A stretch of DNA of 64,000 bases, from positions 1-64,000 of the forward strand of contig JAFXUX010000033.1 of the NCBI GenBank assembly GCA_017524805.1, in the 5' to 3' direction. Positions 1-64,000 of this stretch are shown in pieces. The notes beneath the pieces are model-generated. The model was not told the DNA's origin, did not search any database, and worked only from the letters and a program-made list of their open reading frames with translations. Each line of letters opens with the position of its first letter. Position 1 is the stretch's first letter. This DNA is from Candidatus Methanomethylophilaceae archaeon. Lineage in GTDB: Archaea; Thermoplasmatota; Thermoplasmata; Methanomassiliicoccales; Methanomethylophilaceae. A program made the translations under genes and the position numbers.

Positions 1-1662
1 CCGTAGTTCGCTTAAGATTTGGTAACAAGGGAACGAACAGACTCGGTGGTCGGCACATCGACCTTGAGCGAAACGAACAGATCGCGTTGTTTCTTGGTCA
101 CTTCGTTCAGGACCAATTTGCTCCCCATCCTGGACACTTTCAGCTTGGAGAGCTCGTTGATCACATCAGGATACCAGACCTTTCCCTTGAGTCCGCTCTC
201 GGATATCCTTCTGAGAAGCTCCGACCGGAGGATAAGCGAGACGAACTGGACGAAGATCAGACCGTCGGCCGTGCCGTCGGTCTGAAGATACCTGACCCCG
301 CCTTCCAAGTCGGATTTCAACTGCCTGAAGTCGAATTCTATGTCGTTCCTCGTCCTGTACCTCGAGAGAACCGTATCCCACGGGTCCTCGCTCGTGGTGA
401 GAATCACCATCCTTCCGCAGACGTTCTCCCTGGCGGTTATGGCGTTGCGCTTCCTCTGGAACGCCACTTTGCCTCCGTCGTCGGACAGGTCGAAGAACCT
501 CAGGATATCGGTGCCGAACCGTTCCCTGAGCTTCTTGTGGATGCCTTTGGTCCATTTCGCATCCGAAAGCACGGATTCGAACGAGCATATGCGAGAGTAC
601 AGGGAGCCGATCTCGTCCAGCCTCCTGCCCTCGTCCAGATAGGATATGGCCCTGACAGAGCGGTCGCCCATAGCAACCCGTGTCTCGTATACACGGAAGA
701 CGGAGCCGCAGAACATGTATGTGCTTAGGGAGCTGTTATCCCGGACGGATTCCGAGACAACAGATTTGAACACCTTCCTGCCGGACTGGACAGGCGTGGT
801 GAAGCCCATTCCGGCATCCAGCTGCGAGAGCAGGTTGCTCTCGCTGTAGAAGCCCCTGTCCATGACGAAGTGGACGTCATCGCATCCCAATGACGAGACG
901 AATTCCGCCATGTTCTTCAGCGTGCTGACATCAGAGATGCTCCCGCTGTACAGGCGGTAGCAGAACGGCCTCCCGCTGTCCATGGAATGCACCATTCCCA
1001 TGGATACCTGCGGCATATGGATCTTGCGATAGTCGTCGCCGTATTCCAGCCTGGACATCCTCGCGGATTCGGAGCCGAAGGAAGACAGATCGAATATTAT
1101 CGCGCCTCCGCCCTCGTATATCGATCCGAAGAAAAGGTTCCTCGATTTCTCGCTGATGCCCATCATCAGTCTCGACAGGTCCCTTGAGCCCATCCCGTCG
1201 TTGCTGCGGTATTCCGAGAGGAATGACTCCTGCATCTGGTCGTCCACTTGTCTCAGCGGCAGTGGGCGGACGCACCTGAGCATCGCGATGCTCAGTATGT
1301 CCTCCCCCACATCCCGGCCGAAGCAGTCGCGGAGTTTCTCTTCGAGGCCCAGCGAGTCGGAGATCTTCTGGAGGAGCCAGTATGGTCCGAACGTCTTGCT
1401 CGCGATCACGGCCTCCCTGCGCCTGGATTCGACGAGGTTCCCGTCCTCGTCGCACGGGCCGACATACTCGCGGACCTGTCTGGAATTCTTCTTCACAGGG
1501 TCCCAGACCCCGGTGACACGGTACAGGTAGTGCTTGTCCCCGACGGTCTTGATGTGGTTGTATGTCATTATTACCATATGGTAACAATGATTAATAACCT
1601 TTGCTATGCCTGGCCAGATCCGGAAAACAATGGGATTGTTACCAAAAATTACGCGAAGTTAG
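1..1662 (-). mobile_element. IS1634-family insertion sequence inserted in mcrC
   Basis: The element carries one transposase gene on the minus strand. Imperfect terminal inverted repeats are visible at 7-28 and 1636-1657 and match at 19 of 22 positions; both contain TTGTTACCAAA on the strand reading inward. The transposase stop codon lies inside the left repeat. The right end abuts the broken mcrC reading frame near 1657-1662. The true left boundary may lie just outside the window, so the target duplication cannot be checked. Confidence 0.85.
12..1577 (-). CDS. IS1634/IS4-type DDE transposase
   Basis: This 521-residue protein catalyses cut-and-paste movement of the surrounding insertion sequence. 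Three acidic positions of the DDE site can be placed: an Asp in IIFDLSS near residue 160, the Asp of VMDRGFYS near 240, and the Glu of YRTRNDIEFDFRQLK near 410, followed by the LKSDLEGG segment typical of IS1634 relatives. No frameshift is visible, so it may still be active. The first ATG gives MVIMTYNH; the ATG three codons later is an equally possible start. The gene is the only one in the element and runs almost from one inverted repeat to the other. Confidence 0.9.
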   Translation of the reverse strand: MVIMTYNHIKTVGDKHYLYRVTGVWDPVKKNSRQVREYVGPCDEDGNLVESRRREAVIASKTFGPYWLLQKISDSLGLEEKLRDCFGRDVGEDILSIAMLRCVRPLPLRQVDDQMQESFLSEYRSNDGMGSRDLSRLMMGISEKSRNLFFGSIYEGGGAIIFDLSSFGSESARMSRLEYGDDYRKIHMPQVSMGMVHSMDSGRPFCYRLYSGSISDVSTLKNMAEFVSSLGCDDVHFVMDRGFYSESNLLSQLDAGMGFTTPVQSGRKVFKSVVSESVRDNSSLSTYMFCGSVFRVYETRVAMGDRSVRAISYLDEGRRLDEIGSLYSRICSFESVLSDAKWTKGIHKKLRERFGTDILRFFDLSDDGGKVAFQRKRNAITARENVCGRMVILTTSEDPWDTVLSRYRTRNDIEFDFRQLKSDLEGGVRYLQTDGTADGLIFVQFVSLILRSELLRRISESGLKGKVWYPDVINELSKLKVSRMGSKLVLNEVTKKQRDLFVSLKVDVPTTESVRSLVTKS

Positions 1663-2092
1663 GCTCCATGGGGAAGAGAAAAGAGTAGGCTACCTCGGAA
1701 CCGGAGAACATAGAAAGGGTCCGGCCGTGGAGAAAAACATCACACCACCTCACCGCTCTGGAATAGTGCTTCATATTACGGTCCAGCACGCATCCTCTCA
1801 GCTCCGCGTCCACGTCGCCGATATCAGAGCATCCATCGAAGTAAGGCAGAAGACGGCGGACTTCCCTCCTGTTCCCGTAGTCGCAGGATAATGTGCGCAG
1901 ATACCTCAACGCAGCCCGTATGAGCCTGTTCTCGGCGCGGTCGGTGCCGAAGACCTGATAGGATTGGTAGGTCCTCTCCCTGTGCGAAGAATTGAGCCTG
2001 ATGTCGTCGGAAAACAGAATCCTGCCTGCTGACGTTCCCGAACCTGCGCATCTCTCGGCCCAATGCGTCCCCCAGCTGAACATAAGATCCAT
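1649..2092 (-). pseudogene. mcrC: McrC-like restriction component, broken by IS element
   Basis: McrC is the partner of the McrB GTPase in modification-dependent restriction. The frame keeps recognisable McrC blocks: GRILFSDDIRLNSSHRERTY, then DRAENRLIRAALRYL, a leucine-rich YFDGCSD segment, and FLHGRTLSMFSGSEVAYSFL. The family normally continues past the PMEP segment into its nuclease half, but here the frame stops a few codons into the IS right end (MEPNFA, stop). The 5' part is also disturbed: a second frame (to 2150) seems to carry the preceding residues, which suggests a frameshift near 2030. No mcrB lies upstream. The system is probably dead. Confidence 0.75.
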
Positions 2093-2149
2093 TGGAAATG
2101 ATTAAATCGCCTCCTTGATTACTGCTGAAGATTAGCGGGAGGAATTCCA

Positions 2150-2584
2150 TTGGAAGGCAACGATGTTGATGGGCAGAAAAAAGAGATCAGCGAATGGGAG
2201 GAGCTGGAGAATCTCAGCAAAGACGAACTCATAATCGAGCTGGTCAGGCAGAGATGGCTGTATCGTAGCCTCAAGAGACTGATCGGAAGCCTTTCCGAGG
2301 ATGAAGGCTGGTACGCAGACATCGGAGGTCAGATCCCTCCTGAAGAATGGCAGAGGAAAATAGCCGATTATGTGTTTCCGAATGTCGAGGACGGCGGATA
2401 TGAGGACTTAATGACCTGGGGAGTCGACGAAACAGTGGGCGAGGCCCTCTTTGACGAATATTACGAAAAGCATTTCGACGGGAACGGCAAGAGGATATGC
2501 CGAGAGAATCGGATTAATCCTTCGGAGACTCCTGCCGTTCCCATCATCCGGTCAACAAATGGATGGACTGTCGATCCCTTCTGA
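2150..2584 (+). CDS. Small acidic protein, paralog of the gene at 3351
   Basis: I do not recognise a family. The 144-residue acidic protein starts at a TTG six bases after GGGAGGA (2137-2143). It shares nearly all of its first 110 residues with the 3351-3674 product: SEWEELENLSKDELIIELV at the start and DLMTWGVDETVGEALFDEY near the end. The paralog stops shortly after NGKR, whereas this copy runs on for about 28 unrelated residues and overlaps the convergent gene at 2552-3151 by 33 bases. The normal stop was therefore probably lost in this copy. No membrane segment or cysteine motif is present. Confidence 0.6.
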   Translation: MEGNDVDGQKKEISEWEELENLSKDELIIELVRQRWLYRSLKRLIGSLSEDEGWYADIGGQIPPEEWQRKIADYVFPNVEDGGYEDLMTWGVDETVGEALFDEYYEKHFDGNGKRICRENRINPSETPAVPIIRSTNGWTVDPF

Positions 2585-3151
2585 GATCAATTTCTTCTGT
2601 TTCTCTATTATGGGAACGAGACCGTCCTCATCGTTCATCTTCTCAGCTAAGGCGATGGCTTCCTTGGCTTGATCGAACATGCCCAAGCATCTGAGGACAT
2701 CGGCTTTGATCATGATGTCCTCGACCCTGCATTGTTTCTTAGAGATCTCCTCCAGAAACTTCCTGCGCATATCCGCGGCGGCAGCCCCGTCGCCTTCGTC
2801 GTCCGCCATCCATGCGGCCCTGAGATATGCGGAAGCGGATTGGCCGTGCATCCCCTTCAAAGAACGCAAAAACGCTATTGCAGCATATCTGTTGGAGATG
2901 GAATCGTGCCTGATGATCTACCGGTACTCGGGCAGCTCGACATCCTCCTTCGTTACAGTCGTCTTCTCTGAGATGTCCTCGGCGACATATCCGCATTCGC
3001 AGCGATCGATATATCTCATGGGATCATCCCCCATGAAAATCGGTCTGGTATCCATCATGCACCCCATGGTGGAGCATGAGCATATCACGCAATAATTGGC
3101 TTCAGCTTTGCAGACGGCACATCTTTTAGAAATTTTTCTCATCGTGGTCAT
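2552..3151 (-). CDS. Zinc-ribbon/TPR-like protein with in-frame TAG (DUF2225-like)
   Basis: The 199-residue protein starts at ATG 3151 behind GGAGGGAG. Cysteine pairs (CAVC, CVIC, then CECGY) form a zinc-ribbon-like N-terminus, and the C-terminal half is helical (SASAYLRAAWMADDEGD, then ADVLRCLGMFDQAKEAI), as in DUF2225-type proteins. Residue 78 is a TAG (2918-2920). Reading through it gives a continuous frame (EYR, X, IIRHDSISNRYAAIAFLRSL) to a TGA. The second half has no ribosome binding site of its own. I infer one gene with pyrrolysine or another read-through residue; a nonsense mutation is the alternative. Family assignment is moderate. Confidence 0.65.
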
Positions 3152-3299
3152 GCATCTCTCCCTCCTCGCTTAAGCGCCCCAATGAAAAGGCGAACCTGCA
3201 TATTAATAAATCCCAAGATGGCACGCAAAATACGCACAATTCGCTATCGAGCCACAATAATAATCCAAGCGCTACAATCAAATCAGATCATAGGCCCAG

Positions 3300-3350
3300 T
3301 CAACTTTATATGGCGGATAACATCAACAACCAGAGTAAAAGGAGATGAGA
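3300..3350 (+). promoter_or_regulatory. Promoter and RBS of the 3351 gene
   Basis: An archaeal-type TATA element (CTTTATATG, about 3304-3312) lies roughly 40 bases before the start. A strong AAAGGAG (3338-3344) sits six bases before ATG 3351 and decides the start: the upstream in-frame ATG at 3345 would touch the binding site. Confidence 0.5.
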
Positions 3351-3674
3351 ATGGCAAGCGAATGGGAAGAACTGGAGAGGCTCAGCAAGGACGAGCTTAT
3401 AATCGAGCTGGTGAGACAAAGATGGCTGTATAAGGATCTCAAGCTGCAGCTCAGATACATGTCCGAAGAGGAGGGACAATACGCCGGCGCTCCGGGACAG
3501 GTCCCCTCTAAAGAGTGGCAGAAGAAGATCGCCGATTATGTGTTCCCGAATATCGAGGACGGCGGATATGAGGACTTAATGACCTGGGGAGTCGACGAAA
3601 CAGTGGGCGAGGCCCTCTTTGACGAATACTTCGAAAAGCACTTCGATGAGAATGGCAAGCGGAAGAAAGTTTGA
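3351..3674 (+). CDS. Small acidic protein, paralog of the gene at 2150
   Basis: This 107-residue protein of unknown function begins MASEWEELERLSKDEL and ends NGKRKKV. It is the intact-looking member of the duplicated pair. The last third of the two genes is almost identical at the DNA level (about 3535-3630 against 2385-2480), including silent positions, while the middle differs (DLKLQLRYMSEEEG against SLKRLIGSLSEDEG). That pattern suggests recent gene conversion or duplication. The pair flanks the TAG-containing gene at 2552-3151. I see no transmembrane segment and no catalytic motif. Confidence 0.65.
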   Translation: MASEWEELERLSKDELIIELVRQRWLYKDLKLQLRYMSEEEGQYAGAPGQVPSKEWQKKIADYVFPNIEDGGYEDLMTWGVDETVGEALFDEYFEKHFDENGKRKKV

Positions 3675-3815
3675 GACTGAATCAAGGGCTTAAAAACCAC
3701 AATAAGCTGTGTCGCATATCTTCTGAACCGTCCAGTATTCAGCCAAAGGTGCAGTGAGAATTTCACTTATTTACAATTCACATCCCGAACAGGATTCCTG
3801 TTACCTATATAGAGC

Positions 3816-3882
3816 ACTATAGTCTGACCATAAATCGGACAACTGTCCAGAGCCTCTGATTAATAGTACTATAGTCCGATTT
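3816..3882. repeat. Inverted repeat between convergent genes
   Basis: AAATCGGAC (3832-3840) is matched by GTCCGATTT (3874-3882), nine perfect bases with a 33-base spacer. The short motif ACTATAGTC also occurs twice in the same direction around them. The repeats lie in the 290-base gap between a plus-strand gene ending at 3674 and a minus-strand gene ending at 3967, so a terminator or an element remnant is as likely as an operator. Nothing else is seen in the gap. Confidence 0.35.
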
Positions 3883-3966
3883 AAACACCGGTTCGAGATA
3901 TGAACCTCTTCGATTCCAATGTTAATGCAATAATAATGAATTAAACCCTGAACGATGACAGACCCC

Positions 3967-5214
3967 TCATAATCTCTTAAGAGCTTCCTGAGCATCTTTG
4001 CGGACGGAGAAATCCTCTAACTGATCGGCGGCTTTCTGATACCATTCGCGGGCGCTCATCAACGACCGGGTGACCCCCTCTCCCCTCTCATACATAGCAG
4101 CAATATACAGCTGAGACGGCGGATCGCCGTTCTTCGCCGCTTTCTCAAGCCAAAAGAAAGCCTCTTCGTACGACTGCGGAGTGCCCGTTCCATTATAATA
4201 CATGAGCCCGAGGGTGCATTGGGCTCCGGCATGTCCCTGCTCGGCCGCTTTGCCGTACCATCTCAGAGCCTCGGAATAGGACTTCCCGATGCCGATCCCC
4301 TCGCGATACATGAACGCCAAATTGTTCTGCGCGACGGCATATCCCTGCTCTGCCGATTTCATGTAAAGTTCGACGGCTTTTTCATCCGATTTCAGCACCC
4401 CTCTGCCGTTCTTGTACATGTTTCCGAGGCTGCATTGGGCGTAAGCATCGCCGGATTCGGCCGCTTTGCCGTACCAGAGCGCAGCTTCCCGGTCGGATTG
4501 CTTCACCCCTCTGCCGGCATAACACATCCATCCGTAATTGTACTCGGCCTCATGGAACCCCTGCTCCGCGGCTTTCCTGTAATATCTGGCAGACTCGGAA
4601 TCCGATTGCGGGAGGCCTTGGCCTTTCTGATACATCATCCCAAGCCTGTTCTGCCCAAGAGCATCCCCTTTGTCGGTCGCTTCCGTGCACAGATCGACGG
4701 CTTCCAGATATGACTGCGGGACCCCCAGGCCTTTGGCATACATCTCGCCCAGCCTTCCTTGGGCGCGAGCGCATCCCTGGTTTGCGGCTTTCCCATACCA
4801 TTCGACGGCTTTTTCATTCGATTGCGGGACTCCCCTTCCGAAGCGGTACGAGTTGCCGAGGCAGTTCTGAGCCGGAGCGTACCCCTGCTCCGCGGCTTTC
4901 CTGTACAGCAGAGCGGCCTTCTCTTCGGATTTCGGGACGCACAGGCCCTCTTCATTCATGACGCCCAGAATAGTCGTTGCCGGGAGGTCTCCGGATTCTT
5001 CCAGCTCGGAGAACCATGCGGCTGCCTCTTCATCGGTACGGAAAGAAGGCTTCCTATCGTCCATCAAGCTAGTGAATACATCATAAGTATCCGCGGAAGC
5101 TCTGCTCCTCTCATACCAGACGGCTACGGCGGCGCTCCGGATCGGAGAATACTCGCCCCCATCATCATGGCCATCTGCGCTGTCTTTTCCTCTCCCGAAG
5201 AGCCTGAACGCCAT
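3967..5214 (-). CDS. Sel1-repeat protein
   Basis: The 415-residue protein consists mainly of about nine Sel1-like (TPR subclass) repeats of roughly 36 residues, from about residue 90 onward. Typical units read AQNCLGNSYRFGRGVPQS and AQCSLGNMYKNGRGVLKS, followed by EKAVEWYGKAAEQG. Such repeats form an alpha-solenoid that binds other proteins. There is no signal peptide or membrane segment; the N-terminus is short and polar. Nearby genes do not reveal the partner. A second, larger Sel1 protein is encoded at 51503-53722. Confidence 0.9.
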   Translation of the reverse strand: MAFRLFGRGKDSADGHDDGGEYSPIRSAAVAVWYERSRASADTYDVFTSLMDDRKPSFRTDEEAAAWFSELEESGDLPATTILGVMNEEGLCVPKSEEKAALLYRKAAEQGYAPAQNCLGNSYRFGRGVPQSNEKAVEWYGKAANQGCARAQGRLGEMYAKGLGVPQSYLEAVDLCTEATDKGDALGQNRLGMMYQKGQGLPQSDSESARYYRKAAEQGFHEAEYNYGWMCYAGRGVKQSDREAALWYGKAAESGDAYAQCSLGNMYKNGRGVLKSDEKAVELYMKSAEQGYAVAQNNLAFMYREGIGIGKSYSEALRWYGKAAEQGHAGAQCTLGLMYYNGTGTPQSYEEAFFWLEKAAKNGDPPSQLYIAAMYERGEGVTRSLMSAREWYQKAADQLEDFSVRKDAQEALKRL

Positions 5215-5328
5215 GGCTCAAAATGCAGGTCTGCGGTTAAAAGATTTCAGGGTCCGCCCCTATCATCGGTCGGAGAGATTGCAGCCATTCCCAGGAACCG
5301 TTAAGAACGCACGGATGCATCTTTTCTT

Positions 5329-6468
5329 ATGAAAGCCAGCTGGGCACTCATCCCTGTCGTGGTCGCCGCGATCGTGGCGATTCTGGCTGGGACATTCCTC
5401 CTCCAGAACGATGACAACGGAGCTTTCGAAGCCAAACTTGTCGGCGAAGGCTCATCCAGCAGCATAAAGCTGGATGTCCCGCGCGACGAATTCTATGCCC
5501 ATGGGATAGAGCTCGGAGACCGTCTGGCCCTGTGCTTCCCGGACAAAACATACTATGCCTATTTCATATGCGACCGCAGCGGAATCGCATCGCTGGACAT
5601 GTATGTGAACTGCTACTCAAAAGACCAGGAAGTGGAGATCGGAATCTACGATTACGACATCAACCTCCTATTCGATTACGATATGGGAACCGAATTCACG
5701 GTCTGCAAAGAAGGCGGGAAAGCCGACTACTTCGACAAGATCCCCCACTATTCGGCGGGCTATTCCGACGACAGAGAAGACTTCAGCTCCTCCCAGGGTT
5801 ACGGAAACTACCGCGAGGTGACCCAAGGCAGCTTCAAGCAGGACAGGCTTTACAGATCGGCGTCCCCGATGCAGCACAACGGGACCCGCTTCCTTTACTG
5901 CGACGAATTCCTGAGGTCCGTGGGAGCCGACTATGTGTTCTCTATCAGCATAGATATAGACGAAGTGGAAAGCTACAGATACCCGGGATCGTACGCATTC
6001 TCTCTTTACGACGAGGGGAAAGTCGTGGCGAAGAATCTCAGCCCTTCGATACTGTGCCACAAAGACGAGATACTATTCGTCATGGACACCATCCTCAGCC
6101 TGGACGGAAGCGTTGGCATATCTTGCTCCCAAGGAAAGGACCGCACCGGACTGTACTGCGCCATACTGGAATCATTGGCTGGCGCCAGCTACAAGGAGGT
6201 CCGCGACGACTATCTCCTGTCCATGTGCAACTACTGCGGCATCGCAGAAGGCAGCGAAGAATACGACACCGTAGGTTCGATGGTGATAGACCGCATTTTC
6301 TACATATTCCAGAACCCAGAAATCCTGGACCACGTCACCGATGTGGACTGGAGCGGGATGGACATAAGCGGATACGATGCGGAAGGGATAGTGACCGGCT
6401 ATCTCCTCGGGATAGGGATGGACGAAGGAAAACTGAATATGCTCAAGTCCAGCCTCAGAACGGATTGA
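5329..6468 (+). CDS. Exported tyrosine-phosphatase-like protein
   Basis: A hydrophobic N-terminal segment (ALIPVVVAAIVAILAGTFLL) predicts an anchored or secreted protein of 379 residues. Near residue 265 is the phosphatase signature CSQGKDRTG, matching the Cys-x5-Arg loop of the DSP/Tyr_phosphatase3 type. An upstream SPMQHNGTR-FLYCDEFL region and YRSASP resemble the same family. The first 100 residues form a separate beta-rich domain (IELGDRLALCF). The predicted role is dephosphorylation outside the membrane; the substrate is unknown. ATG 5329 is almost leaderless, with no clear ribosome binding site. Confidence 0.8.
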   Translation: MKASWALIPVVVAAIVAILAGTFLLQNDDNGAFEAKLVGEGSSSSIKLDVPRDEFYAHGIELGDRLALCFPDKTYYAYFICDRSGIASLDMYVNCYSKDQEVEIGIYDYDINLLFDYDMGTEFTVCKEGGKADYFDKIPHYSAGYSDDREDFSSSQGYGNYREVTQGSFKQDRLYRSASPMQHNGTRFLYCDEFLRSVGADYVFSISIDIDEVESYRYPGSYAFSLYDEGKVVAKNLSPSILCHKDEILFVMDTILSLDGSVGISCSQGKDRTGLYCAILESLAGASYKEVRDDYLLSMCNYCGIAEGSEEYDTVGSMVIDRIFYIFQNPEILDHVTDVDWSGMDISGYDAEGIVTGYLLGIGMDEGKLNMLKSSLRTD

Positions 6469-6733
6469 CAGAGGAGCTTCCTGTCCTAAAAAGAACCTGA
6501 AGAATGGAATCTGAACTAACGCCCCTCGGCATCAAAACTAAGCCCGAATCGCTGAGCAGATATTTATCAGATGGCATCCTGTGAGATTAACGCATACCTT
6601 TGGAGCCCTAACCTCGCTAATATTGGCGGCAACAGCCCATCTCGAATCTCGCATGGCAACATCTTCTGCCCGACAACAGGTTGGATTATATAGCAAATGT
6701 ACCAACTATTCTATTTTATAAGGAGATTGGACG
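6469..6733. promoter_or_regulatory. Intergenic region with the stress-protein promoter
   Basis: The 265-base gap carries a TATA-like GATTATATA (about 6683-6691) followed by an AT-rich stretch and AAGGAGATTGG just before the stress-protein start at 6734. I see nothing else in it. Confidence 0.45.
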
Positions 6734-7537
6734 ATGACCGAACAGATGAAATTCGACAAGGTACTGGTGCCTATCGACGGTAGCGCATCTTCCAAAGCGG
6801 CTATCGATCTCGCCTTGCATTCTGCTCTGGAATTCTCGGCGACCCTCGTTTTCGTCTATGTCGTAGACATGACAAGCCTCAACAAATTCGGATCCGTAGA
6901 CCCCGCCCAGGACTATTACAAAGCCAAGATCGAAGGGAACATAATCCTTGAGAGCGCCGCCAAACAGGCGGAAAAGGTAGGCGCAAAGCATGAGGAGGTA
7001 CTCGCTGAAGGCGCCCCCTGGGAGATACTCAACGAGATGTCCAAAGACGCCGACATGATGATCATGTCCGTCACCGGAAAAAGCGGCATGAGAGCGGGAC
7101 GCATCGGATCCACCGCGAAGAAAGTCATTGAAGGAAGCTATTGCCCCGTGCTAACGCTCAAATCCGCGTCCTCGCGCCTGGAAAAGATTCTCTTGCCGGT
7201 GTACGAAGAGAACAGGCCCGCCATAGATGACGCCATACAGACCGCCAAACGTTCCGGCTCCAGCATCACCGTACTCAGCGTCAAAATGAAGAACAGCGAC
7301 CCGCAGCCTCTGGTAAACAAGATAGCCGCCGAGATACAAGCCGAAGGCATAGAATGCGAAGGTACCGTAGTCGAAGGAGACCCCGTGGAGACCATACTGA
7401 GCCTCTCCGGCAAATATGACCTAATAATCGTTGGAGTCGACAAACGCAGCAACCTGGATTCGATCCTCCACGGAGGGAAGACAGAGCGCATAGTCACGAT
7501 GGCTTCGTGCCCGGTGACCGTGATCAGAAACGTCTGA
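6734..7537 (+). CDS. Tandem universal stress protein (two UspA domains)
   Basis: Two UspA domains are fused in 267 residues: about 8-142 and 148-267. The first ends in the nucleotide-binding pattern TGKSGMRAGRIGSTAKKV followed by CPVLTL; the second in GGKTERIVTMASCPVTVI. The N-terminal VLVPIDGSASSKAAI is the usual first strand and loop. The glycine loop of domain one is well kept; that of domain two is less canonical (VDKRSNLDSILHGG). A good ribosome binding site (AAGGAG) precedes the ATG and a rho-independent-like hairpin follows. The gene appears to be transcribed alone. Confidence 0.95.
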   Translation: MTEQMKFDKVLVPIDGSASSKAAIDLALHSALEFSATLVFVYVVDMTSLNKFGSVDPAQDYYKAKIEGNIILESAAKQAEKVGAKHEEVLAEGAPWEILNEMSKDADMMIMSVTGKSGMRAGRIGSTAKKVIEGSYCPVLTLKSASSRLEKILLPVYEENRPAIDDAIQTAKRSGSSITVLSVKMKNSDPQPLVNKIAAEIQAEGIECEGTVVEGDPVETILSLSGKYDLIIVGVDKRSNLDSILHGGKTERIVTMASCPVTVIRNV

Positions 7538-7551
7538 ACCCAAACATAAAT

Positions 7552-7580
7552 CTGGGGCGTAAACCCCAGGCATCTTTTTT
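7552..7580 (+). terminator. Hairpin terminator after the universal stress protein
   Basis: CTGGGG (7552-7557) and CCCCAG (7564-7569) form a six-base-pair stem with a six-base loop, followed by a T run at about 7574-7580. Confidence 0.7.
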
Positions 7581-7636
7581 ACGCCAGCCCCTTCCATTAG
7601 AATTCTTTAGAACCTTTAAGACACTATTCATTTCGA

Positions 7637-9082
7637 TTATGACTTGGACTCCGTGACTTCGAACTTTTTCGCTGAGCCATGCCCGCTGAATATCGACCAT
7701 TTTCCGGGGCCGAGACGCTGCATGAGAGCTTCGCGCTCCTCTTTGCATATTTTCGGATCTGTATCCACGGATGTCATAAGAATGGGCGCATATCTGTTGT
7801 ATTCGGACTGCTCGGCGGTCATCCCATGGACATTCACGTATATGTCGCCGGTGAATGCGATTTTAGCAGTATATTCTATCAGGACGATCTCCCCTTTGAG
7901 ATGCCCTCCGCGCCCCTCATAGACTTCGAAACAGAACTCCCCCACGTTGAGATAGCCCGCAGGATACAATGGGACCGGGCTTTCCGGGCGCGCCTTCCAA
8001 ATGATGCTCACTTTATCCGTAGGGATGGGCTCGTACGAAGTGAGTATCTTGCAGATGCTGATATACGGTTTATGCAGAGGATTGGACTCCCTGAATCCGT
8101 CCCGTCCCTCGAATTCCTCGCGCATGCATATGGCGCTGTTCTCGCTGGACAGAACCTCATCAAAAATGCCGCATAGTCCTATATGATCCAAATCCGCATG
8201 GGTTATGAGCACCCTCTTCCGCATGCCGTCAAATCCTGGGACGACTTCCCTGATGAGCTTAAGGGTCTCTTCTTTGTAGCATGCATAACCAGAATCCACG
8301 AACAGCGTCTCCCCGTCCGATTCGATTATGGTCACGTTGCTTCCGCACGGAGGCTCGATCACTGTGATCATAGATCTCTCCGAGATTCTGTGGCGGGTGA
8401 CCCTGGACGAGAATGCATCGCCTTTGCATCTGACCAGAAGCTCCGCCAGCTTCCCTATGGAATCGAAGGTGCGGTATGGGGACAGCCCCCTCTCATCGAG
8501 AAGCTGCATCGCCCTGTTGCAATTGACCAGAAGCTCCTCCTTCTTCTCCGGGCTCAAAGCCATGCTTCCGGATAAGGCGGAAACAAACGACCTGTAGAAG
8601 ATTGAATTGTCGTATACGGTGTTTGAGCTGTTGTAATCGAGGATGTTCACCTCGCACAGCTCGGATACCTTGGCCATAAAACTCGAAACTTTCTCGCTGT
8701 CATCCACGAAGAGACCCATCTTGAACCTCTGGAATGGGGTGCCGTCCTCCTGCGACGATATGTATGAGATGTTGAACCCGAACTCGGTTATGAGCTCCAA
8801 AACTTTTGTGACGCTCCCCGGCTCATCCCGAAGGATGAACTCCATCAGCATGACGGTGCGCTCGCCATCCGTCGACTGTATGTAACCTATTTCGCGCAGC
8901 TCGACGTCAGCTTCGGCAAGCTGCTCAGGCGTGCCTTCGGCATCTATGAAGAGGGTGTGCATGTCCACGGCTTTGTTGTAGCTTACCCTCGTGATATTGA
9001 TCCCAAGCGATGCGAAACATCTGCTGGCTTTCAGGAACGCGCCTATGTTGTCCGGCATCGTGGTTACGTACGACTTCCTCAT
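7637..9082 (-). CDS. ACT-ACT metallo-beta-lactamase-fold hydrolase
   Basis: The 481-residue protein joins two N-terminal ACT domains (about 1-75 and 80-150; TTMPDNIGAFLKASRCFASL and EFILRDEPGSVTKVLELI) to a metallo-beta-lactamase-fold domain in the C-terminal half. The metal site reads THADLDHIGLCG, with further ligands in GRGGHLKGE, AFTGDIYV and SGHG. ACT domains normally bind amino acids, so I infer an amino-acid-regulated hydrolase; the substrate is unknown. The start was placed at ATG 9082 (MRKSYVTTMPDN) because the open frame upstream lacks ACT sequence. Transcription diverges from the membrane-protein gene at 9184. Confidence 0.8.
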   Translation of the reverse strand: MRKSYVTTMPDNIGAFLKASRCFASLGINITRVSYNKAVDMHTLFIDAEGTPEQLAEADVELREIGYIQSTDGERTVMLMEFILRDEPGSVTKVLELITEFGFNISYISSQEDGTPFQRFKMGLFVDDSEKVSSFMAKVSELCEVNILDYNSSNTVYDNSIFYRSFVSALSGSMALSPEKKEELLVNCNRAMQLLDERGLSPYRTFDSIGKLAELLVRCKGDAFSSRVTRHRISERSMITVIEPPCGSNVTIIESDGETLFVDSGYACYKEETLKLIREVVPGFDGMRKRVLITHADLDHIGLCGIFDEVLSSENSAICMREEFEGRDGFRESNPLHKPYISICKILTSYEPIPTDKVSIIWKARPESPVPLYPAGYLNVGEFCFEVYEGRGGHLKGEIVLIEYTAKIAFTGDIYVNVHGMTAEQSEYNRYAPILMTSVDTDPKICKEEREALMQRLGPGKWSIFSGHGSAKKFEVTESKS

Positions 9083-9183
9083 CGCTGGCGTATCCCCGTC
9101 CCCAAAATATAACTTGCACCCTGAAAGCAAACTGCGGCTGGCAGTCGAGATAACTTTTATTTTCCAGCGGACGATAAGAATCC

Positions 9184-10023
9184 ATGGAGCCCACTTCCAA
9201 ACCCTATGCGGCGCTTGCAATACTGGTTCCGACCTTGGTCATCGTCTTCGGACTGATAAGGGGTTGGAGCTGGTTTTCCCTGCTTTTCTCCGCCATAATC
9301 CTGTTTTCCTGTTTCCCCATCGTTTGCGCGGGCCTGTGCATGTGGCTCCATGGCAGCGGCTACAGATTCCTGAACGTAGGCGTAGATTGGAAATCGATGG
9401 ATGAGAAAAAGAGAAGGGAAGTCGCATCGAGATGGGGGCTTTGGATAGCCATCGGAACCGTCGTCCTGATTTGGGGGACAGCATTTCTGATGTTGAACCT
9501 TGTGATAGGCATAATCCTGATGGCGGCAGGTACCATTCTGATGGTCCTTCCATTCGCCAAAGGCGCAGCCAAAGGATCCCCTGTACCGAATTGGTCCAGA
9601 GGCAAGCGCATCGTGGTTGTGGCCGCTTTCACTCTGCTTACTGCAGTCCCTTTCGCATTCGTCATGGACGGCGGCGCAGGATCGATGTCCAATTCGGTCG
9701 ATATATCGCTGGGAGATGATAGCTTCACGGTGAAGGCACCGTTCTTCGACCACAGCTTCTCCTATGATGAAATCGATGACTGCCAATACTTCGAGGACTT
9801 CCAGAAAGGCAGACGCGTCATGGGATACTCTGACGGAACTATTTCCAGCGGACGGTATGACAACGATCTGTTCGGAAGATACGAGCTGGCATCTTACACC
9901 AAAATAAAGCCGTGCATAGCAATCTCTGTCGGAGGAGAAATATACGCATTCAACCAAAGCTCAGAAGATCTGACGGAATCCCTGTACCAATCTTTGCTGG
10001 ATAAGATTTTGAAACTATCCTGA
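9184..10023 (+). CDS. Four-helix membrane protein of unknown function
   Basis: The 279-residue protein has about five hydrophobic stretches: residues 8-25 and 30-52, then 85-105 and 106-122, and one near 140-157. A soluble tail of about 110 residues follows (DDSFTVKAPFFDHSFSYDEI). The tail resembles the PH-like membrane-associated domains found in many prokaryotic membrane proteins (a strand, then an SYDEID-type turn), but this is weak. It is divergent from the ACT-hydrolase gene and convergent with the NSS transporter gene across the phased repeat array. No function is assigned. Confidence 0.65.
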   Translation: MEPTSKPYAALAILVPTLVIVFGLIRGWSWFSLLFSAIILFSCFPIVCAGLCMWLHGSGYRFLNVGVDWKSMDEKKRREVASRWGLWIAIGTVVLIWGTAFLMLNLVIGIILMAAGTILMVLPFAKGAAKGSPVPNWSRGKRIVVVAAFTLLTAVPFAFVMDGGAGSMSNSVDISLGDDSFTVKAPFFDHSFSYDEIDDCQYFEDFQKGRRVMGYSDGTISSGRYDNDLFGRYELASYTKIKPCIAISVGGEIYAFNQSSEDLTESLYQSLLDKILKLS

Positions 10024-10093
10024 ACTGATTCAGAACAAACGCTGGGAGCGTGCCATCTTGGGTGCGCCCCACTTTATCATTTCCTTATCGTTC

Positions 10094-10484
10094 CCTAGGA
10101 GTCCCTTAGGATTGCTTAGACCCTAAGGGCTCCTTAGAATCTCTAATACTCTCTTACCGATCCCTTAAACGCTCTTAGAATCCCTTAGAAATCCCCTAAT
10201 CGTTCCCTAAGAGTCCCTTAGGATCGCTTAGCTCTCTTAGAACCCTAAGGGCTCCTTAGAATACGCTTAGATTCCTTTAGAATTCCTTAAGGGCCCTTAT
10301 AATCCCTTAGAAATCCCCTAATCGTTCCCTAAGAGTCCCTTAGGATCGCTTAGACTCCCTAAGAACCGTAAGAGCCTCTTAGAATGCTCTTAGGTTCCTT
10401 TAGAGTTCCTTAAGGGCCCTTAGGATTCTTAGACCCATAAGGTTGTCTTAGAGTGAGCTTAGATTGCCTTAGAATGCTCTATGA
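10094..10484. repeat. Helically phased CTTAG array with a 122-bp higher-order unit
   Basis: Thirty-nine TA steps, almost all inside CCTTAG, CCTAAG or CTTAAG, recur from 10096 to 10480. Spacings are mostly 10 or 11 bases, with a few of 7-9, and average about 10.1. The basic unit resembles TCCCTTAGAA. On top lies a longer unit: the block at 10179-10231 returns almost exactly at 10301-10353 (shift 122), 10121-10140 returns at 10243-10262 (shift 122), and 10272-10299 at 10395-10422 (shift 123). The array fills the gap between two convergent genes. No open frame of note is present. Confidence 0.95.
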
Positions 10485-10559
10485 GTCCCTTTCGATTCAT
10501 TATTATTCCTGTGTGAAAACAATGGAAGACGAACAGATGCCGCAATCTTGGAGACGCAT

Positions 10560-11948
10560 TCAATAGATGGAAAGCAATCCGAACATATCCGCCAGTCCGA
10601 AAATCAATATTGCCAGCAAACATATGGGGCACACGAAACGGATCATCACTCTGAACAGGCCCTTGGATCTGAACGGATTTCCGCATGCCTCCACCTCGTC
10701 CTCTATCGGCTTGGTTTTTATCACGAAGCCGATGAATGCGCAGGTCAGGACAGCCACTATGGGCATGAGCAGAGAGTTGGTGACCATATCGAATATCCCA
10801 AGCCACCCTGCGCCCTGATCGAACGGAGCCAGATCGGTCATCAGCGGCCCGAACCCTAGAATACAGAAGGCACCCAAGACAGCCACCGCTGAACCGGCCA
10901 TTGCCAAGGACCTCCGGCGCTCTATCCTGAACCTGTCCATGAAACCTGATACCACCGCCTCGAGCAGAGAAATCGCCGACGTCATCGCGGCGAACAGCAC
11001 CATCAGATAGAAGACCGGCGCGACGATCGCTCCTCCGGGCATCTGAGCGAACACCTGCGGCAGAGATACGAACATGAGCCCCATCGACTGGCTGTCCCCG
11101 AACCCGAACATGAACGCCGACGGCACGATCAGCAGCCCCGCCAATATCGCCACGGCGGTGTCGATCATGCTTATGCCGCGCACCGACTTCTCGATGCTGT
11201 CCTCCTTCCTCATGTATGATCCGTACGTTATCATGATCCCCATGGCCAAAGACATGGAATAGAATATCTGGCTGGTGGCGCCGAGGAACGTGCCCATGCT
11301 GAGCTTGGATACGTCGGGGCTGAGATAGAATACGATTCCGTCCCAGATTCCGGGGAGGGTCATCTCGTAAGCCGTTATGACGACTATCATCATGAGAAGC
11401 GAGGGCATCAGTATCTTGCTCATCTTCTCTATGCCTTTGTCGACGCCGATAGCTATGCAGATCACGCATGCCGCAGCGAAAAGAGCGAACCAGATGAATG
11501 GATCTCCCATGCCTTCCGCCTCTCCGGTGATGTATTCCCACCAGAAGCTGCCTCCATCCGAAGACAGAACCGACAGACTTCCGGACGCCGATTCGAAGAA
11601 CCATTTGAAGACCCATCCGCCGATGACGCAATAGTACGGCACTATTAGCATCGGGACAATGCCGGCCAAAGTGCCGATCCATCCGTGCTTCTCAGACAGT
11701 TCGCGGAACGCTGTGGTGCAGGATTTGCCGGTCTTCCTTCCGATAGCGATTTCGGCAACCATGAGCGAGAACCCGAACGTCAAAGCCAATATGATGTACA
11801 CCACGACGAATATGCCGCCGCCGAAATGCGAAGTCAGGTAAGGGAACCTCCACAGATTCCCCAGGCCGACAGCGGATGCCGCCGCAGCTATGATGAACCC
11901 GATCCTGCCGCTGAAAGATGCGCGCTCGCCTTCGGTTCCTCCTGACAT
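10560..11948 (-). CDS. Sodium-dependent neurotransmitter:sodium symporter family transporter
   Basis: The 462-residue membrane protein has the NSS (LeuT-type) fold. The diagnostic AVGLGNLWRFPYL sits in the first transmembrane helix and lines the sodium and substrate sites. About eleven to twelve hydrophobic helices follow, including the FYSMSLAMGIMITYGSY segment of TM6-TM7. The family takes up amino acids or related amines with sodium. The substrate cannot be read from the sequence, and no biosynthetic or catabolic partner lies beside it. The gene ends (TGA) just past the phased repeat array. Confidence 0.92.
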   Translation of the reverse strand: MSGGTEGERASFSGRIGFIIAAAASAVGLGNLWRFPYLTSHFGGGIFVVVYIILALTFGFSLMVAEIAIGRKTGKSCTTAFRELSEKHGWIGTLAGIVPMLIVPYYCVIGGWVFKWFFESASGSLSVLSSDGGSFWWEYITGEAEGMGDPFIWFALFAAACVICIAIGVDKGIEKMSKILMPSLLMMIVVITAYEMTLPGIWDGIVFYLSPDVSKLSMGTFLGATSQIFYSMSLAMGIMITYGSYMRKEDSIEKSVRGISMIDTAVAILAGLLIVPSAFMFGFGDSQSMGLMFVSLPQVFAQMPGGAIVAPVFYLMVLFAAMTSAISLLEAVVSGFMDRFRIERRRSLAMAGSAVAVLGAFCILGFGPLMTDLAPFDQGAGWLGIFDMVTNSLLMPIVAVLTCAFIGFVIKTKPIEDEVEACGNPFRSKGLFRVMIRFVCPICLLAILIFGLADMFGLLSIY

Positions 11949-12166
11949 GCGGAAACAAAAAGGTCGTTTTCCTATAAACGTGGCTCGGCCATATCCAATA
12001 CAGCGAAAAGAACCGGAGCATATCGGTCTGCCGCCAGCCGGAGATAGCTGCGAATCCTGAGCTCATGGGCCGAGTCCCGCTGTTAATAACTATCATGGCA
12101 TCTGTTGATGAGAAATTAATAACATTATAATTAGTTTTTAATAGTCATAGTAATCAGTCAGAATTC

Positions 12167-13576
12167 ATGAATAAGATAGCGATCGCAGCCGTAATCGCCG
12201 TGGCTTTGATATGCACCGGAGCCGCGATGGCATTTGCACTGATGCAAAGCGAAAATGGCAAAGAGAAAATCGCAGTCACCATGCCATGGGAGAAGACCCT
12301 CGTGGAATCCATCGCCGGAGACGATTATGCCGTGGCATCCATGATCGGGGAAGGCTTCGATCCCCACTCCTCGTATAGCACCCCAAGCAACATAGCTGAT
12401 CTGTACGGATCGAAGATATTCTTCGAGATCGGGTCTGGAGTGGAATGGGAGACCGCCTTCCTCAAGAGCGTGAAATCCGACATCCCATCCTCGGTCAAAA
12501 TCGTCAATCTGGCCGATTCCATCGAGTACGAGCCTATGGCATCCTCCCACCGCCATGATGGGGCAGCGGACGATGACGAGGAGATGGACGCACATATCTG
12601 GACCTCCCCCGCAATAGTAAAGAAGATAGCGGCCGCGATCGCCGATTCGCTCAAAGATCTCAATCCGAAGAATTCATCAAAGTACGCTAAGAATCTTGCC
12701 GAGATCGAATCCAAAATAGACCTGCTGGACGCGAAAGCGAAGAGGATCGCCGACGCCTATGGGAGAGAAGAGACGGAGATCATGGTCTGGCATCCGGCAT
12801 GGGGATACATGCTCGGGCAATACATGGGATCGTTCGGCGCCGACCTTGACATGGTATCCATCGAAGCCAACGGAGAGGTGGAATCTGCTGCGGACGCTGC
12901 GGCCATACTGTCCGGCGAAAACGCCAAATCGATTGTAGTGTCGCCCCTCGACGACGGATACGTCTTCCGCGACGCCCTTACCGACACGTACGGCGTCAAG
13001 GTCTATGCGGTGAACCCTACGGCATCGGACATTCTGAGCGAACTCAACCTCTTCCTGGACGATCTCGCGGAAATACTGGGAGTCTCCCTGGGGCGATGCC
13101 ATGGCCGAGATTCCGATCTCCATCAGGAACATGACCGCGGGATACGATGGGATCCCAGTCCTCAGGAACGTGACCCTGGACCTCAGGGACAAAGATTACT
13201 TGGCTATCGTGGGGCCGAACGGAGGGGGAAAAACTACCCTCCTGCGCATCGCCCTGGGCCTTCTGGAGCCTATGAAAGGGGAAGCGGAAGTATTCGGCGA
13301 GAGCCCCGCAAAAGGCGCGCGCCGCTTGGGATACGTGCCCCAGCATGGAACCTTCGACCGCCGCTATCCGATAAAAGCGGAGGAGGCAGTCATGACCGGT
13401 CTCAGAGATGCGAGCCGCGGATTCCAGCTGAGATACAGCAGAGAAGAGAAGGAATCCGCGGAGAAAGCGATCGAGATGGTTGGGATCGAACATTTCCGCG
13501 GGAAGCGCATCGGAGACCTTTCAGGTGGGCAGATACAGCGCGTCCTCATCGCCAGAGCTCTCGCCAGAAACCCTGA
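12167..13576 (+). CDS. Zn/Mn ABC transporter substrate-binding protein (ZnuA-like), run-on frame
   Basis: Residues 1 to about 305 form a cluster A-I metal-binding lipoprotein or secreted protein. An N-terminal hydrophobic signal is followed by the metal ligands: His in DPHSSY, His in DAHIWTSP, His in WHPAWGY and Asp in SPLDDGY. A His/Asp-rich loop (SSHRHDGAADDDEEMDA) lies between the first two, as in zinc transporters. The frame has no stop before the downstream ATPase gene and runs on in another frame to 13576, producing about 160 meaningless residues. A frameshift near 13080, real or sequencing error, is likely. The operon continues with the ATPase and permease. Confidence 0.75.
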   Translation: MNKIAIAAVIAVALICTGAAMAFALMQSENGKEKIAVTMPWEKTLVESIAGDDYAVASMIGEGFDPHSSYSTPSNIADLYGSKIFFEIGSGVEWETAFLKSVKSDIPSSVKIVNLADSIEYEPMASSHRHDGAADDDEEMDAHIWTSPAIVKKIAAAIADSLKDLNPKNSSKYAKNLAEIESKIDLLDAKAKRIADAYGREETEIMVWHPAWGYMLGQYMGSFGADLDMVSIEANGEVESAADAAAILSGENAKSIVVSPLDDGYVFRDALTDTYGVKVYAVNPTASDILSELNLFLDDLAEILGVSLGRCHGRDSDLHQEHDRGIRWDPSPQERDPGPQGQRLLGYRGAERRGKNYPPAHRPGPSGAYERGSGSIRREPRKRRAPLGIRAPAWNLRPPLSDKSGGGSHDRSQRCEPRIPAEIQQRREGIRGESDRDGWDRTFPREAHRRPFRWADTARPHRQSSRQKP

Positions 13577-13829
13577 AGCCATCCTTCTCGACGAACCTAC
13601 CGCGAGCTTGGATCCCGAGATGTCCTCGAAGATCTATGATATACTCAGGAACATCAATTCCAACGGCGTCGCAATCATGCTGGTCACTCACGACCTAAAC
13701 TCCATGACCCAGGGGGTGAAAAGGGTGGCCTGCGTGAACGGCAGCGCGATTGTCGGCGAAAAGCCAGAAATCACCCCCAAGATGTTCGAACTTGGGTACG
13801 GGATACGCATAGGGGAGGCGGCACAATGA
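13101..13829 (+). CDS. Zn/Mn ABC transporter ATP-binding protein (ZnuC-like)
   Basis: The 242-residue ATPase drives uptake of the divalent metal delivered by the ZnuA-like protein. Walker A is GPNGGGKTTLL near residue 37, the Q-loop is in GYVPQH, the signature is LSGGQIQRVLIARAL, and Walker B is AILLDEPTASLDPE followed by the LVTHD switch. Length and order match cluster 9 metal importers. The ATG overlaps the run-on end of the substrate-binding gene, and its own stop overlaps the permease start by four bases, so translation is probably coupled. Confidence 0.92.
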   Translation: MAEIPISIRNMTAGYDGIPVLRNVTLDLRDKDYLAIVGPNGGGKTTLLRIALGLLEPMKGEAEVFGESPAKGARRLGYVPQHGTFDRRYPIKAEEAVMTGLRDASRGFQLRYSREEKESAEKAIEMVGIEHFRGKRIGDLSGGQIQRVLIARALARNPEAILLDEPTASLDPEMSSKIYDILRNINSNGVAIMLVTHDLNSMTQGVKRVACVNGSAIVGEKPEITPKMFELGYGIRIGEAAQ

Positions 13830-14785
13830 CGTCCCTGCCGGAGTATCTGGCCATCCCGCTGATACAGAACATGTTCGTCGCCACCGCGGTCGTCTGCGTG
13901 CTGTGCGGTATAATAGGGGCGTACGTCGTCGTCAATCGCATGGTTTCAGTAACTGGGGGAATCGCACACACCGTCTTTGGCGGCGTCGGATTCGCATATT
14001 ATGTGAGCTCCGTGTTCCTGGTCAGCTGGCTAACCCCCATGATGGGCGCCTTGCTGTTCGCTGTGATAGCCGCGATAATAATGACCCTGCTGAAACGCAT
14101 CAAAAACATCAGGCAGGACACCTCGATCGGAGTCATATGGGCCGTCGGGATGGCGCTGGGCGTGATATTCATGTGTTTCGTGGACCGCACAAAGGTGATA
14201 CCGGCCTCCTTCGAATCCATCCTATTCGGGGACGTTCTTTACGTGGGCACCCAGACGCTGTTCGTCATGATTGTTCTCGCCATAGCCATCATCGCGATCG
14301 TCGCGTTTCTCTACCGCGATTTCCTCATACTCACTTTCGACGAGACGCAGGCGAAGATCTCCGGGCTACGCACCGGACTTCTGGACCTTGTCCTTTACCT
14401 GCTCATAGCGATAACCTGCGTGATGGTATCGAACGTAGTCGGGATAATCATGATAATCGCTCTCGTGACCATACCGTCCGCCATCGCGAACCTGTTCTCG
14501 GACAGCCTGAAAGAAATGATGGCCATCGGGACGCTGCTGTCGCTTGGCCTTTCCATATTCGGCCTGTTCATGGCGCTGGCTCTCAACACCCCGCCGGGAT
14601 CGACGGTGGTTCTGGTCATCGGGCTTGCGTTCGTCTCGGCGCTGATGATCAATCGCATCCAGAAGAGGGGGAAGGCCACGGAAAAAAGCCCATCCAATCG
14701 ATATGACATGCGAAACAAAGATGATCCTAGCCTTTCACGAGTGGGTGATATAAAGACGATAGAAGCTCGATTTCACTTCAGATAG
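13826..14785 (+). CDS. Zn/Mn ABC transporter permease (ZnuB-like)
   Basis: The 319-residue membrane protein has about eight hydrophobic helices and the ABC-3 permease pattern, including GGIAHTVFGGVGFAYY near residue 45 and DETQAKISGLRTG near 175. It forms the channel for the importer encoded just upstream. The last 25-30 residues are hydrophilic and look non-native. The frame ends in TAG (14783-14785), the only complete gene in the window that seems to stop with TAG. Reading past it gives only the antisense of the next gene. It overlaps that convergent gene by 13 bases. Confidence 0.9.
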   Translation: MTSLPEYLAIPLIQNMFVATAVVCVLCGIIGAYVVVNRMVSVTGGIAHTVFGGVGFAYYVSSVFLVSWLTPMMGALLFAVIAAIIMTLLKRIKNIRQDTSIGVIWAVGMALGVIFMCFVDRTKVIPASFESILFGDVLYVGTQTLFVMIVLAIAIIAIVAFLYRDFLILTFDETQAKISGLRTGLLDLVLYLLIAITCVMVSNVVGIIMIIALVTIPSAIANLFSDSLKEMMAIGTLLSLGLSIFGLFMALALNTPPGSTVVLVIGLAFVSALMINRIQKRGKATEKSPSNRYDMRNKDDPSLSRVGDIKTIEARFHFR

Positions 14786-15666
14786 ACCAGCGTACCCCCG
14801 TATTTGGGGCTGTATTCGCTCTCCATCGGGCACTCCTTATCAAACGGCAGCACCGTACTCAATCCCGCGAGGGCCATCGTGCTGTCTATGCAAACCACAT
14901 TGCCGTTGGGATCGTCGCGGATCAGCAGCGCCTTATGGTCCACAGACAGATGGACGAAATAACGGGACTTCTTGAACCCGTCCGATCTGAGCGTGTCAGG
15001 TCCGGTCCTTACGATCTCGAGGCTTGAAGGTTTCAATCTGTCTCCGAAACCCTCCGGCACATCCTTAGACGGACAGGGGGCAGCGGACGGGACTTTGGCT
15101 GGAGGATCGTTCTCCATCACCAGCACCTTCGCCTTCAGGAGCTCCGCCTCTTTCTCCTTGGCGGCTATGATTTTCGAATCCTCCTCCTTGATTCTCTTCA
15201 GCTCATCGATCTGGTCGGACAGGTCGGAGATCGTCTTCTCGAAGGACGCGGTCTGCTCCCTGACAGCTTTCGCGATCTGCTCGTTGACCACGTTCTTGTA
15301 GATCTCCTCCAGAAAAGGCTGCAGGATGGTCTTGTTGTTTTCCCACAGATAAAGGCTGAGAGAATCGATTTCGTCCTTCTTCATCTCGTAGAGAAAGGAA
15401 CCGTCGATTCTCTTGATGGGTTTAGCGAAATAATTCTGCCCGGTCTTTGGGTTCAGACTCAGAGAAACGATCCATATCTCGCCCGGGTTTATTTCCAGCA
15501 GATAGTTGTTGTCTCTGTATACCCTCTTCCCGCGGTACATCCCGGAGACATAATTCCGGTCGTCATAATCGAACTTCACGACGCCGGATTCGGACAGAAG
15601 GCTCCAATCTTCGTCGCTCGTACCAAACTTGTCGTTTTGCGAAGCGACCCAGTCTTTGAATTCCAT
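14773..15666 (-). CDS. Coiled-coil protein of unknown function downstream of NYN gene
   Basis: I recognise no family for this 297-residue protein. Residues 1 to about 120 look globular and beta-rich (GMYRGKRVYRDNNYLLEI). Residues about 130-185 are a charged coiled coil (TISDLSDQIDELKRIKEED), and the last 90 form another globular part (FVHLSVDHKALLIRDDPNG). ATG 15666 has GGAG eight bases upstream. The start lies 91 bases inside the preceding NYN-domain gene in another frame, so the two are probably translated from one message and may act together. Confidence 0.6.
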   Translation of the reverse strand: MEFKDWVASQNDKFGTSDEDWSLLSESGVVKFDYDDRNYVSGMYRGKRVYRDNNYLLEINPGEIWIVSLSLNPKTGQNYFAKPIKRIDGSFLYEMKKDEIDSLSLYLWENNKTILQPFLEEIYKNVVNEQIAKAVREQTASFEKTISDLSDQIDELKRIKEEDSKIIAAKEKEAELLKAKVLVMENDPPAKVPSAAPCPSKDVPEGFGDRLKPSSLEIVRTGPDTLRSDGFKKSRYFVHLSVDHKALLIRDDPNGNVVCIDSTMALAGLSTVLPFDKECPMESEYSPKYGGTLVYLK

Positions 15667-16229
15667 CGGACCATCTCCAAAGTGCCGTCCTGCGTAAGGA
15701 CTTCGGAAATATTCATGAGAGACAGTATCGGTTCCTTATCCAGATTGTGATAGACATCGCACTGGCGCTCCATCTCATCCGATTTGGAATTGCTGAATGC
15801 GGCGACCTCCACCCTTTTGCCGGCCGCCTGGACCTCCTGTATCGCCGGAATGAAATCCCTGTCCCCGCTGACGACCACGGCGACGTCATAATTATTCTTG
15901 TACGCATGGGTCACCATCTGCACGGCCATGGCCACATCCACCTCTTTCTGAACGTTATGGTCTGGGTCGTAAGAATCTCTGGCGATGACCCTGAAGCCTT
16001 TGTATCTCAGATAATCATGGAAACGCTTCGATTTGTCGGTGGCATCGATGGCGCCTTTGCTGTCGAACACATAAGCCGCGATGAGCTTTCTGGGACCTTT
16101 CAGGCATCTCACCAATGAAACATAGTCCACCTTGGAATACTTTGAATCCGCGGACACGCTCTTTATGATGTTCCTCAGATCGATGAAAATCATGATGCGA
16201 TCGTTCGCATCGTATGATATTATTGACAT
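15576..16229 (-). CDS. NYN-domain (LabA/DUF88-like) nuclease-type protein
   Basis: The 217-residue protein carries the PIN-like NYN fold: MIFIDLRNIIKS with the first Asp near residue 17, KEVDVAMAVQMVTHAY with the middle Asp near 96, and VVVSGDRDFIPAIQEV with the SGDRDF signature near 118. The family cleaves or binds RNA using metal-bound aspartates. After about residue 185 the sequence overlaps the next gene in another frame and loses its character; this may be a natural overlap or a frameshift. A promoter-like AT-rich gap of 235 bases separates it from the divergent gene at 16474. Confidence 0.82.
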   Translation of the reverse strand: MSIISYDANDRIMIFIDLRNIIKSVSADSKYSKVDYVSLVRCLKGPRKLIAAYVFDSKGAIDATDKSKRFHDYLRYKGFRVIARDSYDPDHNVQKEVDVAMAVQMVTHAYKNNYDVAVVVSGDRDFIPAIQEVQAAGKRVEVAAFSNSKSDEMERQCDVYHNLDKEPILSLMNISEVLTQDGTLEMVRWNSKTGSLRKTTSLVRATKIGAFCPNPAS

Positions 16230-16473
16230 TCCTCTTCCTCCTTCCCACGGATTTGACGTCGACTTGTTAGAGATTCGGATTTGGTTCGCTATATGCTTAA
16301 GAATGTAATACTGGATTCCGATAAATATTTAGGCATACCTATACTTAATACTTATCGGCTCAACCTGCATTATTGTCCATTTCTCAATTGTAATAAATCT
16401 TTTTTAGCCGAAATTAGCGTCTTCGAACAGACCCACCCACAAGAATCATATCGGCGGAACCAGAGTGCGCACC

Positions 16474-17112
16474 ATGGAAATCTCCGGAACAGTACTGGAA
16501 ACTGATAGGCGCGGATTCCGCTTATGGCTCGAAGATAACCATGATTCCGCCGATTTCTGCTGGGTCGTCTGCCCCAGAAAAAAGCCGGAGAACGGGGAAT
16601 TCTGCTATCTTGACGCTGTAGAGGAGGCCATTTGCTTCGGATGGATAGATTCCACGCTGAAAAGGACCGGCGGAAAAACGTACAACCGCTTCTCACCCCG
16701 GAAAAAAGGCAGCCATTGGACTGAGCTGAACAAAGAAAGGGCCAGAAGATTGGAGAGGCTGGGGCTGATGCGCGAATCGGGAAGGGAAGCTCTCCCGGAT
16801 ATGGATGCCGCGCCCCGCATGGACCCGAACATCAGAAGGTGGTTCCGGAAGAACCCCGAAATGGAGGCGAGGTTCATGTCATATCCCGGTCTCTACCGCA
16901 GAATACAGCTCTCCAACCTTGAATTCTACAGGGACAGAGGCGGAAGCGAATACCGCCGGAGACTAAAGAGCTTCAGGAAACATGTTGAAGACGATCGCAT
17001 GATACCCGGTTGGGACGACTACGGAAGGCTTACCGGAAATTATAGCCGGGATCGATCTGTCTCCCATCGGATTCACAGATCGGAGCTCTGTTTCCTGTAT
17101 CTCTCCAGCTGA
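16474..17112 (+). CDS. YdeI/OmpD-associated family protein
   Basis: The protein, about 212 residues, shows the YdeI family pattern: DAVEEAICFGWIDSTLKR followed by YNRFSPRKKGSHWTELNKE, in which charged and aromatic residues are strongly conserved. Known members are stress or bacteriocin-tolerance proteins with an uncertain biochemical role. Two starts compete, GTG 16465 and ATG 16474; the latter begins MEISGTVLE. The final 40 bases overlap the convergent trpD gene, and the last 15-20 residues look like read-on sequence. Confidence 0.75.
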   Translation: MEISGTVLETDRRGFRLWLEDNHDSADFCWVVCPRKKPENGEFCYLDAVEEAICFGWIDSTLKRTGGKTYNRFSPRKKGSHWTELNKERARRLERLGLMRESGREALPDMDAAPRMDPNIRRWFRKNPEMEARFMSYPGLYRRIQLSNLEFYRDRGGSEYRRRLKSFRKHVEDDRMIPGWDDYGRLTGNYSRDRSVSHRIHRSELCFLYLSS

Positions 17113-18092
17113 GCCATGGCGGCACCTTCGTCTATGAGATTCCCGGCGATTTCGGCCCCTTCGGCCAGGCTTTTGGCTTTCCCGGCGCAATATATTCCGG
17201 AAGCGGCGTTCATGACGGTTATGTCGCGCCTGGCGCCTTTTTTTCCGGACAGAATCCCGATGATTATGCCGGCGTTCTCCTCCGGGGTCCCGCCTACGAT
17301 CTCTGATCTGGAAGCCCTCTGGAACCCGAAATCCTCAGGCGAAATCGAATAGGCCTCGATCTTATCATGGTCGAATTCGCACAGGAACGTCTTGTCCGAG
17401 ATGGATATTTCGTCGATGCGATCGCTTCCGAACACGGTCATTCCCCTCTCTACGCCCAGGCTTCCCAGCACACGGGCGAGAGGCTCCAAAAGCGGCATAT
17501 CGTAGACGCCCAGAACGCAGCAAGAGGGACGCGCGGGATTCGTCAGGGGCACGAGGACGTTGAAGACAGTCCTGATTCCGAGATGCTTCCTGATGCTCCC
17601 GACGAACCGCAGGGATTGATGGTATCTTTGGGAATTCAGGAAGCAATAGCCGGCATCTCTGAGAAGCGATTCGGCTTTCGTCGGACTCTGGTCGGTCTCG
17701 GTCCCCAAAGCTTCCATGACATCGGCAGATCCGCAGCGGGATGATACTGCGCGGTTTCCGCTCTTGGCCACCGGGATCCCGGATGCCGCGGCTACGATGG
17801 AGGCGGCTGTGGAGACGTTGAAGCTCCCGGAGTTGTCCCCTCCGGTCCCGGCGATGTCGAGCGCCTTGAGATCTGAATGGAATCCCAAAGCGTGCGCCCT
17901 CATGGCGGCCGCGCTCCCGGCTATCTCGTCCGTCGTGCCTGCGGTGGTGCTTTTTGTGGACAGCGCAGAAAGATAGGCGGCATTCTGTATCGGAGAGGTC
18001 TCTCCGGAGAGCATCTCGTCCATCACCCTGTACGCTTCCTCATAGGTGAGGTTCTGCTTGTCCACGACCTTGATTATCGCCTCTTTTATCAT
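17073..18092 (-). CDS. trpD: Anthranilate phosphoribosyltransferase
   Basis: TrpD joins anthranilate to phosphoribosyl pyrophosphate in tryptophan synthesis. The 339-residue product has the glycine-rich PRPP loop DIAGTGGDNSGSFNVST near residue 80, the KSGNRAVSSRCGSADVMEAL segment near 110, and a DRIDEIS metal site near 225. Length is normal for the family. No other trp gene lies in the window; the gene stands after glnK with a 75-base gap. It could in principle be a TrpD paralog, but the loop is canonical. Confidence 0.93.
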   Translation of the reverse strand: MIKEAIIKVVDKQNLTYEEAYRVMDEMLSGETSPIQNAAYLSALSTKSTTAGTTDEIAGSAAAMRAHALGFHSDLKALDIAGTGGDNSGSFNVSTAASIVAAASGIPVAKSGNRAVSSRCGSADVMEALGTETDQSPTKAESLLRDAGYCFLNSQRYHQSLRFVGSIRKHLGIRTVFNVLVPLTNPARPSCCVLGVYDMPLLEPLARVLGSLGVERGMTVFGSDRIDEISISDKTFLCEFDHDKIEAYSISPEDFGFQRASRSEIVGGTPEENAGIIIGILSGKKGARRDITVMNAASGIYCAGKAKSLAEGAEIAGNLIDEGAAMAQLERYRKQSSDL

Positions 18093-18167
18093 CCGAATCC
18101 CTCGTCAGCCCCGGTTCCCGCGTCTGAAAGGAATCCGATCGGCAGACGGGGAAAGTGCCGGCAGCAT

Positions 18168-18542
18168 TTAATTGTCTGTGGGGCGGGAGGGTTCCTTCCC
18201 CTCCCCAGACCTCTTTGCGTCGCCCATCTCCCTGATGCGGACGAACGTCTCTATGGGAGTGACCATGATTATCCCGTCCCCGTTGTGCCCGGTATAAGCC
18301 GCTTCCGCTATGGCATCCGCGAGACGGCGGACCGCTGAATCGTCCTCGACGACAACGTCCACCCTCGTCTTCTCGATCTCGTCGACGAGTATGTCGCCCA
18401 CCCTGGTGGTGAAGCGCAGGCCCGCTTGGGTTCCTCTCCCATGGACCTGCGTCATCGTCATCCCGTTCTGGCCCTCGCGCTTCAAGGCATCCTTGACCGC
18501 TTGGCACATGTCAGGCCTTATCATCGCTGTAATCAACTTCAT
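18168..18542 (-). CDS. glnK: P-II nitrogen regulatory protein with atypical T-loop
   Basis: The 124-residue trimeric signal protein controls the ammonium channel and nitrogen enzymes in response to 2-oxoglutarate and ATP. The core MKLITAMIRPDMCQAVKDAL and the C-terminal TGHNGDGIIMVTP are typical. The T-loop (QAGLRFTTRVGDILVDE) lacks the tyrosines found at positions 46 and 51 of enteric P-II proteins, so uridylylation at Tyr51 cannot occur. The tail after residue 110 is extended and polar. It begins four bases after the amtB stop, so the two form an operon. Confidence 0.92.
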   Translation of the reverse strand: MKLITAMIRPDMCQAVKDALKREGQNGMTMTQVHGRGTQAGLRFTTRVGDILVDEIEKTRVDVVVEDDSAVRRLADAIAEAAYTGHNGDGIIMVTPIETFVRIREMGDAKRSGEGKEPSRPTDN

Positions 18543-18546
18543 CGTA

Positions 18547-19812
18547 TCACATCATGTAAGCGGGCTCGGCGTTCTCAGCCAGATCCTGCCCTATCATCTC
18601 TTCCTCCGGCGTCAGCTTGACTCTCATGAGCTTCGACAAAACCCAGATTATGGCGTACGAAACAGTAAAGCAGAAAGCCAAAGTGATCAGAACAGCGGCT
18701 ATCTGCCCGACGAAAAGATCGGTACCGCCGAATGCCAAACCTCTGATCCCACCGGAGAGGGCCGGATCGGCGAATATGCCGGTAGCGATTGCGCCCCATA
18801 TCCCTCCGGTACCGTGAACCGCGAAGACGTCAAGCGCATCGTCCAGAGGCACCTTGGCGCGGAACAGACGCACCGCAAAGAAGCATATGACGCCGCCGGC
18901 GATGCCCACCAAAAGCGATTCGCCGTATCCTATGTATGGCGCTCCTGGGGTTATAGCAACCAACCCTGCTACCGCTCCGGTGATCATCCCGAGAGTCCCG
19001 ACGCGCCCGACCTTCATGTATTGAGCTAACGACCATGAGAGCAGCCCTCCGGCCGCGCTTATCTGGGTTGTCATGATGGCGTGAACGGATACGCCATCCG
19101 CTGACAGACCCGACCCTCCGTTGAATCCGAACCAGCCGAACCACAGCAGAATCCCTCCGATGAAAGCGAACGGAACGTTGTGGGCTCTGGAAGCCTTGAC
19201 ATGGTCGCTTCTGCTCCCCAAAAACGCGATCAGAGCGAGTCCCGTGGCTCCTGCGCAGATGTGCACCACAGTGCCGCCTGCGAAATCCAGCACCGTCAGG
19301 AATCTGTCGATGAGACCTCCTCCCCATACCCAGTGGGCCATCGGCGCGTAGACGACGACGGACCAGATGACAAGGAACCAGATCATGGCGCTGTAGCGTA
19401 TCCTCTCGGCACATGCACCGATAACTATCGCGGCGGTGATCATGGAGAACATCATCTGGAAGATCGCGAACTCCATCTCGGATATGCCGTCGACAGCCTC
19501 CTCGGACACGCCGTGGAGCAGGATGCTGTCAAACGATCCGATCAATATGCCGTCCCCGCTGAAGGACAGGGAATATCCAACGAGGAACCATGAGACAGTC
19601 ATGACGCCCATGGCGGCAAGGGTCTGGGTCATGATGGAAGTCATGCTCTGCTTGCGAAGCATCCCTCCGTAGAACAGGGCGACCCCCGGGACCATGATGA
19701 ACACCAAAGCAGAGCATATAAGAATCCAAGATATCTCTCCCGGACCCGCGGCTGACCCTACGGAGGCTACCGTCCCCGTGGCCGAAATTATTTCCTCGCT
19801 GATCTCATTCAT
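18547..19812 (-). CDS. amtB: Ammonium transporter
   Basis: This 421-residue Amt-family channel conducts ammonia/ammonium across the membrane. Eleven hydrophobic helices are visible, with the family features MVPGVALFYGGMLRKQSM, AHWVWGGG, DFAGGTVVHICAG (first pore His) and DALDVFAVHGTGG (second pore His). I chose ATG 19812 (MNEISEEIIS) because the 25 residues upstream in the open frame are polar and overlap the operator region. glnK follows directly, the standard partner that plugs the channel. Confidence 0.95.
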   Translation of the reverse strand: MNEISEEIISATGTVASVGSAAGPGEISWILICSALVFIMVPGVALFYGGMLRKQSMTSIMTQTLAAMGVMTVSWFLVGYSLSFSGDGILIGSFDSILLHGVSEEAVDGISEMEFAIFQMMFSMITAAIVIGACAERIRYSAMIWFLVIWSVVVYAPMAHWVWGGGLIDRFLTVLDFAGGTVVHICAGATGLALIAFLGSRSDHVKASRAHNVPFAFIGGILLWFGWFGFNGGSGLSADGVSVHAIMTTQISAAGGLLSWSLAQYMKVGRVGTLGMITGAVAGLVAITPGAPYIGYGESLLVGIAGGVICFFAVRLFRAKVPLDDALDVFAVHGTGGIWGAIATGIFADPALSGGIRGLAFGGTDLFVGQIAAVLITLAFCFTVSYAIIWVLSKLMRVKLTPEEEMIGQDLAENAEPAYMM

Positions 19813-19842
19813 TTGAACACCTATCTGGTAATTGAAATTTGA

Positions 19843-19860
19843 ATTAGACAAATGTCTAAT
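19843..19860. promoter_or_regulatory. Palindromic operator candidate upstream of amtB-glnK
   Basis: ATTAGACA and TGTCTAAT form a perfect eight-base inverted repeat with a two-base spacer, 31 bases before the amtB start. It does not resemble the GGAA-N6-TTCC site of methanogen NrpR, so another regulator is implied. Confidence 0.55.
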
Positions 19861-20091
19861 CATATTTGAATTTATACCGACATTCATTCATGATTTTATG
19901 AATAAAGCGCCATATATCTTCTAAATGGCGCATTGGCCCGCCCTAATGCCATTCAACAATGAGTGCTCGGAGAAGGAAGAACAGGTTTCACCCGCCAGGC
20001 CCTGCTCTGTTGTTTTCTCTTTTATACTCTTGATTCCTCAAGATTCTGTATCTTTTCACAATCTCAGAAGGATAGCCATCCTTAATCATAT

Positions 20092-20151
20092 AATTCTGAT
20101 AATTCAGAATTTTTTAACTGACATGCAATAAAATTCTAATATTTCAGAATT
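20092..20151 (+). promoter_or_regulatory. Two palindromic repeats 40 bp apart before the AAA ATPase
   Basis: AATTCTGA (20092-20099) pairs with TCAGAATT (20104-20111). A second, less perfect copy has AATTCTAA (20132-20139) with TCAGAATT (20144-20151). Each is followed by a T/A run, and the two copies are 40 bases apart. They lie 30-90 bases before the GTG start at 20181 and look like a tandem operator, or a pair of short terminators. The rest of 19861-20180 shows no gene. Confidence 0.5.
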
Positions 20152-20180
20152 TTTTAATATGCGCATCGCATCATCGTATC

Positions 20181-21350
20181 GTGGAAATAATCAGGGAAGA
20201 CTACCTAAAAATGCTGGCCTCGGCCAAAGATATGCCGAGCACCGCCAAGATCCTTACTGGAATGAGACGTACGGGAAAAACCACGATACTGAAACAATAT
20301 GTGGATCGTCTGCGCACTATGGGCGTAAATGACGATAACATATTCCATATCAACCTGGACCTTCTGGTTGACGTACCGGATAATTCCTGGCTTCTCGAAC
20401 AGATTGAGCCTGTTCTGAAAAAGAAAGGGATGCATTACATCCTCATAGACGAGATACAGGATGTGGATGGGTGGGAAAGATTCGTGTCGATGCTTATCGC
20501 CAGAGACGATTGCGACATATACATCACCGGGTCCAATTCCAAGATGCTGTCCTCAGAATTGGCCACAAAATTATCCGGGAGATACATTGAGATCAATATC
20601 CTCCCCCTTTCATTCAAAGAATACCTGGAACTGCATCCGGGGGATAAAGAGAAAAGATTCGACGAATACCTCAGATTCGGAGGCCTTCCAATGATCGACC
20701 CCGACAGAGGAGAAACTGTATGTGCAGATCAATCCGAGGGAGTGTTCAACACCGTGATGATGAAGGATATACTGTCACGCATATCCGGAAATGCCAGAAG
20801 GCTCACAGCCATCTGCAGATTCCTTTATTCGAACATCGGCAACGTAACTAACGCAGACAGGATATCTGATGCGCTCAAGATACCGAAGGATGACGTCTAC
20901 AAATATATGGATGAGATCGTCTCCGCCCACCTGTTCTATCATGCAGACAGATATGACATCGTCGGGAAGAAATATCTGAAATCCAAAGGAAAATACTACG
21001 CTGCGGACTTGGGAATGAGGTACATGACACTGAATCCCGGAAGTCTGGTCGATCTCAGCAAGCCATTGGAGAATGTCGTATACTTTGAATTGCTGAGAAG
21101 GAATTATAAGGTGTCCGTTGGCAGTTACATGAATTCGGAAATAGATTTCACAGCCATGAAAAGCAAAACAGCGGAATATTATCAGGTTTCACAGACCATG
21201 ATGGCGGAAGAGACCTATTCAAGAGAGATGAGACCTCTGAAAGCGGTTTCCGACAACTATGAGAAAACGATTCTGACCATGGACAGATTCGGACTGGGCA
21301 ACGATAATGGGATCAATATCGTTAATGTGATCGATTGGCTGCTCGAATGA
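20181..21350 (+). CDS. AAA ATPase with C-terminal DUF4143 domain
   Basis: The 389-residue protein belongs to the AAA_14/DUF4143 family common in archaea. Walker A is GMRRTGKTTILKQ near residue 28, Walker B is YILIDEIQDVDGWE near 85, a TGSNSKML sensor follows, and GRYIEINILPLSFKEYL is the usual family block. The C-terminal DUF4143 part resembles restriction-type nuclease folds (VSVGSYMNSEIDF). Biological roles are poorly known; members often sit in accessory regions. The start is GTG. A truncated relative lies at 32963-33148. Confidence 0.88.
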   Translation: MEIIREDYLKMLASAKDMPSTAKILTGMRRTGKTTILKQYVDRLRTMGVNDDNIFHINLDLLVDVPDNSWLLEQIEPVLKKKGMHYILIDEIQDVDGWERFVSMLIARDDCDIYITGSNSKMLSSELATKLSGRYIEINILPLSFKEYLELHPGDKEKRFDEYLRFGGLPMIDPDRGETVCADQSEGVFNTVMMKDILSRISGNARRLTAICRFLYSNIGNVTNADRISDALKIPKDDVYKYMDEIVSAHLFYHADRYDIVGKKYLKSKGKYYAADLGMRYMTLNPGSLVDLSKPLENVVYFELLRRNYKVSVGSYMNSEIDFTAMKSKTAEYYQVSQTMMAEETYSREMRPLKAVSDNYEKTILTMDRFGLGNDNGINIVNVIDWLLE

Positions 21351-21744
21351 ATGATGAAAATAATCATTAGAATGCGATGGGCATTGGAACTGAAGTTATC
21401 GTTTGGCTTCGATCGGACATTCTATAGGCGTCTTGCTTTCGGTGATTTGATTGCCTTGATCCCACAATTGGTCAGCAGTGCCAGACATGAATTCCGAATC
21501 GGAAGGACCATCCCTATCCAGCAAGCTCGGAGACCGTGATTACGGGGCTATCTTTTTCACAGCGTTCAACTGAGAAATATCAGATCTGATGATGAATGAG
21601 AACGCGTATCCTCGAGAAATCTTTACAGCAAAATGAAGTCCGTGGTCAATCGTTCATCCTTGGATTCGAGAAGCCTCTTTTTTCTCATGCTCCAGCCTTA
21701 CCGTTCCGAACTGATCCGTCTCTTCTGCTACATAGACCATCCTT
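21351..21744. other. Gap without a recognisable gene
   Basis: Nearly 400 bases between the AAA ATPase and the end of the importer operon hold only short open frames with no family resemblance. No hairpin with a T run and no repeat stood out. Confidence 0.5.
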
Positions 21745-22515
21745 TTATCTTGCGTACATCGGCGATGACTTAGGGACGACGAACGGAAGCCCGCGATGGT
21801 CGATGATCTCCACTTCCATGCCATACACTTCCTTGATGAGCTCCTCGGTTATCACTTCGCTTCCGCCATAGGCGGCGATCTTCCCGTCTTTGAGGAACAG
21901 GAACGAATCGGAATAGTGCACTGCCAGATTGATGTCGTGCATGGTCATCACGGTGCACATGCCTCTGGAGCGGACGATCCCGGATATCATCTCCATGGTG
22001 CGGTGCTGATTGGCTATGTCGAGATTGTTCGTCGGCTCATCCAAGACCAAGACCGACGGCTCCTGGACTATGGCCCTTGCGATCTGGGTTTTCTGGAGCT
22101 CTCCCCCGCTGATCTCCGTGAGATACTTGAGCGAGAGGCTCTCCATCCCCAGGCCTTCGATGACTTCTGTGACCTTGTCTATGTCTTCCTCGGAAGCCAT
22201 CCAATCGATGTAAGGCCTCCTCCCCATCAGAATGGAATCGAACACGCTCATGCGGGATGCCTGGGCGGCCTGCGGCACATACCCTATCTTTCTGGCTAGC
22301 TCCCTCCCGCGAAGACGGGCGATATCCGTGCCGTCCACTGAGATGGTTCCGGACGACGGCTTGCTTTGGCCGCACACGCATCTCAGAAAGGTCGTCTTTC
22401 CGGTTCCATTGGGCCCCAGTATGGATAGGATTCCGTTGTCCTCGAACGAGAAGGATATCCCTTTGAGCACCTCTTTGCTGCCATAAGAAAAAAAGACGTC
22501 CTTGACCTCTATCAT
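21745..22515 (-). CDS. Fe3+-siderophore/cobalamin-type ABC transporter ATPase (FecE/BtuD-like)
   Basis: The 256-residue ATPase powers the importer encoded upstream. Walker A is GPNGTGKTTFLRC, the signature ISGGELQKTQIARAIVQEP, and Walker B LVLDEPTNNLDIANQ, all typical of the FecE/BtuD branch. The ATG at 22515 overlaps the permease stop (ATGA), so translation is coupled. The longer open frame to 22965 is a shadow of the permease gene. The substrate may be a metal chelate or corrinoid. Confidence 0.93.
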   Translation of the reverse strand: MIEVKDVFFSYGSKEVLKGISFSFEDNGILSILGPNGTGKTTFLRCVCGQSKPSSGTISVDGTDIARLRGRELARKIGYVPQAAQASRMSVFDSILMGRRPYIDWMASEEDIDKVTEVIEGLGMESLSLKYLTEISGGELQKTQIARAIVQEPSVLVLDEPTNNLDIANQHRTMEMISGIVRSRGMCTVMTMHDINLAVHYSDSFLFLKDGKIAAYGGSEVITEELIKEVYGMEVEIIDHRGLPFVVPKSSPMYAR

Positions 22516-23594
22516 CTTCTGTACCTCCTGAGAAGGATGGCTATGAACAGCGGCCCGCCTATGGCCGAGGTTATTATGCCGACCGGCACGACGGTCTCGA
22601 AGGCGAATGATCCCACGATGTATGACAGCAGCATTACGATCGCACCGACCGCCATCGAGCCCGGGATGACATAGCGGTTGTCGTTGCCTATGATCCTCTT
22701 GACTATGTGGGGGCCGACCAATCCAATGAATCCGATCACACCTACGAATGATACCACCGTCGCCGTGAGAAGGGCGGAAACCGTGAGACCAACGAATCTG
22801 GTGATGCGGATGTCGGTCCCGAGTCCGCGGGCGACCTCCTCCCCGGATTCCATGGCGTTGTAATCCCAGCGCTTGTAGAAGAAATACAAAGCGGCTGCGG
22901 CCAGAACCACGGCGATTATGCACGCCTGATCCCAGGTTATCTTGCTGAGATTCCCGAATTGCCAATATACTATGGCAGACAGCGCGACGTCATTCGCGAT
23001 GTATTGTAGGAATGCCAGCCCGGCCGAGAATATGGCGGAGATAGCCATTCCCGCGAGCACTATCGATTCTGGGGTGCACTCCGTCACCCTGACGAGAAGA
23101 AGCATCACGCCGGTGGCCAGCATCGCGAACAGGAAGGCCATGGCAGTCACTAGGAACGGGCTGTTGACATCGACATACGCCGACGCCTGCCCGACGATGA
23201 CTCCGCCTTCCATGAAAAGAATTGCCAGGGACGCTCCGAACGCAGAAGCGTTGGAGAGCCCCAGGGTGAAAGGGGATGCGAGGGGATTGCGGAGGATGGT
23301 CTGCATCACCGCGCCTGCGAGGCCGAGTGCCATGCCGGTTATGATTGCGGCGACTATCAGCCTCAGGCGAAGATCCCACACGACCGTGGTGTTCCAGGAG
23401 TCGTCTGGGGAGAACAGATATTTCATTATCTCCGAGTAAGTGAGATCGGTGGCCCCCAAACGTATGGTGACCATCGACAGCGCCGCAAGCGCCAGCACAG
23501 CGATGGCCAAGAAAAGGAGCTTCCCCCTCGAATACTTGAGGTATCCTTCCTTGACCTTGCCGGTCCCGATATCCCCGCGCATCATTTGGATCAC
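22512..23594 (-). CDS. FecCD-family ABC transporter permease
   Basis: The 360-residue permease has about ten transmembrane helices. FecCD hallmarks include LRLRLIVAAIITGMALGLAGAV near the start, RNPLASPFTLGLSNASAFGA, and the cytoplasmic coupling loop EEVARGLGTDIRITRF. It shares its plan with the permease at 26799-27887. The start overlaps the end of the binding-protein gene; a GTG at 23594 or ATG at 23585 or 23582 could be used. Confidence 0.93.
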   Translation of the reverse strand: MIQMMRGDIGTGKVKEGYLKYSRGKLLFLAIAVLALAALSMVTIRLGATDLTYSEIMKYLFSPDDSWNTTVVWDLRLRLIVAAIITGMALGLAGAVMQTILRNPLASPFTLGLSNASAFGASLAILFMEGGVIVGQASAYVDVNSPFLVTAMAFLFAMLATGVMLLLVRVTECTPESIVLAGMAISAIFSAGLAFLQYIANDVALSAIVYWQFGNLSKITWDQACIIAVVLAAAALYFFYKRWDYNAMESGEEVARGLGTDIRITRFVGLTVSALLTATVVSFVGVIGFIGLVGPHIVKRIIGNDNRYVIPGSMAVGAIVMLLSYIVGSFAFETVVPVGIITSAIGGPLFIAILLRRYRR

Positions 23595-26011
23595 GCGGCC
23601 GCAATGGTGTATTCGCTGCCGTTCTTCACTACCTTAGCCTCCCCGAGAATGGGGAATTCGACTCCGTTCGCAGAGGACTTTCCGGCGAAGAAAGCTTTCA
23701 TGTCGCTGAAGACATGATTCCCTTCGTCGCCGTAGAAGAGGACGAAGATGTCGTTTATCTTCCCCTCGACCTGCTCCAAAGTCAGAGTCCCGTGCACCAG
23801 ATGCGCGACGTAGTAGGCGCTGGCAAGGGCGCAATCGTAATTGATGCTGTCCCAGACGATAGGAACGGTGACGTACAGAGGTATGTCGTTGGACGGATCC
23901 GAATCGCCGTTGATTATGCTGACGTACCTGAGGAAATACTGGCTCTCAGGCTGGGAGACTTTGTCCGAGGAGGAAGGATCGATGATGATCATGTCGATGT
24001 CGAGCTTGGCAATCTCTTCCTCCTTGAGGACGACCTTGTTGGCGGTGGAACCCAGATTGTAAGCGTTGGCGGTGCCGGTGAGATCGAAAGGCATGTAGAC
24101 AGGGAACGTGGTGTTCAGTGTGTTGCTTCCGCTGATGGTGACTCCGGCGACGTATACTTTGGAATCTCCGTTCCCTTTGAGCGAGCTCAGCTCCTTGATG
24201 ACCGATTCGACTCCGGAGATCAGCTCGGAAGCGCGGTCGACCTTTCCGAAGGCTTTCCCGAGCCATTCCACATTGTTCCTGAAGAATTCGGCGACTCCGG
24301 ATTCGGCATCGCCCATGGTGTCCATCCTCTGGTTCTCGAGGACTATCAGAGTGGTCATCTTCGCGAGGCTGCTGAACAGATCCGTGTTGCTGCTGTAAAG
24401 GCTGAGCGAGGTTATGACCAGACTGGGCCTGTCTTTGCCGAGCTTCTCCACGAGAGCGGCGTCGATGGCGTTGTCCGCATGGTACGACGTGAGCTGGTCA
24501 TACGGATAGGCGTAAGAGTAAGCCCTTCCGTTCTTGTTGTCGGTGACATCTCCCTTGTCGGTTTCGATCACGTATCCGTTCATGCCGAACATGGACAGGA
24601 ATCTGAGAGGTCCGGTACCGCCGATGGTGACGATCCCGTTTCCGAGCTGATCGGGGACGGTGACAGTTCTCCCGGCGGCGTCGACGAAGGTCTGGCCCTT
24701 GGTATCCGGAACGTAGCTGGGAAGGCGGAGGTCAGAACTTTCCTCGTTTTCGATGAACGAGATTGCGCCGTCGTCGGAGATCGATATCTTCCCGTGGGTC
24801 GCGTTGCCCCTGAAGGCTTCGAAGACCGCAGACATGTCGTCGTAAATGGAATCCCCGTCGGGGAGAGGCACATTCTTGGACGTCAGCTCCGAGCGGTTGG
24901 ATGTCTGGCTTCCGAGGAATTTCTTGTTCAGATCATTGATCTTGTTCTCAAGTTCCGCATCGGTGAGAAGCCCGTACGCATCGTGGAGAATCTGATAGGC
25001 GCAAGCGAGGACGTTCTCATAATTGATTCCGGTCCAGATATAAGGGTAAGCGATGTAAGCTTCGTGCCCGGCGAAAAGCTTCAGGATACCGATGGACGTG
25101 TTGTCGTCGGTCTTGTATATCCCGGTGGCATCCAAGAACAGGATGGTATCGCTGCTCATCTTCTGGCTGATGACATCCGCGGAATAGACTTTGACGCCGG
25201 AATCGACGTAATCCATCGTGTCGCCGGACATGATGTTGGTGACGTTGGCCAAAGCGAAAGGCATGAAATAGGGGATCGAGGAATCCGCCCCGTGGGCGCC
25301 GTTGTAAGCAAGGCATCCGATGTATCCAGTCTTCTTGGTGGTCACCCTGGAAGCGATGGATCTGATGTCATCGACGGTGGTCTTGAAAGCGGACCTGATC
25401 TCATCGGCGCGCTTCTGGGCGTTGAAAGTTTTTGCGAGGATGTCGAGCTGCTTCTCGACGGATTCGGTTATCTTGAAAGTGTTGGCATCGAGGAAGGTGT
25501 AGATGTATCCGATGTGGACGATGTGCAGCCCCCCGGCGCGCAGAGCGTCCATCTGTTTCTTGCAATCGGACTCGAATCCTTCGGGGACAACCACCACGGA
25601 CGGATTGAGGTCCAGAATGGTCTTGACATCCTCGTCTGTGACCGAGCAGTTGGCAGTGGTGAAAGCGAGATCCTGGCCGCTTATCGGCTTTGCACCGTTG
25701 AGAGCCTGGGCTTTGCCCTGATACATGAACGCTTTGCCGAGATAGTTAGTCTTGTCGTTCATGTCTACCATGACGCATTTGTCGGCGAGACCGAAATAAG
25801 TGACCCATCTGAATGAGTCCTGACCCACAGCGACTATGCCGCGGCTGAGGTCATTTACTGCCCTGACCTCGTATCCGGAGAAATCTTTGAGAGGCTCATC
25901 GTGAGATTCATTTCCGCCACCGCCTCCGTTGTTCGTGAGCGCATATATGCATATTCCTGCTACTGCGATGATGGCGGCGGCCAAAATCGCATACATGATG
26001 GATTTTTGCAT
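23591..26011 (-). CDS. Tandem periplasmic-binding-protein (FepB-like) with two ligand domains
   Basis: The 806-residue protein has an N-terminal membrane anchor (IMYAILAAAIIAVAGICIYAL) and then two complete class III binding domains. The first spans about residues 40-410 (SGYEVRAVNDLSRGIVAVGQ). The second, from about 440, opens with FVDAAGRTVTVPDQLGNGIV. Each contains the usual helical linker. Ordinary FepB-type proteins have one domain of about 350 residues, so this is a fused pair, perhaps to serve a homodimeric permease. It is the first gene of the operon with the permease and ATPase. The promoter gap at 26012-26172 is AT-rich. Confidence 0.9.
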   Translation of the reverse strand: MQKSIMYAILAAAIIAVAGICIYALTNNGGGGGNESHDEPLKDFSGYEVRAVNDLSRGIVAVGQDSFRWVTYFGLADKCVMVDMNDKTNYLGKAFMYQGKAQALNGAKPISGQDLAFTTANCSVTDEDVKTILDLNPSVVVVPEGFESDCKKQMDALRAGGLHIVHIGYIYTFLDANTFKITESVEKQLDILAKTFNAQKRADEIRSAFKTTVDDIRSIASRVTTKKTGYIGCLAYNGAHGADSSIPYFMPFALANVTNIMSGDTMDYVDSGVKVYSADVISQKMSSDTILFLDATGIYKTDDNTSIGILKLFAGHEAYIAYPYIWTGINYENVLACAYQILHDAYGLLTDAELENKINDLNKKFLGSQTSNRSELTSKNVPLPDGDSIYDDMSAVFEAFRGNATHGKISISDDGAISFIENEESSDLRLPSYVPDTKGQTFVDAAGRTVTVPDQLGNGIVTIGGTGPLRFLSMFGMNGYVIETDKGDVTDNKNGRAYSYAYPYDQLTSYHADNAIDAALVEKLGKDRPSLVITSLSLYSSNTDLFSSLAKMTTLIVLENQRMDTMGDAESGVAEFFRNNVEWLGKAFGKVDRASELISGVESVIKELSSLKGNGDSKVYVAGVTISGSNTLNTTFPVYMPFDLTGTANAYNLGSTANKVVLKEEEIAKLDIDMIIIDPSSSDKVSQPESQYFLRYVSIINGDSDPSNDIPLYVTVPIVWDSINYDCALASAYYVAHLVHGTLTLEQVEGKINDIFVLFYGDEGNHVFSDMKAFFAGKSSANGVEFPILGEAKVVKNGSEYTIAAA

Positions 26012-26172
26012 ACGGGGTCATAACCTAAGTAATATTTATTTTGAATTAGTATTACGAAATAATAATTTTATTGGATTATTATGCATATGGATTCAAATGC
26101 TTACTTTTAAGTGATAAATTCCTAATCATTATTGTTGGATATATGATGGGCCGCTGGGGCCCAGAAGACAGC

Positions 26173-26712
26173 TTACCAACGACTCTCATACCCTTCAAAA
26201 CAGTCCAGGCATACCTTGCGTCCGTTTTGGATGCGGATGAGATCCTCCCTTGCGGATTCCCCGCAGCATTCGCATTTTATGCTATGGAAGATCTTGGCCC
26301 TCGTAGGCACCTCGAAAGATGGGCGCTTGATTTCCAGGACCTCCTCCTCGGGCCCGTTGAGAATGAAATCGATAAGCTCTTCCCGCGACTTGCCGGCCCT
26401 ATCGAAATCCCTCATCACTATGCGGACGGATTTGCCGTTCTTTCTGTTGAAGAAAGACCACGCATGCTTCCCTCTCAGGCGCATGATCATGTTGCCTTTT
26501 CCGAGGGTGCAAGAAAGCGCGAATTGAATGCAATCCACCCCGCATGCATCGTTCTCAGTGACGCATACGATGTCTTCGTCTTCGGTGCGCCCGAATTGCG
26601 CCCCGATCTCGCGCGCGGCAGTTTCGGCGGCGCGGAATCCGGATGCCAATCCGGGGCATTCGTGGCCATGGAATTCGATGCACCTTTCCCAGAGCTCTTT
26701 GTCCATGCGCAT
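26173..26712 (-). CDS. FmdE-like protein with C-terminal zinc ribbon
   Basis: The 179-residue protein has the FmdE signature FHGHECPGLASGFRAAE near residue 15 and ENDACGVDCIQ near 53, followed by a KNGKSVRIVMRDF segment. A zinc ribbon (CECCGE, then CLDCFE) closes it. FmdE copurifies with formylmethanofuran dehydrogenase in methanogens, but many homologs occur in metal-uptake contexts. Here it lies between two divergent Fec-type importer operons, which favours a role in handling the imported metal or cofactor. Its start faces the 26799 permease gene across a short AT-rich promoter region. Confidence 0.88.
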   Translation of the reverse strand: MRMDKELWERCIEFHGHECPGLASGFRAAETAAREIGAQFGRTEDEDIVCVTENDACGVDCIQFALSCTLGKGNMIMRLRGKHAWSFFNRKNGKSVRIVMRDFDRAGKSREELIDFILNGPEEEVLEIKRPSFEVPTRAKIFHSIKCECCGESAREDLIRIQNGRKVCLDCFEGYESRW

Positions 26713-26763
26713 ACGTATTCCATATTAATTTTAAATAATTATACTGCAAATAATAATAAATTA

Positions 26764-26778
26764 AATAATAGTATTATT
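26764..26778. promoter_or_regulatory. AT-rich palindrome in the divergent promoter
   Basis: AATAATA and TATTATT flank a central G, seven perfect pairs, 21 bases before the permease start at 26799. The 86-base gap between the divergent FmdE-like and permease genes is almost pure A/T. An operator for a metal-responsive repressor is plausible, but low complexity makes chance palindromes common. Confidence 0.4.
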
Positions 26779-26798
26779 ATCCTCGCCCGGAAGATTTG

Positions 26799-27887
26799 AT
26801 GGCCAGAACAGAAAATGAGGATGAGATTGGGTATTCCCGCGTATCTAAACTCAGGGTATTTGTGATAGTGTTTCTTGCTACGGCTGCCGTGGCTTCGGCA
26901 TTGGCTACCCTAACCATAGATCTGGGATCGATGACATTCTTCGACGTTATCAGGGTCATCTTCGACAAGGGCAACCCCGAGAACACCCGCTCCCAAGTCA
27001 TTCTGGTCTGGGACATATACCTCCCCCGCATAGCCAGCGGAATACTGGCGGGATTCGCCCTTGGGGTAGCCGGAGCGATTATGCAGTGCGTCCTCCGCAA
27101 TCCGATCGGATCGCCGTACACCTTGGGCATCTCGAACGCCGCCGCATTTGGGGCCTCTCTGGGGATAGTCATGCGCGGCGGAGAAGTCGTCGGCCAAAGC
27201 CACGCTTCCATAGTCATCAGCAACCCGTACATAGTCACTGGAAGCGCTTTCCTATGGGCGATGATCGGGACCGGGATAATAATCGCGCTGGTCAAAATCA
27301 CCAGAGTCGACGCGAATACCATGGTGCTTGCCGGAGTAGCCATAAGCTCCATCTTCGCCGCCGGGATCAGCGCGCTCCAGTACATCTACAACGATTACGC
27401 CCTGTCCGCGATTGTGTTCTGGCAATTCGGTTCATTGGGAAAAGCCACTTGGAGCGAGCTGCTGATCGCGGCCGTCGTCGTCATCCCCACGCTCATATAC
27501 TTCTTCTGGAGGAGATGGGACTATAACGCGTTGGACAGCGGACCGGACATCGCTCGGTCGCTGGGGGTTAACGTTGAGCGCCTCCGCATCGCGTCGATGG
27601 TCCTTTCAGCGGTGGTCACTGCCGTGGTGGTCTCTTTCATGGGGATAATAGCTTTCGTCGGTCTGCTTGGACCGCACATAGTGCGTCTGATAATCGGCAA
27701 CGACCACCGTTACCTTATCCCGGGATCGATACTGGTGGGAGCGATCATCCTGCTGATTGCCGATTGCGTCGGGCAATGCGCCTTTGATTTCACGCTTCCG
27801 GTGGGGATAATAACCTCGTTCCTCGGCGGACCTCTTTTCCTTTTCCTTCTTATCAGAGGATACAGAAAGAGAGGTGTGCTGACGTGA
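26799..27887 (+). CDS. FecCD-family ABC transporter permease (second importer)
   Basis: The protein, about 362 residues, has the same ten-helix plan as the 22512 permease, with YLPRIASGILAGFALGVAGA, RNPIGSPYTLGISNAAAFGA and the loop IARSLGVNVERLRI. ATG 26799 has GGAAG six bases upstream; the TTG just before it is less likely. Its stop overlaps the methyltransferase GTG by four bases. No binding protein is encoded in this operon, so it may borrow the tandem-domain protein encoded at 23591-26011. Confidence 0.93.
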   Translation: MARTENEDEIGYSRVSKLRVFVIVFLATAAVASALATLTIDLGSMTFFDVIRVIFDKGNPENTRSQVILVWDIYLPRIASGILAGFALGVAGAIMQCVLRNPIGSPYTLGISNAAAFGASLGIVMRGGEVVGQSHASIVISNPYIVTGSAFLWAMIGTGIIIALVKITRVDANTMVLAGVAISSIFAAGISALQYIYNDYALSAIVFWQFGSLGKATWSELLIAAVVVIPTLIYFFWRRWDYNALDSGPDIARSLGVNVERLRIASMVLSAVVTAVVVSFMGIIAFVGLLGPHIVRLIIGNDHRYLIPGSILVGAIILLIADCVGQCAFDFTLPVGIITSFLGGPLFLFLLIRGYRKRGVLT

Positions 27888-28660
27888 GCCGGCATCCTTT
27901 CGAAGGGGAAGGATTCGACCGCGATCGCGCCCTGAAATTCTGGGACGACATAGCGCTCGATTACGAGGGATGCATCATGCAGGGCTCCATCCCGGAAATG
28001 ATAGTCGGAAGGCTCCTCGAAATCGGTGTGCTGGGCCCGGACAAGGAGATCGTCGAATTCGGATGCGGGCCGGGAACCTATTCCATACCGATATCGAGGC
28101 GTGTGCGCTCGCTCACCTGCGTAGACGCTTCCGAGAAGATGCTTTCGATCCTTTCGCGTTAGATCGATAGGTCAAACATCCGCCTCATCCGGGGGGATTT
28201 CATGCTCTTCGACCCGGAAAAAAAATTCGACGCGGCCATCATGTCCCTCTGCCCCGGGACCGGCTCCAAGGATGGGATCCTTCGCGCGAACGGCTATTCG
28301 AAAGGTTGGTGCGCCCACATAATGTGGGTCGAGAACTCGTGGGACAACCTCATCTCCGAAGTTTGGAAGAGACTCGGCAAGGACTACTCTTTCGAGGGGC
28401 GCAGACAGAATATCATGGAATCCAACCTTGAAGCTCTCGGATTTGATTTTTCGAAGGAGATCTTCGAGGAGGACATCACCTGGAGCCTGCCTTTGGAAGA
28501 CGTGCTGGCTAGGGAGAGCCACATATTCGGCGCATATGGGATCCGCGATGCGGAAAGCGCCATCGAAGATGTTCTGTCGCCCTATTCTGACGATGGCAAT
28601 TTCGAGTTCAGATGCAGGAATTCCATGAAACTGATCGTCTGGAGGGCTGAACGATGCTGA
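27884..28660 (+). CDS. SAM-dependent methyltransferase with in-frame TAG
   Basis: The class I methyltransferase has motif I VEFGCGPGTYSIPI near residue 60 and the acidic strand TCVDASEKML near 82. Codon 93 is TAG (28160-28162). Immediately after it the same frame continues IDRSNIRLIRGDFMLFDPE and the catalytic-strand FDAAIMSLCPGT, exactly what should follow in the fold, down to TGA at 28660 (258 residues in total). I infer read-through, probably pyrrolysine. The gene is locked between permease and ATPase genes with overlapping ends at both sides, so it likely acts on the imported ligand or chelator. Confidence 0.85.
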
Positions 28661-29562
28661 GCGTCAAAGACCTGTCTTTCGGGTACGGCGACAAAAAGAT
28701 ACTGGACGGCATCTCGTTCGACGCAGAAGGAAATTCTGTGGTATCCATATTGGGGCCCAACGGCGTGGGGAAGACCACCCTGCTGAAATGCCTGTGCAAG
28801 ATGCATGCGCCCGATTCCGGGACGATAGAGCTCAACGGGAAGGATGTCCTTTCCATGTCCGGACGCGAAGCCGCCAAACATATCGGGTTCGTCCCCCAAA
28901 GCACTCCCCCATCTGGCACCAGCGTCTTCGATGCCGCCCTGATAGGCCGCAGGCCTCACATCGAATGGGCGATGGGAAAGGAAGACATGAGGATAACATG
29001 GGAAGCGCTGAGAGCCCTGAAAATAGACGGCTTGGCCCTGAAGCGCACCGACGAGATCAGCGGCGGAGAATACCAGAAAGTACAGATAGCGCGGGCGATG
29101 GTCCAGCAGCCCGAAGTCCTGATATTGGACGAACCCACAAACAATCTGGACATAGCCAATCAGCACATAGCCATGCGCACCATCTCGGAAGCGGTCTCGT
29201 CCAGAGGGATGTGCACCATCATGACGATGCACGACATCAACTTGGCCGCGGGATATTCGGACAGATTCCTTTTCATCAAAAACGGGAAGGTTGCGGCCTA
29301 CGGCGGGACCGACATCATAACTTCCGACCTCGTAAAGGACGTCTATGGCATAGAAGCGGACGTCATAATGCACAAAGGAAAGCCTTTTGTCATACCGGAT
29401 CTGGATTCCGAACGAAAGCGATTCCATGCGCCGTCGCTCAGCCGCATCTGCGTTCCGTCCTTCATAAACAGGCAACAGTCGCATATACCAAAAGATTCTC
29501 TGCAAGCGCATGTATTCCATCAGCAAAATCGTGAAGATCAAACACGACGATGGACGCATTGA
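28654..29562 (+). CDS. FecE/BtuD-like ABC transporter ATPase (second importer)
   Basis: This ATPase carries Walker A GPNGVGKTTLLKC, signature ISGGEYQKVQIARAMVQQP and Walker B LILDEPTNNLDIANQ. The ATG overlaps the methyltransferase stop. The ATPase core ends near residue 250; a tail of about 50 residues overlaps the next gene by 53 bases and looks like run-on sequence, so an ancestral stop may have been lost. It works with the permease at 26799. Confidence 0.9.
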   Translation: MLSVKDLSFGYGDKKILDGISFDAEGNSVVSILGPNGVGKTTLLKCLCKMHAPDSGTIELNGKDVLSMSGREAAKHIGFVPQSTPPSGTSVFDAALIGRRPHIEWAMGKEDMRITWEALRALKIDGLALKRTDEISGGEYQKVQIARAMVQQPEVLILDEPTNNLDIANQHIAMRTISEAVSSRGMCTIMTMHDINLAAGYSDRFLFIKNGKVAAYGGTDIITSDLVKDVYGIEADVIMHKGKPFVIPDLDSERKRFHAPSLSRICVPSFINRQQSHIPKDSLQAHVFHQQNREDQTRRWTH

Positions 29563-29917
29563 AATCATCCCCTGCGACGCGACCGTAGAGCTCCTGGCTC
29601 TGGAACTCGAAAGAATAGGCATCTCATATCCGGTTGGGATCGACGATGAGGAAGCCATTTTTCATCGCTTCGGGGACATGGACGCAGAAATCGGGTTTGT
29701 GGAGGAGGAAATGTGGGCCACCAAAAAATACGATGAGCAGGTGTGCCGCGCGGTCGACGAATTCAACTACGACGACGACATCGAATTCATAGACTATGAA
29801 GAGCTCAACAGAAGGCTCAGAATCGTTCTGGATAAGATGGAAGACGGCACCTTCGAACCGTATGTCAAGATAAAATGGAGAAAGAGAAGACATACGAGTG
29901 AAGAAGCGCACTTCTGA
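29510..29917 (+). CDS. Small acidic protein of unknown function
   Basis: The 135-residue acidic protein has no recognised family. It starts ATG 29510 inside the tail of the ATPase gene, without a clear ribosome binding site. Features are an N-terminal beta hairpin (SISKIVKIKHDDGRIEII), a strongly acidic middle (EFNYDDDIEFIDYEELNRR) and a basic C-terminus (KIKWRKRRHTSEE). It is probably translated from the importer message; a regulatory or structural role is possible. Confidence 0.6.
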   Translation: MYSISKIVKIKHDDGRIEIIPCDATVELLALELERIGISYPVGIDDEEAIFHRFGDMDAEIGFVEEEMWATKKYDEQVCRAVDEFNYDDDIEFIDYEELNRRLRIVLDKMEDGTFEPYVKIKWRKRRHTSEEAHF

Positions 29918-29993
29918 AACTACTGTTTTATAAAGTAGGGATGGGAGACGCGAACGCAAAACTTTATCCCCTGCTGAATGCTAATATACAACG

Positions 29994-30176
29994 ATGAGCG
30001 ACAGAGATACCATACTGGAAGCAATGAAGAAAGCCGGAGAGCCCCTCAACGCAGGGAAAGTTGCGGAGCTGACCGGTCTCGACCGCAAAGTCGTCGACAA
30101 AGAATTCGCCGCGATGAAAAAGGATGGGACGATCGTCTCGCCCGTCAGATGCAAATGGGAACCGGCGCAAAAGTGA
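29994..30176 (+). CDS. Small winged-helix-like protein
   Basis: A 60-residue helix-turn-helix protein: TILEAMKKAGEPLNAGKVAE, then LTGLDRKVVDKEFAAMKKDG and a short wing ending in PVRCKWEPAQ. Such mini winged-helix proteins occur in archaea as regulators. A TATA-like AAAACTTTATC (about 29958-29968) lies just upstream. The target is unknown. Confidence 0.72.
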   Translation: MSDRDTILEAMKKAGEPLNAGKVAELTGLDRKVVDKEFAAMKKDGTIVSPVRCKWEPAQK

Positions 30177-30337
30177 TCCTTCTGCGATCAAAACGGCCAT
30201 GCGAACTGCACCGAATAAACCCTTTACATCCTTTCTTCTCCCGTTCGATCCGGACCGATTATGTTTGCAGAGCACGCATGCACATCGGCATGATGGGAAA
30301 TGTATGCTGACCCATCAGGTTAAACCGCAGAAAAACC

Positions 30338-30826
30338 ATGCCTGCTCCCATGTTCAGGGAAGTGGCAAGGGAAAACAGAAGGCTGTCCGCGGAAGAATGC
30401 GTCAGAATCCTCTCCGAAGAAAAGAGAGGCGTCCTGTCGGTCATAGGCGACGGGGGATATCCGTACGGGATGCCGATGAACCACTTCTATAACCCCGACG
30501 ATGGGAAGCTATACTTCCACTGCGGGAAGGATGGGCACCGCACCGATTCCATCAGGAAAGACAGCCGCGCAAGTTTCTGCGTCTATGACAGCGGCTTCCG
30601 CAGGGAGGGAGAATGGGCCTTGAACATAAAATCGGCCATAGTTTTCGGGCGCATCGAAGAGATCGCCGACAAAGAGACCATATATGACATCTCGCACAGG
30701 CTCAGCCACAAATTCACGGACGACGAGAAGCACATAGAGGAAGAGATAAAACGTGCCGGGCCCAGGACGATGATGTTCGCGCTTGTCCCCGAGCATATCA
30801 CAGGGAAAATCGTGAACGAATCTTGA
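30338..30826 (+). CDS. Pyridoxamine-5'-phosphate-oxidase-fold flavoprotein (NimA-like)
   Basis: The 162-residue protein has the split-barrel flavin-binding pattern: LSAEECVRILSEEKRGVLSV near residue 15, then YPYGMPMNHFYNPDDGKLYF and FHCGKDGHRTDSIRKDSRAS, as in NimA-type nitroimidazole reductases and heme/FMN-binding relatives. It probably uses FMN or F420 to reduce small molecules; the substrate is unknown. ATG 30338 is the first start that keeps the whole domain. Confidence 0.82.
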   Translation: MPAPMFREVARENRRLSAEECVRILSEEKRGVLSVIGDGGYPYGMPMNHFYNPDDGKLYFHCGKDGHRTDSIRKDSRASFCVYDSGFRREGEWALNIKSAIVFGRIEEIADKETIYDISHRLSHKFTDDEKHIEEEIKRAGPRTMMFALVPEHITGKIVNES

Positions 30827-30897
30827 TCTCAACAGAAAATTAAAGGTTGAATGGCCTCTTCCTATCCGACATACGCGCGAAAGAAGGGATATGAACG

Positions 30898-32301
30898 GTG
30901 CAACTGCTCAGATCGGATAGCCATGACTTGGAGATTCTCCTCGGAGAGCCCAAAAAAGCCGTCCGCAGCATGTTCTTCCCGTTCCTGATAGCGTTCGCCG
31001 TTGTTGAAGCAAACCAATTCATAGACACGTTCTGGATCTCCGGCCTGGGGACATCCTCTTCATCCGCCATATCGGCCGTCGTCCCGTTCTATGTCCTGCT
31101 CATGAGCGCCGGGATGGGCATCTCCGTCGGAGCCACTACCACCATAGCCTTCCGTCTCGGACGCAATGAAACCGTGGAAGCGGGAAAGCTCGCATCCAAC
31201 GCGATTACGCTGGGAGCCGTCCTCTCTGTCTTCGTATCGGCCGTTCTGCTTCTGATTCTGGATCCTGCAATGAGCGTAATGGGCGTCGGCAGCATCCGCC
31301 AGGAATGCTGGGATTACATGCTCCCGATGATCCTCATGTCCACCCCCATGATATGCCTCCTGATTCTCGGAGGAAACCTGAGAGGCGAGGGGGCGGCCAG
31401 GAAATCTACGGTCATCCAGATGTCCGCCGCCATCATGAACATAGTTCTGGATCCCATGCTCATATATGTCTTAGGGATGGGCATCATGGGTGCGGGCCTG
31501 GCCACCGGCCTCTCATCCCTGATAGCGCTGATGATCGGCATTTCGTGGTATGTCAGAGGCAAGACCGCCCTGAAGATGACCAAAGACAGCTTCAAAGCGG
31601 ACAGAAACATGATGCGCGAGGTCCTGACCGTCGGAGGCCCCAGGACAGTCAACGAACTCATAGGGAGCTCGATGACGTTCATCCAGAGAATCTTCTTCGT
31701 CGTAGCCGGTGGCACGACCGCGGTTCTGATGTACAACTATCCTTGGCGTTTCATATCGCTGTTCAATCTTCCCGGTAAAGCATTCGAAAGCAGTCTGATA
31801 CCGGTAGACTCGGCCGCTTACGGCCAGAACGACACGGAAAAGATGTGGTCCGCCTACATCTATTGCTTCAAGCTCACATCCATTGTCTCGATAGCGGCCG
31901 CGATATTCATCTTCGTTTTCGCAGAGCCTCTCATGTCCATAATGACATATGAGGAAAGCATGATGGCCTTGCTCCCCAAACTCGTGTGGTGCCTCGAGGT
32001 CTCCGTGGTTATCCTTCCTTTCATGGCTCTCAGAGGGGTTGGGTCGGCCCTACTGCAGTCGATGAAGAAAGCCAAGATCCCTATGTACTTCGATCTGTTC
32101 TGGGGCTCCGTCAGGATGGTCCTGTATGCGATGAGCGCTTATGGGCTGCTGGGAGTCGATCCTTTCGACGGAATCATCTACATAATGGCCATCGTCTACT
32201 CCCTCAGCGGAGTGATCATCAACGCTCTGGCGATCCAGCAATTCAGAAAACTGAAAAACGGGATCAAACCGGTCGGGCATCGAGGCGCCAACCCGGATTG
32301 A
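30898..32301 (+). CDS. MATE-family efflux transporter
   Basis: The 467-residue protein has twelve hydrophobic helices in two six-helix halves, the MATE/MOP layout: FPFLIAFAVVEANQFIDTFW near residue 28, the SAGMGISVGATTTIAFRLG loop, and a mirrored second half from about 235 (GGPRTVNELIGSSMTFIQ). It exports drugs or metabolites against sodium or proton flow. The start is GTG 30898. Just beyond its stop lies the remnant tail of a recombinase and the first copy of the repeated accessory segment. Confidence 0.92.
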   Translation: MQLLRSDSHDLEILLGEPKKAVRSMFFPFLIAFAVVEANQFIDTFWISGLGTSSSSAISAVVPFYVLLMSAGMGISVGATTTIAFRLGRNETVEAGKLASNAITLGAVLSVFVSAVLLLILDPAMSVMGVGSIRQECWDYMLPMILMSTPMICLLILGGNLRGEGAARKSTVIQMSAAIMNIVLDPMLIYVLGMGIMGAGLATGLSSLIALMIGISWYVRGKTALKMTKDSFKADRNMMREVLTVGGPRTVNELIGSSMTFIQRIFFVVAGGTTAVLMYNYPWRFISLFNLPGKAFESSLIPVDSAAYGQNDTEKMWSAYIYCFKLTSIVSIAAAIFIFVFAEPLMSIMTYEESMMALLPKLVWCLEVSVVILPFMALRGVGSALLQSMKKAKIPMYFDLFWGSVRMVLYAMSAYGLLGVDPFDGIIYIMAIVYSLSGVIINALAIQQFRKLKNGIKPVGHRGANPD

Positions 32302-32317
32302 GGATTTCCACAGCTAC

Positions 32318-32880
32318 AGCAGATGACATCTTAGACCTCTGAAACCTAAAAATACCTCCCTGAACGATTCGCCCGACGCTGGGAGTGTCAATGCCGATCG
32401 CGCTGCGATTATCGATCCCGCGGCCGTCGCATGATACTGTCCAAACCTTGGCGCGCGGGAAGATACAGTTGGCGAAATACGAAGAGCTCGGAAAAGCGAT
32501 CGAAGAATCGGTGAGGAAATCCTGCGAGGGGAAGTCCGTCGGAGTGGCTTTTTCCGGCGGGATGGACTCGGGATTGATCGCCGCGCTCGCATCCAGATAT
32601 GCCAGGTCGGTCACATGCTATACCTGCGGCACGGACGGTTCCTTCGACGTCACCGCCGGAAAGGAACTGGCAGAGAAGCTGGGCCTCCCTTGGGTCCACT
32701 GCAGGATAAGCAGAGAGAACATAGAGGATACGATCCGCGAATTCATCGTGACCACAAAAGTAAGCGACCCTTTCACCATATCGTACGACCTCCAATTGTT
32801 TTGCGTGTGCCGCGAAGCCGAAGAAACCACGATCCTCTCCGGGCAAGGGAGCGACGAGTATTTCGGTGGATGTGCAACTT
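32318..32880 (+). repeat. Accessory segment copy A (recombinase tail plus Asn-synthase-like 5' part)
   Basis: The copy starts with the last codons of the tyrosine recombinase (TADDILDL, stop), followed by a promoter-like TGAAACCTAAAAATAC and the first 150 codons of an asparagine-synthase-like gene. The order is the same at 38920-39412 and 43297-44030. Similarity to the other copies ends near 32880. Confidence 0.8.
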
Positions 32881-32912
32881 CTTATGATTCAATGTTTAAA
32901 TTAACAAAATAA
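32385..32912 (+). pseudogene. Truncated asparagine-synthase-like ATP pyrophosphatase
   Basis: The PP-loop VAFSGGMDSGLIAALASRYA and downstream CYTCGTDGSFDVTAGKELAE, SDPFTISYDLQLFCVCREAE and GQGSDEYFGGCA match the complete gene at 43598. Homology begins around RGKIQLAKYEELG and breaks abruptly after FGGCA; the remaining 10 residues and TAA come from unrelated DNA. The second half, needed for substrate binding, is missing. Confidence 0.85.
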
Positions 32913-32962
32913 AACTTTTCGATTATGAAAGTTTTATATCCTTACTTTATATACTCAAATCT

Positions 32963-33148
32963 ATGAAAGAACTTAGGAGGGAAAAATACCTTTCTAAAAT
33001 CCGTCCATTTTACAATGACAAGGACATAATCAAGGTCCTGACAGGGGCTCGCAGATGCGGAAAATCTACAATTATGAAACAGATAATGGACGATCTCGGC
33101 ACTGATACAAAAGTCGAGAAAACAATCGTGTATATCGATCTGCAATGA
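32963..33148 (+). pseudogene. AAA/DUF4143 ATPase fragment cut by an IS element
   Basis: Sixty-one residues keep the N-terminal helix and Walker A (VLTGARRCGKSTIMKQIM) of the same family as the gene at 20181. The frame reaches TIVYIDLQ and then hits a TGA formed at the left inverted repeat of the insertion sequence at 33143. The remainder of the gene is not found on the far side of the element. An AT-rich promoter (32900-32960) precedes it. Confidence 0.82.
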
Positions 33149-34993
33149 TTTCCTAAAATCATGTACCTTCGCAGAGCGAGGCATTTTTTGATCTGGCCAT
33201 TGTCCGAGGACCTGATCCTTTCCGCATGAGCGGCCTATAATCTCTATTTTTAGGGCAGCAGATCCGGATTCCGGCACTATAATCCATGGTTTCTTCGTCC
33301 GGAGGCATGTTTTCAATGCCGATATAGTACATTATAAATGATATATTTATATTCATGTACCATATTATATAATCGAAGGACATGAGGGTGCCCAAGGACA
33401 TCAGGGAGATGGAGAGGCCGGACCGTACGGTCGTGGAACCGTACCAGTCCGGCAGGTATGCGGTGAGGACGCGCATCGACAGATACGACGGCAAGGGCAA
33501 CCTCCTGTACAGGAAGAACCAGGTGATAGGGTACATCAGCGACTCGTACCATCCTATCATGCAGGAGAAGGCGCTGAAGTCTGTCGGGATTATAGATTCC
33601 AAGCAATACGGCGTCGCCAATCTCCTTAACGAACTGTGCAGGGACATCCTGAAGGACCTGTGCGAGTTCTACAGCTATCCGGATGCGGAATGGATCTACT
33701 GCGCCGCGCTGATCAGGGCGACCCATCCGGGCATCCCCGACTGCAAACTGAGGGCGCGGTACGTGCATTCGTTCGTATCCGAATTCTATCCGGGCGTGGC
33801 GATGAACAAGGATCACGTCACGGAGATGTTCACCCTTCTGGGTGAACAGTTCCGTACTACGGAGGCCTTCATGATCTCCCGTCTGGGGAAGGTGCCGGAG
33901 GACGAGCTCGTCGTCATCAACGGATGTCTGAAGCAGGATAACGGCGAAGGGCTGTCGATATCCAAGGCGTCCAGGACGGCGGCCGCCAAAGTATGCCACC
34001 ACCTGGCGATGTACGCATACAGCCCGTTGGAAGGGGAGCCGCTCTGTTCGAAGGTATATCCCGGGAACGTCACGGATGCCGTCGCGGTGAAGGATTTCGT
34101 GAAGAGCCTGAAGATACACAACGGGATCATCGTAGCCGACAGGGGTTTCAGACCCGAGGTGATGAGGAGAATTTCCGAGGAGCACAGGGGCCTTCATTAT
34201 CTCGTCCCGCTGATGAAGGGGCGTCTGGTGGCGGAGAGGTCGGGATGCTTTTCCTTCGATACGGTCATGATGCGCGACGACGGCCCGGTGAGCTGCAGGA
34301 GATCGGAAGCCAAGGGCAAGGACGGCGAGGGGCTGGGGTACTGGCTGTACTCCTTCAAGAATCCGAGAATCGCCGCGGAGATGGAGAGCGAATACCTGGA
34401 ACAAAACGCGGGCAAGCTTGACCCCGTTCTGCTGGAAGCGGAACGGAGATGGTTCGGGGTGCTGATACTCCAGTCCGATCATAAGATAGAGCCCGATTTC
34501 GCTTACGACTGCTATGACGACAGGTGGGGCATAGAGCCTCTCTTCAAACTGCACAAGACGGGGCTAGAGATCGATGACACCAGGGAGAAATCGGACGAGA
34601 CGGCGATAGGGAGCGAATTCGTCAACTATCTGGCCACCGTCATGTCGGCCAGGCTGAGGAACCACCTGGCAAAATTCGATTTCTGCAGGAACAGATCGTT
34701 CAAGGACGTGCTCTCTGATCTCCGCGACTGCGTGAAGGTCAGGAACGGCGACGGCGAATGGGAATTCCGCACGACCGCAGGCAAGGATATGAAGTTCTAT
34801 GTGAGGACGGGGGCTGTCACCGAACCGGATATGGTGGACATGTACGGTCTGAAGGAGACCGTTCCGCAGGAGGGTCCGCGCAGGCGCGGACGTCCTCTGG
34901 GCTCCAAGGATTCAAGGCCGAGGAAGAGACGCACCGCTGCAGAACTCGCCGCAACTCGGTCCGTCAAAAGTACATGATTTCAGGAAATCATTG
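33143..34993 (+). mobile_element. Insertion sequence with 24-bp terminal inverted repeats
   Basis: CAATGATTTCCTAAAATCAT opens the left end (repeat 33143-33166), and its reverse complement closes the right end (34970-34993) with one mismatch in 24 bases. One transposase gene lies inside. The repeat itself is partly self-complementary (GATTT and AAATC). Both ends seem intact, so the element may be recent. Confidence 0.9.
33382..34977 (+). CDS. IS4-superfamily transposase with AT-hook-like tail
   Basis: The 531-residue protein shows IS4-type blocks: VVINGCLKQDNG near residue 175, KVYPGNVTDAVAVKDFV, the Asp of IIVADRGFRPE near 250, and DRWGIEPLFKLHKTGLE with the Glu near 390. The place where relatives usually have a first catalytic Asp (IDGT) reads INGC here, so activity is uncertain. 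The C-terminus is basic and AT-hook-like (RRRGRPLGSKDSRPRKRR). CGAAGGA precedes ATG 33382. It is a different family from the transposase at 12-1577. Confidence 0.85.
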   Translation: MRVPKDIREMERPDRTVVEPYQSGRYAVRTRIDRYDGKGNLLYRKNQVIGYISDSYHPIMQEKALKSVGIIDSKQYGVANLLNELCRDILKDLCEFYSYPDAEWIYCAALIRATHPGIPDCKLRARYVHSFVSEFYPGVAMNKDHVTEMFTLLGEQFRTTEAFMISRLGKVPEDELVVINGCLKQDNGEGLSISKASRTAAAKVCHHLAMYAYSPLEGEPLCSKVYPGNVTDAVAVKDFVKSLKIHNGIIVADRGFRPEVMRRISEEHRGLHYLVPLMKGRLVAERSGCFSFDTVMMRDDGPVSCRRSEAKGKDGEGLGYWLYSFKNPRIAAEMESEYLEQNAGKLDPVLLEAERRWFGVLILQSDHKIEPDFAYDCYDDRWGIEPLFKLHKTGLEIDDTREKSDETAIGSEFVNYLATVMSARLRNHLAKFDFCRNRSFKDVLSDLRDCVKVRNGDGEWEFRTTAGKDMKFYVRTGAVTEPDMVDMYGLKETVPQEGPRRRGRPLGSKDSRPRKRRTAAELAATRSVKST

Positions 34994-35102
34994 TTCCGAA
35001 ACGCTACAAATCGGCATTTTCCCGTTTTATAAAATTAGCGATAATGGACATTTCCCGTTCCGTGAGTATGTCCGGCATATCTCGGGCAAGTCGAGCTACG
35101 AC

Positions 35103-35336
35103 ATGATCTCCGGGATAAAGGAGTTCTATGCTGCACTTCAATCGGGTGAGCTGGATTCCGATGTACCGTTGCAGGATACGGAGAAGATCCGCAGGGAGTA
35201 CGGGAAGGAGCTGGCAATCAAACTGCGTTGGCAGCACGGCATGCAGGTGAAAGATTTCGCAGAATTGTTTGGAGTTTCAAGGAACACCATCGGCAATTGG
35301 GTGAACGACAGCAGGCCCAAACCCGGCGACACCTGA
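35103..35336 (+). CDS. Helix-turn-helix protein, possibly truncated
   Basis: A 77-residue frame contains KIRREYGKELAIKLRWQHGM and the helix-turn-helix VKDFAELFGVSRNTIGNWVN. The frame stays open upstream into the insertion sequence, with a coding-like stretch (REYVRHISGKSSYD) before the ATG. The gene may therefore have lost its 5' end when the element or a neighbouring fragment arrived. It could be a phage- or plasmid-type regulator. Confidence 0.5.
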   Translation: MISGIKEFYAALQSGELDSDVPLQDTEKIRREYGKELAIKLRWQHGMQVKDFAELFGVSRNTIGNWVNDSRPKPGDT

Positions 35337-35508
35337 AGATACACGTTGCACCCACCCTTTCGTGCAACTTCGGTCAAACCCCGGGGACGGGGAGACCCGC
35401 CCCATTAACTTTCCCCCGATGCACGGATGCCTCTCGGAAACCCCCTCGGAAACGGGGGGGGCCCCTAGATAGATATATACGCGCCGCGCGAGGCAGCCGA
35501 TTTGGTTG

Positions 35509-35542
35509 TTGTGCATGATCTGACCTATCCGAAAATGCACAA
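35509..35542. promoter_or_regulatory. Inverted repeat in the gap after the HTH gene
   Basis: TTGTGCAT (35509-35516) and ATGCACAA (35535-35542) are perfect complements with an 18-base spacer, a possible operator. The same 260-base gap (35337-35602) holds a C-rich/G-rich hairpin around 35440-35466 (CCCCCTCGGAAACGGGGG), which could end transcription from either side. Confidence 0.4.
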
Positions 35543-35602
35543 TACCATTCTGCACCGTTTGGACAGAAGAAAGTATAACAGATATCGCCCAGAGAAACAT
35601 AT

Positions 35603-36553
35603 TCAGAGAATTACGACAATTTTCCCGTTCGCTTTTCCGTCATCCAATGCCATGCATGCATCTCTTATCTCTGAGAAACGATAACATTCGGCATACTTCG
35701 GACGGAGTCCGTGTTCTTTGATGAAAGCGAAAATCGAATCCACCGTTCCCTGCGTAGGGTAATTGCTGAAGTAGCCGGTAAGGTAAACGCCGTTCGGTAT
35801 GTCCTTGATGGGGTCGAAACCGTTCAGAGAATAGATCCCTCCGAGTATGCCGGTGTCGCATACTATGCCGCCCTTCCTCACACAGCGAAGGGTATCCAGC
35901 AGACTCTTCGGACCAACGAGATCCAGTGCCTTGTCTGCTAATACCTTATCTTCCAGATCACCATCGTCGAGGATTGCGGTATCGGCTCTTCCGAGAAGAG
36001 GGATCTTGCTTTCTCTGTGGGTGGTGGCTATGACCTTGCAGCCCATCGCTTTGGCGATATCGATTGCTGCATATCCCAGTGCACACGTTGCACCGCGGAT
36101 GAGCAGAGTCTCATTCCTTTTCAGGCGGAGGCATTCGAACAGCGACCCCCATGCGGTCAGATAGGTTTCGGGTACGGCCGCGAGCTCGTCCCAAGGGAGA
36201 TCCGAATCTATCTTGAAGACATGATGAGCGGGAAGAACGGCGTATTCGGCATAACTGCCGTCGAAACTCCTCCCCATCCCACCCATCATAGCTATCACCC
36301 TATCCCCTACGGAGAAGGACGTATCGGATGCATCGGCGATCTCGCCGACACATTCGATGCCTGGAATCACGGGCTTGGCGATATAGTCCTCATCGATTTC
36401 CTCAAGACGGAGAATCTTCTCGGAATGATTCATCCCGAAGGCGCATATTCTGACCAACACCCATCCGGAACCGACCTCTGGAACCGGTACGTCGGTCAGC
36501 ACCACATCTTCCGCCTTGGTGATCCCATCTATCTTAACTGCTTTCATCATCAA
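35603..36553 (-). CDS. Medium-chain dehydrogenase/quinone-oxidoreductase-like protein of the peptide cluster
   Basis: The 316-residue protein has the GroES-like domain with GIECVGEIADASDTSFSVGD near residue 70, then a Rossmann domain with LLIRGATCALGYAAIDIAKA near 150, the NADPH-binding loop of quinone oxidoreductases. The structural-zinc cysteines of classical alcohol dehydrogenases are absent. It starts 20 bases inside the 3' end of the radical SAM gene (stop 36534), so the two are co-translated. I infer a reduction step in peptide maturation or in self-protection. Confidence 0.82.
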   Translation of the reverse strand: MMMKAVKIDGITKAEDVVLTDVPVPEVGSGWVLVRICAFGMNHSEKILRLEEIDEDYIAKPVIPGIECVGEIADASDTSFSVGDRVIAMMGGMGRSFDGSYAEYAVLPAHHVFKIDSDLPWDELAAVPETYLTAWGSLFECLRLKRNETLLIRGATCALGYAAIDIAKAMGCKVIATTHRESKIPLLGRADTAILDDGDLEDKVLADKALDLVGPKSLLDTLRCVRKGGIVCDTGILGGIYSLNGFDPIKDIPNGVYLTGYFSNYPTQGTVDSIFAFIKEHGLRPKYAECYRFSEIRDACMALDDGKANGKIVVIL

Positions 36554-37577
36554 TGCTAATCACCTTCCAGCACTGGGGGTCGGGAGCATACATGTCCCCG
36601 TGGTATCCTTTCGCCACCGCCGGGCATCCGCGGCAGAAACGAAGGAGTTCGCATTTCGAACATTTTTCGAAGTTCTCGTAAACCCTGTACATATCCATCT
36701 TCGGTCCGGTGAACAGATCGTACAGGTCGTCTTCAAGTGCATTCCCGACCTTGCTCTCCATCCTCCTGCATGCATAGACGGAACCGTCGGAAAGGATGGT
36801 CAGATGGGAATTCCCGCAGTTGCACCCGTCATAGACGTATTCGTCGTCAGGGTAATCCTTCGGATCGAAATCCCCTATCTCGTGACGGTAGAGCGTCCAC
36901 AGATGGTCCTTGAGATTGAAGGTCGTCCCCGAATCCTTGTATTGCTGATATTTCTTCCAGCACCTGTCCATCATATCCCTGTATTCCGTCGGGGAACACG
37001 TGGTATCCCTGTCGGCGAGGGAGGGACAGTAGCGGGCGAAAGCGAATATGTCGGCCTTGTTCCTCACCGCCTCGTCCACAAGCGAAGGAATCTCGGAAAC
37101 GTTCCACTTGGATACGGTGGACATTATGGCCACGTCAATCCCGGCATCGCGGAGCATCGGTATGGCGGACATCGTCGCATCGTAGGAACCGGGTTGTCTT
37201 ATCCTGTCGTGAGTATCCTTAAGACCGTCGAGGGAAAGCTGGTATTTCACGACCCCGAGTTCCCTCATGCGTCTGCACACTTCGGGGGTCAGATGGAATG
37301 GATTGCCGAGGATGGCGATACGCATATTGTCCTTTTTCAACAGTTCCAGAAGATCCCAGAAACGCGGATGGAGGATGGGGTCCCCGCCCGTTATGTACAG
37401 GTACGGTTCGCGTCCTGCCTTCCTGCAGAAGGCCCTGATGTTCTGAAGTACAGTCTCCATATCACTGAAAGACATCTCTCTGAACTTTGCATGGCTGCCG
37501 AGGGCGTAGATGTAGCAATGCTTGCATCTCTGATCGCACGCTTCCGTTATGTGCCACTGGAATGCGAAATAGGTCAT
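36534..37577 (-). CDS. Radical SAM/SPASM peptide maturase
   Basis: The 347-residue protein starts at ATG 37577 (MTYFAFQWHITEACDQRC). The cluster-binding CxxxCxxC reads ACDQRCKHCY. YITGGDPILHPRF is the SAM-binding GGE-like motif, and a SPASM domain with seven or more cysteines (CNCGNS, YACRRM, CSKCELLRFCRGCP, CW) lies at residues about 245-345, ready to bind auxiliary iron-sulfur clusters. This layout is typical of enzymes that install thioether or other bonds on ribosomal peptides. The gene follows directly behind a Cys-rich repeat peptide, its probable substrate. Confidence 0.92.
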   Translation of the reverse strand: MTYFAFQWHITEACDQRCKHCYIYALGSHAKFREMSFSDMETVLQNIRAFCRKAGREPYLYITGGDPILHPRFWDLLELLKKDNMRIAILGNPFHLTPEVCRRMRELGVVKYQLSLDGLKDTHDRIRQPGSYDATMSAIPMLRDAGIDVAIMSTVSKWNVSEIPSLVDEAVRNKADIFAFARYCPSLADRDTTCSPTEYRDMMDRCWKKYQQYKDSGTTFNLKDHLWTLYRHEIGDFDPKDYPDDEYVYDGCNCGNSHLTILSDGSVYACRRMESKVGNALEDDLYDLFTGPKMDMYRVYENFEKCSKCELLRFCRGCPAVAKGYHGDMYAPDPQCWKVISIDDESS

Positions 37578-37589
37578 GGTAAAATAAAC

Positions 37590-37605
37590 GCCTCCGTTTG
37601 GAGGC
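37590..37605 (-). promoter_or_regulatory. Intercistronic hairpin between precursor and maturase
   Basis: GCCTCC and GGAGGC form a perfect six-base-pair stem around the loop AAAC, seven bases after the precursor stop, followed by a T-rich stretch. The 3' arm contains the GGAGG that would serve the maturase start. Folding would both attenuate transcription and hide the ribosome binding site, keeping precursor in excess over enzyme. This is inference from structure only. Confidence 0.6.
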
Positions 37606-37612
37606 AATGAAA

Positions 37613-37738
37613 TCAGTTTTTCTTGTCACCGGATCCGCATGCGCTGCCGCAGGCCGATGCTTTCTTGTCACCGGATCCGCATGCGCTGCCGCAGGCGGAG
37701 GAGACGTCGTTTCTTCCGAACATATTCTTGAGAGCCAT
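37613..37738 (-). CDS. Cys-rich RiPP precursor peptide with ACGS repeats
   Basis: A 41-residue peptide: leader MALKNMFGRNDVSS, then two copies of ACGSACGSGDKK separated by AS and ending in N. Each repeat has two cysteines, each preceded by Ala and followed by Gly-Ser. The DNA of the repeats is an exact 42-base tandem duplication over at least 33 bases (37622 and 37664). The gene is directly upstream of the radical SAM/SPASM gene. Repetitive ACGX peptides paired with such enzymes are known as a RiPP class; I recall the pattern but could not check it. The four cysteines are the likely modification sites. Confidence 0.85.
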   Translation of the reverse strand: MALKNMFGRNDVSSACGSACGSGDKKASACGSACGSGDKKN

Positions 37739-37771
37739 TCTTGAAACCTCAGTATTGTATTCAAAAACAAT

Positions 37772-37801
37772 TATATAAATTAGTAAGATATCATTTATAT
37801 A
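37772..37801. promoter_or_regulatory. Divergent promoter with mirrored TATA boxes
   Basis: TATATAAAT (37772-37780) and ATTTATATA (37793-37801) are perfect complements with a 12-base spacer. Each is placed as a TATA box for one of the divergent transcripts: the precursor starting at 37738 and the TetR gene at 37849. The symmetric site is also a natural operator for the dimeric TetR-family protein. Confidence 0.6.
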
Positions 37802-37848
37802 GAATTAAAACAAAACCGTCTATAATGTTCTAATTTGGAAGGGAGACG

Positions 37849-38460
37849 ATGGGAAGATACGAGAAAGCCAGCGGAAAGACCGAACGCGCGATCCAAGAGG
37901 CATATTGGGAGCTGTACGAGAAAGGCGATGCGGGGAGGATAACCATCGACGAGGTGTGTGCATCCGCAGGTGTGCATAGATCCACCTTCTATTATCATTT
38001 CAGGAGCGTGGATGCAATCCTCGAATCCATCAAGGAAAGACAGATCCGTCTCCTGAAAGAACTGTTCGATAATACGGGAGGGAAGGATGTGGATTTCCAG
38101 AAGTTCATTCCCGCATTCCAGGAACTCTTCGCAGAGAATGAACGCTATCTAATTCCTCTCGTAATCGAATACGGCGACAGGGAATTCTCGTTCAGATACA
38201 GATCGTATCTGGAGGATATGATGTTCGAGCATCTGAAGATCACATTTCAGCAGCACGACGACCGGACCGCAGGCGTACTGGAGATCGTGATATCCGGAAT
38301 GGTCAATATGTTCCTGATATCACTGGCGACCCACACGGTCTCCCTTGAGGATTCCAATCTCCTTTCCCACGGAATGATAAACGTGGGATTGAGATCCGTA
38401 CTCCGCGACAATTTCGGAATACATATAGGATTCACGACAATGGCATCGTTGTTTCGATGA
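37849..38460 (+). CDS. TetR/AcrR-family regulator of the peptide cluster
   Basis: The 203-residue protein has an N-terminal helix-turn-helix (ITIDEVCASAGVHRSTFYYH, residues about 31-50) with the conserved FYYHF, and a variable ligand-binding part ending in helices with FLISLATHTVSLEDSN. ATG 37849 follows GGAAGGGAG. It diverges from the precursor operon over a 110-base promoter region, so it probably represses that operon and its own gene until a ligand binds. Confidence 0.9.
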   Translation: MGRYEKASGKTERAIQEAYWELYEKGDAGRITIDEVCASAGVHRSTFYYHFRSVDAILESIKERQIRLLKELFDNTGGKDVDFQKFIPAFQELFAENERYLIPLVIEYGDREFSFRYRSYLEDMMFEHLKITFQQHDDRTAGVLEIVISGMVNMFLISLATHTVSLEDSNLLSHGMINVGLRSVLRDNFGIHIGFTTMASLFR

Positions 38461-38549
38461 AAAGATCGACCTCTCCCCTACCATTAAATTCTTAGTAAGC
38501 GCATAGTCAATCGCAGAAACGACGGGAATCCTCAAGGAAGTGAAAAACC

Positions 38550-39119
38550 ATGAGGAATAGAAAAACCGCCGAAGGTGACGTTTTTATCTCCACCCTCAAT
38601 GAGAAGAACCGCACCGTGTCGGACGAGAAACTTCCAGAATTTTCGCGGATGTGGGCAGGAGATACGGATACGACGACGTCGCCGTCGAGTTCGTCGAACT
38701 CACCGACTTCAAGGTCAGATGGCAGAGGAAAGCTCGTGGAGAAAGAGGTCCCTCGTTCGGTCAGGAACGCGATCGAGGAGTACCTTCCCGTGAGGGACAA
38801 GATTATCGCCGAATTCGGGGACAGGGGAAAGGGATCGCTGATAGCCATCCCCTACCGTGCCCACAGCCCCGATGCGTCGGTGAGATTCGTGGAGCAGTGC
38901 ATGAGGAACCTCGTGGACAAGACCAGCATCAAAGCCACCTGCCACACGCTGAGAAGGTTCTACTGCACCAACCTGTTCGACGCGGGGGCGGAGCAGGACA
39001 TCGTCCGCAGGATGATGTGTCACTCGCACCTTGACACAACTCTGAATCACTACCTCTACGCGGACCCGAGGAAGATAAAGGGAGCCACCACGGCGGTCGA
39101 CGACGCGCTCGACCTGTGA
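38550..39119 (+). pseudogene. Tyrosine recombinase (XerC/D-like), frameshifted remnant
   Basis: The last 130 residues keep the catalytic domain: GKLVEKEVPRSVRNAIEEYL, then CHTLRRFYCTNLFDAGAEQD (the Arg box), CHSHLDTTLNHYLYADP with the second His and the nucleophilic Tyr, and the tail VDDALDL. Upstream, the expected sequence YDDVAVEFVELTDFKVRW lies in another frame (about 38660-38730), so there is a frameshift near 38730, and the N-terminal half of the enzyme is gone. Partial copies of the tail occur at 32318 and 43297. Confidence 0.82.
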
Positions 39120-39412
39120 AACTTAGAAATACTTTACCAAACGATTTACCCATCTGAGGATTCGAGTATCAAGAATCACTCAGCTGGGATTTTTCTTTGG
39201 AATGATCCTCCCTGATTATTGGACAGATACCCGTCTAACCTTGAAACGTGGGAAGATACAGTTGGCGAAATACGAAGCTCTCGGTAACGCGATCGAATCC
39301 GCAGTCCGGAAAGCCTGCGAAGGCAAGGAAGTGGGAATCGCTTTCTCCGGCGGAATGGATTCGGGATTGATTGTTGCACTTGCAAAGAACTGCGCCAGAT
39401 CTGTCATCTGCT
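38920..39412 (+). repeat. Accessory segment copy B
   Basis: The copy holds the recombinase catalytic tail, its TGA, the promoter-like AAACTTAGAAATACTTTACC, and the first 55-60 codons of an asparagine-synthase-like gene. The DNA from 39248 to about 39412 is almost identical to copy C from 43607. Confidence 0.82.
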
Positions 39413-39483
39413 ACACCCTGGAACGTCCGTGTCCCGAATTGGTGCGTACCGGCATCCGCCTGCGGTTCGCGGAACCGAACTAA
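39202..39483 (+). pseudogene. Asparagine-synthase-like gene, short fragment
   Basis: Only the N-terminal 60 residues of the family remain (RGKIQLAKYEALGNAIES, then IAFSGGMDSGLIVALAKNCA and ICYT). Similarity to the intact gene at 43598 is lost after CYT; the last 23 residues before TAA are unrelated. The PP-loop is kept but the protein cannot be functional. Confidence 0.82.
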
Positions 39484-39697
39484 GGCAGACTTAATCGTTT
39501 TTGATTTCAGCAATTCGGCATAATCCTCAATCAGATACATCAGTATCGAAAGGTTTCCCGTTTCCTAAGATCGAGGACGTTTCGCAGATGGTGCATCGAT
39601 ATTCCCGTACTGTGGGTGGACGGGATGCTGCCTGTTGCGGAACAGGTAAGGATGGTCGAGGAGTTCTCAGGACTGTAAATGCGCCTGATATTCGACA
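39484..39697 (+). other. Unassigned stretch after the short fragment
   Basis: About 210 bases hold a short coding-like plus-strand run (PVLWVDGMLPVAEQVRMVEE, around 39590-39680) that ends in TAA and lacks a start. It may be the tail of a gene truncated by rearrangement. I see no known family. Confidence 0.35.
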
Positions 39698-40384
39698 TCA
39701 ATGAAGAGGATCTTCGGGGAATATAGGGCCGTGACCGAAAAATATCTCGCGTTCTTTCTCTGCATCAGTTACTTTTCTGCGTATTTTCGGCTCCGATTCA
39801 ATAATCTTTTCCACAGTGAGGCCGAACCTCTCAGCGATGTCTTCCGGCGATTCCGATTTTTCATTACGCAAATAGATTCTGGCTTCGACGAATGAAAGAG
39901 GCACCCTTTCCTGCAGCAGCCAGATACGGGTGGCATACCTTACCTCACGGAATTCGCTTTCGGTAAGCGGTTCCCCCGTTCTCCAGGGACGGGTTTTTTC
40001 CCTGTCTATATTGGACCTATTATTCGGTTGGTTTTCCCTCTTACGTTTGACCAAGAACTCCTGTATTTCCCCCGCTCCCTGGAATCTTCTGCAATTGTCA
40101 AGAATCCACTTGCTGATCACAGGGTCTAGATTCTTCGAGTTATACTCATCCCATAGGTTCTGCTCTGTTCTTTCCCACAGTGCGGGTTCATCGACATTCA
40201 TCCTGTATTTCAGGAACTTCCAAAGACTTCTGCCCCATGCACTACTCAGATAAAGGGAAATCATCTCGAACGGGAGACCTAGTCCGTCCTGTAGCTTCCA
40301 TAATTGCATAGCATAGACATACTGGCAGTATTCGTCCCGATCGGTTATATCTGTAGGCTTGTTGAATCTGCATTGGAGAGGCAT
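39698..40384 (-). CDS. Plasmid/virus-like protein of unknown function
   Basis: The 228-residue, Arg/Glu-rich soluble protein has no recognised family. It contains aromatic-rich helices (SLYLSSAWGRSLWKFLKY), a basic linker (KRKRENQPNNRSNIDREK) and a possible DNA-binding helix pair near the end (SPEDIAERFGLTVEKIIE). The ATG is one base past the stop of the metallopeptidase-like gene, so the two form an operon. Base composition (more A/T) and context suggest an integrated element. Confidence 0.6.
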   Translation of the reverse strand: MPLQCRFNKPTDITDRDEYCQYVYAMQLWKLQDGLGLPFEMISLYLSSAWGRSLWKFLKYRMNVDEPALWERTEQNLWDEYNSKNLDPVISKWILDNCRRFQGAGEIQEFLVKRKRENQPNNRSNIDREKTRPWRTGEPLTESEFREVRYATRIWLLQERVPLSFVEARIYLRNEKSESPEDIAERFGLTVEKIIESEPKIRRKVTDAEKEREIFFGHGPIFPEDPLH

Positions 40385-40385
40385 C

Positions 40386-41411
40386 TTACCACTTGTTCTT
40401 ACTGCGCCAGCAGAATATCTTCCTGAACGTACTTAATGCTGATTCACCGCCTTCTTTTCTGGAGGATATTATCGTTTTCGGATAGTTTTCGTTTACCTTG
40501 TTTACTGCGGACTTGCCTGTGATGTTGGTTCCTTCCCGGATTGCGCCCCCGGATCTCATTGTAGTTCTGTCGCTGTCACGGGTATTTCTGCCAGACACAT
40601 CGTATCTGTCGTTTTTCCAATACCCTGATACTTCCTCAGATTTGTGTTTCAAACGCAATTCCGTCTCTGCTGCGGTAGCGGTTTCTTCGGCATTTCTTAC
40701 CTGTTTGATCGATTTTCCTTTCATCCTTCCGCATTTGACGTTACCTTTTCCATCGGTAGGATATGCGGTCTTCGCATATTTGTCGCGGTCACCGTCTACG
40801 GTCCTCATGTGATGTACCATCTCGTGGGTCACGGTCATCTCGCTGGGGTTGGTCTTTAGGATTATCGTCGGAGACTCGCCATTGTCCTTGGTGGTCGGTC
40901 TGGCATATCCACCGTTCTTTCCGTCAAGGTTGCCGTTAACAACGAAGGGTTTTCCGAAACGGTCTATTTTATCAATTTCGTCTTTTGAAAAGTTCTCCGT
41001 TACTGTCTTGAGCACTTTCTTTTTCGTGGCTTCGGTACAATCGAACTTGAATGCACTTTCAGCGGATTTCATCTGCGGAGTGTATCCACTAATGGTTTTT
41101 CTGCCAGTTCCGCGTCCTCTTCCGGTACTTCTACTAGATCTGTGCGACGAGGTTGCTCTGGAAGCGGTTCTGGTCTTTGAAGAAGATCTTCCTGAAGACG
41201 TTGGAGTGACGGTCTTCCTGGACGAAGCATGCTGTTTGAAGCCTTTGGCGAACGTACCGTCAGAATGCCTTCTCTGTTTTCTTGCCTGCAGAGATCTTGC
41301 TTTGGATGCTGATGATGCGGTATTTCTGCGTGAAGATGCTGATTTTGTACGTCTTGTTGTTCTCGAATTTGTTGCCTTACGGGTAGTTTTACCCCTTGTA
41401 ATTCTTGTCAT
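40386..41411 (-). CDS. Putative zinc metallopeptidase with Ser/Arg-rich N-terminus
   Basis: The 341-residue protein has a very basic, low-complexity first 110 residues (TTRKATNSRTTRRTKSASSR) and a globular part containing SEMTVTHEMVHHMRTVDGDR; HEMVHH fits the zinc-binding HExxH of metallopeptidases. A third ligand may be a Glu near AEETATAAETEL. The basic tail suggests DNA or capsid association, as in plasmid transfer or virion proteins. It is divergent from the RHH regulator at 41509. Function is inferred from one motif only. Confidence 0.6.
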   Translation of the reverse strand: MTRITRGKTTRKATNSRTTRRTKSASSRRNTASSASKARSLQARKQRRHSDGTFAKGFKQHASSRKTVTPTSSGRSSSKTRTASRATSSHRSSRSTGRGRGTGRKTISGYTPQMKSAESAFKFDCTEATKKKVLKTVTENFSKDEIDKIDRFGKPFVVNGNLDGKNGGYARPTTKDNGESPTIILKTNPSEMTVTHEMVHHMRTVDGDRDKYAKTAYPTDGKGNVKCGRMKGKSIKQVRNAEETATAAETELRLKHKSEEVSGYWKNDRYDVSGRNTRDSDRTTMRSGGAIREGTNITGKSAVNKVNENYPKTIISSRKEGGESALSTFRKIFCWRSKNKW

Positions 41412-41508
41412 GGTAAGATATATTGATTTTTAACTTATAATTATGATTAAAGATGGCAAAATGCTACCAAATTATTTAATATTTGCAATTCTGTTATTGT
41501 TTGATAAC

Positions 41509-42075
41509 ATGTTGAACAAATCTGTCAGGATACCGAAAAGGATGCTCGACGAGATCGACGGGTATGTCGGGGAAGATAAATTCTATTCATCCCGCACGGA
41601 TTTCGTATTATCCGGAATGCGTCAGCTTGTCTATACTTATGCACAGAAAAAACGCGAGATGCTTGAGCGCTACAATATGCCCTTGACTAATGTTGTTATC
41701 GAGCAGACATTCTCTTCTATAACCAAATTATACTTGGATTCTTTCGACAGATACGATGGCGAAACGACGCAGGTTAATGTCAGGACGCCGGGAGGGTTAT
41801 GGAATCAGATTTCCCTGCTATTGAAAAGAGAATACGGTTATGAAAAGTTGGCGGATTTTCCCAGAGCCGCAGTGATGTGCCTGCTAATCCACCTCAAGGA
41901 CACGGACGACATACTCAATGAGACTGAGAAGTTCATGGAGGAGCAGAATAAACTTCGCCAGGACATATATCAGATCGTGATGGAGGGGCTCAAGAACAAT
42001 CTATCCGGACCTGAAATAATCAACGACACCTATCAGAAAATGATGGCGAAGCATGTGGACAATAAACCACGTTGA
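41509..42075 (+). CDS. Ribbon-helix-helix DNA-binding protein
   Basis: The 188-residue protein starts at ATG 41509 (MLNKSVRIPKRMLDEIDG). Residues 4-45 match a ribbon-helix-helix: strand KSVRIP, helix, then SSRTDFVLSGMRQLVYTY. A second similar unit may follow near 90-125 (TTQVNVRTPGGLWNQISLLL, then FPRAAVMCLLIHL), so it could be a tandem RHH regulator. It lies divergent to the metallopeptidase-like operon, in the position of an element's repressor or partition protein. Confidence 0.7.
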   Translation: MLNKSVRIPKRMLDEIDGYVGEDKFYSSRTDFVLSGMRQLVYTYAQKKREMLERYNMPLTNVVIEQTFSSITKLYLDSFDRYDGETTQVNVRTPGGLWNQISLLLKREYGYEKLADFPRAAVMCLLIHLKDTDDILNETEKFMEEQNKLRQDIYQIVMEGLKNNLSGPEIINDTYQKMMAKHVDNKPR

Positions 42076-42201
42076 TTGCCATTTGGCGCGTAACGCTGAT
42101 TTTCCGATGAATGTGGGCTTTATCAGTTGCGAATCCCGTCTGTAATCAGACCTCGGCGTTATTACTATAATCCCGTTATCCGTTACCGCTGATGTTTTAC
42201 C

Positions 42202-42777
42202 ATGACGGGGCTTATCGCTATCGACGAATCGGGGGATCTGGGTTCCCACGGGACCAGGTATTTCGCAATAGCGGCCATCGTTATGCTCAGGCCCCGTAAT
42301 CTGAAAAAGGCTGCGGATCTCCTTCCAAAGGATTCCGAACGCAAATGGCACAATTCCCTTCCCCAGGTAAGGGAGGAAGTCCTTTCGGCCATGTCGGATC
42401 TAAGATTCAATGCGGTCTACACCGTAGTCGACAAGAACAATCCCTCGAACCATCACCCGGTATACGGGAACAAGCTATATGAGAAAGTCCTCAGAGAGGT
42501 TGTCTCCGATGCGATGGATGTTCTTCAATGCTGTGATACAAACATCCTTTTGGATGGGTGCAGGTTCATATCGGTAGACAGATTGAGGGAGATATGCGCG
42601 GAAGAAGCCAAAAAACATGGCATTAATTTGAAGAATGCAGATAAAGCCAAATCCGATCAGAACAAGTGCATCCAATTGGCGGATTTCATCGCCGGGGCAT
42701 CCAGAGCACGTTTCGAATACGGGGACACGTCAATCGAGATAATCCGCGATAAAATATCCATTGCCCGCAGGCGCTAA
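42202..42777 (+). CDS. DUF3800 family protein
   Basis: The 191-residue protein opens with GLIAIDESGDLGSHGTRYFA, the acidic signature of DUF3800, and ends with SDQNKCIQLADFIAGASRAR, where the family has its second conserved Asp. DUF3800 proteins are RNase H-like and are common in mobile elements and defence islands; biochemical function is unknown. Its stop codon lies inside the first copy of a structured repeat. Confidence 0.82.
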   Translation: MTGLIAIDESGDLGSHGTRYFAIAAIVMLRPRNLKKAADLLPKDSERKWHNSLPQVREEVLSAMSDLRFNAVYTVVDKNNPSNHHPVYGNKLYEKVLREVVSDAMDVLQCCDTNILLDGCRFISVDRLREICAEEAKKHGINLKNADKAKSDQNKCIQLADFIAGASRARFEYGDTSIEIIRDKISIARRR

Positions 42778-42913
42778 GGGCCGCCGATGGCGACCTATCC
42801 TACGGGTCTTATCAGGATGATAATCAATCATCAAACGCATATTTAAAACGTCCTTCGCCCGTAGGCATCAATGGCCGCCGATGGCGACCTGTCCTGCGGG
42901 CCTTATCCGGACA
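42763..42913 (+). repeat. Two copies of a nested-hairpin repeat
   Basis: A unit of about 56 bases at 42763-42818 recurs at 42857-42912. Both contain GGCCGCCGATGGCGACC, which folds as a seven-pair hairpin with loop GAT and one mismatch. It is framed by outer arms GCCCGCAGG/CCTACGGGT in copy one and GCCCGTAGG/CCTGCGGGC in copy two. The first copy overlaps the end of the DUF3800 gene. A REP-like or structured-RNA element is possible. Confidence 0.6.
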
Positions 42914-43031
42914 GCATATCATACGTTCTGGCCGATAAAACGGTTGCGATTCAGTCTCCACGTTTCTTGACGTAGATCTTGTCGATGTCGACGACGTTCG
43001 CCATCTCGATTAGTTTGGGGTCTGTGGTTCC

Positions 43032-43484
43032 GTCGACATCAAGGCGGGTGGCGTAGCCATATCCTTCGACTCCGATGCGGTCAGTGCGATCGCAGGAAAT
43101 GCCGTAACCCTCAAGGCCGAACTGAAGACTTCCGGTACCGGTATCGAGAATGCCCAGGCCGTTATCGAGGTCACCCTTTCAGGAAGCACCTTCGAGAACG
43201 GTAAGGCCAAGGTCGCCGTACCCTTCACCGCCGCAGTTCCTGACGGCAAGGAACTGAAGGTGTACTACATCGACGGTGACAACAGGACGGAGATCGATGC
43301 GACCAGCCACACACTGCGGAGATTCTACTGCACCAATCTCGCCGATGCGGGAACGGAGCCCGATACACTGCGGAGGATGATGCGGCACTCCCACATCGAC
43401 ACGACCGTCAACCATTACCTCAAAGCTGATCCGAGGAAAATGAAGAGTGCCACAACCGCCGTCGACGACGCCCTCGACCTGTGA
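43032..43484 (+). pseudogene. Chimera of surface-protein fragment and recombinase tail
   Basis: The frame from about 43032 to 43295 encodes a surface-adhesin-type beta segment (VTLKAELKTSGTGIENAQ, GKAKVAVPFTAAVPDGKELK, VYYIDGDNRTEID). At about 43297 it passes without a frame change into the tyrosine recombinase catalytic tail (SHTLRRFYCTNLADAGTEPD, RHSHIDTTVNHYLKADP, VDDALDL). Neither part is complete. The joint at GCGACCAGCCACAC marks an illegitimate or short-homology recombination. Confidence 0.78.
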
Positions 43485-44030
43485 AACCTAAAAATACTTC
43501 CCTAAACGATTTGCCATCCGCGAAGAGAGTATCAGCTCAGAGTAGATGGGCTTTTCATCGAATTGCCCTAGCACCAATGACGGTACTTGTCTAAGCCTTG
43601 AAACGTGGGAAGATACAGTTGGCGAAATACGAAGCTCTCGGTAACGCGATCGAATCCGCAGTCCGGAAAGCCTGTGAGGGCAAGGAAGTGGGAATCGCTT
43701 TCTCCGGCGGAATGGATTCAGGTCTCGTTGCCGCACTCGCAAATAAATACGCCAGATCGGTCACCTGCTACACCTGCGGAACGGACGATTCGTTCGATGT
43801 TGCCGCCGGTCGTGAATTGGCCGAAAAACTGGAACTGCCATGGGTTCACTGCAGAATCAGTGAGGAAAGCATAGAAGACGACATTCGGGAACTGATCATG
43901 GCCACCAAGGTCAGCGATCCGTTCACGATAAGTTACGAACTCCAGCTCTTCACGGTCTGCAGGAAAGCACATGAGCCAGTGATTCTCACGGGCCAAGGCA
44001 GTGACGAGTATTTCGGTGGATGCGCCAACT
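43297..44030 (+). repeat. Accessory segment copy C
   Basis: The copy contains the recombinase tail, TGAAACCTAAAAATACTTCC, and the 5' part of the asparagine-synthase-like gene. It is the only copy in the accessory zone in which the downstream gene is complete. Confidence 0.82.
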
Positions 44031-44614
44031 CGGTCAACGAAGACGATTCCGAATACAGGGCGGTGATGGACTGGGGCATCGAAAGGATGATGAAAGTCTC
44101 CGTCCCCTGCGAGATGTCGATCGCGAAGGGTTTCAGAAAGAAACTGTTCTACCCATATCTCGACGAGAAAGTGGTGGAATGCGTCGGTAAAGTGGATCCC
44201 GACGAGCTCAGACCGAAATCTTTGGAAGATAGGAAAGCCGTGCTGAAAGAGGTGGCATCCGATCTTGGATTCCCCCTGCTTGCGCATCGCACGAAGAAGG
44301 CATCACAGTACGGCTCCGGCACCACCGATCTCATTCGGGATGCGGCACGCTCCAAAGGAGTCCGCTACAACCGCTTCATATCAGACATTTACGAGAGCCT
44401 GGGTCTAAGGAACGCGAACCTGCTTCGCGATTCCGCCGTAGATGTGCGCATGGACCCCATATTGCTCCATGATGCCGAGGATATCCTGGGAAAACTGGGA
44501 ATGACCCATTCCGAAGCGATGGCGGCTTTCTACCGCCGCATGGTCAGAGAAGGCGACCTCGATTTCCTCGACAAACGAATTGTCTGGATCGCCCCTGTGA
44601 AGCGCGGAAATTGA
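43598..44614 (+). CDS. Asparagine-synthase-like ATP pyrophosphatase fused to a RelB/DinJ-like domain
   Basis: Residues 1 to about 265 form the PP-loop amidotransferase-type domain: IAFSGGMDSGLVAALANKYA, then ILTGQGSDEYFGGCA and TKKASQYGSGTTDLIRDAAR. There is no glutaminase domain. The homolog at 59387 ends just after this point. Here about 65 more residues follow (SAVDVRMDPILLHDAEDILG, KLGMTHSEAMAAFYRRMVRE) that match RelB/DinJ-type ribbon-helix-helix antitoxins. The start is TTG 43598 (MKRGKIQLAKYEA). The fusion may have arisen by rearrangement in this zone. Confidence 0.82.
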   Translation: MKRGKIQLAKYEALGNAIESAVRKACEGKEVGIAFSGGMDSGLVAALANKYARSVTCYTCGTDDSFDVAAGRELAEKLELPWVHCRISEESIEDDIRELIMATKVSDPFTISYELQLFTVCRKAHEPVILTGQGSDEYFGGCANSVNEDDSEYRAVMDWGIERMMKVSVPCEMSIAKGFRKKLFYPYLDEKVVECVGKVDPDELRPKSLEDRKAVLKEVASDLGFPLLAHRTKKASQYGSGTTDLIRDAARSKGVRYNRFISDIYESLGLRNANLLRDSAVDVRMDPILLHDAEDILGKLGMTHSEAMAAFYRRMVREGDLDFLDKRIVWIAPVKRGN

Positions 44615-45149
44615 CGTTCGATCTTATGTCATCCAAATCCACGGTCTTGACTAGGCTCTCCACGCCGGAGATCTTATCCTCCTCCGCGGCCGCCGTCCCT
44701 CCCCTCAGGATGTACGGCACCAGATCGTGGTCGTAAGCGGCGAAATATGTCGATAGAACGCAGCAATGGGAGATCAGACCGGCGAGGACCACTCCGGAGC
44801 ATCCAGCTCCCTTCACCGCCTCCTCCAAACCGGAATCCCTGAAGGAATTCGCGTGCGTCTTATGGACTACGATATCCGATTCGCTGAGGACCAAACCCTC
44901 CACCGGATCGTCTGGATTCTCTATCCCTGCGCTGCAATACGCCTCGCCGTCATAGAACACGGCTATGACGGGATTCCCGGATTTTCTGAATTCGGCCGAG
45001 ACCTCGTTGATTAGTCCCATCCTTTTCGCAAGCGCCCTTTCCATCTCTTCCGAAGACTTGGCGAATTTGTTCTGGAGATCAATCAGAACCAATGCGACCT
45101 TCCTTTCCCGGAACCTGTTCGACGGATCTGCGAGATCAGAGTCATCCAT
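44544..45149 (-). CDS. Isochorismatase-like cysteine hydrolase
   Basis: The triad of the cysteine-hydrolase family is visible: Asp in VALVLIDLQNKF, Lys in IVVHKTHANSF, and Cys in GLISHCCVLST. It likely hydrolyses an amide such as nicotinamide, or a related small substrate. ATG 45149 (MDDSDLADPSNRF) is a reasonable start; the upstream frame is less protein-like. The last 20-25 residues, after DLDDIR, overlap the convergent Asn-synthase fusion by 70 bases and look foreign, so its natural end was probably replaced by the rearrangement. Confidence 0.8.
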   Translation of the reverse strand: MDDSDLADPSNRFRERKVALVLIDLQNKFAKSSEEMERALAKRMGLINEVSAEFRKSGNPVIAVFYDGEAYCSAGIENPDDPVEGLVLSESDIVVHKTHANSFRDSGLEEAVKGAGCSGVVLAGLISHCCVLSTYFAAYDHDLVPYILRGGTAAAEEDKISGVESLVKTVDLDDIRSNVNFRASQGRSRQFVCRGNRGRLL

Positions 45150-45239
45150 GCCGATGGAACATCCACGCGGATATATCCAATTTCCGCAGGCACTTTCGGG
45201 CATCCCCCTCTCTCATGAACGTTCATAAACGCGCCATCC

Positions 45240-45746
45240 GTGGTTATGTCCATGGAGCCCGATACGGCGGAATACCTCATCACATGCGCCTTGAAGGAGA
45301 TGGACAGCTTCTTCGGACCGCACAGATCAGGCGAAGCCATATCCGGGCTCCGGATCTATGGAAGGCACAAGAGGGAGGACATATCCTTCACCACGTACAG
45401 GATACTGGTGAAACCTTTCATGGAAGCTTCCGGGAAAACGTACATCGGATGCGCGACGATAAACGGGGAATCCAGGGTCGCCCTCTCTTACGTGGCCATG
45501 AACATGCCTCTGGATGGGGCTTCCGCGATGATGTCCGAATCCATGAAGGAATATGGGATATCCGCGGGCATCTCCACGGACGGCTTCAGATGGCTGTACG
45601 CCCGCAAAGAGGACGGGAAACCGCGCTTAAGGAGGATCTTCGATCTTCGCCCATATTACATAGAGGCGCTGGATCGCAGCAGATTCCGCGTCGCTGTCCC
45701 CGCTGACCGCAAAGAACTGACGGAATTCTCGGAAATGATGGGGTGA
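45240..45746 (+). CDS. Conserved-looking protein of unknown function
   Basis: I do not recognise this 168-residue protein. It has alternating strands and helices (SFTTYRILVKPFMEASGKTY, then DGFRWLYARKEDGKPRLRRI) that resemble the N-terminal domain of type I restriction subunits, where a small alpha/beta nuclease-like fold ends in a WLYARKE-type strand; this is only a suggestion. Several starts compete, among them GTG 45240 and ATG 45252. Its stop is close to the start region of the next gene. Confidence 0.5.
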   Translation: MVMSMEPDTAEYLITCALKEMDSFFGPHRSGEAISGLRIYGRHKREDISFTTYRILVKPFMEASGKTYIGCATINGESRVALSYVAMNMPLDGASAMMSESMKEYGISAGISTDGFRWLYARKEDGKPRLRRIFDLRPYYIEALDRSRFRVAVPADRKELTEFSEMMG

Positions 45747-45823
45747 AACGGATGGGCTCAAAAATTCTAATATATAATAATCGTCACAACAATTATAATA
45801 TCACGGCATACAATCACATATAC

Positions 45824-46813
45824 ATGGATTTCATGATGGAATGTTGCCCGTACTGCGGCGGCAAAACCAACAGGAACGAATCCGGAAGATGCGCATGCCA
45901 GGAATGCGGAAGGAACCTTTACGGCGACAGATCCGATTTGCGCTCGCTGGTAGATCCTAAGACCGACGAGGGCGGAAAGTACTTGAAAACGCTGGATGCC
46001 ATCGAAGATGGGAAGGCCAAAGCGGCCGTGGAAATCGCGTCGGATTATGTCGAAGATAAAGGGAGCACGTTCTCCCATGTGATGCGCGCCATGGCCTACA
46101 TGTATGAGGGCGAAGACGGAAGGGCCCTCGCGGATTTGAAGGCTGGATTCCCTGAGATCAAAAAGGATGAGATCGCGCACGCGGATCCGGACACCGACGC
46201 TTACATCTGCATAATCGGAAAGAGCGTCTCGGATCTGATAATCTATGACGAGCGCGAATTCATCGATTTCGATTACATCAACTACCTGGATCGCATCAGC
46301 GACCTGATAGATTCCAACCAGAAGTGCGATTGCAAAGGCCTTCTTTATGCGACTGCATTCTCCTGCTTCGCGCTCAGCTTCAAAGAGATGGATGAGAGCG
46401 AGCGCAAATCGATGTATGAGATCATGCCGCCTCTGGTCCACAGGGCAGTCGCCTACTCCAAAGAGCAGAGTCTGATGAACGCTGTGATAGAGGAGTACAA
46501 AGAGCTCAGCGGATACAAGCCGGACACCTACGCCGAAGACGACAACTATGACGTCCGCGCCCTGGAGATGCTTTCCTCCAGCATAATGAGGCATTTGAAC
46601 GGCAAAGATGGCGCGTTCGCTCACGGGCGCAGCGACTCCGAGACGAAAACGTCTCTCGAGGAATACCTGACGAACATCCTCTCCTTCAACGGCGATGCCA
46701 AAGCCATGGATAAGCTGGAGAAATACGTGAGAAAGGCGCATTTCTTCGACGAAAGGCCCAACATAGAGGATGCCATCGAAGATTACGCGCAGAGGTACCT
46801 CCAAATCAAATGA
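45824..46813 (+). CDS. Zinc-ribbon protein with helical repeat domain
   Basis: The 329-residue protein starts at ATG 45824 (MDFMMECCPYCGGKTN), after an AT-rich promoter with ATATATAATAAT. A zinc ribbon (CPYCGG, then CACQECG) fills residues 5-32. The rest is all helical, with TPR-like pairs (FSHVMRAMAYMYEGEDGRAL; GLLYATAFSCFALSFKEM). Similar zinc-ribbon plus helical proteins in this lineage have unknown roles. It ends eight bases into the convergent mntP gene. Confidence 0.65.
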   Translation: MDFMMECCPYCGGKTNRNESGRCACQECGRNLYGDRSDLRSLVDPKTDEGGKYLKTLDAIEDGKAKAAVEIASDYVEDKGSTFSHVMRAMAYMYEGEDGRALADLKAGFPEIKKDEIAHADPDTDAYICIIGKSVSDLIIYDEREFIDFDYINYLDRISDLIDSNQKCDCKGLLYATAFSCFALSFKEMDESERKSMYEIMPPLVHRAVAYSKEQSLMNAVIEEYKELSGYKPDTYAEDDNYDVRALEMLSSSIMRHLNGKDGAFAHGRSDSETKTSLEEYLTNILSFNGDAKAMDKLEKYVRKAHFFDERPNIEDAIEDYAQRYLQIK

Positions 46814-47369
46814 TCCCAAGGCCGTCCAGGAGGATTTTAAGACCTATCAGGATGAGAATCGTCCCTCCGATGGCTTCAGCCCCGCTGCCATATCTGTCGC
46901 CGAACAGGCTCCCCAGCTTCACTCCGGCGGCAGATATGGCCAGGGTGACAATACCTATGACAACCGCCGGGCCGAATACGCTGGTCTCCTCCATGGACAG
47001 GGAAATGCCTACAGCGAGCGCATCTATGCTTGTGGCAATGGCCAAAGGCAGCATGGCTTTGGGGCTTGTGTCCGGGTCGCTGCCTTCCTTCTCATCGCTG
47101 AAAAGAGCTTCGCGTATCATGTTCGCCCCGATTATCAGCAGCATAAGGAACGCCACCCAATGGTCGAAAGCCGATATCAGATCGTAAAAAGATGATCCGA
47201 GATAGAACCCTATGACGGGCATCGCGGCTTGGAAAGATCCGAACCATAGCCCGGCCACCATCATATCGCGGAAGACGACCTTCCTAAGGGCGAAACCTTT
47301 GCAAAGAGACACCGCGAAAGCGTCCATCGCAAGGCCGACCGCTATCAGGAAGACCGGGACGAAATCCAT
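46806..47369 (-). CDS. mntP: Manganese efflux pump MntP
   Basis: The 187-residue protein has six hydrophobic helices with the MntP-family membrane aspartates in GLAMDAFAVSLCKG (TM1) and ATSIDALAVGISLS (TM4). It exports Mn2+. The gene is single and convergent with the zinc-ribbon gene. In bacteria mntP is often under a manganese riboswitch; none was recognised in the 24-base leader available here. Confidence 0.93.
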   Translation of the reverse strand: MDFVPVFLIAVGLAMDAFAVSLCKGFALRKVVFRDMMVAGLWFGSFQAAMPVIGFYLGSSFYDLISAFDHWVAFLMLLIIGANMIREALFSDEKEGSDPDTSPKAMLPLAIATSIDALAVGISLSMEETSVFGPAVVIGIVTLAISAAGVKLGSLFGDRYGSGAEAIGGTILILIGLKILLDGLGII

Positions 47370-47393
47370 ATCGCCACCATGATACGATGGTAA

Positions 47394-48329
47394 TTAACTG
47401 TGGCGGACGTAATCCTCAAGACGATAGGATTTACGCCCCTTCAGCTCTATGACCGTATCCCTGGGCGTGAGGGCGCCCCAAAGCATCTCGGTATCGGAGC
47501 AGCACAGCCTTGTGCCTCCGGGATCCCGGCCAGACCTTCCCGCATAACAATAGACGCAGCCGTGGGCGCAGGTCCCGTATTCCCCGATGTCGATGCTTTT
47601 TACGCATCTGCACCGCTCCCTGACAGTGGATTGGGCGGTATCGTACGGTATCCCCAAAGAGACTAACGTCTCCCTGTCAAGACATCCGCGGGGATATATG
47701 CCGTATTCCGAAAGGTCCCTGCGCAAACAGCACGACGTCAGAGATATGCCGTATTCCTCGGCGGTGCGGACGGCCATCCTTATGAACGCATCCTCTTCTT
47801 GTCTCGAGACCGAGCGCAGAACGCCGGACTCGGTCAGAGACAGAAGCTTCCCGTAGATATCCACGAAACTGAAGATGCAGCGGTCGGTCCATTGGGACGC
47901 TTCCCTGCAGAGCATCCCGAATTTTCTCCTGTGATATGCGATGTCCTTCCCGGGGCCGAAAATCACAGGGTCGTACCTCCATGCCATCCTGTCCCTCCCT
48001 AAGCGTTCCGACAAGCTGACACAGGCGTCGTTGATATCGGCTTTGAACGGGACACCGGGCTCCAAATCCTTGCCGTAAGGTGTCAGAGTCACCTGAAACA
48101 GGGATGTGAGCCCCAGGGAGCCAATCTCCTTCATATATGGTATCATGGGGGCGGGATTCTTGGTCATGAACACTATGCAATCGACATCATCCTTGGTGAG
48201 TCCGATGCGGTACACGACATTCCTCGACACAGGATTGCGAACGAGAACACTGCCGGCGCGCAGGCGGTTCATAATCCACTCCGAATGGAACGCAGGGATG
48301 TCCGTGCGGCGGCTGGCACAGATGATCAT
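47394..48329 (-). CDS. DUF1848 family protein (radical-SAM-like)
   Basis: The protein of about 311 residues begins MIICASRRTDIPAFHSEW, the invariant N-terminus of DUF1848, followed by IVFMTKNPAPMIPYMKEI and FQVTLTPYGKDLEPGVP. The C-terminal CAHGCVYCYA is a CxxxCxxC iron-sulfur motif. The family is related to radical SAM lyases, but its reaction is unknown. I chose ATG 48329 because homologs begin with this motif. Confidence 0.85.
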   Translation of the reverse strand: MIICASRRTDIPAFHSEWIMNRLRAGSVLVRNPVSRNVVYRIGLTKDDVDCIVFMTKNPAPMIPYMKEIGSLGLTSLFQVTLTPYGKDLEPGVPFKADINDACVSLSERLGRDRMAWRYDPVIFGPGKDIAYHRRKFGMLCREASQWTDRCIFSFVDIYGKLLSLTESGVLRSVSRQEEDAFIRMAVRTAEEYGISLTSCCLRRDLSEYGIYPRGCLDRETLVSLGIPYDTAQSTVRERCRCVKSIDIGEYGTCAHGCVYCYAGRSGRDPGGTRLCCSDTEMLWGALTPRDTVIELKGRKSYRLEDYVRHS

Positions 48330-48425
48330 AGCGAGGAATATACGGCATCCGATAAATCGCATGCGATTCGAAATGATGGCGCAAAAGTCAAAGATGACGT
48401 TTTTTGTTGATAAAAAGGGTTTTGA

Positions 48426-48440
48426 CCGGGGGTTTCCCGG
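48426..48440 (-). terminator. Hairpin terminator after the BspA-like gene
   Basis: On the minus strand CCGGG-AAACC-CCCGG forms a five-pair stem just past the TGA at 48451, followed by CCCTTTTTATC. Confidence 0.55.
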
Positions 48441-48450
48441 CCGTTTAGGT

Positions 48451-50586
48451 TCATTGCTCTATCAGTTTCTTGTCCTCACCGGCGAAGATACGTCCCTTGA
48501 GGTTGTCAGCGTTGACCGCAACCTTACCGTTCTCGTCCTTGAAGGTGTAACCGAAGAACGCCTTGGAGTCGACGTCCGAAAGGTTCAATCCGAAAGTGAC
48601 CTGAGCCAGGTTCGTTCCGGAGAATGCTCCGTATCCTATGGTCTCGGCGCTGCTCAGATCGGCGGAGGTGAGCTCACTGCAGCAGTAGAATGCGTGCTTG
48701 CCGATAGAGACGACGCCGCTCAGGTCGATTGTAGACAGGGAACTGCATCCGCTGAACGCGCTGGTGCCTATGGAGGTGACATCTCCGAGATCTACGGTCT
48801 CGAGGGCCTTGCAGCCGAAGAAGGCGTACGATCCGATAGTCGTTCCCCCGTTGAGAGTGACGGTCGTAAGGCTCTTGCATCCCTTGAAGGCATTGCTGCC
48901 GATGTTGGCAGATGTGGTCACGGATGTGATGCCGGTACCGGCGAAGGCCTGGGAGGCTATGGAGGTAACGGCCCACTCGAATCCGAGATAGGTGATGGAT
49001 TCGGGGATGACCAGATCGGCCACCTCATCCTTGGCAAAGCAGGCAGCGGCCACAGTCTTGGATTCCACATCATTCGAGGTTATCCTGTACTTCACGCCGC
49101 TGTTGGCAAAGGTTCCCTTGAGTGGCGGGACGTAAATATTGAGTTCAGCGCTGCCAGCTTCGGATGTGAACTTGTAACCGTTAATTGCGGCTTCAACTGG
49201 CATACTCTGACCGGTCTCATCATAGAAAACGCATCCGTAGAAGGCGTTCGATGCGACTTCCACGAATTGGGCGTTGAACACGATGTAATTGAGGCTGTCG
49301 CATGCGAAGGCGTATTGTCCAATACTAACATTCTCAGATCCCGAGAACTTGAGGCATTCGAGCGTGCTTCCGCTGAAAGCGTCGGCTCCAATTGTGGTGA
49401 CAGAAGCGGGGAACTTCACGTAGCGGAAGTAGGTTTTTTCTGCGGGTTCTTGATACTGCTCTTTGAGCGAGGCACCAGCGTTCTGGAACGCTCCTTCGGC
49501 AATCGTAGTCACGGTGTCGGGTATATAAAGCATCCTCTTGGAGCAGGGGAACTGTATCAAGGTTGTGAAATCCTTGTTGTAAAGGACCCCGTCATCAGAA
49601 GCGAAAACCTCATTTTTATCGGCAACGGAAATACTCTTAAAAGAGTCAGCCGCGAACGCGCGAGGACCTATTACGGCCACATTAGCTCCGATTTCGACAA
49701 AATCGACGATCGTGCAACCAAGGAAAGCTTCAGCATCGACGGCGGTAGGCGTGCAGGTCATGTCATAATCATCATAATAGAAGGTGTCAGGGATGACTAT
49801 AGATTCGACCGCGGGGTTGTATCCAATTGCAGTCACAATTCCGCTCAGGTCCTGGATCTTATATACAACTCCATTGTATTCTATGGTTCTGCTGTTCTGC
49901 GTGAACGTGGCTGTGAGGTCCATATTCGTGAGGACCTGAGTCTCTTCTCCAAGGTTCCAGTTATCGAACAAGAAGAAGAAGTCATCGGTCATCTCTGCTG
50001 GAGTGGTGACAGCGCGGTAGGATTCCCCCGACTCATAGTCGTCCACGCAAAGGTCATTCTTATCGGTGTAGATTGAGCTCCCCCAGCTGACTTCGATTGC
50101 GGAATCTTCAATAGGAACGTCGTTGTCGGACTCATACCATATGACAGTTCCGTATCCAGCGTCGTTAGGTGCTACTGAAACAGTGTACTTCATGGTTGTC
50201 TGAATGACGTCACCCTTGATGGTGAGGTCTTCTGTGACAAAGATTCCCTCTTCAGGCAATTTGACATATTCTCCTCCGGCATCCATGTAGAACCATCCGG
50301 AGAACTCGTATTGGTATTGGCCAGCAGGGTCTGGATCATGCTGAGGGTTGCTTATCTTGAAGCCACCAACCTTAAGCTTACCGTTTTCTTCTATGACGAG
50401 TGCGTTCTCGGGCACATCACAATACGATGGACTCGAATTTGAGAGGACCGTGACCGTGTAAGAATTGGCCGCGTCAACATCGGAACTCGATGACGACATG
50501 ACAGCCGCGGCCGCGACAATCATTAGGAAAGCCGCAGCGAAGGCTACGATCGCCTTTTTTTCGTTGTAGATTGTATTTGCATGCAT
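48451..50586 (-). CDS. BspA-like leucine-rich-repeat surface protein
   Basis: The 711-residue secreted protein has a signal segment (KAIVAFAAAFLMIVAAAAVM) and beta-rich N-terminal modules with SGWFYMDAGGEY-type repeats. Two arrays of BspA-type (LRR_5) repeats follow, such as IGSYAFFGCKALETVDLGDV and IGTSAFSGCSSLSTIDLSGV. Such proteins mediate adhesion in gut-associated microbes. No C-terminal anchor is seen (it ends DKKLIEQ). I chose ATG 50586 (MHANTIYNEKK); the longer frame would bury the signal. The adhesin fragment at 43032 may come from a related family. Confidence 0.9.
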   Translation of the reverse strand: MHANTIYNEKKAIVAFAAAFLMIVAAAAVMSSSSSDVDAANSYTVTVLSNSSPSYCDVPENALVIEENGKLKVGGFKISNPQHDPDPAGQYQYEFSGWFYMDAGGEYVKLPEEGIFVTEDLTIKGDVIQTTMKYTVSVAPNDAGYGTVIWYESDNDVPIEDSAIEVSWGSSIYTDKNDLCVDDYESGESYRAVTTPAEMTDDFFFLFDNWNLGEETQVLTNMDLTATFTQNSRTIEYNGVVYKIQDLSGIVTAIGYNPAVESIVIPDTFYYDDYDMTCTPTAVDAEAFLGCTIVDFVEIGANVAVIGPRAFAADSFKSISVADKNEVFASDDGVLYNKDFTTLIQFPCSKRMLYIPDTVTTIAEGAFQNAGASLKEQYQEPAEKTYFRYVKFPASVTTIGADAFSGSTLECLKFSGSENVSIGQYAFACDSLNYIVFNAQFVEVASNAFYGCVFYDETGQSMPVEAAINGYKFTSEAGSAELNIYVPPLKGTFANSGVKYRITSNDVESKTVAAACFAKDEVADLVIPESITYLGFEWAVTSIASQAFAGTGITSVTTSANIGSNAFKGCKSLTTVTLNGGTTIGSYAFFGCKALETVDLGDVTSIGTSAFSGCSSLSTIDLSGVVSIGKHAFYCCSELTSADLSSAETIGYGAFSGTNLAQVTFGLNLSDVDSKAFFGYTFKDENGKVAVNADNLKGRIFAGEDKKLIEQ

Positions 50587-50924
50587 ACGAATCCAAATCG
50601 ACCTATACGTTTCATCAAATAAAAACATGTCCAATCAAAAAAATAAAATGGGGCTGGATGACAATCAAAACTGTATTTCAATTGAATATATGACAAACAT
50701 CCAAAATCTCTGCCGCACGATGGGATGCAGCCAAATATGCGGATTGCATAGGCTGCGTCACAGGAATGTACCGTCCAATAGCCAACTCTTCGGCCCCTGA
50801 ATAGGAAAGTGTCCAGCACATCTTTGGTCCGAGGGGCATCTGGCCTTATCCTTTACTACCATCCCGCAAAACTGATGGAAAGCCGTTGAAAGGAGGGATG
50901 AGTGACCCCTTGCAGATGCTCATA

Positions 50925-51230
50925 CGGTTTTTACCTCGCTGAACTGGCCAAAGTATTCAGTTAGCATCTGAGGGTTCCTATCCATCGCGTCGGTTACGTC
51001 GAGGATTGCGCGCACACTTCATACATCCCATCTCCGACGCCCTCGATGGCAATCTCCATCATGCCATTCTCCGTCTTGGCATCGGCCCAGTTCTCAGCGC
51101 CTTGCTGATGGCATTCGATGCTGCAGTAGGAAATTCCGGTCACCACAAGTCTAGGCCACGACCCTGATCACGCCGTTCTCCCTCGTAGCAGATAGACATG
51201 GATGACATCGGCCTCGGATACAGTCGTCCC
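50925..51230 (-). pseudogene. Decayed gene remnant of unknown family
   Basis: Within the 900-base gap between the surface protein and the DUF6270/Sel1 gene, the minus strand holds coding-like pieces in different frames: ENGVIRVVA, then LVVTGISYCSIECHQQGAEN with KTENGMMEIAIEGVGDGMYE, then VTDAMDRNPQMLTEYFGQF. They are broken by frameshifts and a stop. I cannot name the family. The flanks (50600-50920 and 51240-51500) show no gene. Confidence 0.4.
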
Positions 51231-51502
51231 ATAGTCTTCGACATCGATATAGGGGGGGAGCTCTGCCGCTGCTGACCATTGATGGCAATCTGCCATTATC
51301 TCTGCGTCAGCAGTCAGATCAAAAGTTCACATTTGACATCTGTACAAGTTTCTAAAACGGTGCGTTGCAATGGCTCTTTGCGATCCGAATGCCCGAGCAT
51401 CAAGCATTCATCCATCTTCGAAAACAGTCGAATACATCCGACTGATTGCGAAATCTGCCACGCCGATGAAACTCCAACAGTCCGCCGGCAGATTCTGAAG
51501 CC

Positions 51503-53722
51503 TTACCCTTTAAGCCCTTTCATAGCGATCCGAAGCTCCCTTTCCCAAGCTTTGTCGCTCTTCGCCGCTGTCTCCAGCAGTTCGCAGGCCTTGGAGAGGT
51601 CTTTTTCCGTCCCTTTCCCGTAAAGATACGCCCTTCCGAGGTATCCCATTGCGGCCGGATCCCCGATATCCACCAGAGGCTGCGCCAGACGGCACATCTC
51701 GGCGCAGGATTCCTGGGTTCCTCTGGCCCAAAGAAGCTTTACCAGAAGCAGCCTGGAGCCTCTGACCTTGGCTTTCAGCGCCTTTCTCAGATATATTTCG
51801 GCCCGATTGTGGTCCTTTTCGGTGCCTTTGCCGTTGTAAAGCGCCCTCCCTAGCCAATAATAAGCGAGAGGGTTCCCCTCCGACGCTTCCATCTCGGATA
51901 TCCGCACGACTTCGCCGCACGACTCGTCAGTGCCCTTCTTCCAGAGAAGAAACATCAGCAGGCCGTAAGCCTCGCCGTCCCCGGATTCCAAAGCCTTTCT
52001 GGCCATAGCTTCCGCAGAATCCAGATCTTTGGCGAGATAATTCCCTTTGCTGAGGGCATCAGCCATGTAGCGCATGCATAACGTATCGCCATCCTCCGCC
52101 CCTTCCCTCAGTGATTCCATAGCCTTGGCCATCAGATTGGGGCGGCCGCCTTTCGGATACAGCTCATACAGATAGCAGGCGGCATCCCTTGACCCCGCCG
52201 AAAGCGCCGACTCCAGGCAATCCAAGCCTGCCTCTGGATCTGCGATGCCTATCCCTTTGATCTAGCAGAGCCCGTAGCGTGCCTGGCACCCTGGCGCTCC
52301 TTTGATGGCCAATACGCGGACGGAATCGGCCATCGCCCTGTGGAACCTGCGGTCTCCCGTGCTGTAAAGGAAATCGAAATACTCCTCCCTAATCTCCGGA
52401 GTCCTCTTGTCCCTGGCGGCCTCCGCGAACAGCTCCGCGGCCTTGTCCGTATCCTTGGGGACTCCCTTCCCGTATCTGTATGCCCTTCCCATGCGCAGCA
52501 TGGCGATCCTGTTGCCATCCTTCAGAGGCTCTTGGATCATTTCTACCATCCTGCCGTACTCATCGGGGCTCCCGTAATCCCAGATAAGGTCGAAAATATC
52601 GTAAAGCGCGGGGGAGTAGCCCTCATCGATGGCTTTCCTCATCCATCCTTCGGCCACGGCCATATCCTTCTCTCCGAGGGTGCCGTCCGCGTGAAGCTTC
52701 CCCATCTCCACCATGGCCTGGGGAATTCCCTGGTCCACCATGCTCCGCAGGAGTTCCAGCCCTTCCTCCTTCCGGCCCTCCGACATCATGGCCGAATAGC
52801 GCTCCATGGAATTCTTCACGCTCAGGACTTCGCCCGACCTTATAGATGCGAACAGCGCGCTGTACTCCATGTACAGATCGTCCAGGCGGCGGTTTACATC
52901 CTCGCCGGAAACTATGGCATCCAAGCACTTTTCCATGTAGCGGTAATGCTCCTCCAGATAATGAACCGGATAAAGCCCCCATTTGTGGTAGGCGTCAGCC
53001 ATCTGGAACAGAGGAGTCTTGATGCAATAGCAGCCTGTGGCCCTGTAAAAATCCCTGTTGAACCTGGCGATGAAAGCGTTCCTCTCCGCCGACGCCGCCT
53101 GGCTGAAATCTTTGAGGCATCCCTCGCGGTCGATGAACATATCGGATTCGAAAGAGCAGTTGAGTATGACCTTGTCCCCGTAGCGCTCCTTCACGAATGC
53201 CACCAGACTGTCCATCATCCGCGAGTATCTCTCCCCGATTTCCTCCGGCTTGATTTCGCGCATCTTATGGGGGAACCCTTTCTCGATGAGGATCTCGTCG
53301 ATGCCGTATCTGAAAGAGGCTTTGGATGAGATGTAATCGCAGGTACCGTCCTCGTATTCTATCTCCGTCAGCCCGTAGGAATCTGTCCGGCCGTCGATTA
53401 TCAGCCATTCGGAGCCCGATTCTCTGAGCTGGTCAGGAATGGTTTTGTTGTAATCGGCCAGAGCGGATCTGATAGCTACCCCTGCGGTCATGGTCCGGAA
53501 CTCCGTCTTCAAGAGATCCAGATCATCGGAAGTCAGCTCCGGGCCGTTGCGGCCGCTGAATTGGGACATGAACGAGCAAGCCATGAAGTTCTTCCCAAGG
53601 ATGAAACGGGCGGCATCCTCGTGGAAATCGCGATGGAAACCGAAAATATCCCTGCTGGCGCATACGCCCCAGACATCCATAGTTACTGGATCCTTGCTGC
53701 GGAAGACACTCTTATCGGCCAT
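51503..53722 (-). CDS. DUF6270/Sel1-repeat protein with in-frame TAG
   Basis: The 739-residue protein begins with a DUF6270-like domain (VWGVCASRDIFGFHRDFHED, residues about 18-37), then a helical region, then Sel1 repeats from about 330 to the end. Codon 487 is TAG (52262-52264). It falls inside a Sel1 unit: CQARYGLC, X, IKGIGIADPEAGLDCLESAL. Here X occupies the position before the usual x-x-G-x-G turn, and the next repeats (ALYNGKGTEKDHNRAEIYL) follow in phase to TAA. Read-through, probably as pyrrolysine, is the simplest reading. SGNH-like DUF6270 domains may act on surface polymers; the substrate is unknown. Confidence 0.85.
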
Positions 53723-53943
53723 GGCTTGCCCACTGATTACGGAATATTAAACAGTAACCCTGACCGCCGTAATACTTTGGCTTATATGGATCGCATTGTA
53801 CAGACGCCGGGAATCCGAGAAAAATGGAATTGATACCGTCATAGGGACGCTTCCGCCAGCGTTCGGCTTCGGCCGTTCGGCACCTTAGAACCCATAACGG
53901 CAAACGGAACAAATATACGCGCGCAACATAATCATGCTGGCAT

Positions 53944-54417
53944 ATGGATTACGGATGCATCTTCTCTAAAATGACGCTGATCGGAACGGTGAGCATCAGC
54001 GAGGACGGGGACGGCAACCTGACGGGAGTGTATCTCCCCAACGCCAATCTTCCCAGCATGGATGCAAAAGAATCCGAAGTCATCTCAGAAGCCTTCGGGC
54101 AGCTGGACGAATACCTGAGCGGCAGAAGGCGCGAATTCAATCTGCCTTTGGACTATGGGGTCACAGGATTCCGGAGATCCATCCTGGAAGCGCTGGAGAA
54201 GATACCGTACGGCGAGACCCGCACCTACAAAGACATCGCCGAAGCCGTAGGCAACCCGGCCGCATACCGCCAAGTCGGATTGGCCTGCGCCGCGAACCCT
54301 CTGCCGATAATAATACCCTGCCACAGGGTGGTGCCGTCTTCGGGCGGGATAGGGAATTATTCAGGCGGAGAAGCTATCAAAAGAAAGCTTCTCAGCCTGG
54401 AAAAAAGCATGCTCTGA
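53944..54417 (+). CDS. ogt: Methylated-DNA-protein cysteine methyltransferase
   Basis: The 157-residue suicide enzyme removes alkyl groups from O6-alkylguanine. The acceptor Cys is in PLPIIIPCHRVVPSSGGIGN near residue 122. The preceding helix-turn-helix contains YGETRTYKDIAEAVGNPAAY. Length is normal. It is a single gene on the plus strand, between minus-strand genes, with an AT-rich gap of about 110 bases before it. Confidence 0.95.
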   Translation: MDYGCIFSKMTLIGTVSISEDGDGNLTGVYLPNANLPSMDAKESEVISEAFGQLDEYLSGRRREFNLPLDYGVTGFRRSILEALEKIPYGETRTYKDIAEAVGNPAAYRQVGLACAANPLPIIIPCHRVVPSSGGIGNYSGGEAIKRKLLSLEKSML

Positions 54418-54429
54418 AAGCAGATTCAA

Positions 54430-54993
54430 TCAGGATTTCTTGGCGCAGAGCTCCCTGATAAGCCTCTCCACCTCATCGGCATTGTCTGAGCCGACGCGGG
54501 TGCCGCTGCGCTCGAGGAAGGTCCATCCGCGCTTCTCGCATTCCTCCTTGAAGTCTGGAGAAGTGATCGCTATGAGCTTCCCATCCTCGATCTGATCGGC
54601 TTCCAGGAACATCGCGAACATATCCTTGGGGATGCAGAAGATCACCTTATCGAACGGACGGCAAAGATAGGACACCTGATCCACGAAATGCTTGGCGCTG
54701 TCCACGAATTCGTATTCCTCTCTGTTGGCCATCACGCGGGGATAGCTGTCTATGACGTAGTTGCCTGGGACGAACCCATATCTCGTGGTTATGACGCCGT
54801 ATGAGACGTCGCAGAGCTTCTCGCCTTTCTCGTCCGATGCCTGGTCCAGACGCGCGACCAGATTCTTCACTTCGGTAGCGCGGCCTCCGAACATGTTGAA
54901 AGCGCTGTCCACACCCTTGCTTCTGAATACGGTCGAATCGTTCGTCACGATGAGTATGCGGACGGACACCTTCGTCTCTGTTAGCAATGCCAT
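54430..54993 (-). CDS. Unknown alpha/beta protein downstream of hypD
   Basis: The 187-residue protein begins with a parallel beta strand (SVRILIVTNDSTVF) and continues with Rossmann-like alternation (DKVIFCIPKDMFAMFLEA; KLIAITSPDFKEECEKRGW). I do not recognise the family. Its stop lies 13 bases from the convergent ogt stop, and its start is directly behind the hypD stop (1 base), so it is probably the last gene of the hypA-hypD operon. A role linked to hydrogenase maturation or metal handling is possible but not shown. Confidence 0.65.
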   Translation of the reverse strand: MALLTETKVSVRILIVTNDSTVFRSKGVDSAFNMFGGRATEVKNLVARLDQASDEKGEKLCDVSYGVITTRYGFVPGNYVIDSYPRVMANREEYEFVDSAKHFVDQVSYLCRPFDKVIFCIPKDMFAMFLEADQIEDGKLIAITSPDFKEECEKRGWTFLERSGTRVGSDNADEVERLIRELCAKKS

Positions 54994-54994
54994 G

Positions 54995-56080
54995 TCAAAA
55001 CCTCTTGGAACCTAGCCTGTATGATATGCTGCAATTGCCTTCCATGGAAACCATGCACGGCCCCATCGGATTGGATGGCTTGCAGACCTTCCCGAACATC
55101 GGGCACTGCTCGGATTTGATCAGACCTCTTAGCACGTCCCCGCATCTGCAGCCGTTGGCTTCCTCTTTGACTTCGGGGGTCTTGGAAAGGATGTCCTCAT
55201 GGACCTTGGTGGCGTCATGGTCCGCGAACTTGGGCTTGAGAGCGAGAGCGCTCTTGGGTATCATCGGGAATCCCCTCCAATGGCGGTCTACCGGGGTGAA
55301 GGTCTCGTCCATGAGCTTCAATGCTCTGGGGTTTCCTTCCGGCCTCACCAGTCTGGTATACTCGTTCTCGACTTCGGCGCGGCCGTCGCGGATCTGCTTG
55401 CAAAGCATGTAGCATGACATCAGTATGTCCAGAGGCTCGAACCCGGCAATGACCTGGGGCAGCCCGTAGACCTCGGATACCGGGCGGAACATCTCCTCTC
55501 CGGTGATCACTGCCACATGCCCGGGTTCGATGAACCCGTCTATCGTGGATTCTCCCAGCGAAAGAAGAGCCTTCAAAACCGGGGGGCAGATCCTGTGGCA
55601 GCTGTAGACCGTGAAATTGTCGGGGCAATCGCCGGAGTTCAGCGGGACGCAGGTCGAAGGCGCGGTAGTCTCGAATCCGACGCCCACAAATGTCAGCGGC
55701 TTCTCCTGCTCCCTGGCCATATTCACCGCGTCATCGATAGAGTAGACGATCCTCACGTCGGCCCCGTCGGCTTTGGCGTCGAACAGAGAGCCGATGGTGG
55801 TAGGGACCCTCATCATGTCCCCGAAAGCGGTCACGGTTACGCCGTTGCGGGCGAGAGTGATGGCATCGGCGATCTCTCTGCTGGTGGTGACGCATACGGG
55901 GCAGCCTGGTCCCTGAGCGATCTCTATGCCGGCGTCCCTGAGCATCTCCTCCAAGCCGAAACGCACTATGGTATCCTGATGGGTCCCGCATATGTGCATG
56001 AATTTGGCGTGGACCCCCATATCCTTGATCCCAGCGAGGATCTTCTTCGCGGTCGCTTCGTCCCTGTATTTGAACATCAT
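54995..56080 (-). CDS. hypD: Hydrogenase maturation protein HypD
   Basis: HypD assembles the Fe(CN)2CO moiety of NiFe hydrogenases with HypC. The 361-residue product has FMHICGTHQDTIVRFGLEE near residue 28, QGPGCPVCVTT near 59, FVGVGFETTAPSTC, and the C-terminal iron-sulfur cysteines CRCGDVLRG and CPMFGKVC. The start ATG 56080 overlaps the hypA stop (ATGA) behind GGAGGA. The longer open frame upstream is a shadow of hypA. hypC, hypE and hypF are not in the window. Confidence 0.96.
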   Translation of the reverse strand: MMFKYRDEATAKKILAGIKDMGVHAKFMHICGTHQDTIVRFGLEEMLRDAGIEIAQGPGCPVCVTTSREIADAITLARNGVTVTAFGDMMRVPTTIGSLFDAKADGADVRIVYSIDDAVNMAREQEKPLTFVGVGFETTAPSTCVPLNSGDCPDNFTVYSCHRICPPVLKALLSLGESTIDGFIEPGHVAVITGEEMFRPVSEVYGLPQVIAGFEPLDILMSCYMLCKQIRDGRAEVENEYTRLVRPEGNPRALKLMDETFTPVDRHWRGFPMIPKSALALKPKFADHDATKVHEDILSKTPEVKEEANGCRCGDVLRGLIKSEQCPMFGKVCKPSNPMGPCMVSMEGNCSISYRLGSKRF

Positions 56081-56457
56081 TCCTCCTCCTCTATATCCAT
56101 GCATTTTATGGCGCAGGATTGTCCCTTCACCACTTTGATCGCCCCTCCGCAATCCGGGCAAGAAAGAACCGGGATGGAATGCGAAGCGAAATCGGGATCC
56201 GCCAATATTTTGACCGGCCCGGAATAACCGCACGAAGCGCACAAGACCTCTATCGGCTCATGCTCAACGATGAATTCGGAGCCTTCCAAAACCGTGCCGC
56301 GGGTGACTATCTCGTACGCGAAAAGCATCTGCTCCTCGCCGAGATTGGTCAGGTCGCCGATCACCGCCGTGACGCTGTGGACCTTGGTGACTTTGTACTT
56401 CGCAAGCTCATCGATCACAGCGTTCACAAGGCTGGAGACCACCGAAACTTCATGCAT
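56077..56457 (-). CDS. hypA: Hydrogenase/urease nickel incorporation protein HypA
   Basis: The 126-residue nickel-delivery protein starts MHEVSVVSSLVNAV; the N-terminal Met-His-Glu binds Ni2+. A zinc ribbon is present (CASCGYSG, then CPDCGG). It ends in an acidic tail (MDIEEEE). Nickel from HypA goes to NiFe hydrogenases after HypD has done its part, and hypD follows with overlapping codons. nikR, the nickel regulator, is 4 kb away. Confidence 0.95.
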   Translation of the reverse strand: MHEVSVVSSLVNAVIDELAKYKVTKVHSVTAVIGDLTNLGEEQMLFAYEIVTRGTVLEGSEFIVEHEPIEVLCASCGYSGPVKILADPDFASHSIPVLSCPDCGGAIKVVKGQSCAIKCMDIEEEE

Positions 56458-56483
56458 CGTTTCCCCTAATGGGTTGTTCCCTA

Positions 56484-57158
56484 TTAAGAAAGATTCGAGG
56501 GGCGGCTCCCAGAACCGCGGTCGCAAAGGTCCCTCACAGGGCATTCCGAGCATCTGGGGCGGTTGGGGATGCATATCTCCTGGCCGTGGCGGACCAGGTA
56601 TCTGTTTATGTCGGACCAGCGGTCCATAGGAGTGAGCTCCATCAGCGCGAACTCGGTCTCCTCCGGGTTGGAAGTAGACACAAGGCCCATGAGATTGGAT
56701 ATCCTGTGCACATGGGTGTCCACGCATACGGACGGAATGCCCATGGCGTAGGATCTGACGCAGGCGGCGGTCTTGCGGCCGACCATCGGAAGGGAGCACA
56801 GCTCCTCCGTGTCCTCCGGGACTTTTCCGCCATATCTTTCCAAGATTTCCTTGCAGCATCTGACAATGGCTTCGGATTTCTGCTTCGGGAATCCTGCGGG
56901 ACGTATCAGCTCGGCGACCTCCCCCGGATCTGCTTCCGCGAGGGCTTCAATGGTCGGGAACCTGCCGAAAAGATTGTCCGAAGCCTTCCGGGTGTTCTCG
57001 TCCTTCGTCCTTTGGGACAGGATCGTCGAGATCAGAACATGGAACGGATCTTTAGGCCACTCCGGATCCTCTCCAGCCGAGTTGCGGCCGGGGAACACGC
57101 CCCCGACGTAGACCTCGGAAAGGATCTTCAGGATTTCGCATATCCGCTCTGAATCCAT
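56484..57158 (-). CDS. nth: Endonuclease III (HhH-GPD DNA glycosylase/AP lyase)
   Basis: The 224-residue enzyme removes oxidised pyrimidines. The helix-hairpin-helix with catalytic Lys is LPMVGRKTAACVRSYA near residue 138, and the catalytic Asp is in VCVDTHVHRISNLMG. The iron-sulfur loop CIPNRPRCSECPVRDLC has the C-x6-C-x2-C-x5-C spacing. ATG 57158 overlaps the folC stop by 31 bases. The longer upstream open frame is antisense-like and was not used. Confidence 0.95.
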   Translation of the reverse strand: MDSERICEILKILSEVYVGGVFPGRNSAGEDPEWPKDPFHVLISTILSQRTKDENTRKASDNLFGRFPTIEALAEADPGEVAELIRPAGFPKQKSEAIVRCCKEILERYGGKVPEDTEELCSLPMVGRKTAACVRSYAMGIPSVCVDTHVHRISNLMGLVSTSNPEETEFALMELTPMDRWSDINRYLVRHGQEICIPNRPRCSECPVRDLCDRGSGSRPSNLS

Positions 57159-58393
57159 CTCAATGCATCCTCCGCGGTGCGGAACGATCCGGTCACCAGA
57201 ATATTCTCCTCCCCTCTTGCTTCCAAAGCGGCATCCAAAGCTTCTCCTACGGTGCCGCAAAGGGTGACGTTGCCGTGCACGCGGCGCATGGCATCGTAAA
57301 GGACATCGGGAGACGCGGCCCTCGGGGAGTTGGGCGGGGCGACGAACACCTTGGTCGCAAGCCCGGAAAGGATGTTGGAGACCTCTCTGATGTTCTTGTC
57401 GGAAAGCATCCCGAAGACAAGGACCACTTTGCCGTAGATCTCCACTATATCTTCGTAAAGGCACTTTGCGCCGGCGACAGTGTGCGTGACATCGATTATT
57501 ATGGGTTCGCCGACGAGCTTCTGCATCCTGAACTCCCAATTCACCCTGCGGAGCCCGGCGTCCAGATTAGACGCTATCAGATATTTGAAATCCGAGAGGC
57601 AGGAAACAGCCTCTATGGCCAAAGCGGCGTTGCGGGCCTGCATCCTTCCCGGGACGGAGACCGTGAAGACCTCGCCCTTGTAGGACATCTCCAAGCTGTC
57701 TGAAAAACTGGCGAGCACCTCTATATCGGATTCGTCTACCCTCTTCAGAGGACAACCGACCTCTTCGGAGCACGATTCCAAACAGGAGCAGACTTCGTCG
57801 CCGTTTAGCGTTACGCACGGCACGCCGGGTTTCATTATCCCCGCCTTGTTCCAAGCGATCTCTTCGATCGTGTTTCCAAGGGCGGCGGTGTGCTCCATGC
57901 TCACGTTCGTGATGACCGAAACTTCGGGGATGATAACATTGGTGCAGTCGTATCTGCCGCCCATGCCGACCTCCACGACGATTATATCGGCCTCGACCAT
58001 GGAAAAGAACTCGAACGCCACGGCGGTGAGAACCTCGAACTGGGTGCATCCCATCCCCTCGGATTCCATGCGCTCCTCTATGGGCCTGATCTTCGAGAGT
58101 ATGAACGTTAGGTCCCTGTCGGATATGCATTCCCCGCCGATGCGGATGCATTCGTTGATCTCAAGGATCTGGGGCGAAGTGAAGGCCCCGACGCAGAACC
58201 CGGAAGCGTTCAGTATGGATTCGATCATGGCGCAGACCGAACCTTTCCCGTCGCTGCCCGCCACATGCACGGCCCTGAGCCCTTCCTGCGGGTTGCCAAG
58301 GCGTTCCAAAAGCGTATCTATCCTCTCCAAACCAGGCTTTATGCCTTGGTCGGATAGGCCGTCAAACCAGGCCATTATCCCATCTGGGTCCAA
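57128..58393 (-). CDS. folC: Folylpolyglutamate/dihydrofolate synthase-like ligase
   Basis: The 421-residue Mur-ligase-type enzyme has the P-loop VHVAGSDGKGSVCAMIESIL near residue 43, FTSPQILEINECIRIGG, VVEVGMGGRYDCTN, and MEHTAALGNTIEEIAWNKAG. It adds glutamate to a pterin cofactor. Archaea of this group may use it on folate or a methanopterin-like cofactor; the sequence does not decide. The RimK-like gamma- or alpha-glutamyl ligase gene lies upstream with a 33-base gap, which suggests joint cofactor glutamylation. Confidence 0.93.
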   Translation of the reverse strand: MDPDGIMAWFDGLSDQGIKPGLERIDTLLERLGNPQEGLRAVHVAGSDGKGSVCAMIESILNASGFCVGAFTSPQILEINECIRIGGECISDRDLTFILSKIRPIEERMESEGMGCTQFEVLTAVAFEFFSMVEADIIVVEVGMGGRYDCTNVIIPEVSVITNVSMEHTAALGNTIEEIAWNKAGIMKPGVPCVTLNGDEVCSCLESCSEEVGCPLKRVDESDIEVLASFSDSLEMSYKGEVFTVSVPGRMQARNAALAIEAVSCLSDFKYLIASNLDAGLRRVNWEFRMQKLVGEPIIIDVTHTVAGAKCLYEDIVEIYGKVVLVFGMLSDKNIREVSNILSGLATKVFVAPPNSPRAASPDVLYDAMRRVHGNVTLCGTVGEALDAALEARGEENILVTGSFRTAEDALRWIQSGYAKS

Positions 58394-58426
58394 TATGATC
58401 TCCGACGGCGGAATACATGAGCGTGC

Positions 58427-59350
58427 TTAAAAATATGTCACAAAGTTTCGCCGGCGGGCGTCGAAATTGAGCTGGATCACCTCATCGAGGACGTGCTTAG
58501 CATAGATGCGGGCGACATTGATGCCGGTGCAGGATTCGAAAGCCTCGAAAAAGGCGTTGGAATTCACCTCGCACAATATCATATCCCCTCCGTCCCCAGG
58601 GAAAAGCAGATCGATGCCGCAGTAATCCAGATCCAATGCGTCCGCTATCCTTTCCGCGTACGCCGCGACCTCGGGCGTCAGATCGTATGGTTCGCCGACG
58701 CCCCCGCACCCGATATTGGATCTGAAATCCGCGTCGGAATGCCTCAGCATGCCGCCTATGGCCTTCCCTCCGATGACTATGACCCTAAGATCCCTGCCTG
58801 AACTGCTCCCGACGAATTCCTGGAAGACATGAGGAACCGTTTTTACCTTCTCCATCAGCCCTGACAGCTGATCCGCGTCGCGGGCTATGTGCACCCCTTT
58901 GCCCATCGAGCCGTAGCATTCCTTGACGACCACAGGGAATCCCAGCGCATCGGCAACCTTCCCGGCGGCTTCCGGCCTCACCGGCTCCCCGGGATCGTAG
59001 CAAAGGAGCCCGGGAAGGGTCTTCGGCATCCTGACGTTATGGCCGGCCAGCCTGATGTACGTGACCATCTTGTCGTCGCATGCCTCTATTGCAGAATAGC
59101 GGTTGAAAACTGGGACTCCGGACCTCTCCAGAGCCTCAAGAACGTATTTGTCCTTGTCCAGATAGACGCAGAAAGCGTATCCGTCGCAATCTGCGACGAT
59201 GCCGCGGCCCTCTATGCGGGCGATGAAACCGTCGTTCCTGAGGATGTCGGTCTCGATGCCCAACTCGGCGAACTCCTCCGCGAGCCTCGACGCCTGGACA
59301 TCGAACGCGCGCATCCTGGAATACGCGTTGATCAGAATCAGTCCTTTCAT
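58427..59350 (-). CDS. RimK-family ATP-grasp ligase
   Basis: The 307-residue ATP-grasp protein has GFPVVVKECYGSMGKGVHIA near residue 140 as phosphate-binding loop, FQEFVGSSSGRDLRVIVIGG, and ILCEVNSNAFFEAFESCTG with the metal-binding Glu and Asn. Relatives add glutamate to tetrahydromethanopterin-type cofactors (MptN), F420 (CofF) or ribosomal protein S6. Its place before folC argues for a cofactor substrate; this is inference. Confidence 0.9.
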   Translation of the reverse strand: MKGLILINAYSRMRAFDVQASRLAEEFAELGIETDILRNDGFIARIEGRGIVADCDGYAFCVYLDKDKYVLEALERSGVPVFNRYSAIEACDDKMVTYIRLAGHNVRMPKTLPGLLCYDPGEPVRPEAAGKVADALGFPVVVKECYGSMGKGVHIARDADQLSGLMEKVKTVPHVFQEFVGSSSGRDLRVIVIGGKAIGGMLRHSDADFRSNIGCGGVGEPYDLTPEVAAYAERIADALDLDYCGIDLLFPGDGGDMILCEVNSNAFFEAFESCTGINVARIYAKHVLDEVIQLNFDARRRNFVTYF

Positions 59351-59386
59351 AAGAGGAAAAGGGAGGGGGAAACCCCTCGATAAAGT

Positions 59387-60181
59387 TCAGTCGAAAATCT
59401 CCTTGTAGATGGATTCGACCAGCTCGTGATAGGTCATGCCCTTGGATGAGGCGACCTCGCGGACCAGATCCATGGTTCCGGAACCGTACTGCGCGGCCTT
59501 CTTCCTCTTCTCCGCGATGAACGGGAACCCGAGGTTCCTTGCGACCTGCTTCAACAGGACCTTCCTGGAATCGGCGTCCTTGGGCTTCAGATCCGCCACA
59601 TCCATGGCGCCGACCTGCATGGTGACGATCGGATCGATATACGGATAAAGGATCGTCTTCCCGAAGTGGTTGGCCACCTTGGTCTCATGGGGTATCGTAG
59701 AGGTGATAAGCTTTCCCATATCGGATTTCATCGTCCTGACCAGCTCGTCATCCGGCATGCCGACGTACTTGGTGTATCCGGCGAAAAGCTCGTCGGAACC
59801 CTGCCCTCCGATAATGTACTTCTCATGGACAGTCCTGCAGACGAAGAAAAGCGGGAGCTCGAATGACAAGGTGAGGGGGCTGGAAGTCCCGGTTATGGAG
59901 ATCATCTCGCGGAGCCTGGACTCAATGTTGTCCTTCGTTATCGGAATGTGGAGCCATGGGAGACCGAGCTTCTCGGACATCTCGCGCGCCATCACCACGT
60001 CGTAGGATTCGTCCTTCCCCGACGTGTAGAGGGTCACCGACCTGGCATAATCCTTGGCGATGGCCGCCACCAAGCCTGAGTCGAGGCCGCCTGAGAAGGC
60101 CACCGCTATGTCGCGGTCCTCGACGCCAGTCCTCACGGCGGAAACGATTGCGTTCTCCAAATTCTCGGAATTGACCGTCAT
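59387..60181 (-). CDS. Asparagine-synthase-like ATP pyrophosphatase (housekeeping copy)
   Basis: The 264-residue protein is the stand-alone ATP-pyrophosphatase domain: VAFSGGLDSGLVAAIAKDYA, IIGGQGSDELFAGYTKYVG and KKAAQYGSGTMDLVREVASS. No glutaminase domain precedes it, so ammonia or another nucleophile is used. It is clearly homologous to the copy at 43598 and its fragments but more diverged in DNA, so it is the likely resident ancestor or paralog. It lies upstream of the RimK-like and folC genes on the same strand and may take part in the same pathway. Confidence 0.85.
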   Translation of the reverse strand: MTVNSENLENAIVSAVRTGVEDRDIAVAFSGGLDSGLVAAIAKDYARSVTLYTSGKDESYDVVMAREMSEKLGLPWLHIPITKDNIESRLREMISITGTSSPLTLSFELPLFFVCRTVHEKYIIGGQGSDELFAGYTKYVGMPDDELVRTMKSDMGKLITSTIPHETKVANHFGKTILYPYIDPIVTMQVGAMDVADLKPKDADSRKVLLKQVARNLGFPFIAEKRKKAAQYGSGTMDLVREVASSKGMTYHELVESIYKEIFD

Positions 60182-60241
60182 GCGCTACGCATCGCTAAGC
60201 ACGGATAAATACAATATGCAAGAGCGCGAATGGCATATGGT

Positions 60242-60321
60242 GTGTTACTTGATGCCCCTTTTTGGAAAGAAAAGTGTTATTTAATCGCAAAATGATGCGA
60301 CGGTTATGGAAGGCGTAACAC
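60242..60321 (+). promoter_or_regulatory. GTGTTA repeats around the nikR start
   Basis: GTGTTAC (60242-60248) and GTGTTAT (60274-60280) are direct repeats 32 bases apart. GTAACAC (60315-60321) is the inverse complement, lying just inside the coding region. The site differs from the GTATGA-N16-TCATAC of enteric NikR but could be its own operator in this archaeon. A TATTTAA just after the second repeat may be the TATA box. Confidence 0.45.
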
Positions 60322-60746
60322 GCATAGGCGTATCTCTGGAGCCCGATCTCCTGGAAAAATTCGACAAGTCGATAAGCGACAAAGGTTACGTCAGCAGATC
60401 CGAAGCGGTCCGCGACCTCATACGCGATTCCTTGGCTGAGAATGAGTGGAAGAACAACGACGAATGGATGGTCGGAACCGTGGTCATAGTCTACGATCAC
60501 ACCAACAATACCGTCGGAGAGAAGCTGACGGACATCCAGCACGCCCATTTGGGAATGGTCAACACGTCGATTCACGTCCACCTCGACGACAGCAAATGCA
60601 TGGAAATACTCATCTGCGAGGGGGAGCTCGGCAACCTGAAGAATTTCGCCAACGAAATCACTTCAATAAAAGGTGTCCTGAGAGGCAGACTCACTATGGC
60701 CGCCCCTTCCACAGGGAATCTCCACCATGTCGGGCACAGGCACTGA
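60306..60746 (+). CDS. nikR: Nickel-responsive regulator NikR
   Basis: The 146-residue protein has an N-terminal ribbon-helix-helix (TRIGVSLEPDLLEKFDKSIS, then SRSEAVRDLIRDSL) and a C-terminal ACT-like nickel domain. The ligands His, His, His and Cys are all present with the standard spacing 11-2-6 in QHAHLGMVNTSIHVHLDD and SKC. It represses nickel uptake genes when nickel is plentiful. The Fec-type importers and hypA in this window are candidate targets by function. Confidence 0.96.
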   Translation: MEGVTRIGVSLEPDLLEKFDKSISDKGYVSRSEAVRDLIRDSLAENEWKNNDEWMVGTVVIVYDHTNNTVGEKLTDIQHAHLGMVNTSIHVHLDDSKCMEILICEGELGNLKNFANEITSIKGVLRGRLTMAAPSTGNLHHVGHRH

Positions 60747-61289
60747 CATCTCCACCCCATCGGTGCCGAGGATTATGGTCGATAACCCCTCGGCATCGCC
60801 CATCCCAAAATAACGGTTTATGATATCTGCCGTAGTGACAGAAGGATAGAATATCCAAGGGTCGGCCTGACCGAAATCATACGATCCGGGGAACGGGCTG
60901 GCCCTCATGATCATATGAGGCTTGGATGAAGATACAGTCTAGGGGTACATTACAAAATTCTCTGAAAGCCAGAGTATGTTGTCCATCCCGCGTATCTCTT
61001 CCGCCATGCTTTGCGGGACATCGTGCCCAAGCAGCGTCCCGTATTCGTCTACGATCTCGATGGTCACCCGATCGGGGCGAGGGAAGTTCGAATCGCAAAA
61101 AACCGCGGCGACGAGATCTTTGGTCACGCATTTGCCGAGTCCGATGCTCTGAAGTTCCATAGAACCAGAGAAAACCGATATGGAATCCTCTTCGTCGACT
61201 ATCCTCGATATGAGGTCGGCGTTGAGAATCTCCGCGCGAACAACGCCGGGTTTCTCCAGAACTTTGGAAATGAACTCATCGGAGCGCAT
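60663..61289 (-). CDS. Unknown protein with in-frame TAG
   Basis: The first 116 residues (MRSDEFISKVLEKPGVVRAE through MDNILWLSENFVMYP) are followed by TAG at 60939-60941. The same frame then continues for 91 residues (SSKPHMIMRASPFPGSYDFG, WIFYPSVTTADIINRYFGMG, TIILGTDGVEMSVPVPDMVE) to TGA. The downstream part has normal codon use and would leave an empty gap otherwise. It overlaps the 3' end of nikR by 84 bases convergently, which is a weakness. I do not recognise the family. Confidence 0.55.
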
Positions 61290-61426
61290 ATGGAACTATC
61301 ATCCAAGTACAATATAAAACCATTCTTTGAATTTAATGAGACGTCAATGAATTCTGACCGTATGTTGCGGCCGCAAAAGCGACGCACCGCCAACTCTTAA
61401 ATAACCTTCACAAATTTCAGGCGGCG

Positions 61427-63805
61427 ATGAGGAAACTAATAATCACCGAAAAAGCGAATGCCGCGAGGAGGATCTCCACGATCCTGTCTGACGGACAGTC
61501 ACACTCCACCTCCAACGGAGGAGTGACGGTGATATCTTTCGAGGCCGACGGCGACGAGTACAAAGTGGTGAGCCTGAGAGGGCACATCATAGAATTGGAT
61601 TATTCCAAAGAGTACAACGACTGGAGCAGCGTGAAGCCCGAAGACCTCGTTTATGCGGAGCAGGTCAAAACCGTCCGCGTGAAATCCATCCTCAACGCAA
61701 TCAAAGCTATCGCCGAAGAATCCGACGAGATAATCATCGCGACCGACTACGACAGGGAAGGAGAACTCATCGGCATGGAGACCGTCAGAGCCATCGGCGT
61801 TTATTCCGATGCTGGAGGGGAATGCTCCCTGAACGGCAGGATCGCCGTCAAGAGAGCCAAATTCAGCGCTCTAACTAAAGGAGAAGTGGAAGCGGCTTTC
61901 GCGGATCTCGCCAGACCTGACAGAAAGCTTGCCGACGCCGCGGAAACGAGGCAGATCGTCGATCTGTCGTGGGGAGCCGTCCTTACCAGGCTCATATCGC
62001 TGTCGTCCGGCCAGATAGGAAAGAATTTCATGTCGGTCGGAAGGGTCCAAAGCCCTACCCTCAAGCTTCTGGTCGACAGGCACGAAGAGATAGAGGGATT
62101 CGTCCCGGTGCCGTTCTGGGATGTCATCGGAAAATTCGGGATGCTGGCTTTCAAAGGCGGCCATGAGGGCAACCATTTCTGGGAGAAGGAAAAAGCAGAT
62201 GCCGTGCTGGCGAAAGTCGAAGGCGAAAAAGAAGGGACGGTCGTGGAATACGTCGTCACCAAGAAAGAGGAATACAAGCCCGCCCCGTTCGACACCACCC
62301 AGATGCAGGTGGAAGCCAACAAAATCGGCATCCCTCCGACGACCGCCATGAAGCTCGCCGAGGACCTTTACACCGGGGGATACATCTCCTATCCGCGTAC
62401 GGAAAACACGGAATATCCCCGCACGCTCAACCTGAGGTCGGTCCTCGAGAAGCTGAAGGAATCAGAATTCGGAACCGAAGCCGAGGAAATCCTCTCCCAA
62501 GAGAAGATAATCCCGTCCAAAGGGAAGAGAAGAACCACCGACCATCCGCCGATTTACCCTACCGCTGGTGCATCATCCGACAAGATGAAGGGCGACAAAT
62601 GGAAGCTGTATGAGCTCATCGTGAGAAGGTTCCTCGCCACCGTCGCGCCCAACGCCGAAGCGGAGGTGACGACCTGCGCCATAGATGTCGCCGGGGAGAG
62701 ATTCCTAGCCGAAGGGTATGCCCTGAAAAAGCAGGGGTGGAAAAAGTATTATAAGAAATATCTGAAAGCGCCCCCCGCGAAGCTGCCCGAGATGGAGGTC
62801 GGGGACAGAGTGGAGATCAGATCCATGTCCGCCGCCGAATCCGAGACCCAGCCGCCTTACAGATACAATCAAGGTACCCTCATCCAAGAGATGGACAGGC
62901 TTCAGCTCGGAACCAAGAGCACCAGGCACGACATCATCAGCAAACTGTTCTCGAGGAATTACGTCCAAGGAAACTATATGATTCCCACCTACAGCGGCAT
63001 AGCCCTCACCAAATCGCTGGAGAAGCACGGCGGCGGGATAACCGAGCCGGACATGACCGCGAAACTGGAAGCTGACATGGCCAGCATCACCGAGGGCAAG
63101 CGCACGATGGACGAAGTGGTGAAGGAATCCCAGGACATGCTCCACAGCGTCGCTGTAAAGATCTCCGAGGAATCCGAGGCCATTGGCGAAGAGATCAAGG
63201 TCGCGCTCCACAGCCAGCAGCATGTGGGCGTATGCCCCGACTGCGGCAATGACATGGTAATAAAAAGATCCAAAAACGGGAATTTCATCGGATGCAACGG
63301 ATATCCCGAATGCACCCGCGCATATCCCATCCCGAAAGGTGCGCTGAATCAGATGACCGAGACTGTGTGCCCCGTATGCGGGCTGCCGCAGCTCAAAGTC
63401 ATCAGGAAAGGCAATCCGCCTTCTGTCCAATGCATAGACCCGAAATGCAAGAGCAACGTGGAGAAAAACGATCTCGGCCCCTGCCCGACGTGCGGGAAAG
63501 GCCGCATAAGAGTCATGTTCTCCAAACAGGGCAAAAGATTCGCCGGATGCTCCGAATGGCCCGCCTGCTCCCAGACATACCCTCTCAGACCGAGGGGAAG
63601 CGTCCAGTCCGCGAAGAAAGTCTGCGAGCTCTGCGGCGCCCCCATGATAATCTTCGGCAGCATGGAAGAATGCATCAATACCGATTGCCCCGGCAGGAAG
63701 AAAAGCGCCCGCGCGAAAAAGACGGCGGAAGGAGCGGAGAAACCTAAGAAAGCCCCCGCAAAAAAGCCGGCCGCGAAAAAGAAGAAACCGGCGGAAGCAG
63801 ATTGA
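61427..63805 (+). CDS. topA: DNA topoisomerase I (type IA)
   Basis: The 792-residue enzyme relaxes negatively supercoiled DNA. The TOPRIM domain is at the N-terminus (LIITEKANAARRIS; IIATDYDREGELIGMETV), and the catalytic Tyr lies in TGGYISYPRTENTEYPRT near residue 325. Four zinc-ribbon units follow from about 600 (CPDCGNDM, CPVCGLPQ, CPTCGKGR, CELCGAPM), and a Lys/Ala-rich tail (KKAPAKKPAAKKKKPAEAD) ends the protein. ATG 61427 has AGGCGG upstream and a TATA-like CTTAAATAA about 30 bases before. Confidence 0.96.
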   Translation: MRKLIITEKANAARRISTILSDGQSHSTSNGGVTVISFEADGDEYKVVSLRGHIIELDYSKEYNDWSSVKPEDLVYAEQVKTVRVKSILNAIKAIAEESDEIIIATDYDREGELIGMETVRAIGVYSDAGGECSLNGRIAVKRAKFSALTKGEVEAAFADLARPDRKLADAAETRQIVDLSWGAVLTRLISLSSGQIGKNFMSVGRVQSPTLKLLVDRHEEIEGFVPVPFWDVIGKFGMLAFKGGHEGNHFWEKEKADAVLAKVEGEKEGTVVEYVVTKKEEYKPAPFDTTQMQVEANKIGIPPTTAMKLAEDLYTGGYISYPRTENTEYPRTLNLRSVLEKLKESEFGTEAEEILSQEKIIPSKGKRRTTDHPPIYPTAGASSDKMKGDKWKLYELIVRRFLATVAPNAEAEVTTCAIDVAGERFLAEGYALKKQGWKKYYKKYLKAPPAKLPEMEVGDRVEIRSMSAAESETQPPYRYNQGTLIQEMDRLQLGTKSTRHDIISKLFSRNYVQGNYMIPTYSGIALTKSLEKHGGGITEPDMTAKLEADMASITEGKRTMDEVVKESQDMLHSVAVKISEESEAIGEEIKVALHSQQHVGVCPDCGNDMVIKRSKNGNFIGCNGYPECTRAYPIPKGALNQMTETVCPVCGLPQLKVIRKGNPPSVQCIDPKCKSNVEKNDLGPCPTCGKGRIRVMFSKQGKRFAGCSEWPACSQTYPLRPRGSVQSAKKVCELCGAPMIIFGSMEECINTDCPGRKKSARAKKTAEGAEKPKKAPAKKPAAKKKKPAEAD

Positions 63806-63834
63806 TCTCGCCAAAAATAAGGCCCTAAGGCCAA

Positions 63835-64000
63835 TCAGAATAAACTTGGGCCTTCCTCTTGCTGCCCTGAGAAAATGGAATCCAGCTCGTCTATCTCGCG
63901 ACCGATGCGTTGGTTGCGGCAGGAGCTGCATTCCAGTTCTTTTCCCAGACTCAATTTGAACTCCATCTCGTCCCTGTCCAGAACGGTGATGCGACCGCAG
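63835..64000 (-). CDS. C-terminal end of a gene running out of the window
   Basis: Fifty-five codons are visible (CGRITVLDRDEMEFKLSLGK, then ELECSSCRNQRIGREIDELD and QQEEGPSLF) before TGA at 63835-63837. The Cys at the window edge and the CSSC pair suggest a zinc-binding fold. The family cannot be named. The gap to the convergent topA stop contains GGCCCTAAGGCC (63821-63832), a small symmetric element that may end both transcripts. Confidence 0.65.
   Translation of the reverse strand, partial: CGRITVLDRDEMEFKLSLGKELECSSCRNQRIGREIDELDSIFSGQQEEGPSLF

Follow-up and report, generated by a model that had tools for sequence, protein, structure and literature searches.

We read positions 35,603–38,460 of the window (the whole 64,000-nucleotide stretch of DNA analysed) as the AcgA/AcgM (ACGX-system) RiPP operon of a Methanomethylophilaceae methanogen, whose peptide would handle redox chemistry or electrophiles together with a reductase. 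On balance we hold this reading of the locus to be probable, and the assignment of the operon to the ACGX family is firm. Its new part is the redox module, which comes from gene neighbourhoods, a guide to function that can mislead: the survey below gives a concrete hypothesis for the ACGX RiPP, whose peptide would serve in redox or electrophile stress, with reductases that can stand in for one another. Searches of the open literature returned no paper on ACGX chemistry or role, TIGR04340/04341 or acgM/acgA, and none on archaeal radical SAM RiPPs that covers the ACGX system.

The operon, its peptide and its maturase

A sequence-only reading had proposed a 41-residue peptide gene, a radical SAM/SPASM gene, an oxidoreductase gene and a divergent TetR gene. 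All four lie where it placed them (Table 1), the maturase matches both PF04055 (Radical_SAM) and PF13186 (SPASM), and family models together with a gene order kept in relatives bear out its view of the locus as a radical SAM RiPP operon. The ACGX-repeat class that it named is real, being modelled in NCBIfam as TIGR04340 (rSAM_ACGX) and TIGR04341, and RefSeq annotation already uses the names acgA and acgM (acgA–acgM–nitroreductase on a Roseburia plasmid). Searched against these models, the maturase passes its cut-off and the peptide falls just short. acgA lies ~33 nt upstream of acgM, whose 3′ end is overlapped for 14–17 nt by the reductase gene. The mechanically listed maturase frame begins at a TTG (37607); the ATG at 37577, with GGAGG before it, is the likelier start. 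The conserved blocks of the divergent intergenic region are presumed to be promoters and operator.

Table 1. Features of the acg locus (window coordinates)
Feature	Position	Strand	Evidence
acgA, 41-aa ACGX-repeat precursor peptide	37613..37738	-	TIGR04341 26.2 bits (cut-off 28), orthologues
acgM, radical SAM/SPASM maturase of the ACGX system	36534..37577	-	TIGR04340 587 bits (cut-off 400)
Reductase, zinc-less MDR/quinone-oxidoreductase type, PIG3-like	35603..36550	-	profile matches
TetR-family regulator, divergent	37849..38460	+	PF00440
Divergent intergenic region, 110 nt, AT-rich	37739..37848	.	conserved blocks in 8 loci
First ACGSACGSGDKK unit, residues 15-26, C-x3-C-x3-D spacing	37661..37696	-	
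Second ACGSACGSGDKK unit, residues 29-40, DNA same as first	37619..37654	-	
Intercistronic hairpin TGCCTCC-AAAC-GGAGGCG	37589..37606	-	folding energy, recurrence in clade

The G+C intercistronic hairpin includes the likely acgM ribosome-binding site. All nine loci of the window's clade have a hairpin in this position, with folding energies of −11.9 to −20.9 kcal/mol (short flanks; −11.9 kcal/mol and z −2.88 in the window), and would probably keep peptide output above enzyme output. An automatic alignment gave no doubly changed pair, and covariation is not claimed for the hairpin; no RNA family was matched at the locus.

The peptide (MALKNMFGRNDVSSACGSACGSGDKKASACGSACGSGDKKN) comprises a leader, MALKNMFGRNDVSS, then two ACGSACGSGDKK units, the exact repeats of the sequence-only reading, which are the same over all 36 bases and give four ACGS within 41 residues. 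Against TIGR04341, three close orthologues with the ACGSACGSGDKK-type unit score 30.8, 35.8 and 36.7 bits and a Lachnospiraceae peptide (L037) 40.6; divergent archaeal peptides score 12.9–16.4, and that of L112 (Lachnospirales) gives no match. TIGR04341 thus misses real precursors, since true orthologous peptides fall below its cut-off or go unmatched. Every intact acgM with known upstream sequence is preceded by an ACGX peptide, and none of these loci has kept the maturase and lost its neighbouring ACGX peptide. A decayed peptide stands ahead of a frameshifted acgM in one genome (G016). Gene order is likewise kept among relatives while repeat number varies: peptides of the window's clade have between 1.5 and 4 units of twelve residues. 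Of the 31 genomes of the genus, 8 contain an ACGSACGS-type DNA pattern, and only in acg loci; the ninth acg genome has ACGASCGA, a form to which the pattern is blind.

The two exact DNA repeats could suggest that the short frame arises by accident from tandem DNA repeats. Orthologues refute this explanation, to which we give practically no weight: the protein is conserved in both archaea and Firmicutes, and its genes diverge at synonymous sites. Differences between the window and the related locus L045 fall 6/2/14 on codon positions 1/2/3, and the four units of one relative (G077, L041) differ mutually by at most 10 synonymous and 0 non-synonymous bases. These comparisons show AcgA to be under constraint at the protein level.

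Nearly every AcgA cysteine sits within [A/S]-C-G-[S/A/T], after a short conserved leader; Gly follows almost all of them and Ala or Ser precedes most. Across 36 peptides and 186 CG motifs, in which repeats inside one peptide are not independent events, S, A or T stands at +2 in 183. At +4 from the motif cysteine there is Cys in 78 and Asp/Glu in 91, together 169 of 186, while the residues between vary; exceptions are mostly C-terminal last units or the peptide of Methanosphaera, whose maturase is split. As far as we have checked, this +4 rule is new.

AcgM keeps the CxxxCxxC cysteines and the seven canonical SPASM cysteines invariant (39 sequences) and begins directly in the radical SAM domain, and therefore lacks an RRE at its N-terminus. 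Among solved structures, profile comparison places SkfB, 5v1q and 5wgg nearest; the last two we take to be SuiB and CteB. An AlphaFold model from four sequences (mean pLDDT 54, SPASM region <30) was too poor for a fold search. Two other identities were rejected, a mycofactocin MftC-type maturase (84 bits on TIGR03962, cut-off 265) and viperin (59.7 bits on NF038283, cut-off 180); PADLOC pVip matches of 65 and 55 bits reflect the shared radical SAM domain. A relative below the TIGR04340 cut-off (L114 in G352, 379 bits) has neither an ACGX peptide nor a redox partner, which fits the boundary of the family, and no convincing ACGX-like peptide was found near the more distant SPASM maturases of the order (L018–L022).

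Distribution and the reductase partner

Maturases over the cut-off occur in 11 of 147 genomes of the order. Nine of these belong to the window's genus (31 genomes), and all nine have the peptide and an adjoining reductase. MAGs of the Methanomethylophilaceae and the Methanomassiliicoccaceae are the two closest relatives with a name, and a scan of genome contigs gave three loci only, two of them judged to be among those already counted. The host is a gut or rumen methanogen. That host, singled out earlier as deserving attention, does not set the system apart: the maturase is also carried by 26 of the 392 Lachnospirales genomes sampled, and by plasmids of Methanosphaera, Roseburia and Subdoligranulum. 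No relative was found on viral contigs. Of the bacterial maturases found, the closest has 72% identity, and in a quick AcgM tree (SH-aLRT only) a starred group of 15 unites the archaeal sequences with three bacterial ones. This tree requires three switches between archaea and bacteria, at least two of them by starred branches, and transfer of acgM between the domains is therefore likely.

The window reductase has the usual catalytic zinc ligands replaced in sequence (GMNHSE, GIE), at positions that we located from general knowledge. Within the order, genes like it (P0003-like, E ≤ 1e-30) are found in exactly the nine genomes of the genus with acgM, each of which has an intact copy directly after acgM (Fisher p 5e-8 in the genus). 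The oxidoreductase pairing proposed from the window alone is accordingly conserved, and exclusive to these nine within the order. The partnership extends to all loci examined. From 44 acgM loci we set aside one that ends at a contig end and the outlier L114; in the other 42 of 42, the first recognised gene downstream of acgM encodes a nitroreductase in 20, an MDR protein in 17 and a PPOX-ferredoxin protein in 5. Among other SPASM loci, 3 of 24 have a redox partner of this kind (p 1e-11; the loci are related by descent and the p-values overstate their independence). MDR and nitroreductase exclude one another except in L106 (25–26% matches aside), and the AcgM tree implies at least three switches between them. 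To the extent of our checks, this universal partner (zinc-less MDR, nitroreductase or flavin/ferredoxin protein) had not been described before.

The divergent regulator is HxlR with an N-terminal CP motif in most loci, whereas L037, L112 and the window's clade have TetR; this division too is new as far as checked. Regulators of the DUF24/HxlR type are sensors of quinones, diamide and aldehydes, and in B. subtilis a nitroreductase is under their control (PMC6943732).

Chemistry of the ACGX cysteines

Similarity of the maturase is split between SbtM and thioether enzymes. Sequence therefore does not decide the chemistry, and a local heterocycle and a thioether are both compatible with it. We favour a thiooxazole-like local modification of each cysteine as first choice, a close second being a thioether that joins the Cys to the Asp/Glu at +4.

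In the first, AcgM would make a thiooxazole or similar heterocycle at each Cys, as SbtM does, and the resulting sulfur, redox-active or metal-binding, would be kept reduced by the partner reductase; this is our leading, if tentative, candidate. For three divergent AcgM the SbtM model TIGR04082 ranks second in NCBIfam (200, 158 and 190 bits), ahead of heme-synthesis and thioether maturase models, although all three, including the window protein at 200 bits, stay under its cut-off of 350. SbtM forms the thiooxazole by removal of four hydrogens from a Cys peptide (PMC11002830). A local reaction of this kind would account for the strict A-C-G context, with Gly after nearly every Cys and Ala or Ser before most; the Cys/Asp/Glu at +4 is left unexplained, however, and no selenocysteine version was seen.

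The +4 position fits better with AcgA as a ranthipeptide, in which AcgM would form PapB-like thioethers from the Cys sulfur to the Asp beta or Glu gamma carbon. PapB modifies CX3D/E motifs (PMC9413430), and the second Cys of each window unit lies in such a motif (C-GSG-D). Among ACGX cysteines with no Cys at +4, 91 of 108 have Asp/Glu there, against 12% D/E in the core as a whole and with a varying X, and 5wgg and SkfB are among the nearest solved structures. Yet 78 of 186 cysteines have Cys, and no acid, at +4; the window AcgM reaches 63 bits on the PapB model NF047865 (cut-off 340) and lacks an N-terminal RRE; and the strict A-C-G context is unexplained, because PapB tolerates varied X residues. 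We regard this ranthipeptide chemistry as possible and rather unlikely. The thioether or related links that had been assigned to the four cysteines of the peptide are one candidate only, since the nearest characterised maturase is SbtM, a thiooxazole enzyme rather than a thioether synthase. Mass predictions tell the two chemistries apart: −4 Da per Cys for thiooxazole, −2 Da per ring for thioether.

Cellular role and related systems

We propose that AcgM recognises the MALxN leader of AcgA and proceeds along the repeats, modifying each ACGX cysteine; that AcgM, an iron-sulfur enzyme, modifies AcgA is almost certain. The product is probably intracellular, since neither an exporter nor a leader peptidase recurs beside the genes (by eye, three ORFs each side, among the loci listed; either may be encoded elsewhere). 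There it would act alongside the reductase, as a peptide that is redox-active or handles electrophiles. A further redox step on the peptide by the oxidoreductase, and sensing of the product or an inducer by TetR, both put forward in the sequence-only reading, are candidate functions. We expect the operon to be turned on by TetR, or by HxlR in most relatives, under redox or electrophile stress. The conserved reductase neighbours suggest such a role over that of an exported antibiotic.

The antibiotic reading, of a bacteriocin-like RiPP exported against competitors, draws on the many SPASM-matured cysteine peptides that are antimicrobial (PMC8326336), on a patchy distribution and on plasmid copies; a reductase partner at every locus examined makes it improbable, as does the finding that, in the neighbourhoods read, no gene for transport, immunity or proteolysis recurs. 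Slightly less credible still is a metallothionein-like, metal-binding thiol store, in which the peptide, modified or not, would hold metal and the reductase would be merely a co-regulated detoxification enzyme. The regular C-x3-C spacing and variable unit number would suit such a store, but it would make a dedicated, conserved radical SAM enzyme superfluous, some units have a single Cys (L104, L106, L107 and L112), and no known metal-responsive regulator adjoins.

The redox reading gains a further setting in bacteria, where SirTM/Zn-macrodomain pairs often adjoin acg genes. A Zn-macrodomain or SirTM-like gene was found by a seed search at 14 of 28 bacterial loci with downstream sequence, and in 10 of the 26 acgM-positive Lachnospirales genomes Zn-macro lies within ~4 kb of acgM. 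In that order Zn-macro is present in 19 of 26 acgM-positive genomes against 101 of 366 others (p 5e-6); the archaeal genus has no such enrichment (4 of 9 against 10 of 22, p 1). That many Lachnospirales acg loci run into this pair is, so far as our checks reached, a new observation. SirTM operons respond to oxidative stress and are paired with OYE and LLM oxidoreductases, and GcvH-L is the only target known for SirTM (PMC4518038, PMC11490716). An extended form of our reading would have the ACGX peptide as an intracellular redox carrier or electrophile sink, carrying a redox-active heterocycle or thioether ladder recycled by interchangeable NAD(P)H/flavin reductases, with HxlR/TetR sensing electrophiles; in the SirTM/macrodomain stress operon of Firmicutes it would replace lipoyl-GcvH-L, and it might itself be a target of SirTM. 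In this full form the idea is speculative and unlikely, if a little less so than the bacteriocin.

The extended SirTM/Zn-macro operon (GcvH-L, LplA2, OYE, LLM) resembles the many Lachnospirales loci in which a Zn-macro and/or SirTM-like gene follows the acg genes with a reductase beside; it differs in that no GcvH-L or LplA was noticed at acg loci, where neither was the target of a search, and the window's locus is without the pair. SbtM/SbtA thio(seleno)oxazole RiPPs (TIGR04082) offer the nearest characterised maturase model, similar over the whole radical SAM/SPASM part and likewise Cys-targeting, but the acg system has no selenocysteine and the first ~197 positions of the SbtM model have no counterpart in AcgM. 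The freyrasin PapA/PapB ranthipeptides share repeated CX3D/E motifs and several presumed modifications per peptide, and are set apart by the strict A-C-G context of AcgA, its many cysteines in C-x3-C pairs and an AcgM without the N-terminal RRE. Closest is the ACGX system itself: the window maturase stands far over the cut-off, with an ACGX-repeat peptide bearing a MALxN-type leader directly upstream. Compared with its usual form, the window has a peptide just under the TIGR04341 cut-off, TetR in place of HxlR and an MDR protein in place of the commoner nitroreductase, in the same gene order as the annotated Roseburia acgA–acgM–nitroreductase operon.

Possible mobile-element traces around the window operon

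Several other features lie around the acg operon in the window (table). The inverted repeats bounding the insertion sequence are 27 nt long and 93% complementary, and the integrase-like ORF, placed immediately downstream of the TetR gene, is possibly a sign of earlier mobility. Copies of a direct repeat, carried by two asparagine-synthase-like ORFs, bracket the operon together with the insertion sequence and the integrase fragment; at another locus (L044), a 321-aa relative adjoins the TetR gene. A Pfam search with the 341-aa ORF of the window returned zero matches.

Coordinates of features in the window and at compared acg loci
Feature	Location	Coordinates	Description
Insertion sequence	Window	33143-34993	DDE transposase ORF between inverted repeats
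DDE transposase ORF	Window	33382-34977	Inside insertion sequence
Integrase-like ORF	Window	38550-39119	Matches C-terminal part of phage integrases (PF00589)
Direct repeat (192 nt, 74%)	Window	32433-32624; 39226-39417	One copy at the 5' end of each of two short ORFs resembling asparagine synthase
341-aa ORF	Window	40386-41411	Arg/Thr/Ser-rich
Decayed acg locus	L048 (G016)	3159-4407	acgM with stop and frameshift; peptide degenerate
Decayed acg locus	L060, Methanosphaera plasmid pNP174	3377-4729	acgM annotated as two pieces
Extended acg operon	L059	5056-7972	Continues into PPOX-ferredoxin protein, Zn-macrodomain ADP-ribosylhydrolase and SirTM-like sirtuin genes

Decay and probable loss of the cassette

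Beyond the two decayed loci, TetR and MDR reductase fragments related to the acg cassette occur without acgM or peptide at L115 (G082), L116 (G092) and L119 (G080), and likewise at L120 (G088, contig C92) and L121 (G081, contig C48). These fragments at five loci suggest that the cassette has been lost repeatedly.

Paired and extended acg loci

Two genomes each carry two acg loci, G088 (L038 and L039) and G485 (L098 and L104); the copies in G485 differ in first partner, PPOX followed by MDR in one versus MDR in the other. The extension seen at L059 is common to many Lachnospirales (also L058, L089, L095, L101, L103, L107 and L111). Among sampled Lachnospirales, Zn-macrodomain genes are enriched in acgM-positive genomes (19/26, against 101 of the remaining 366).
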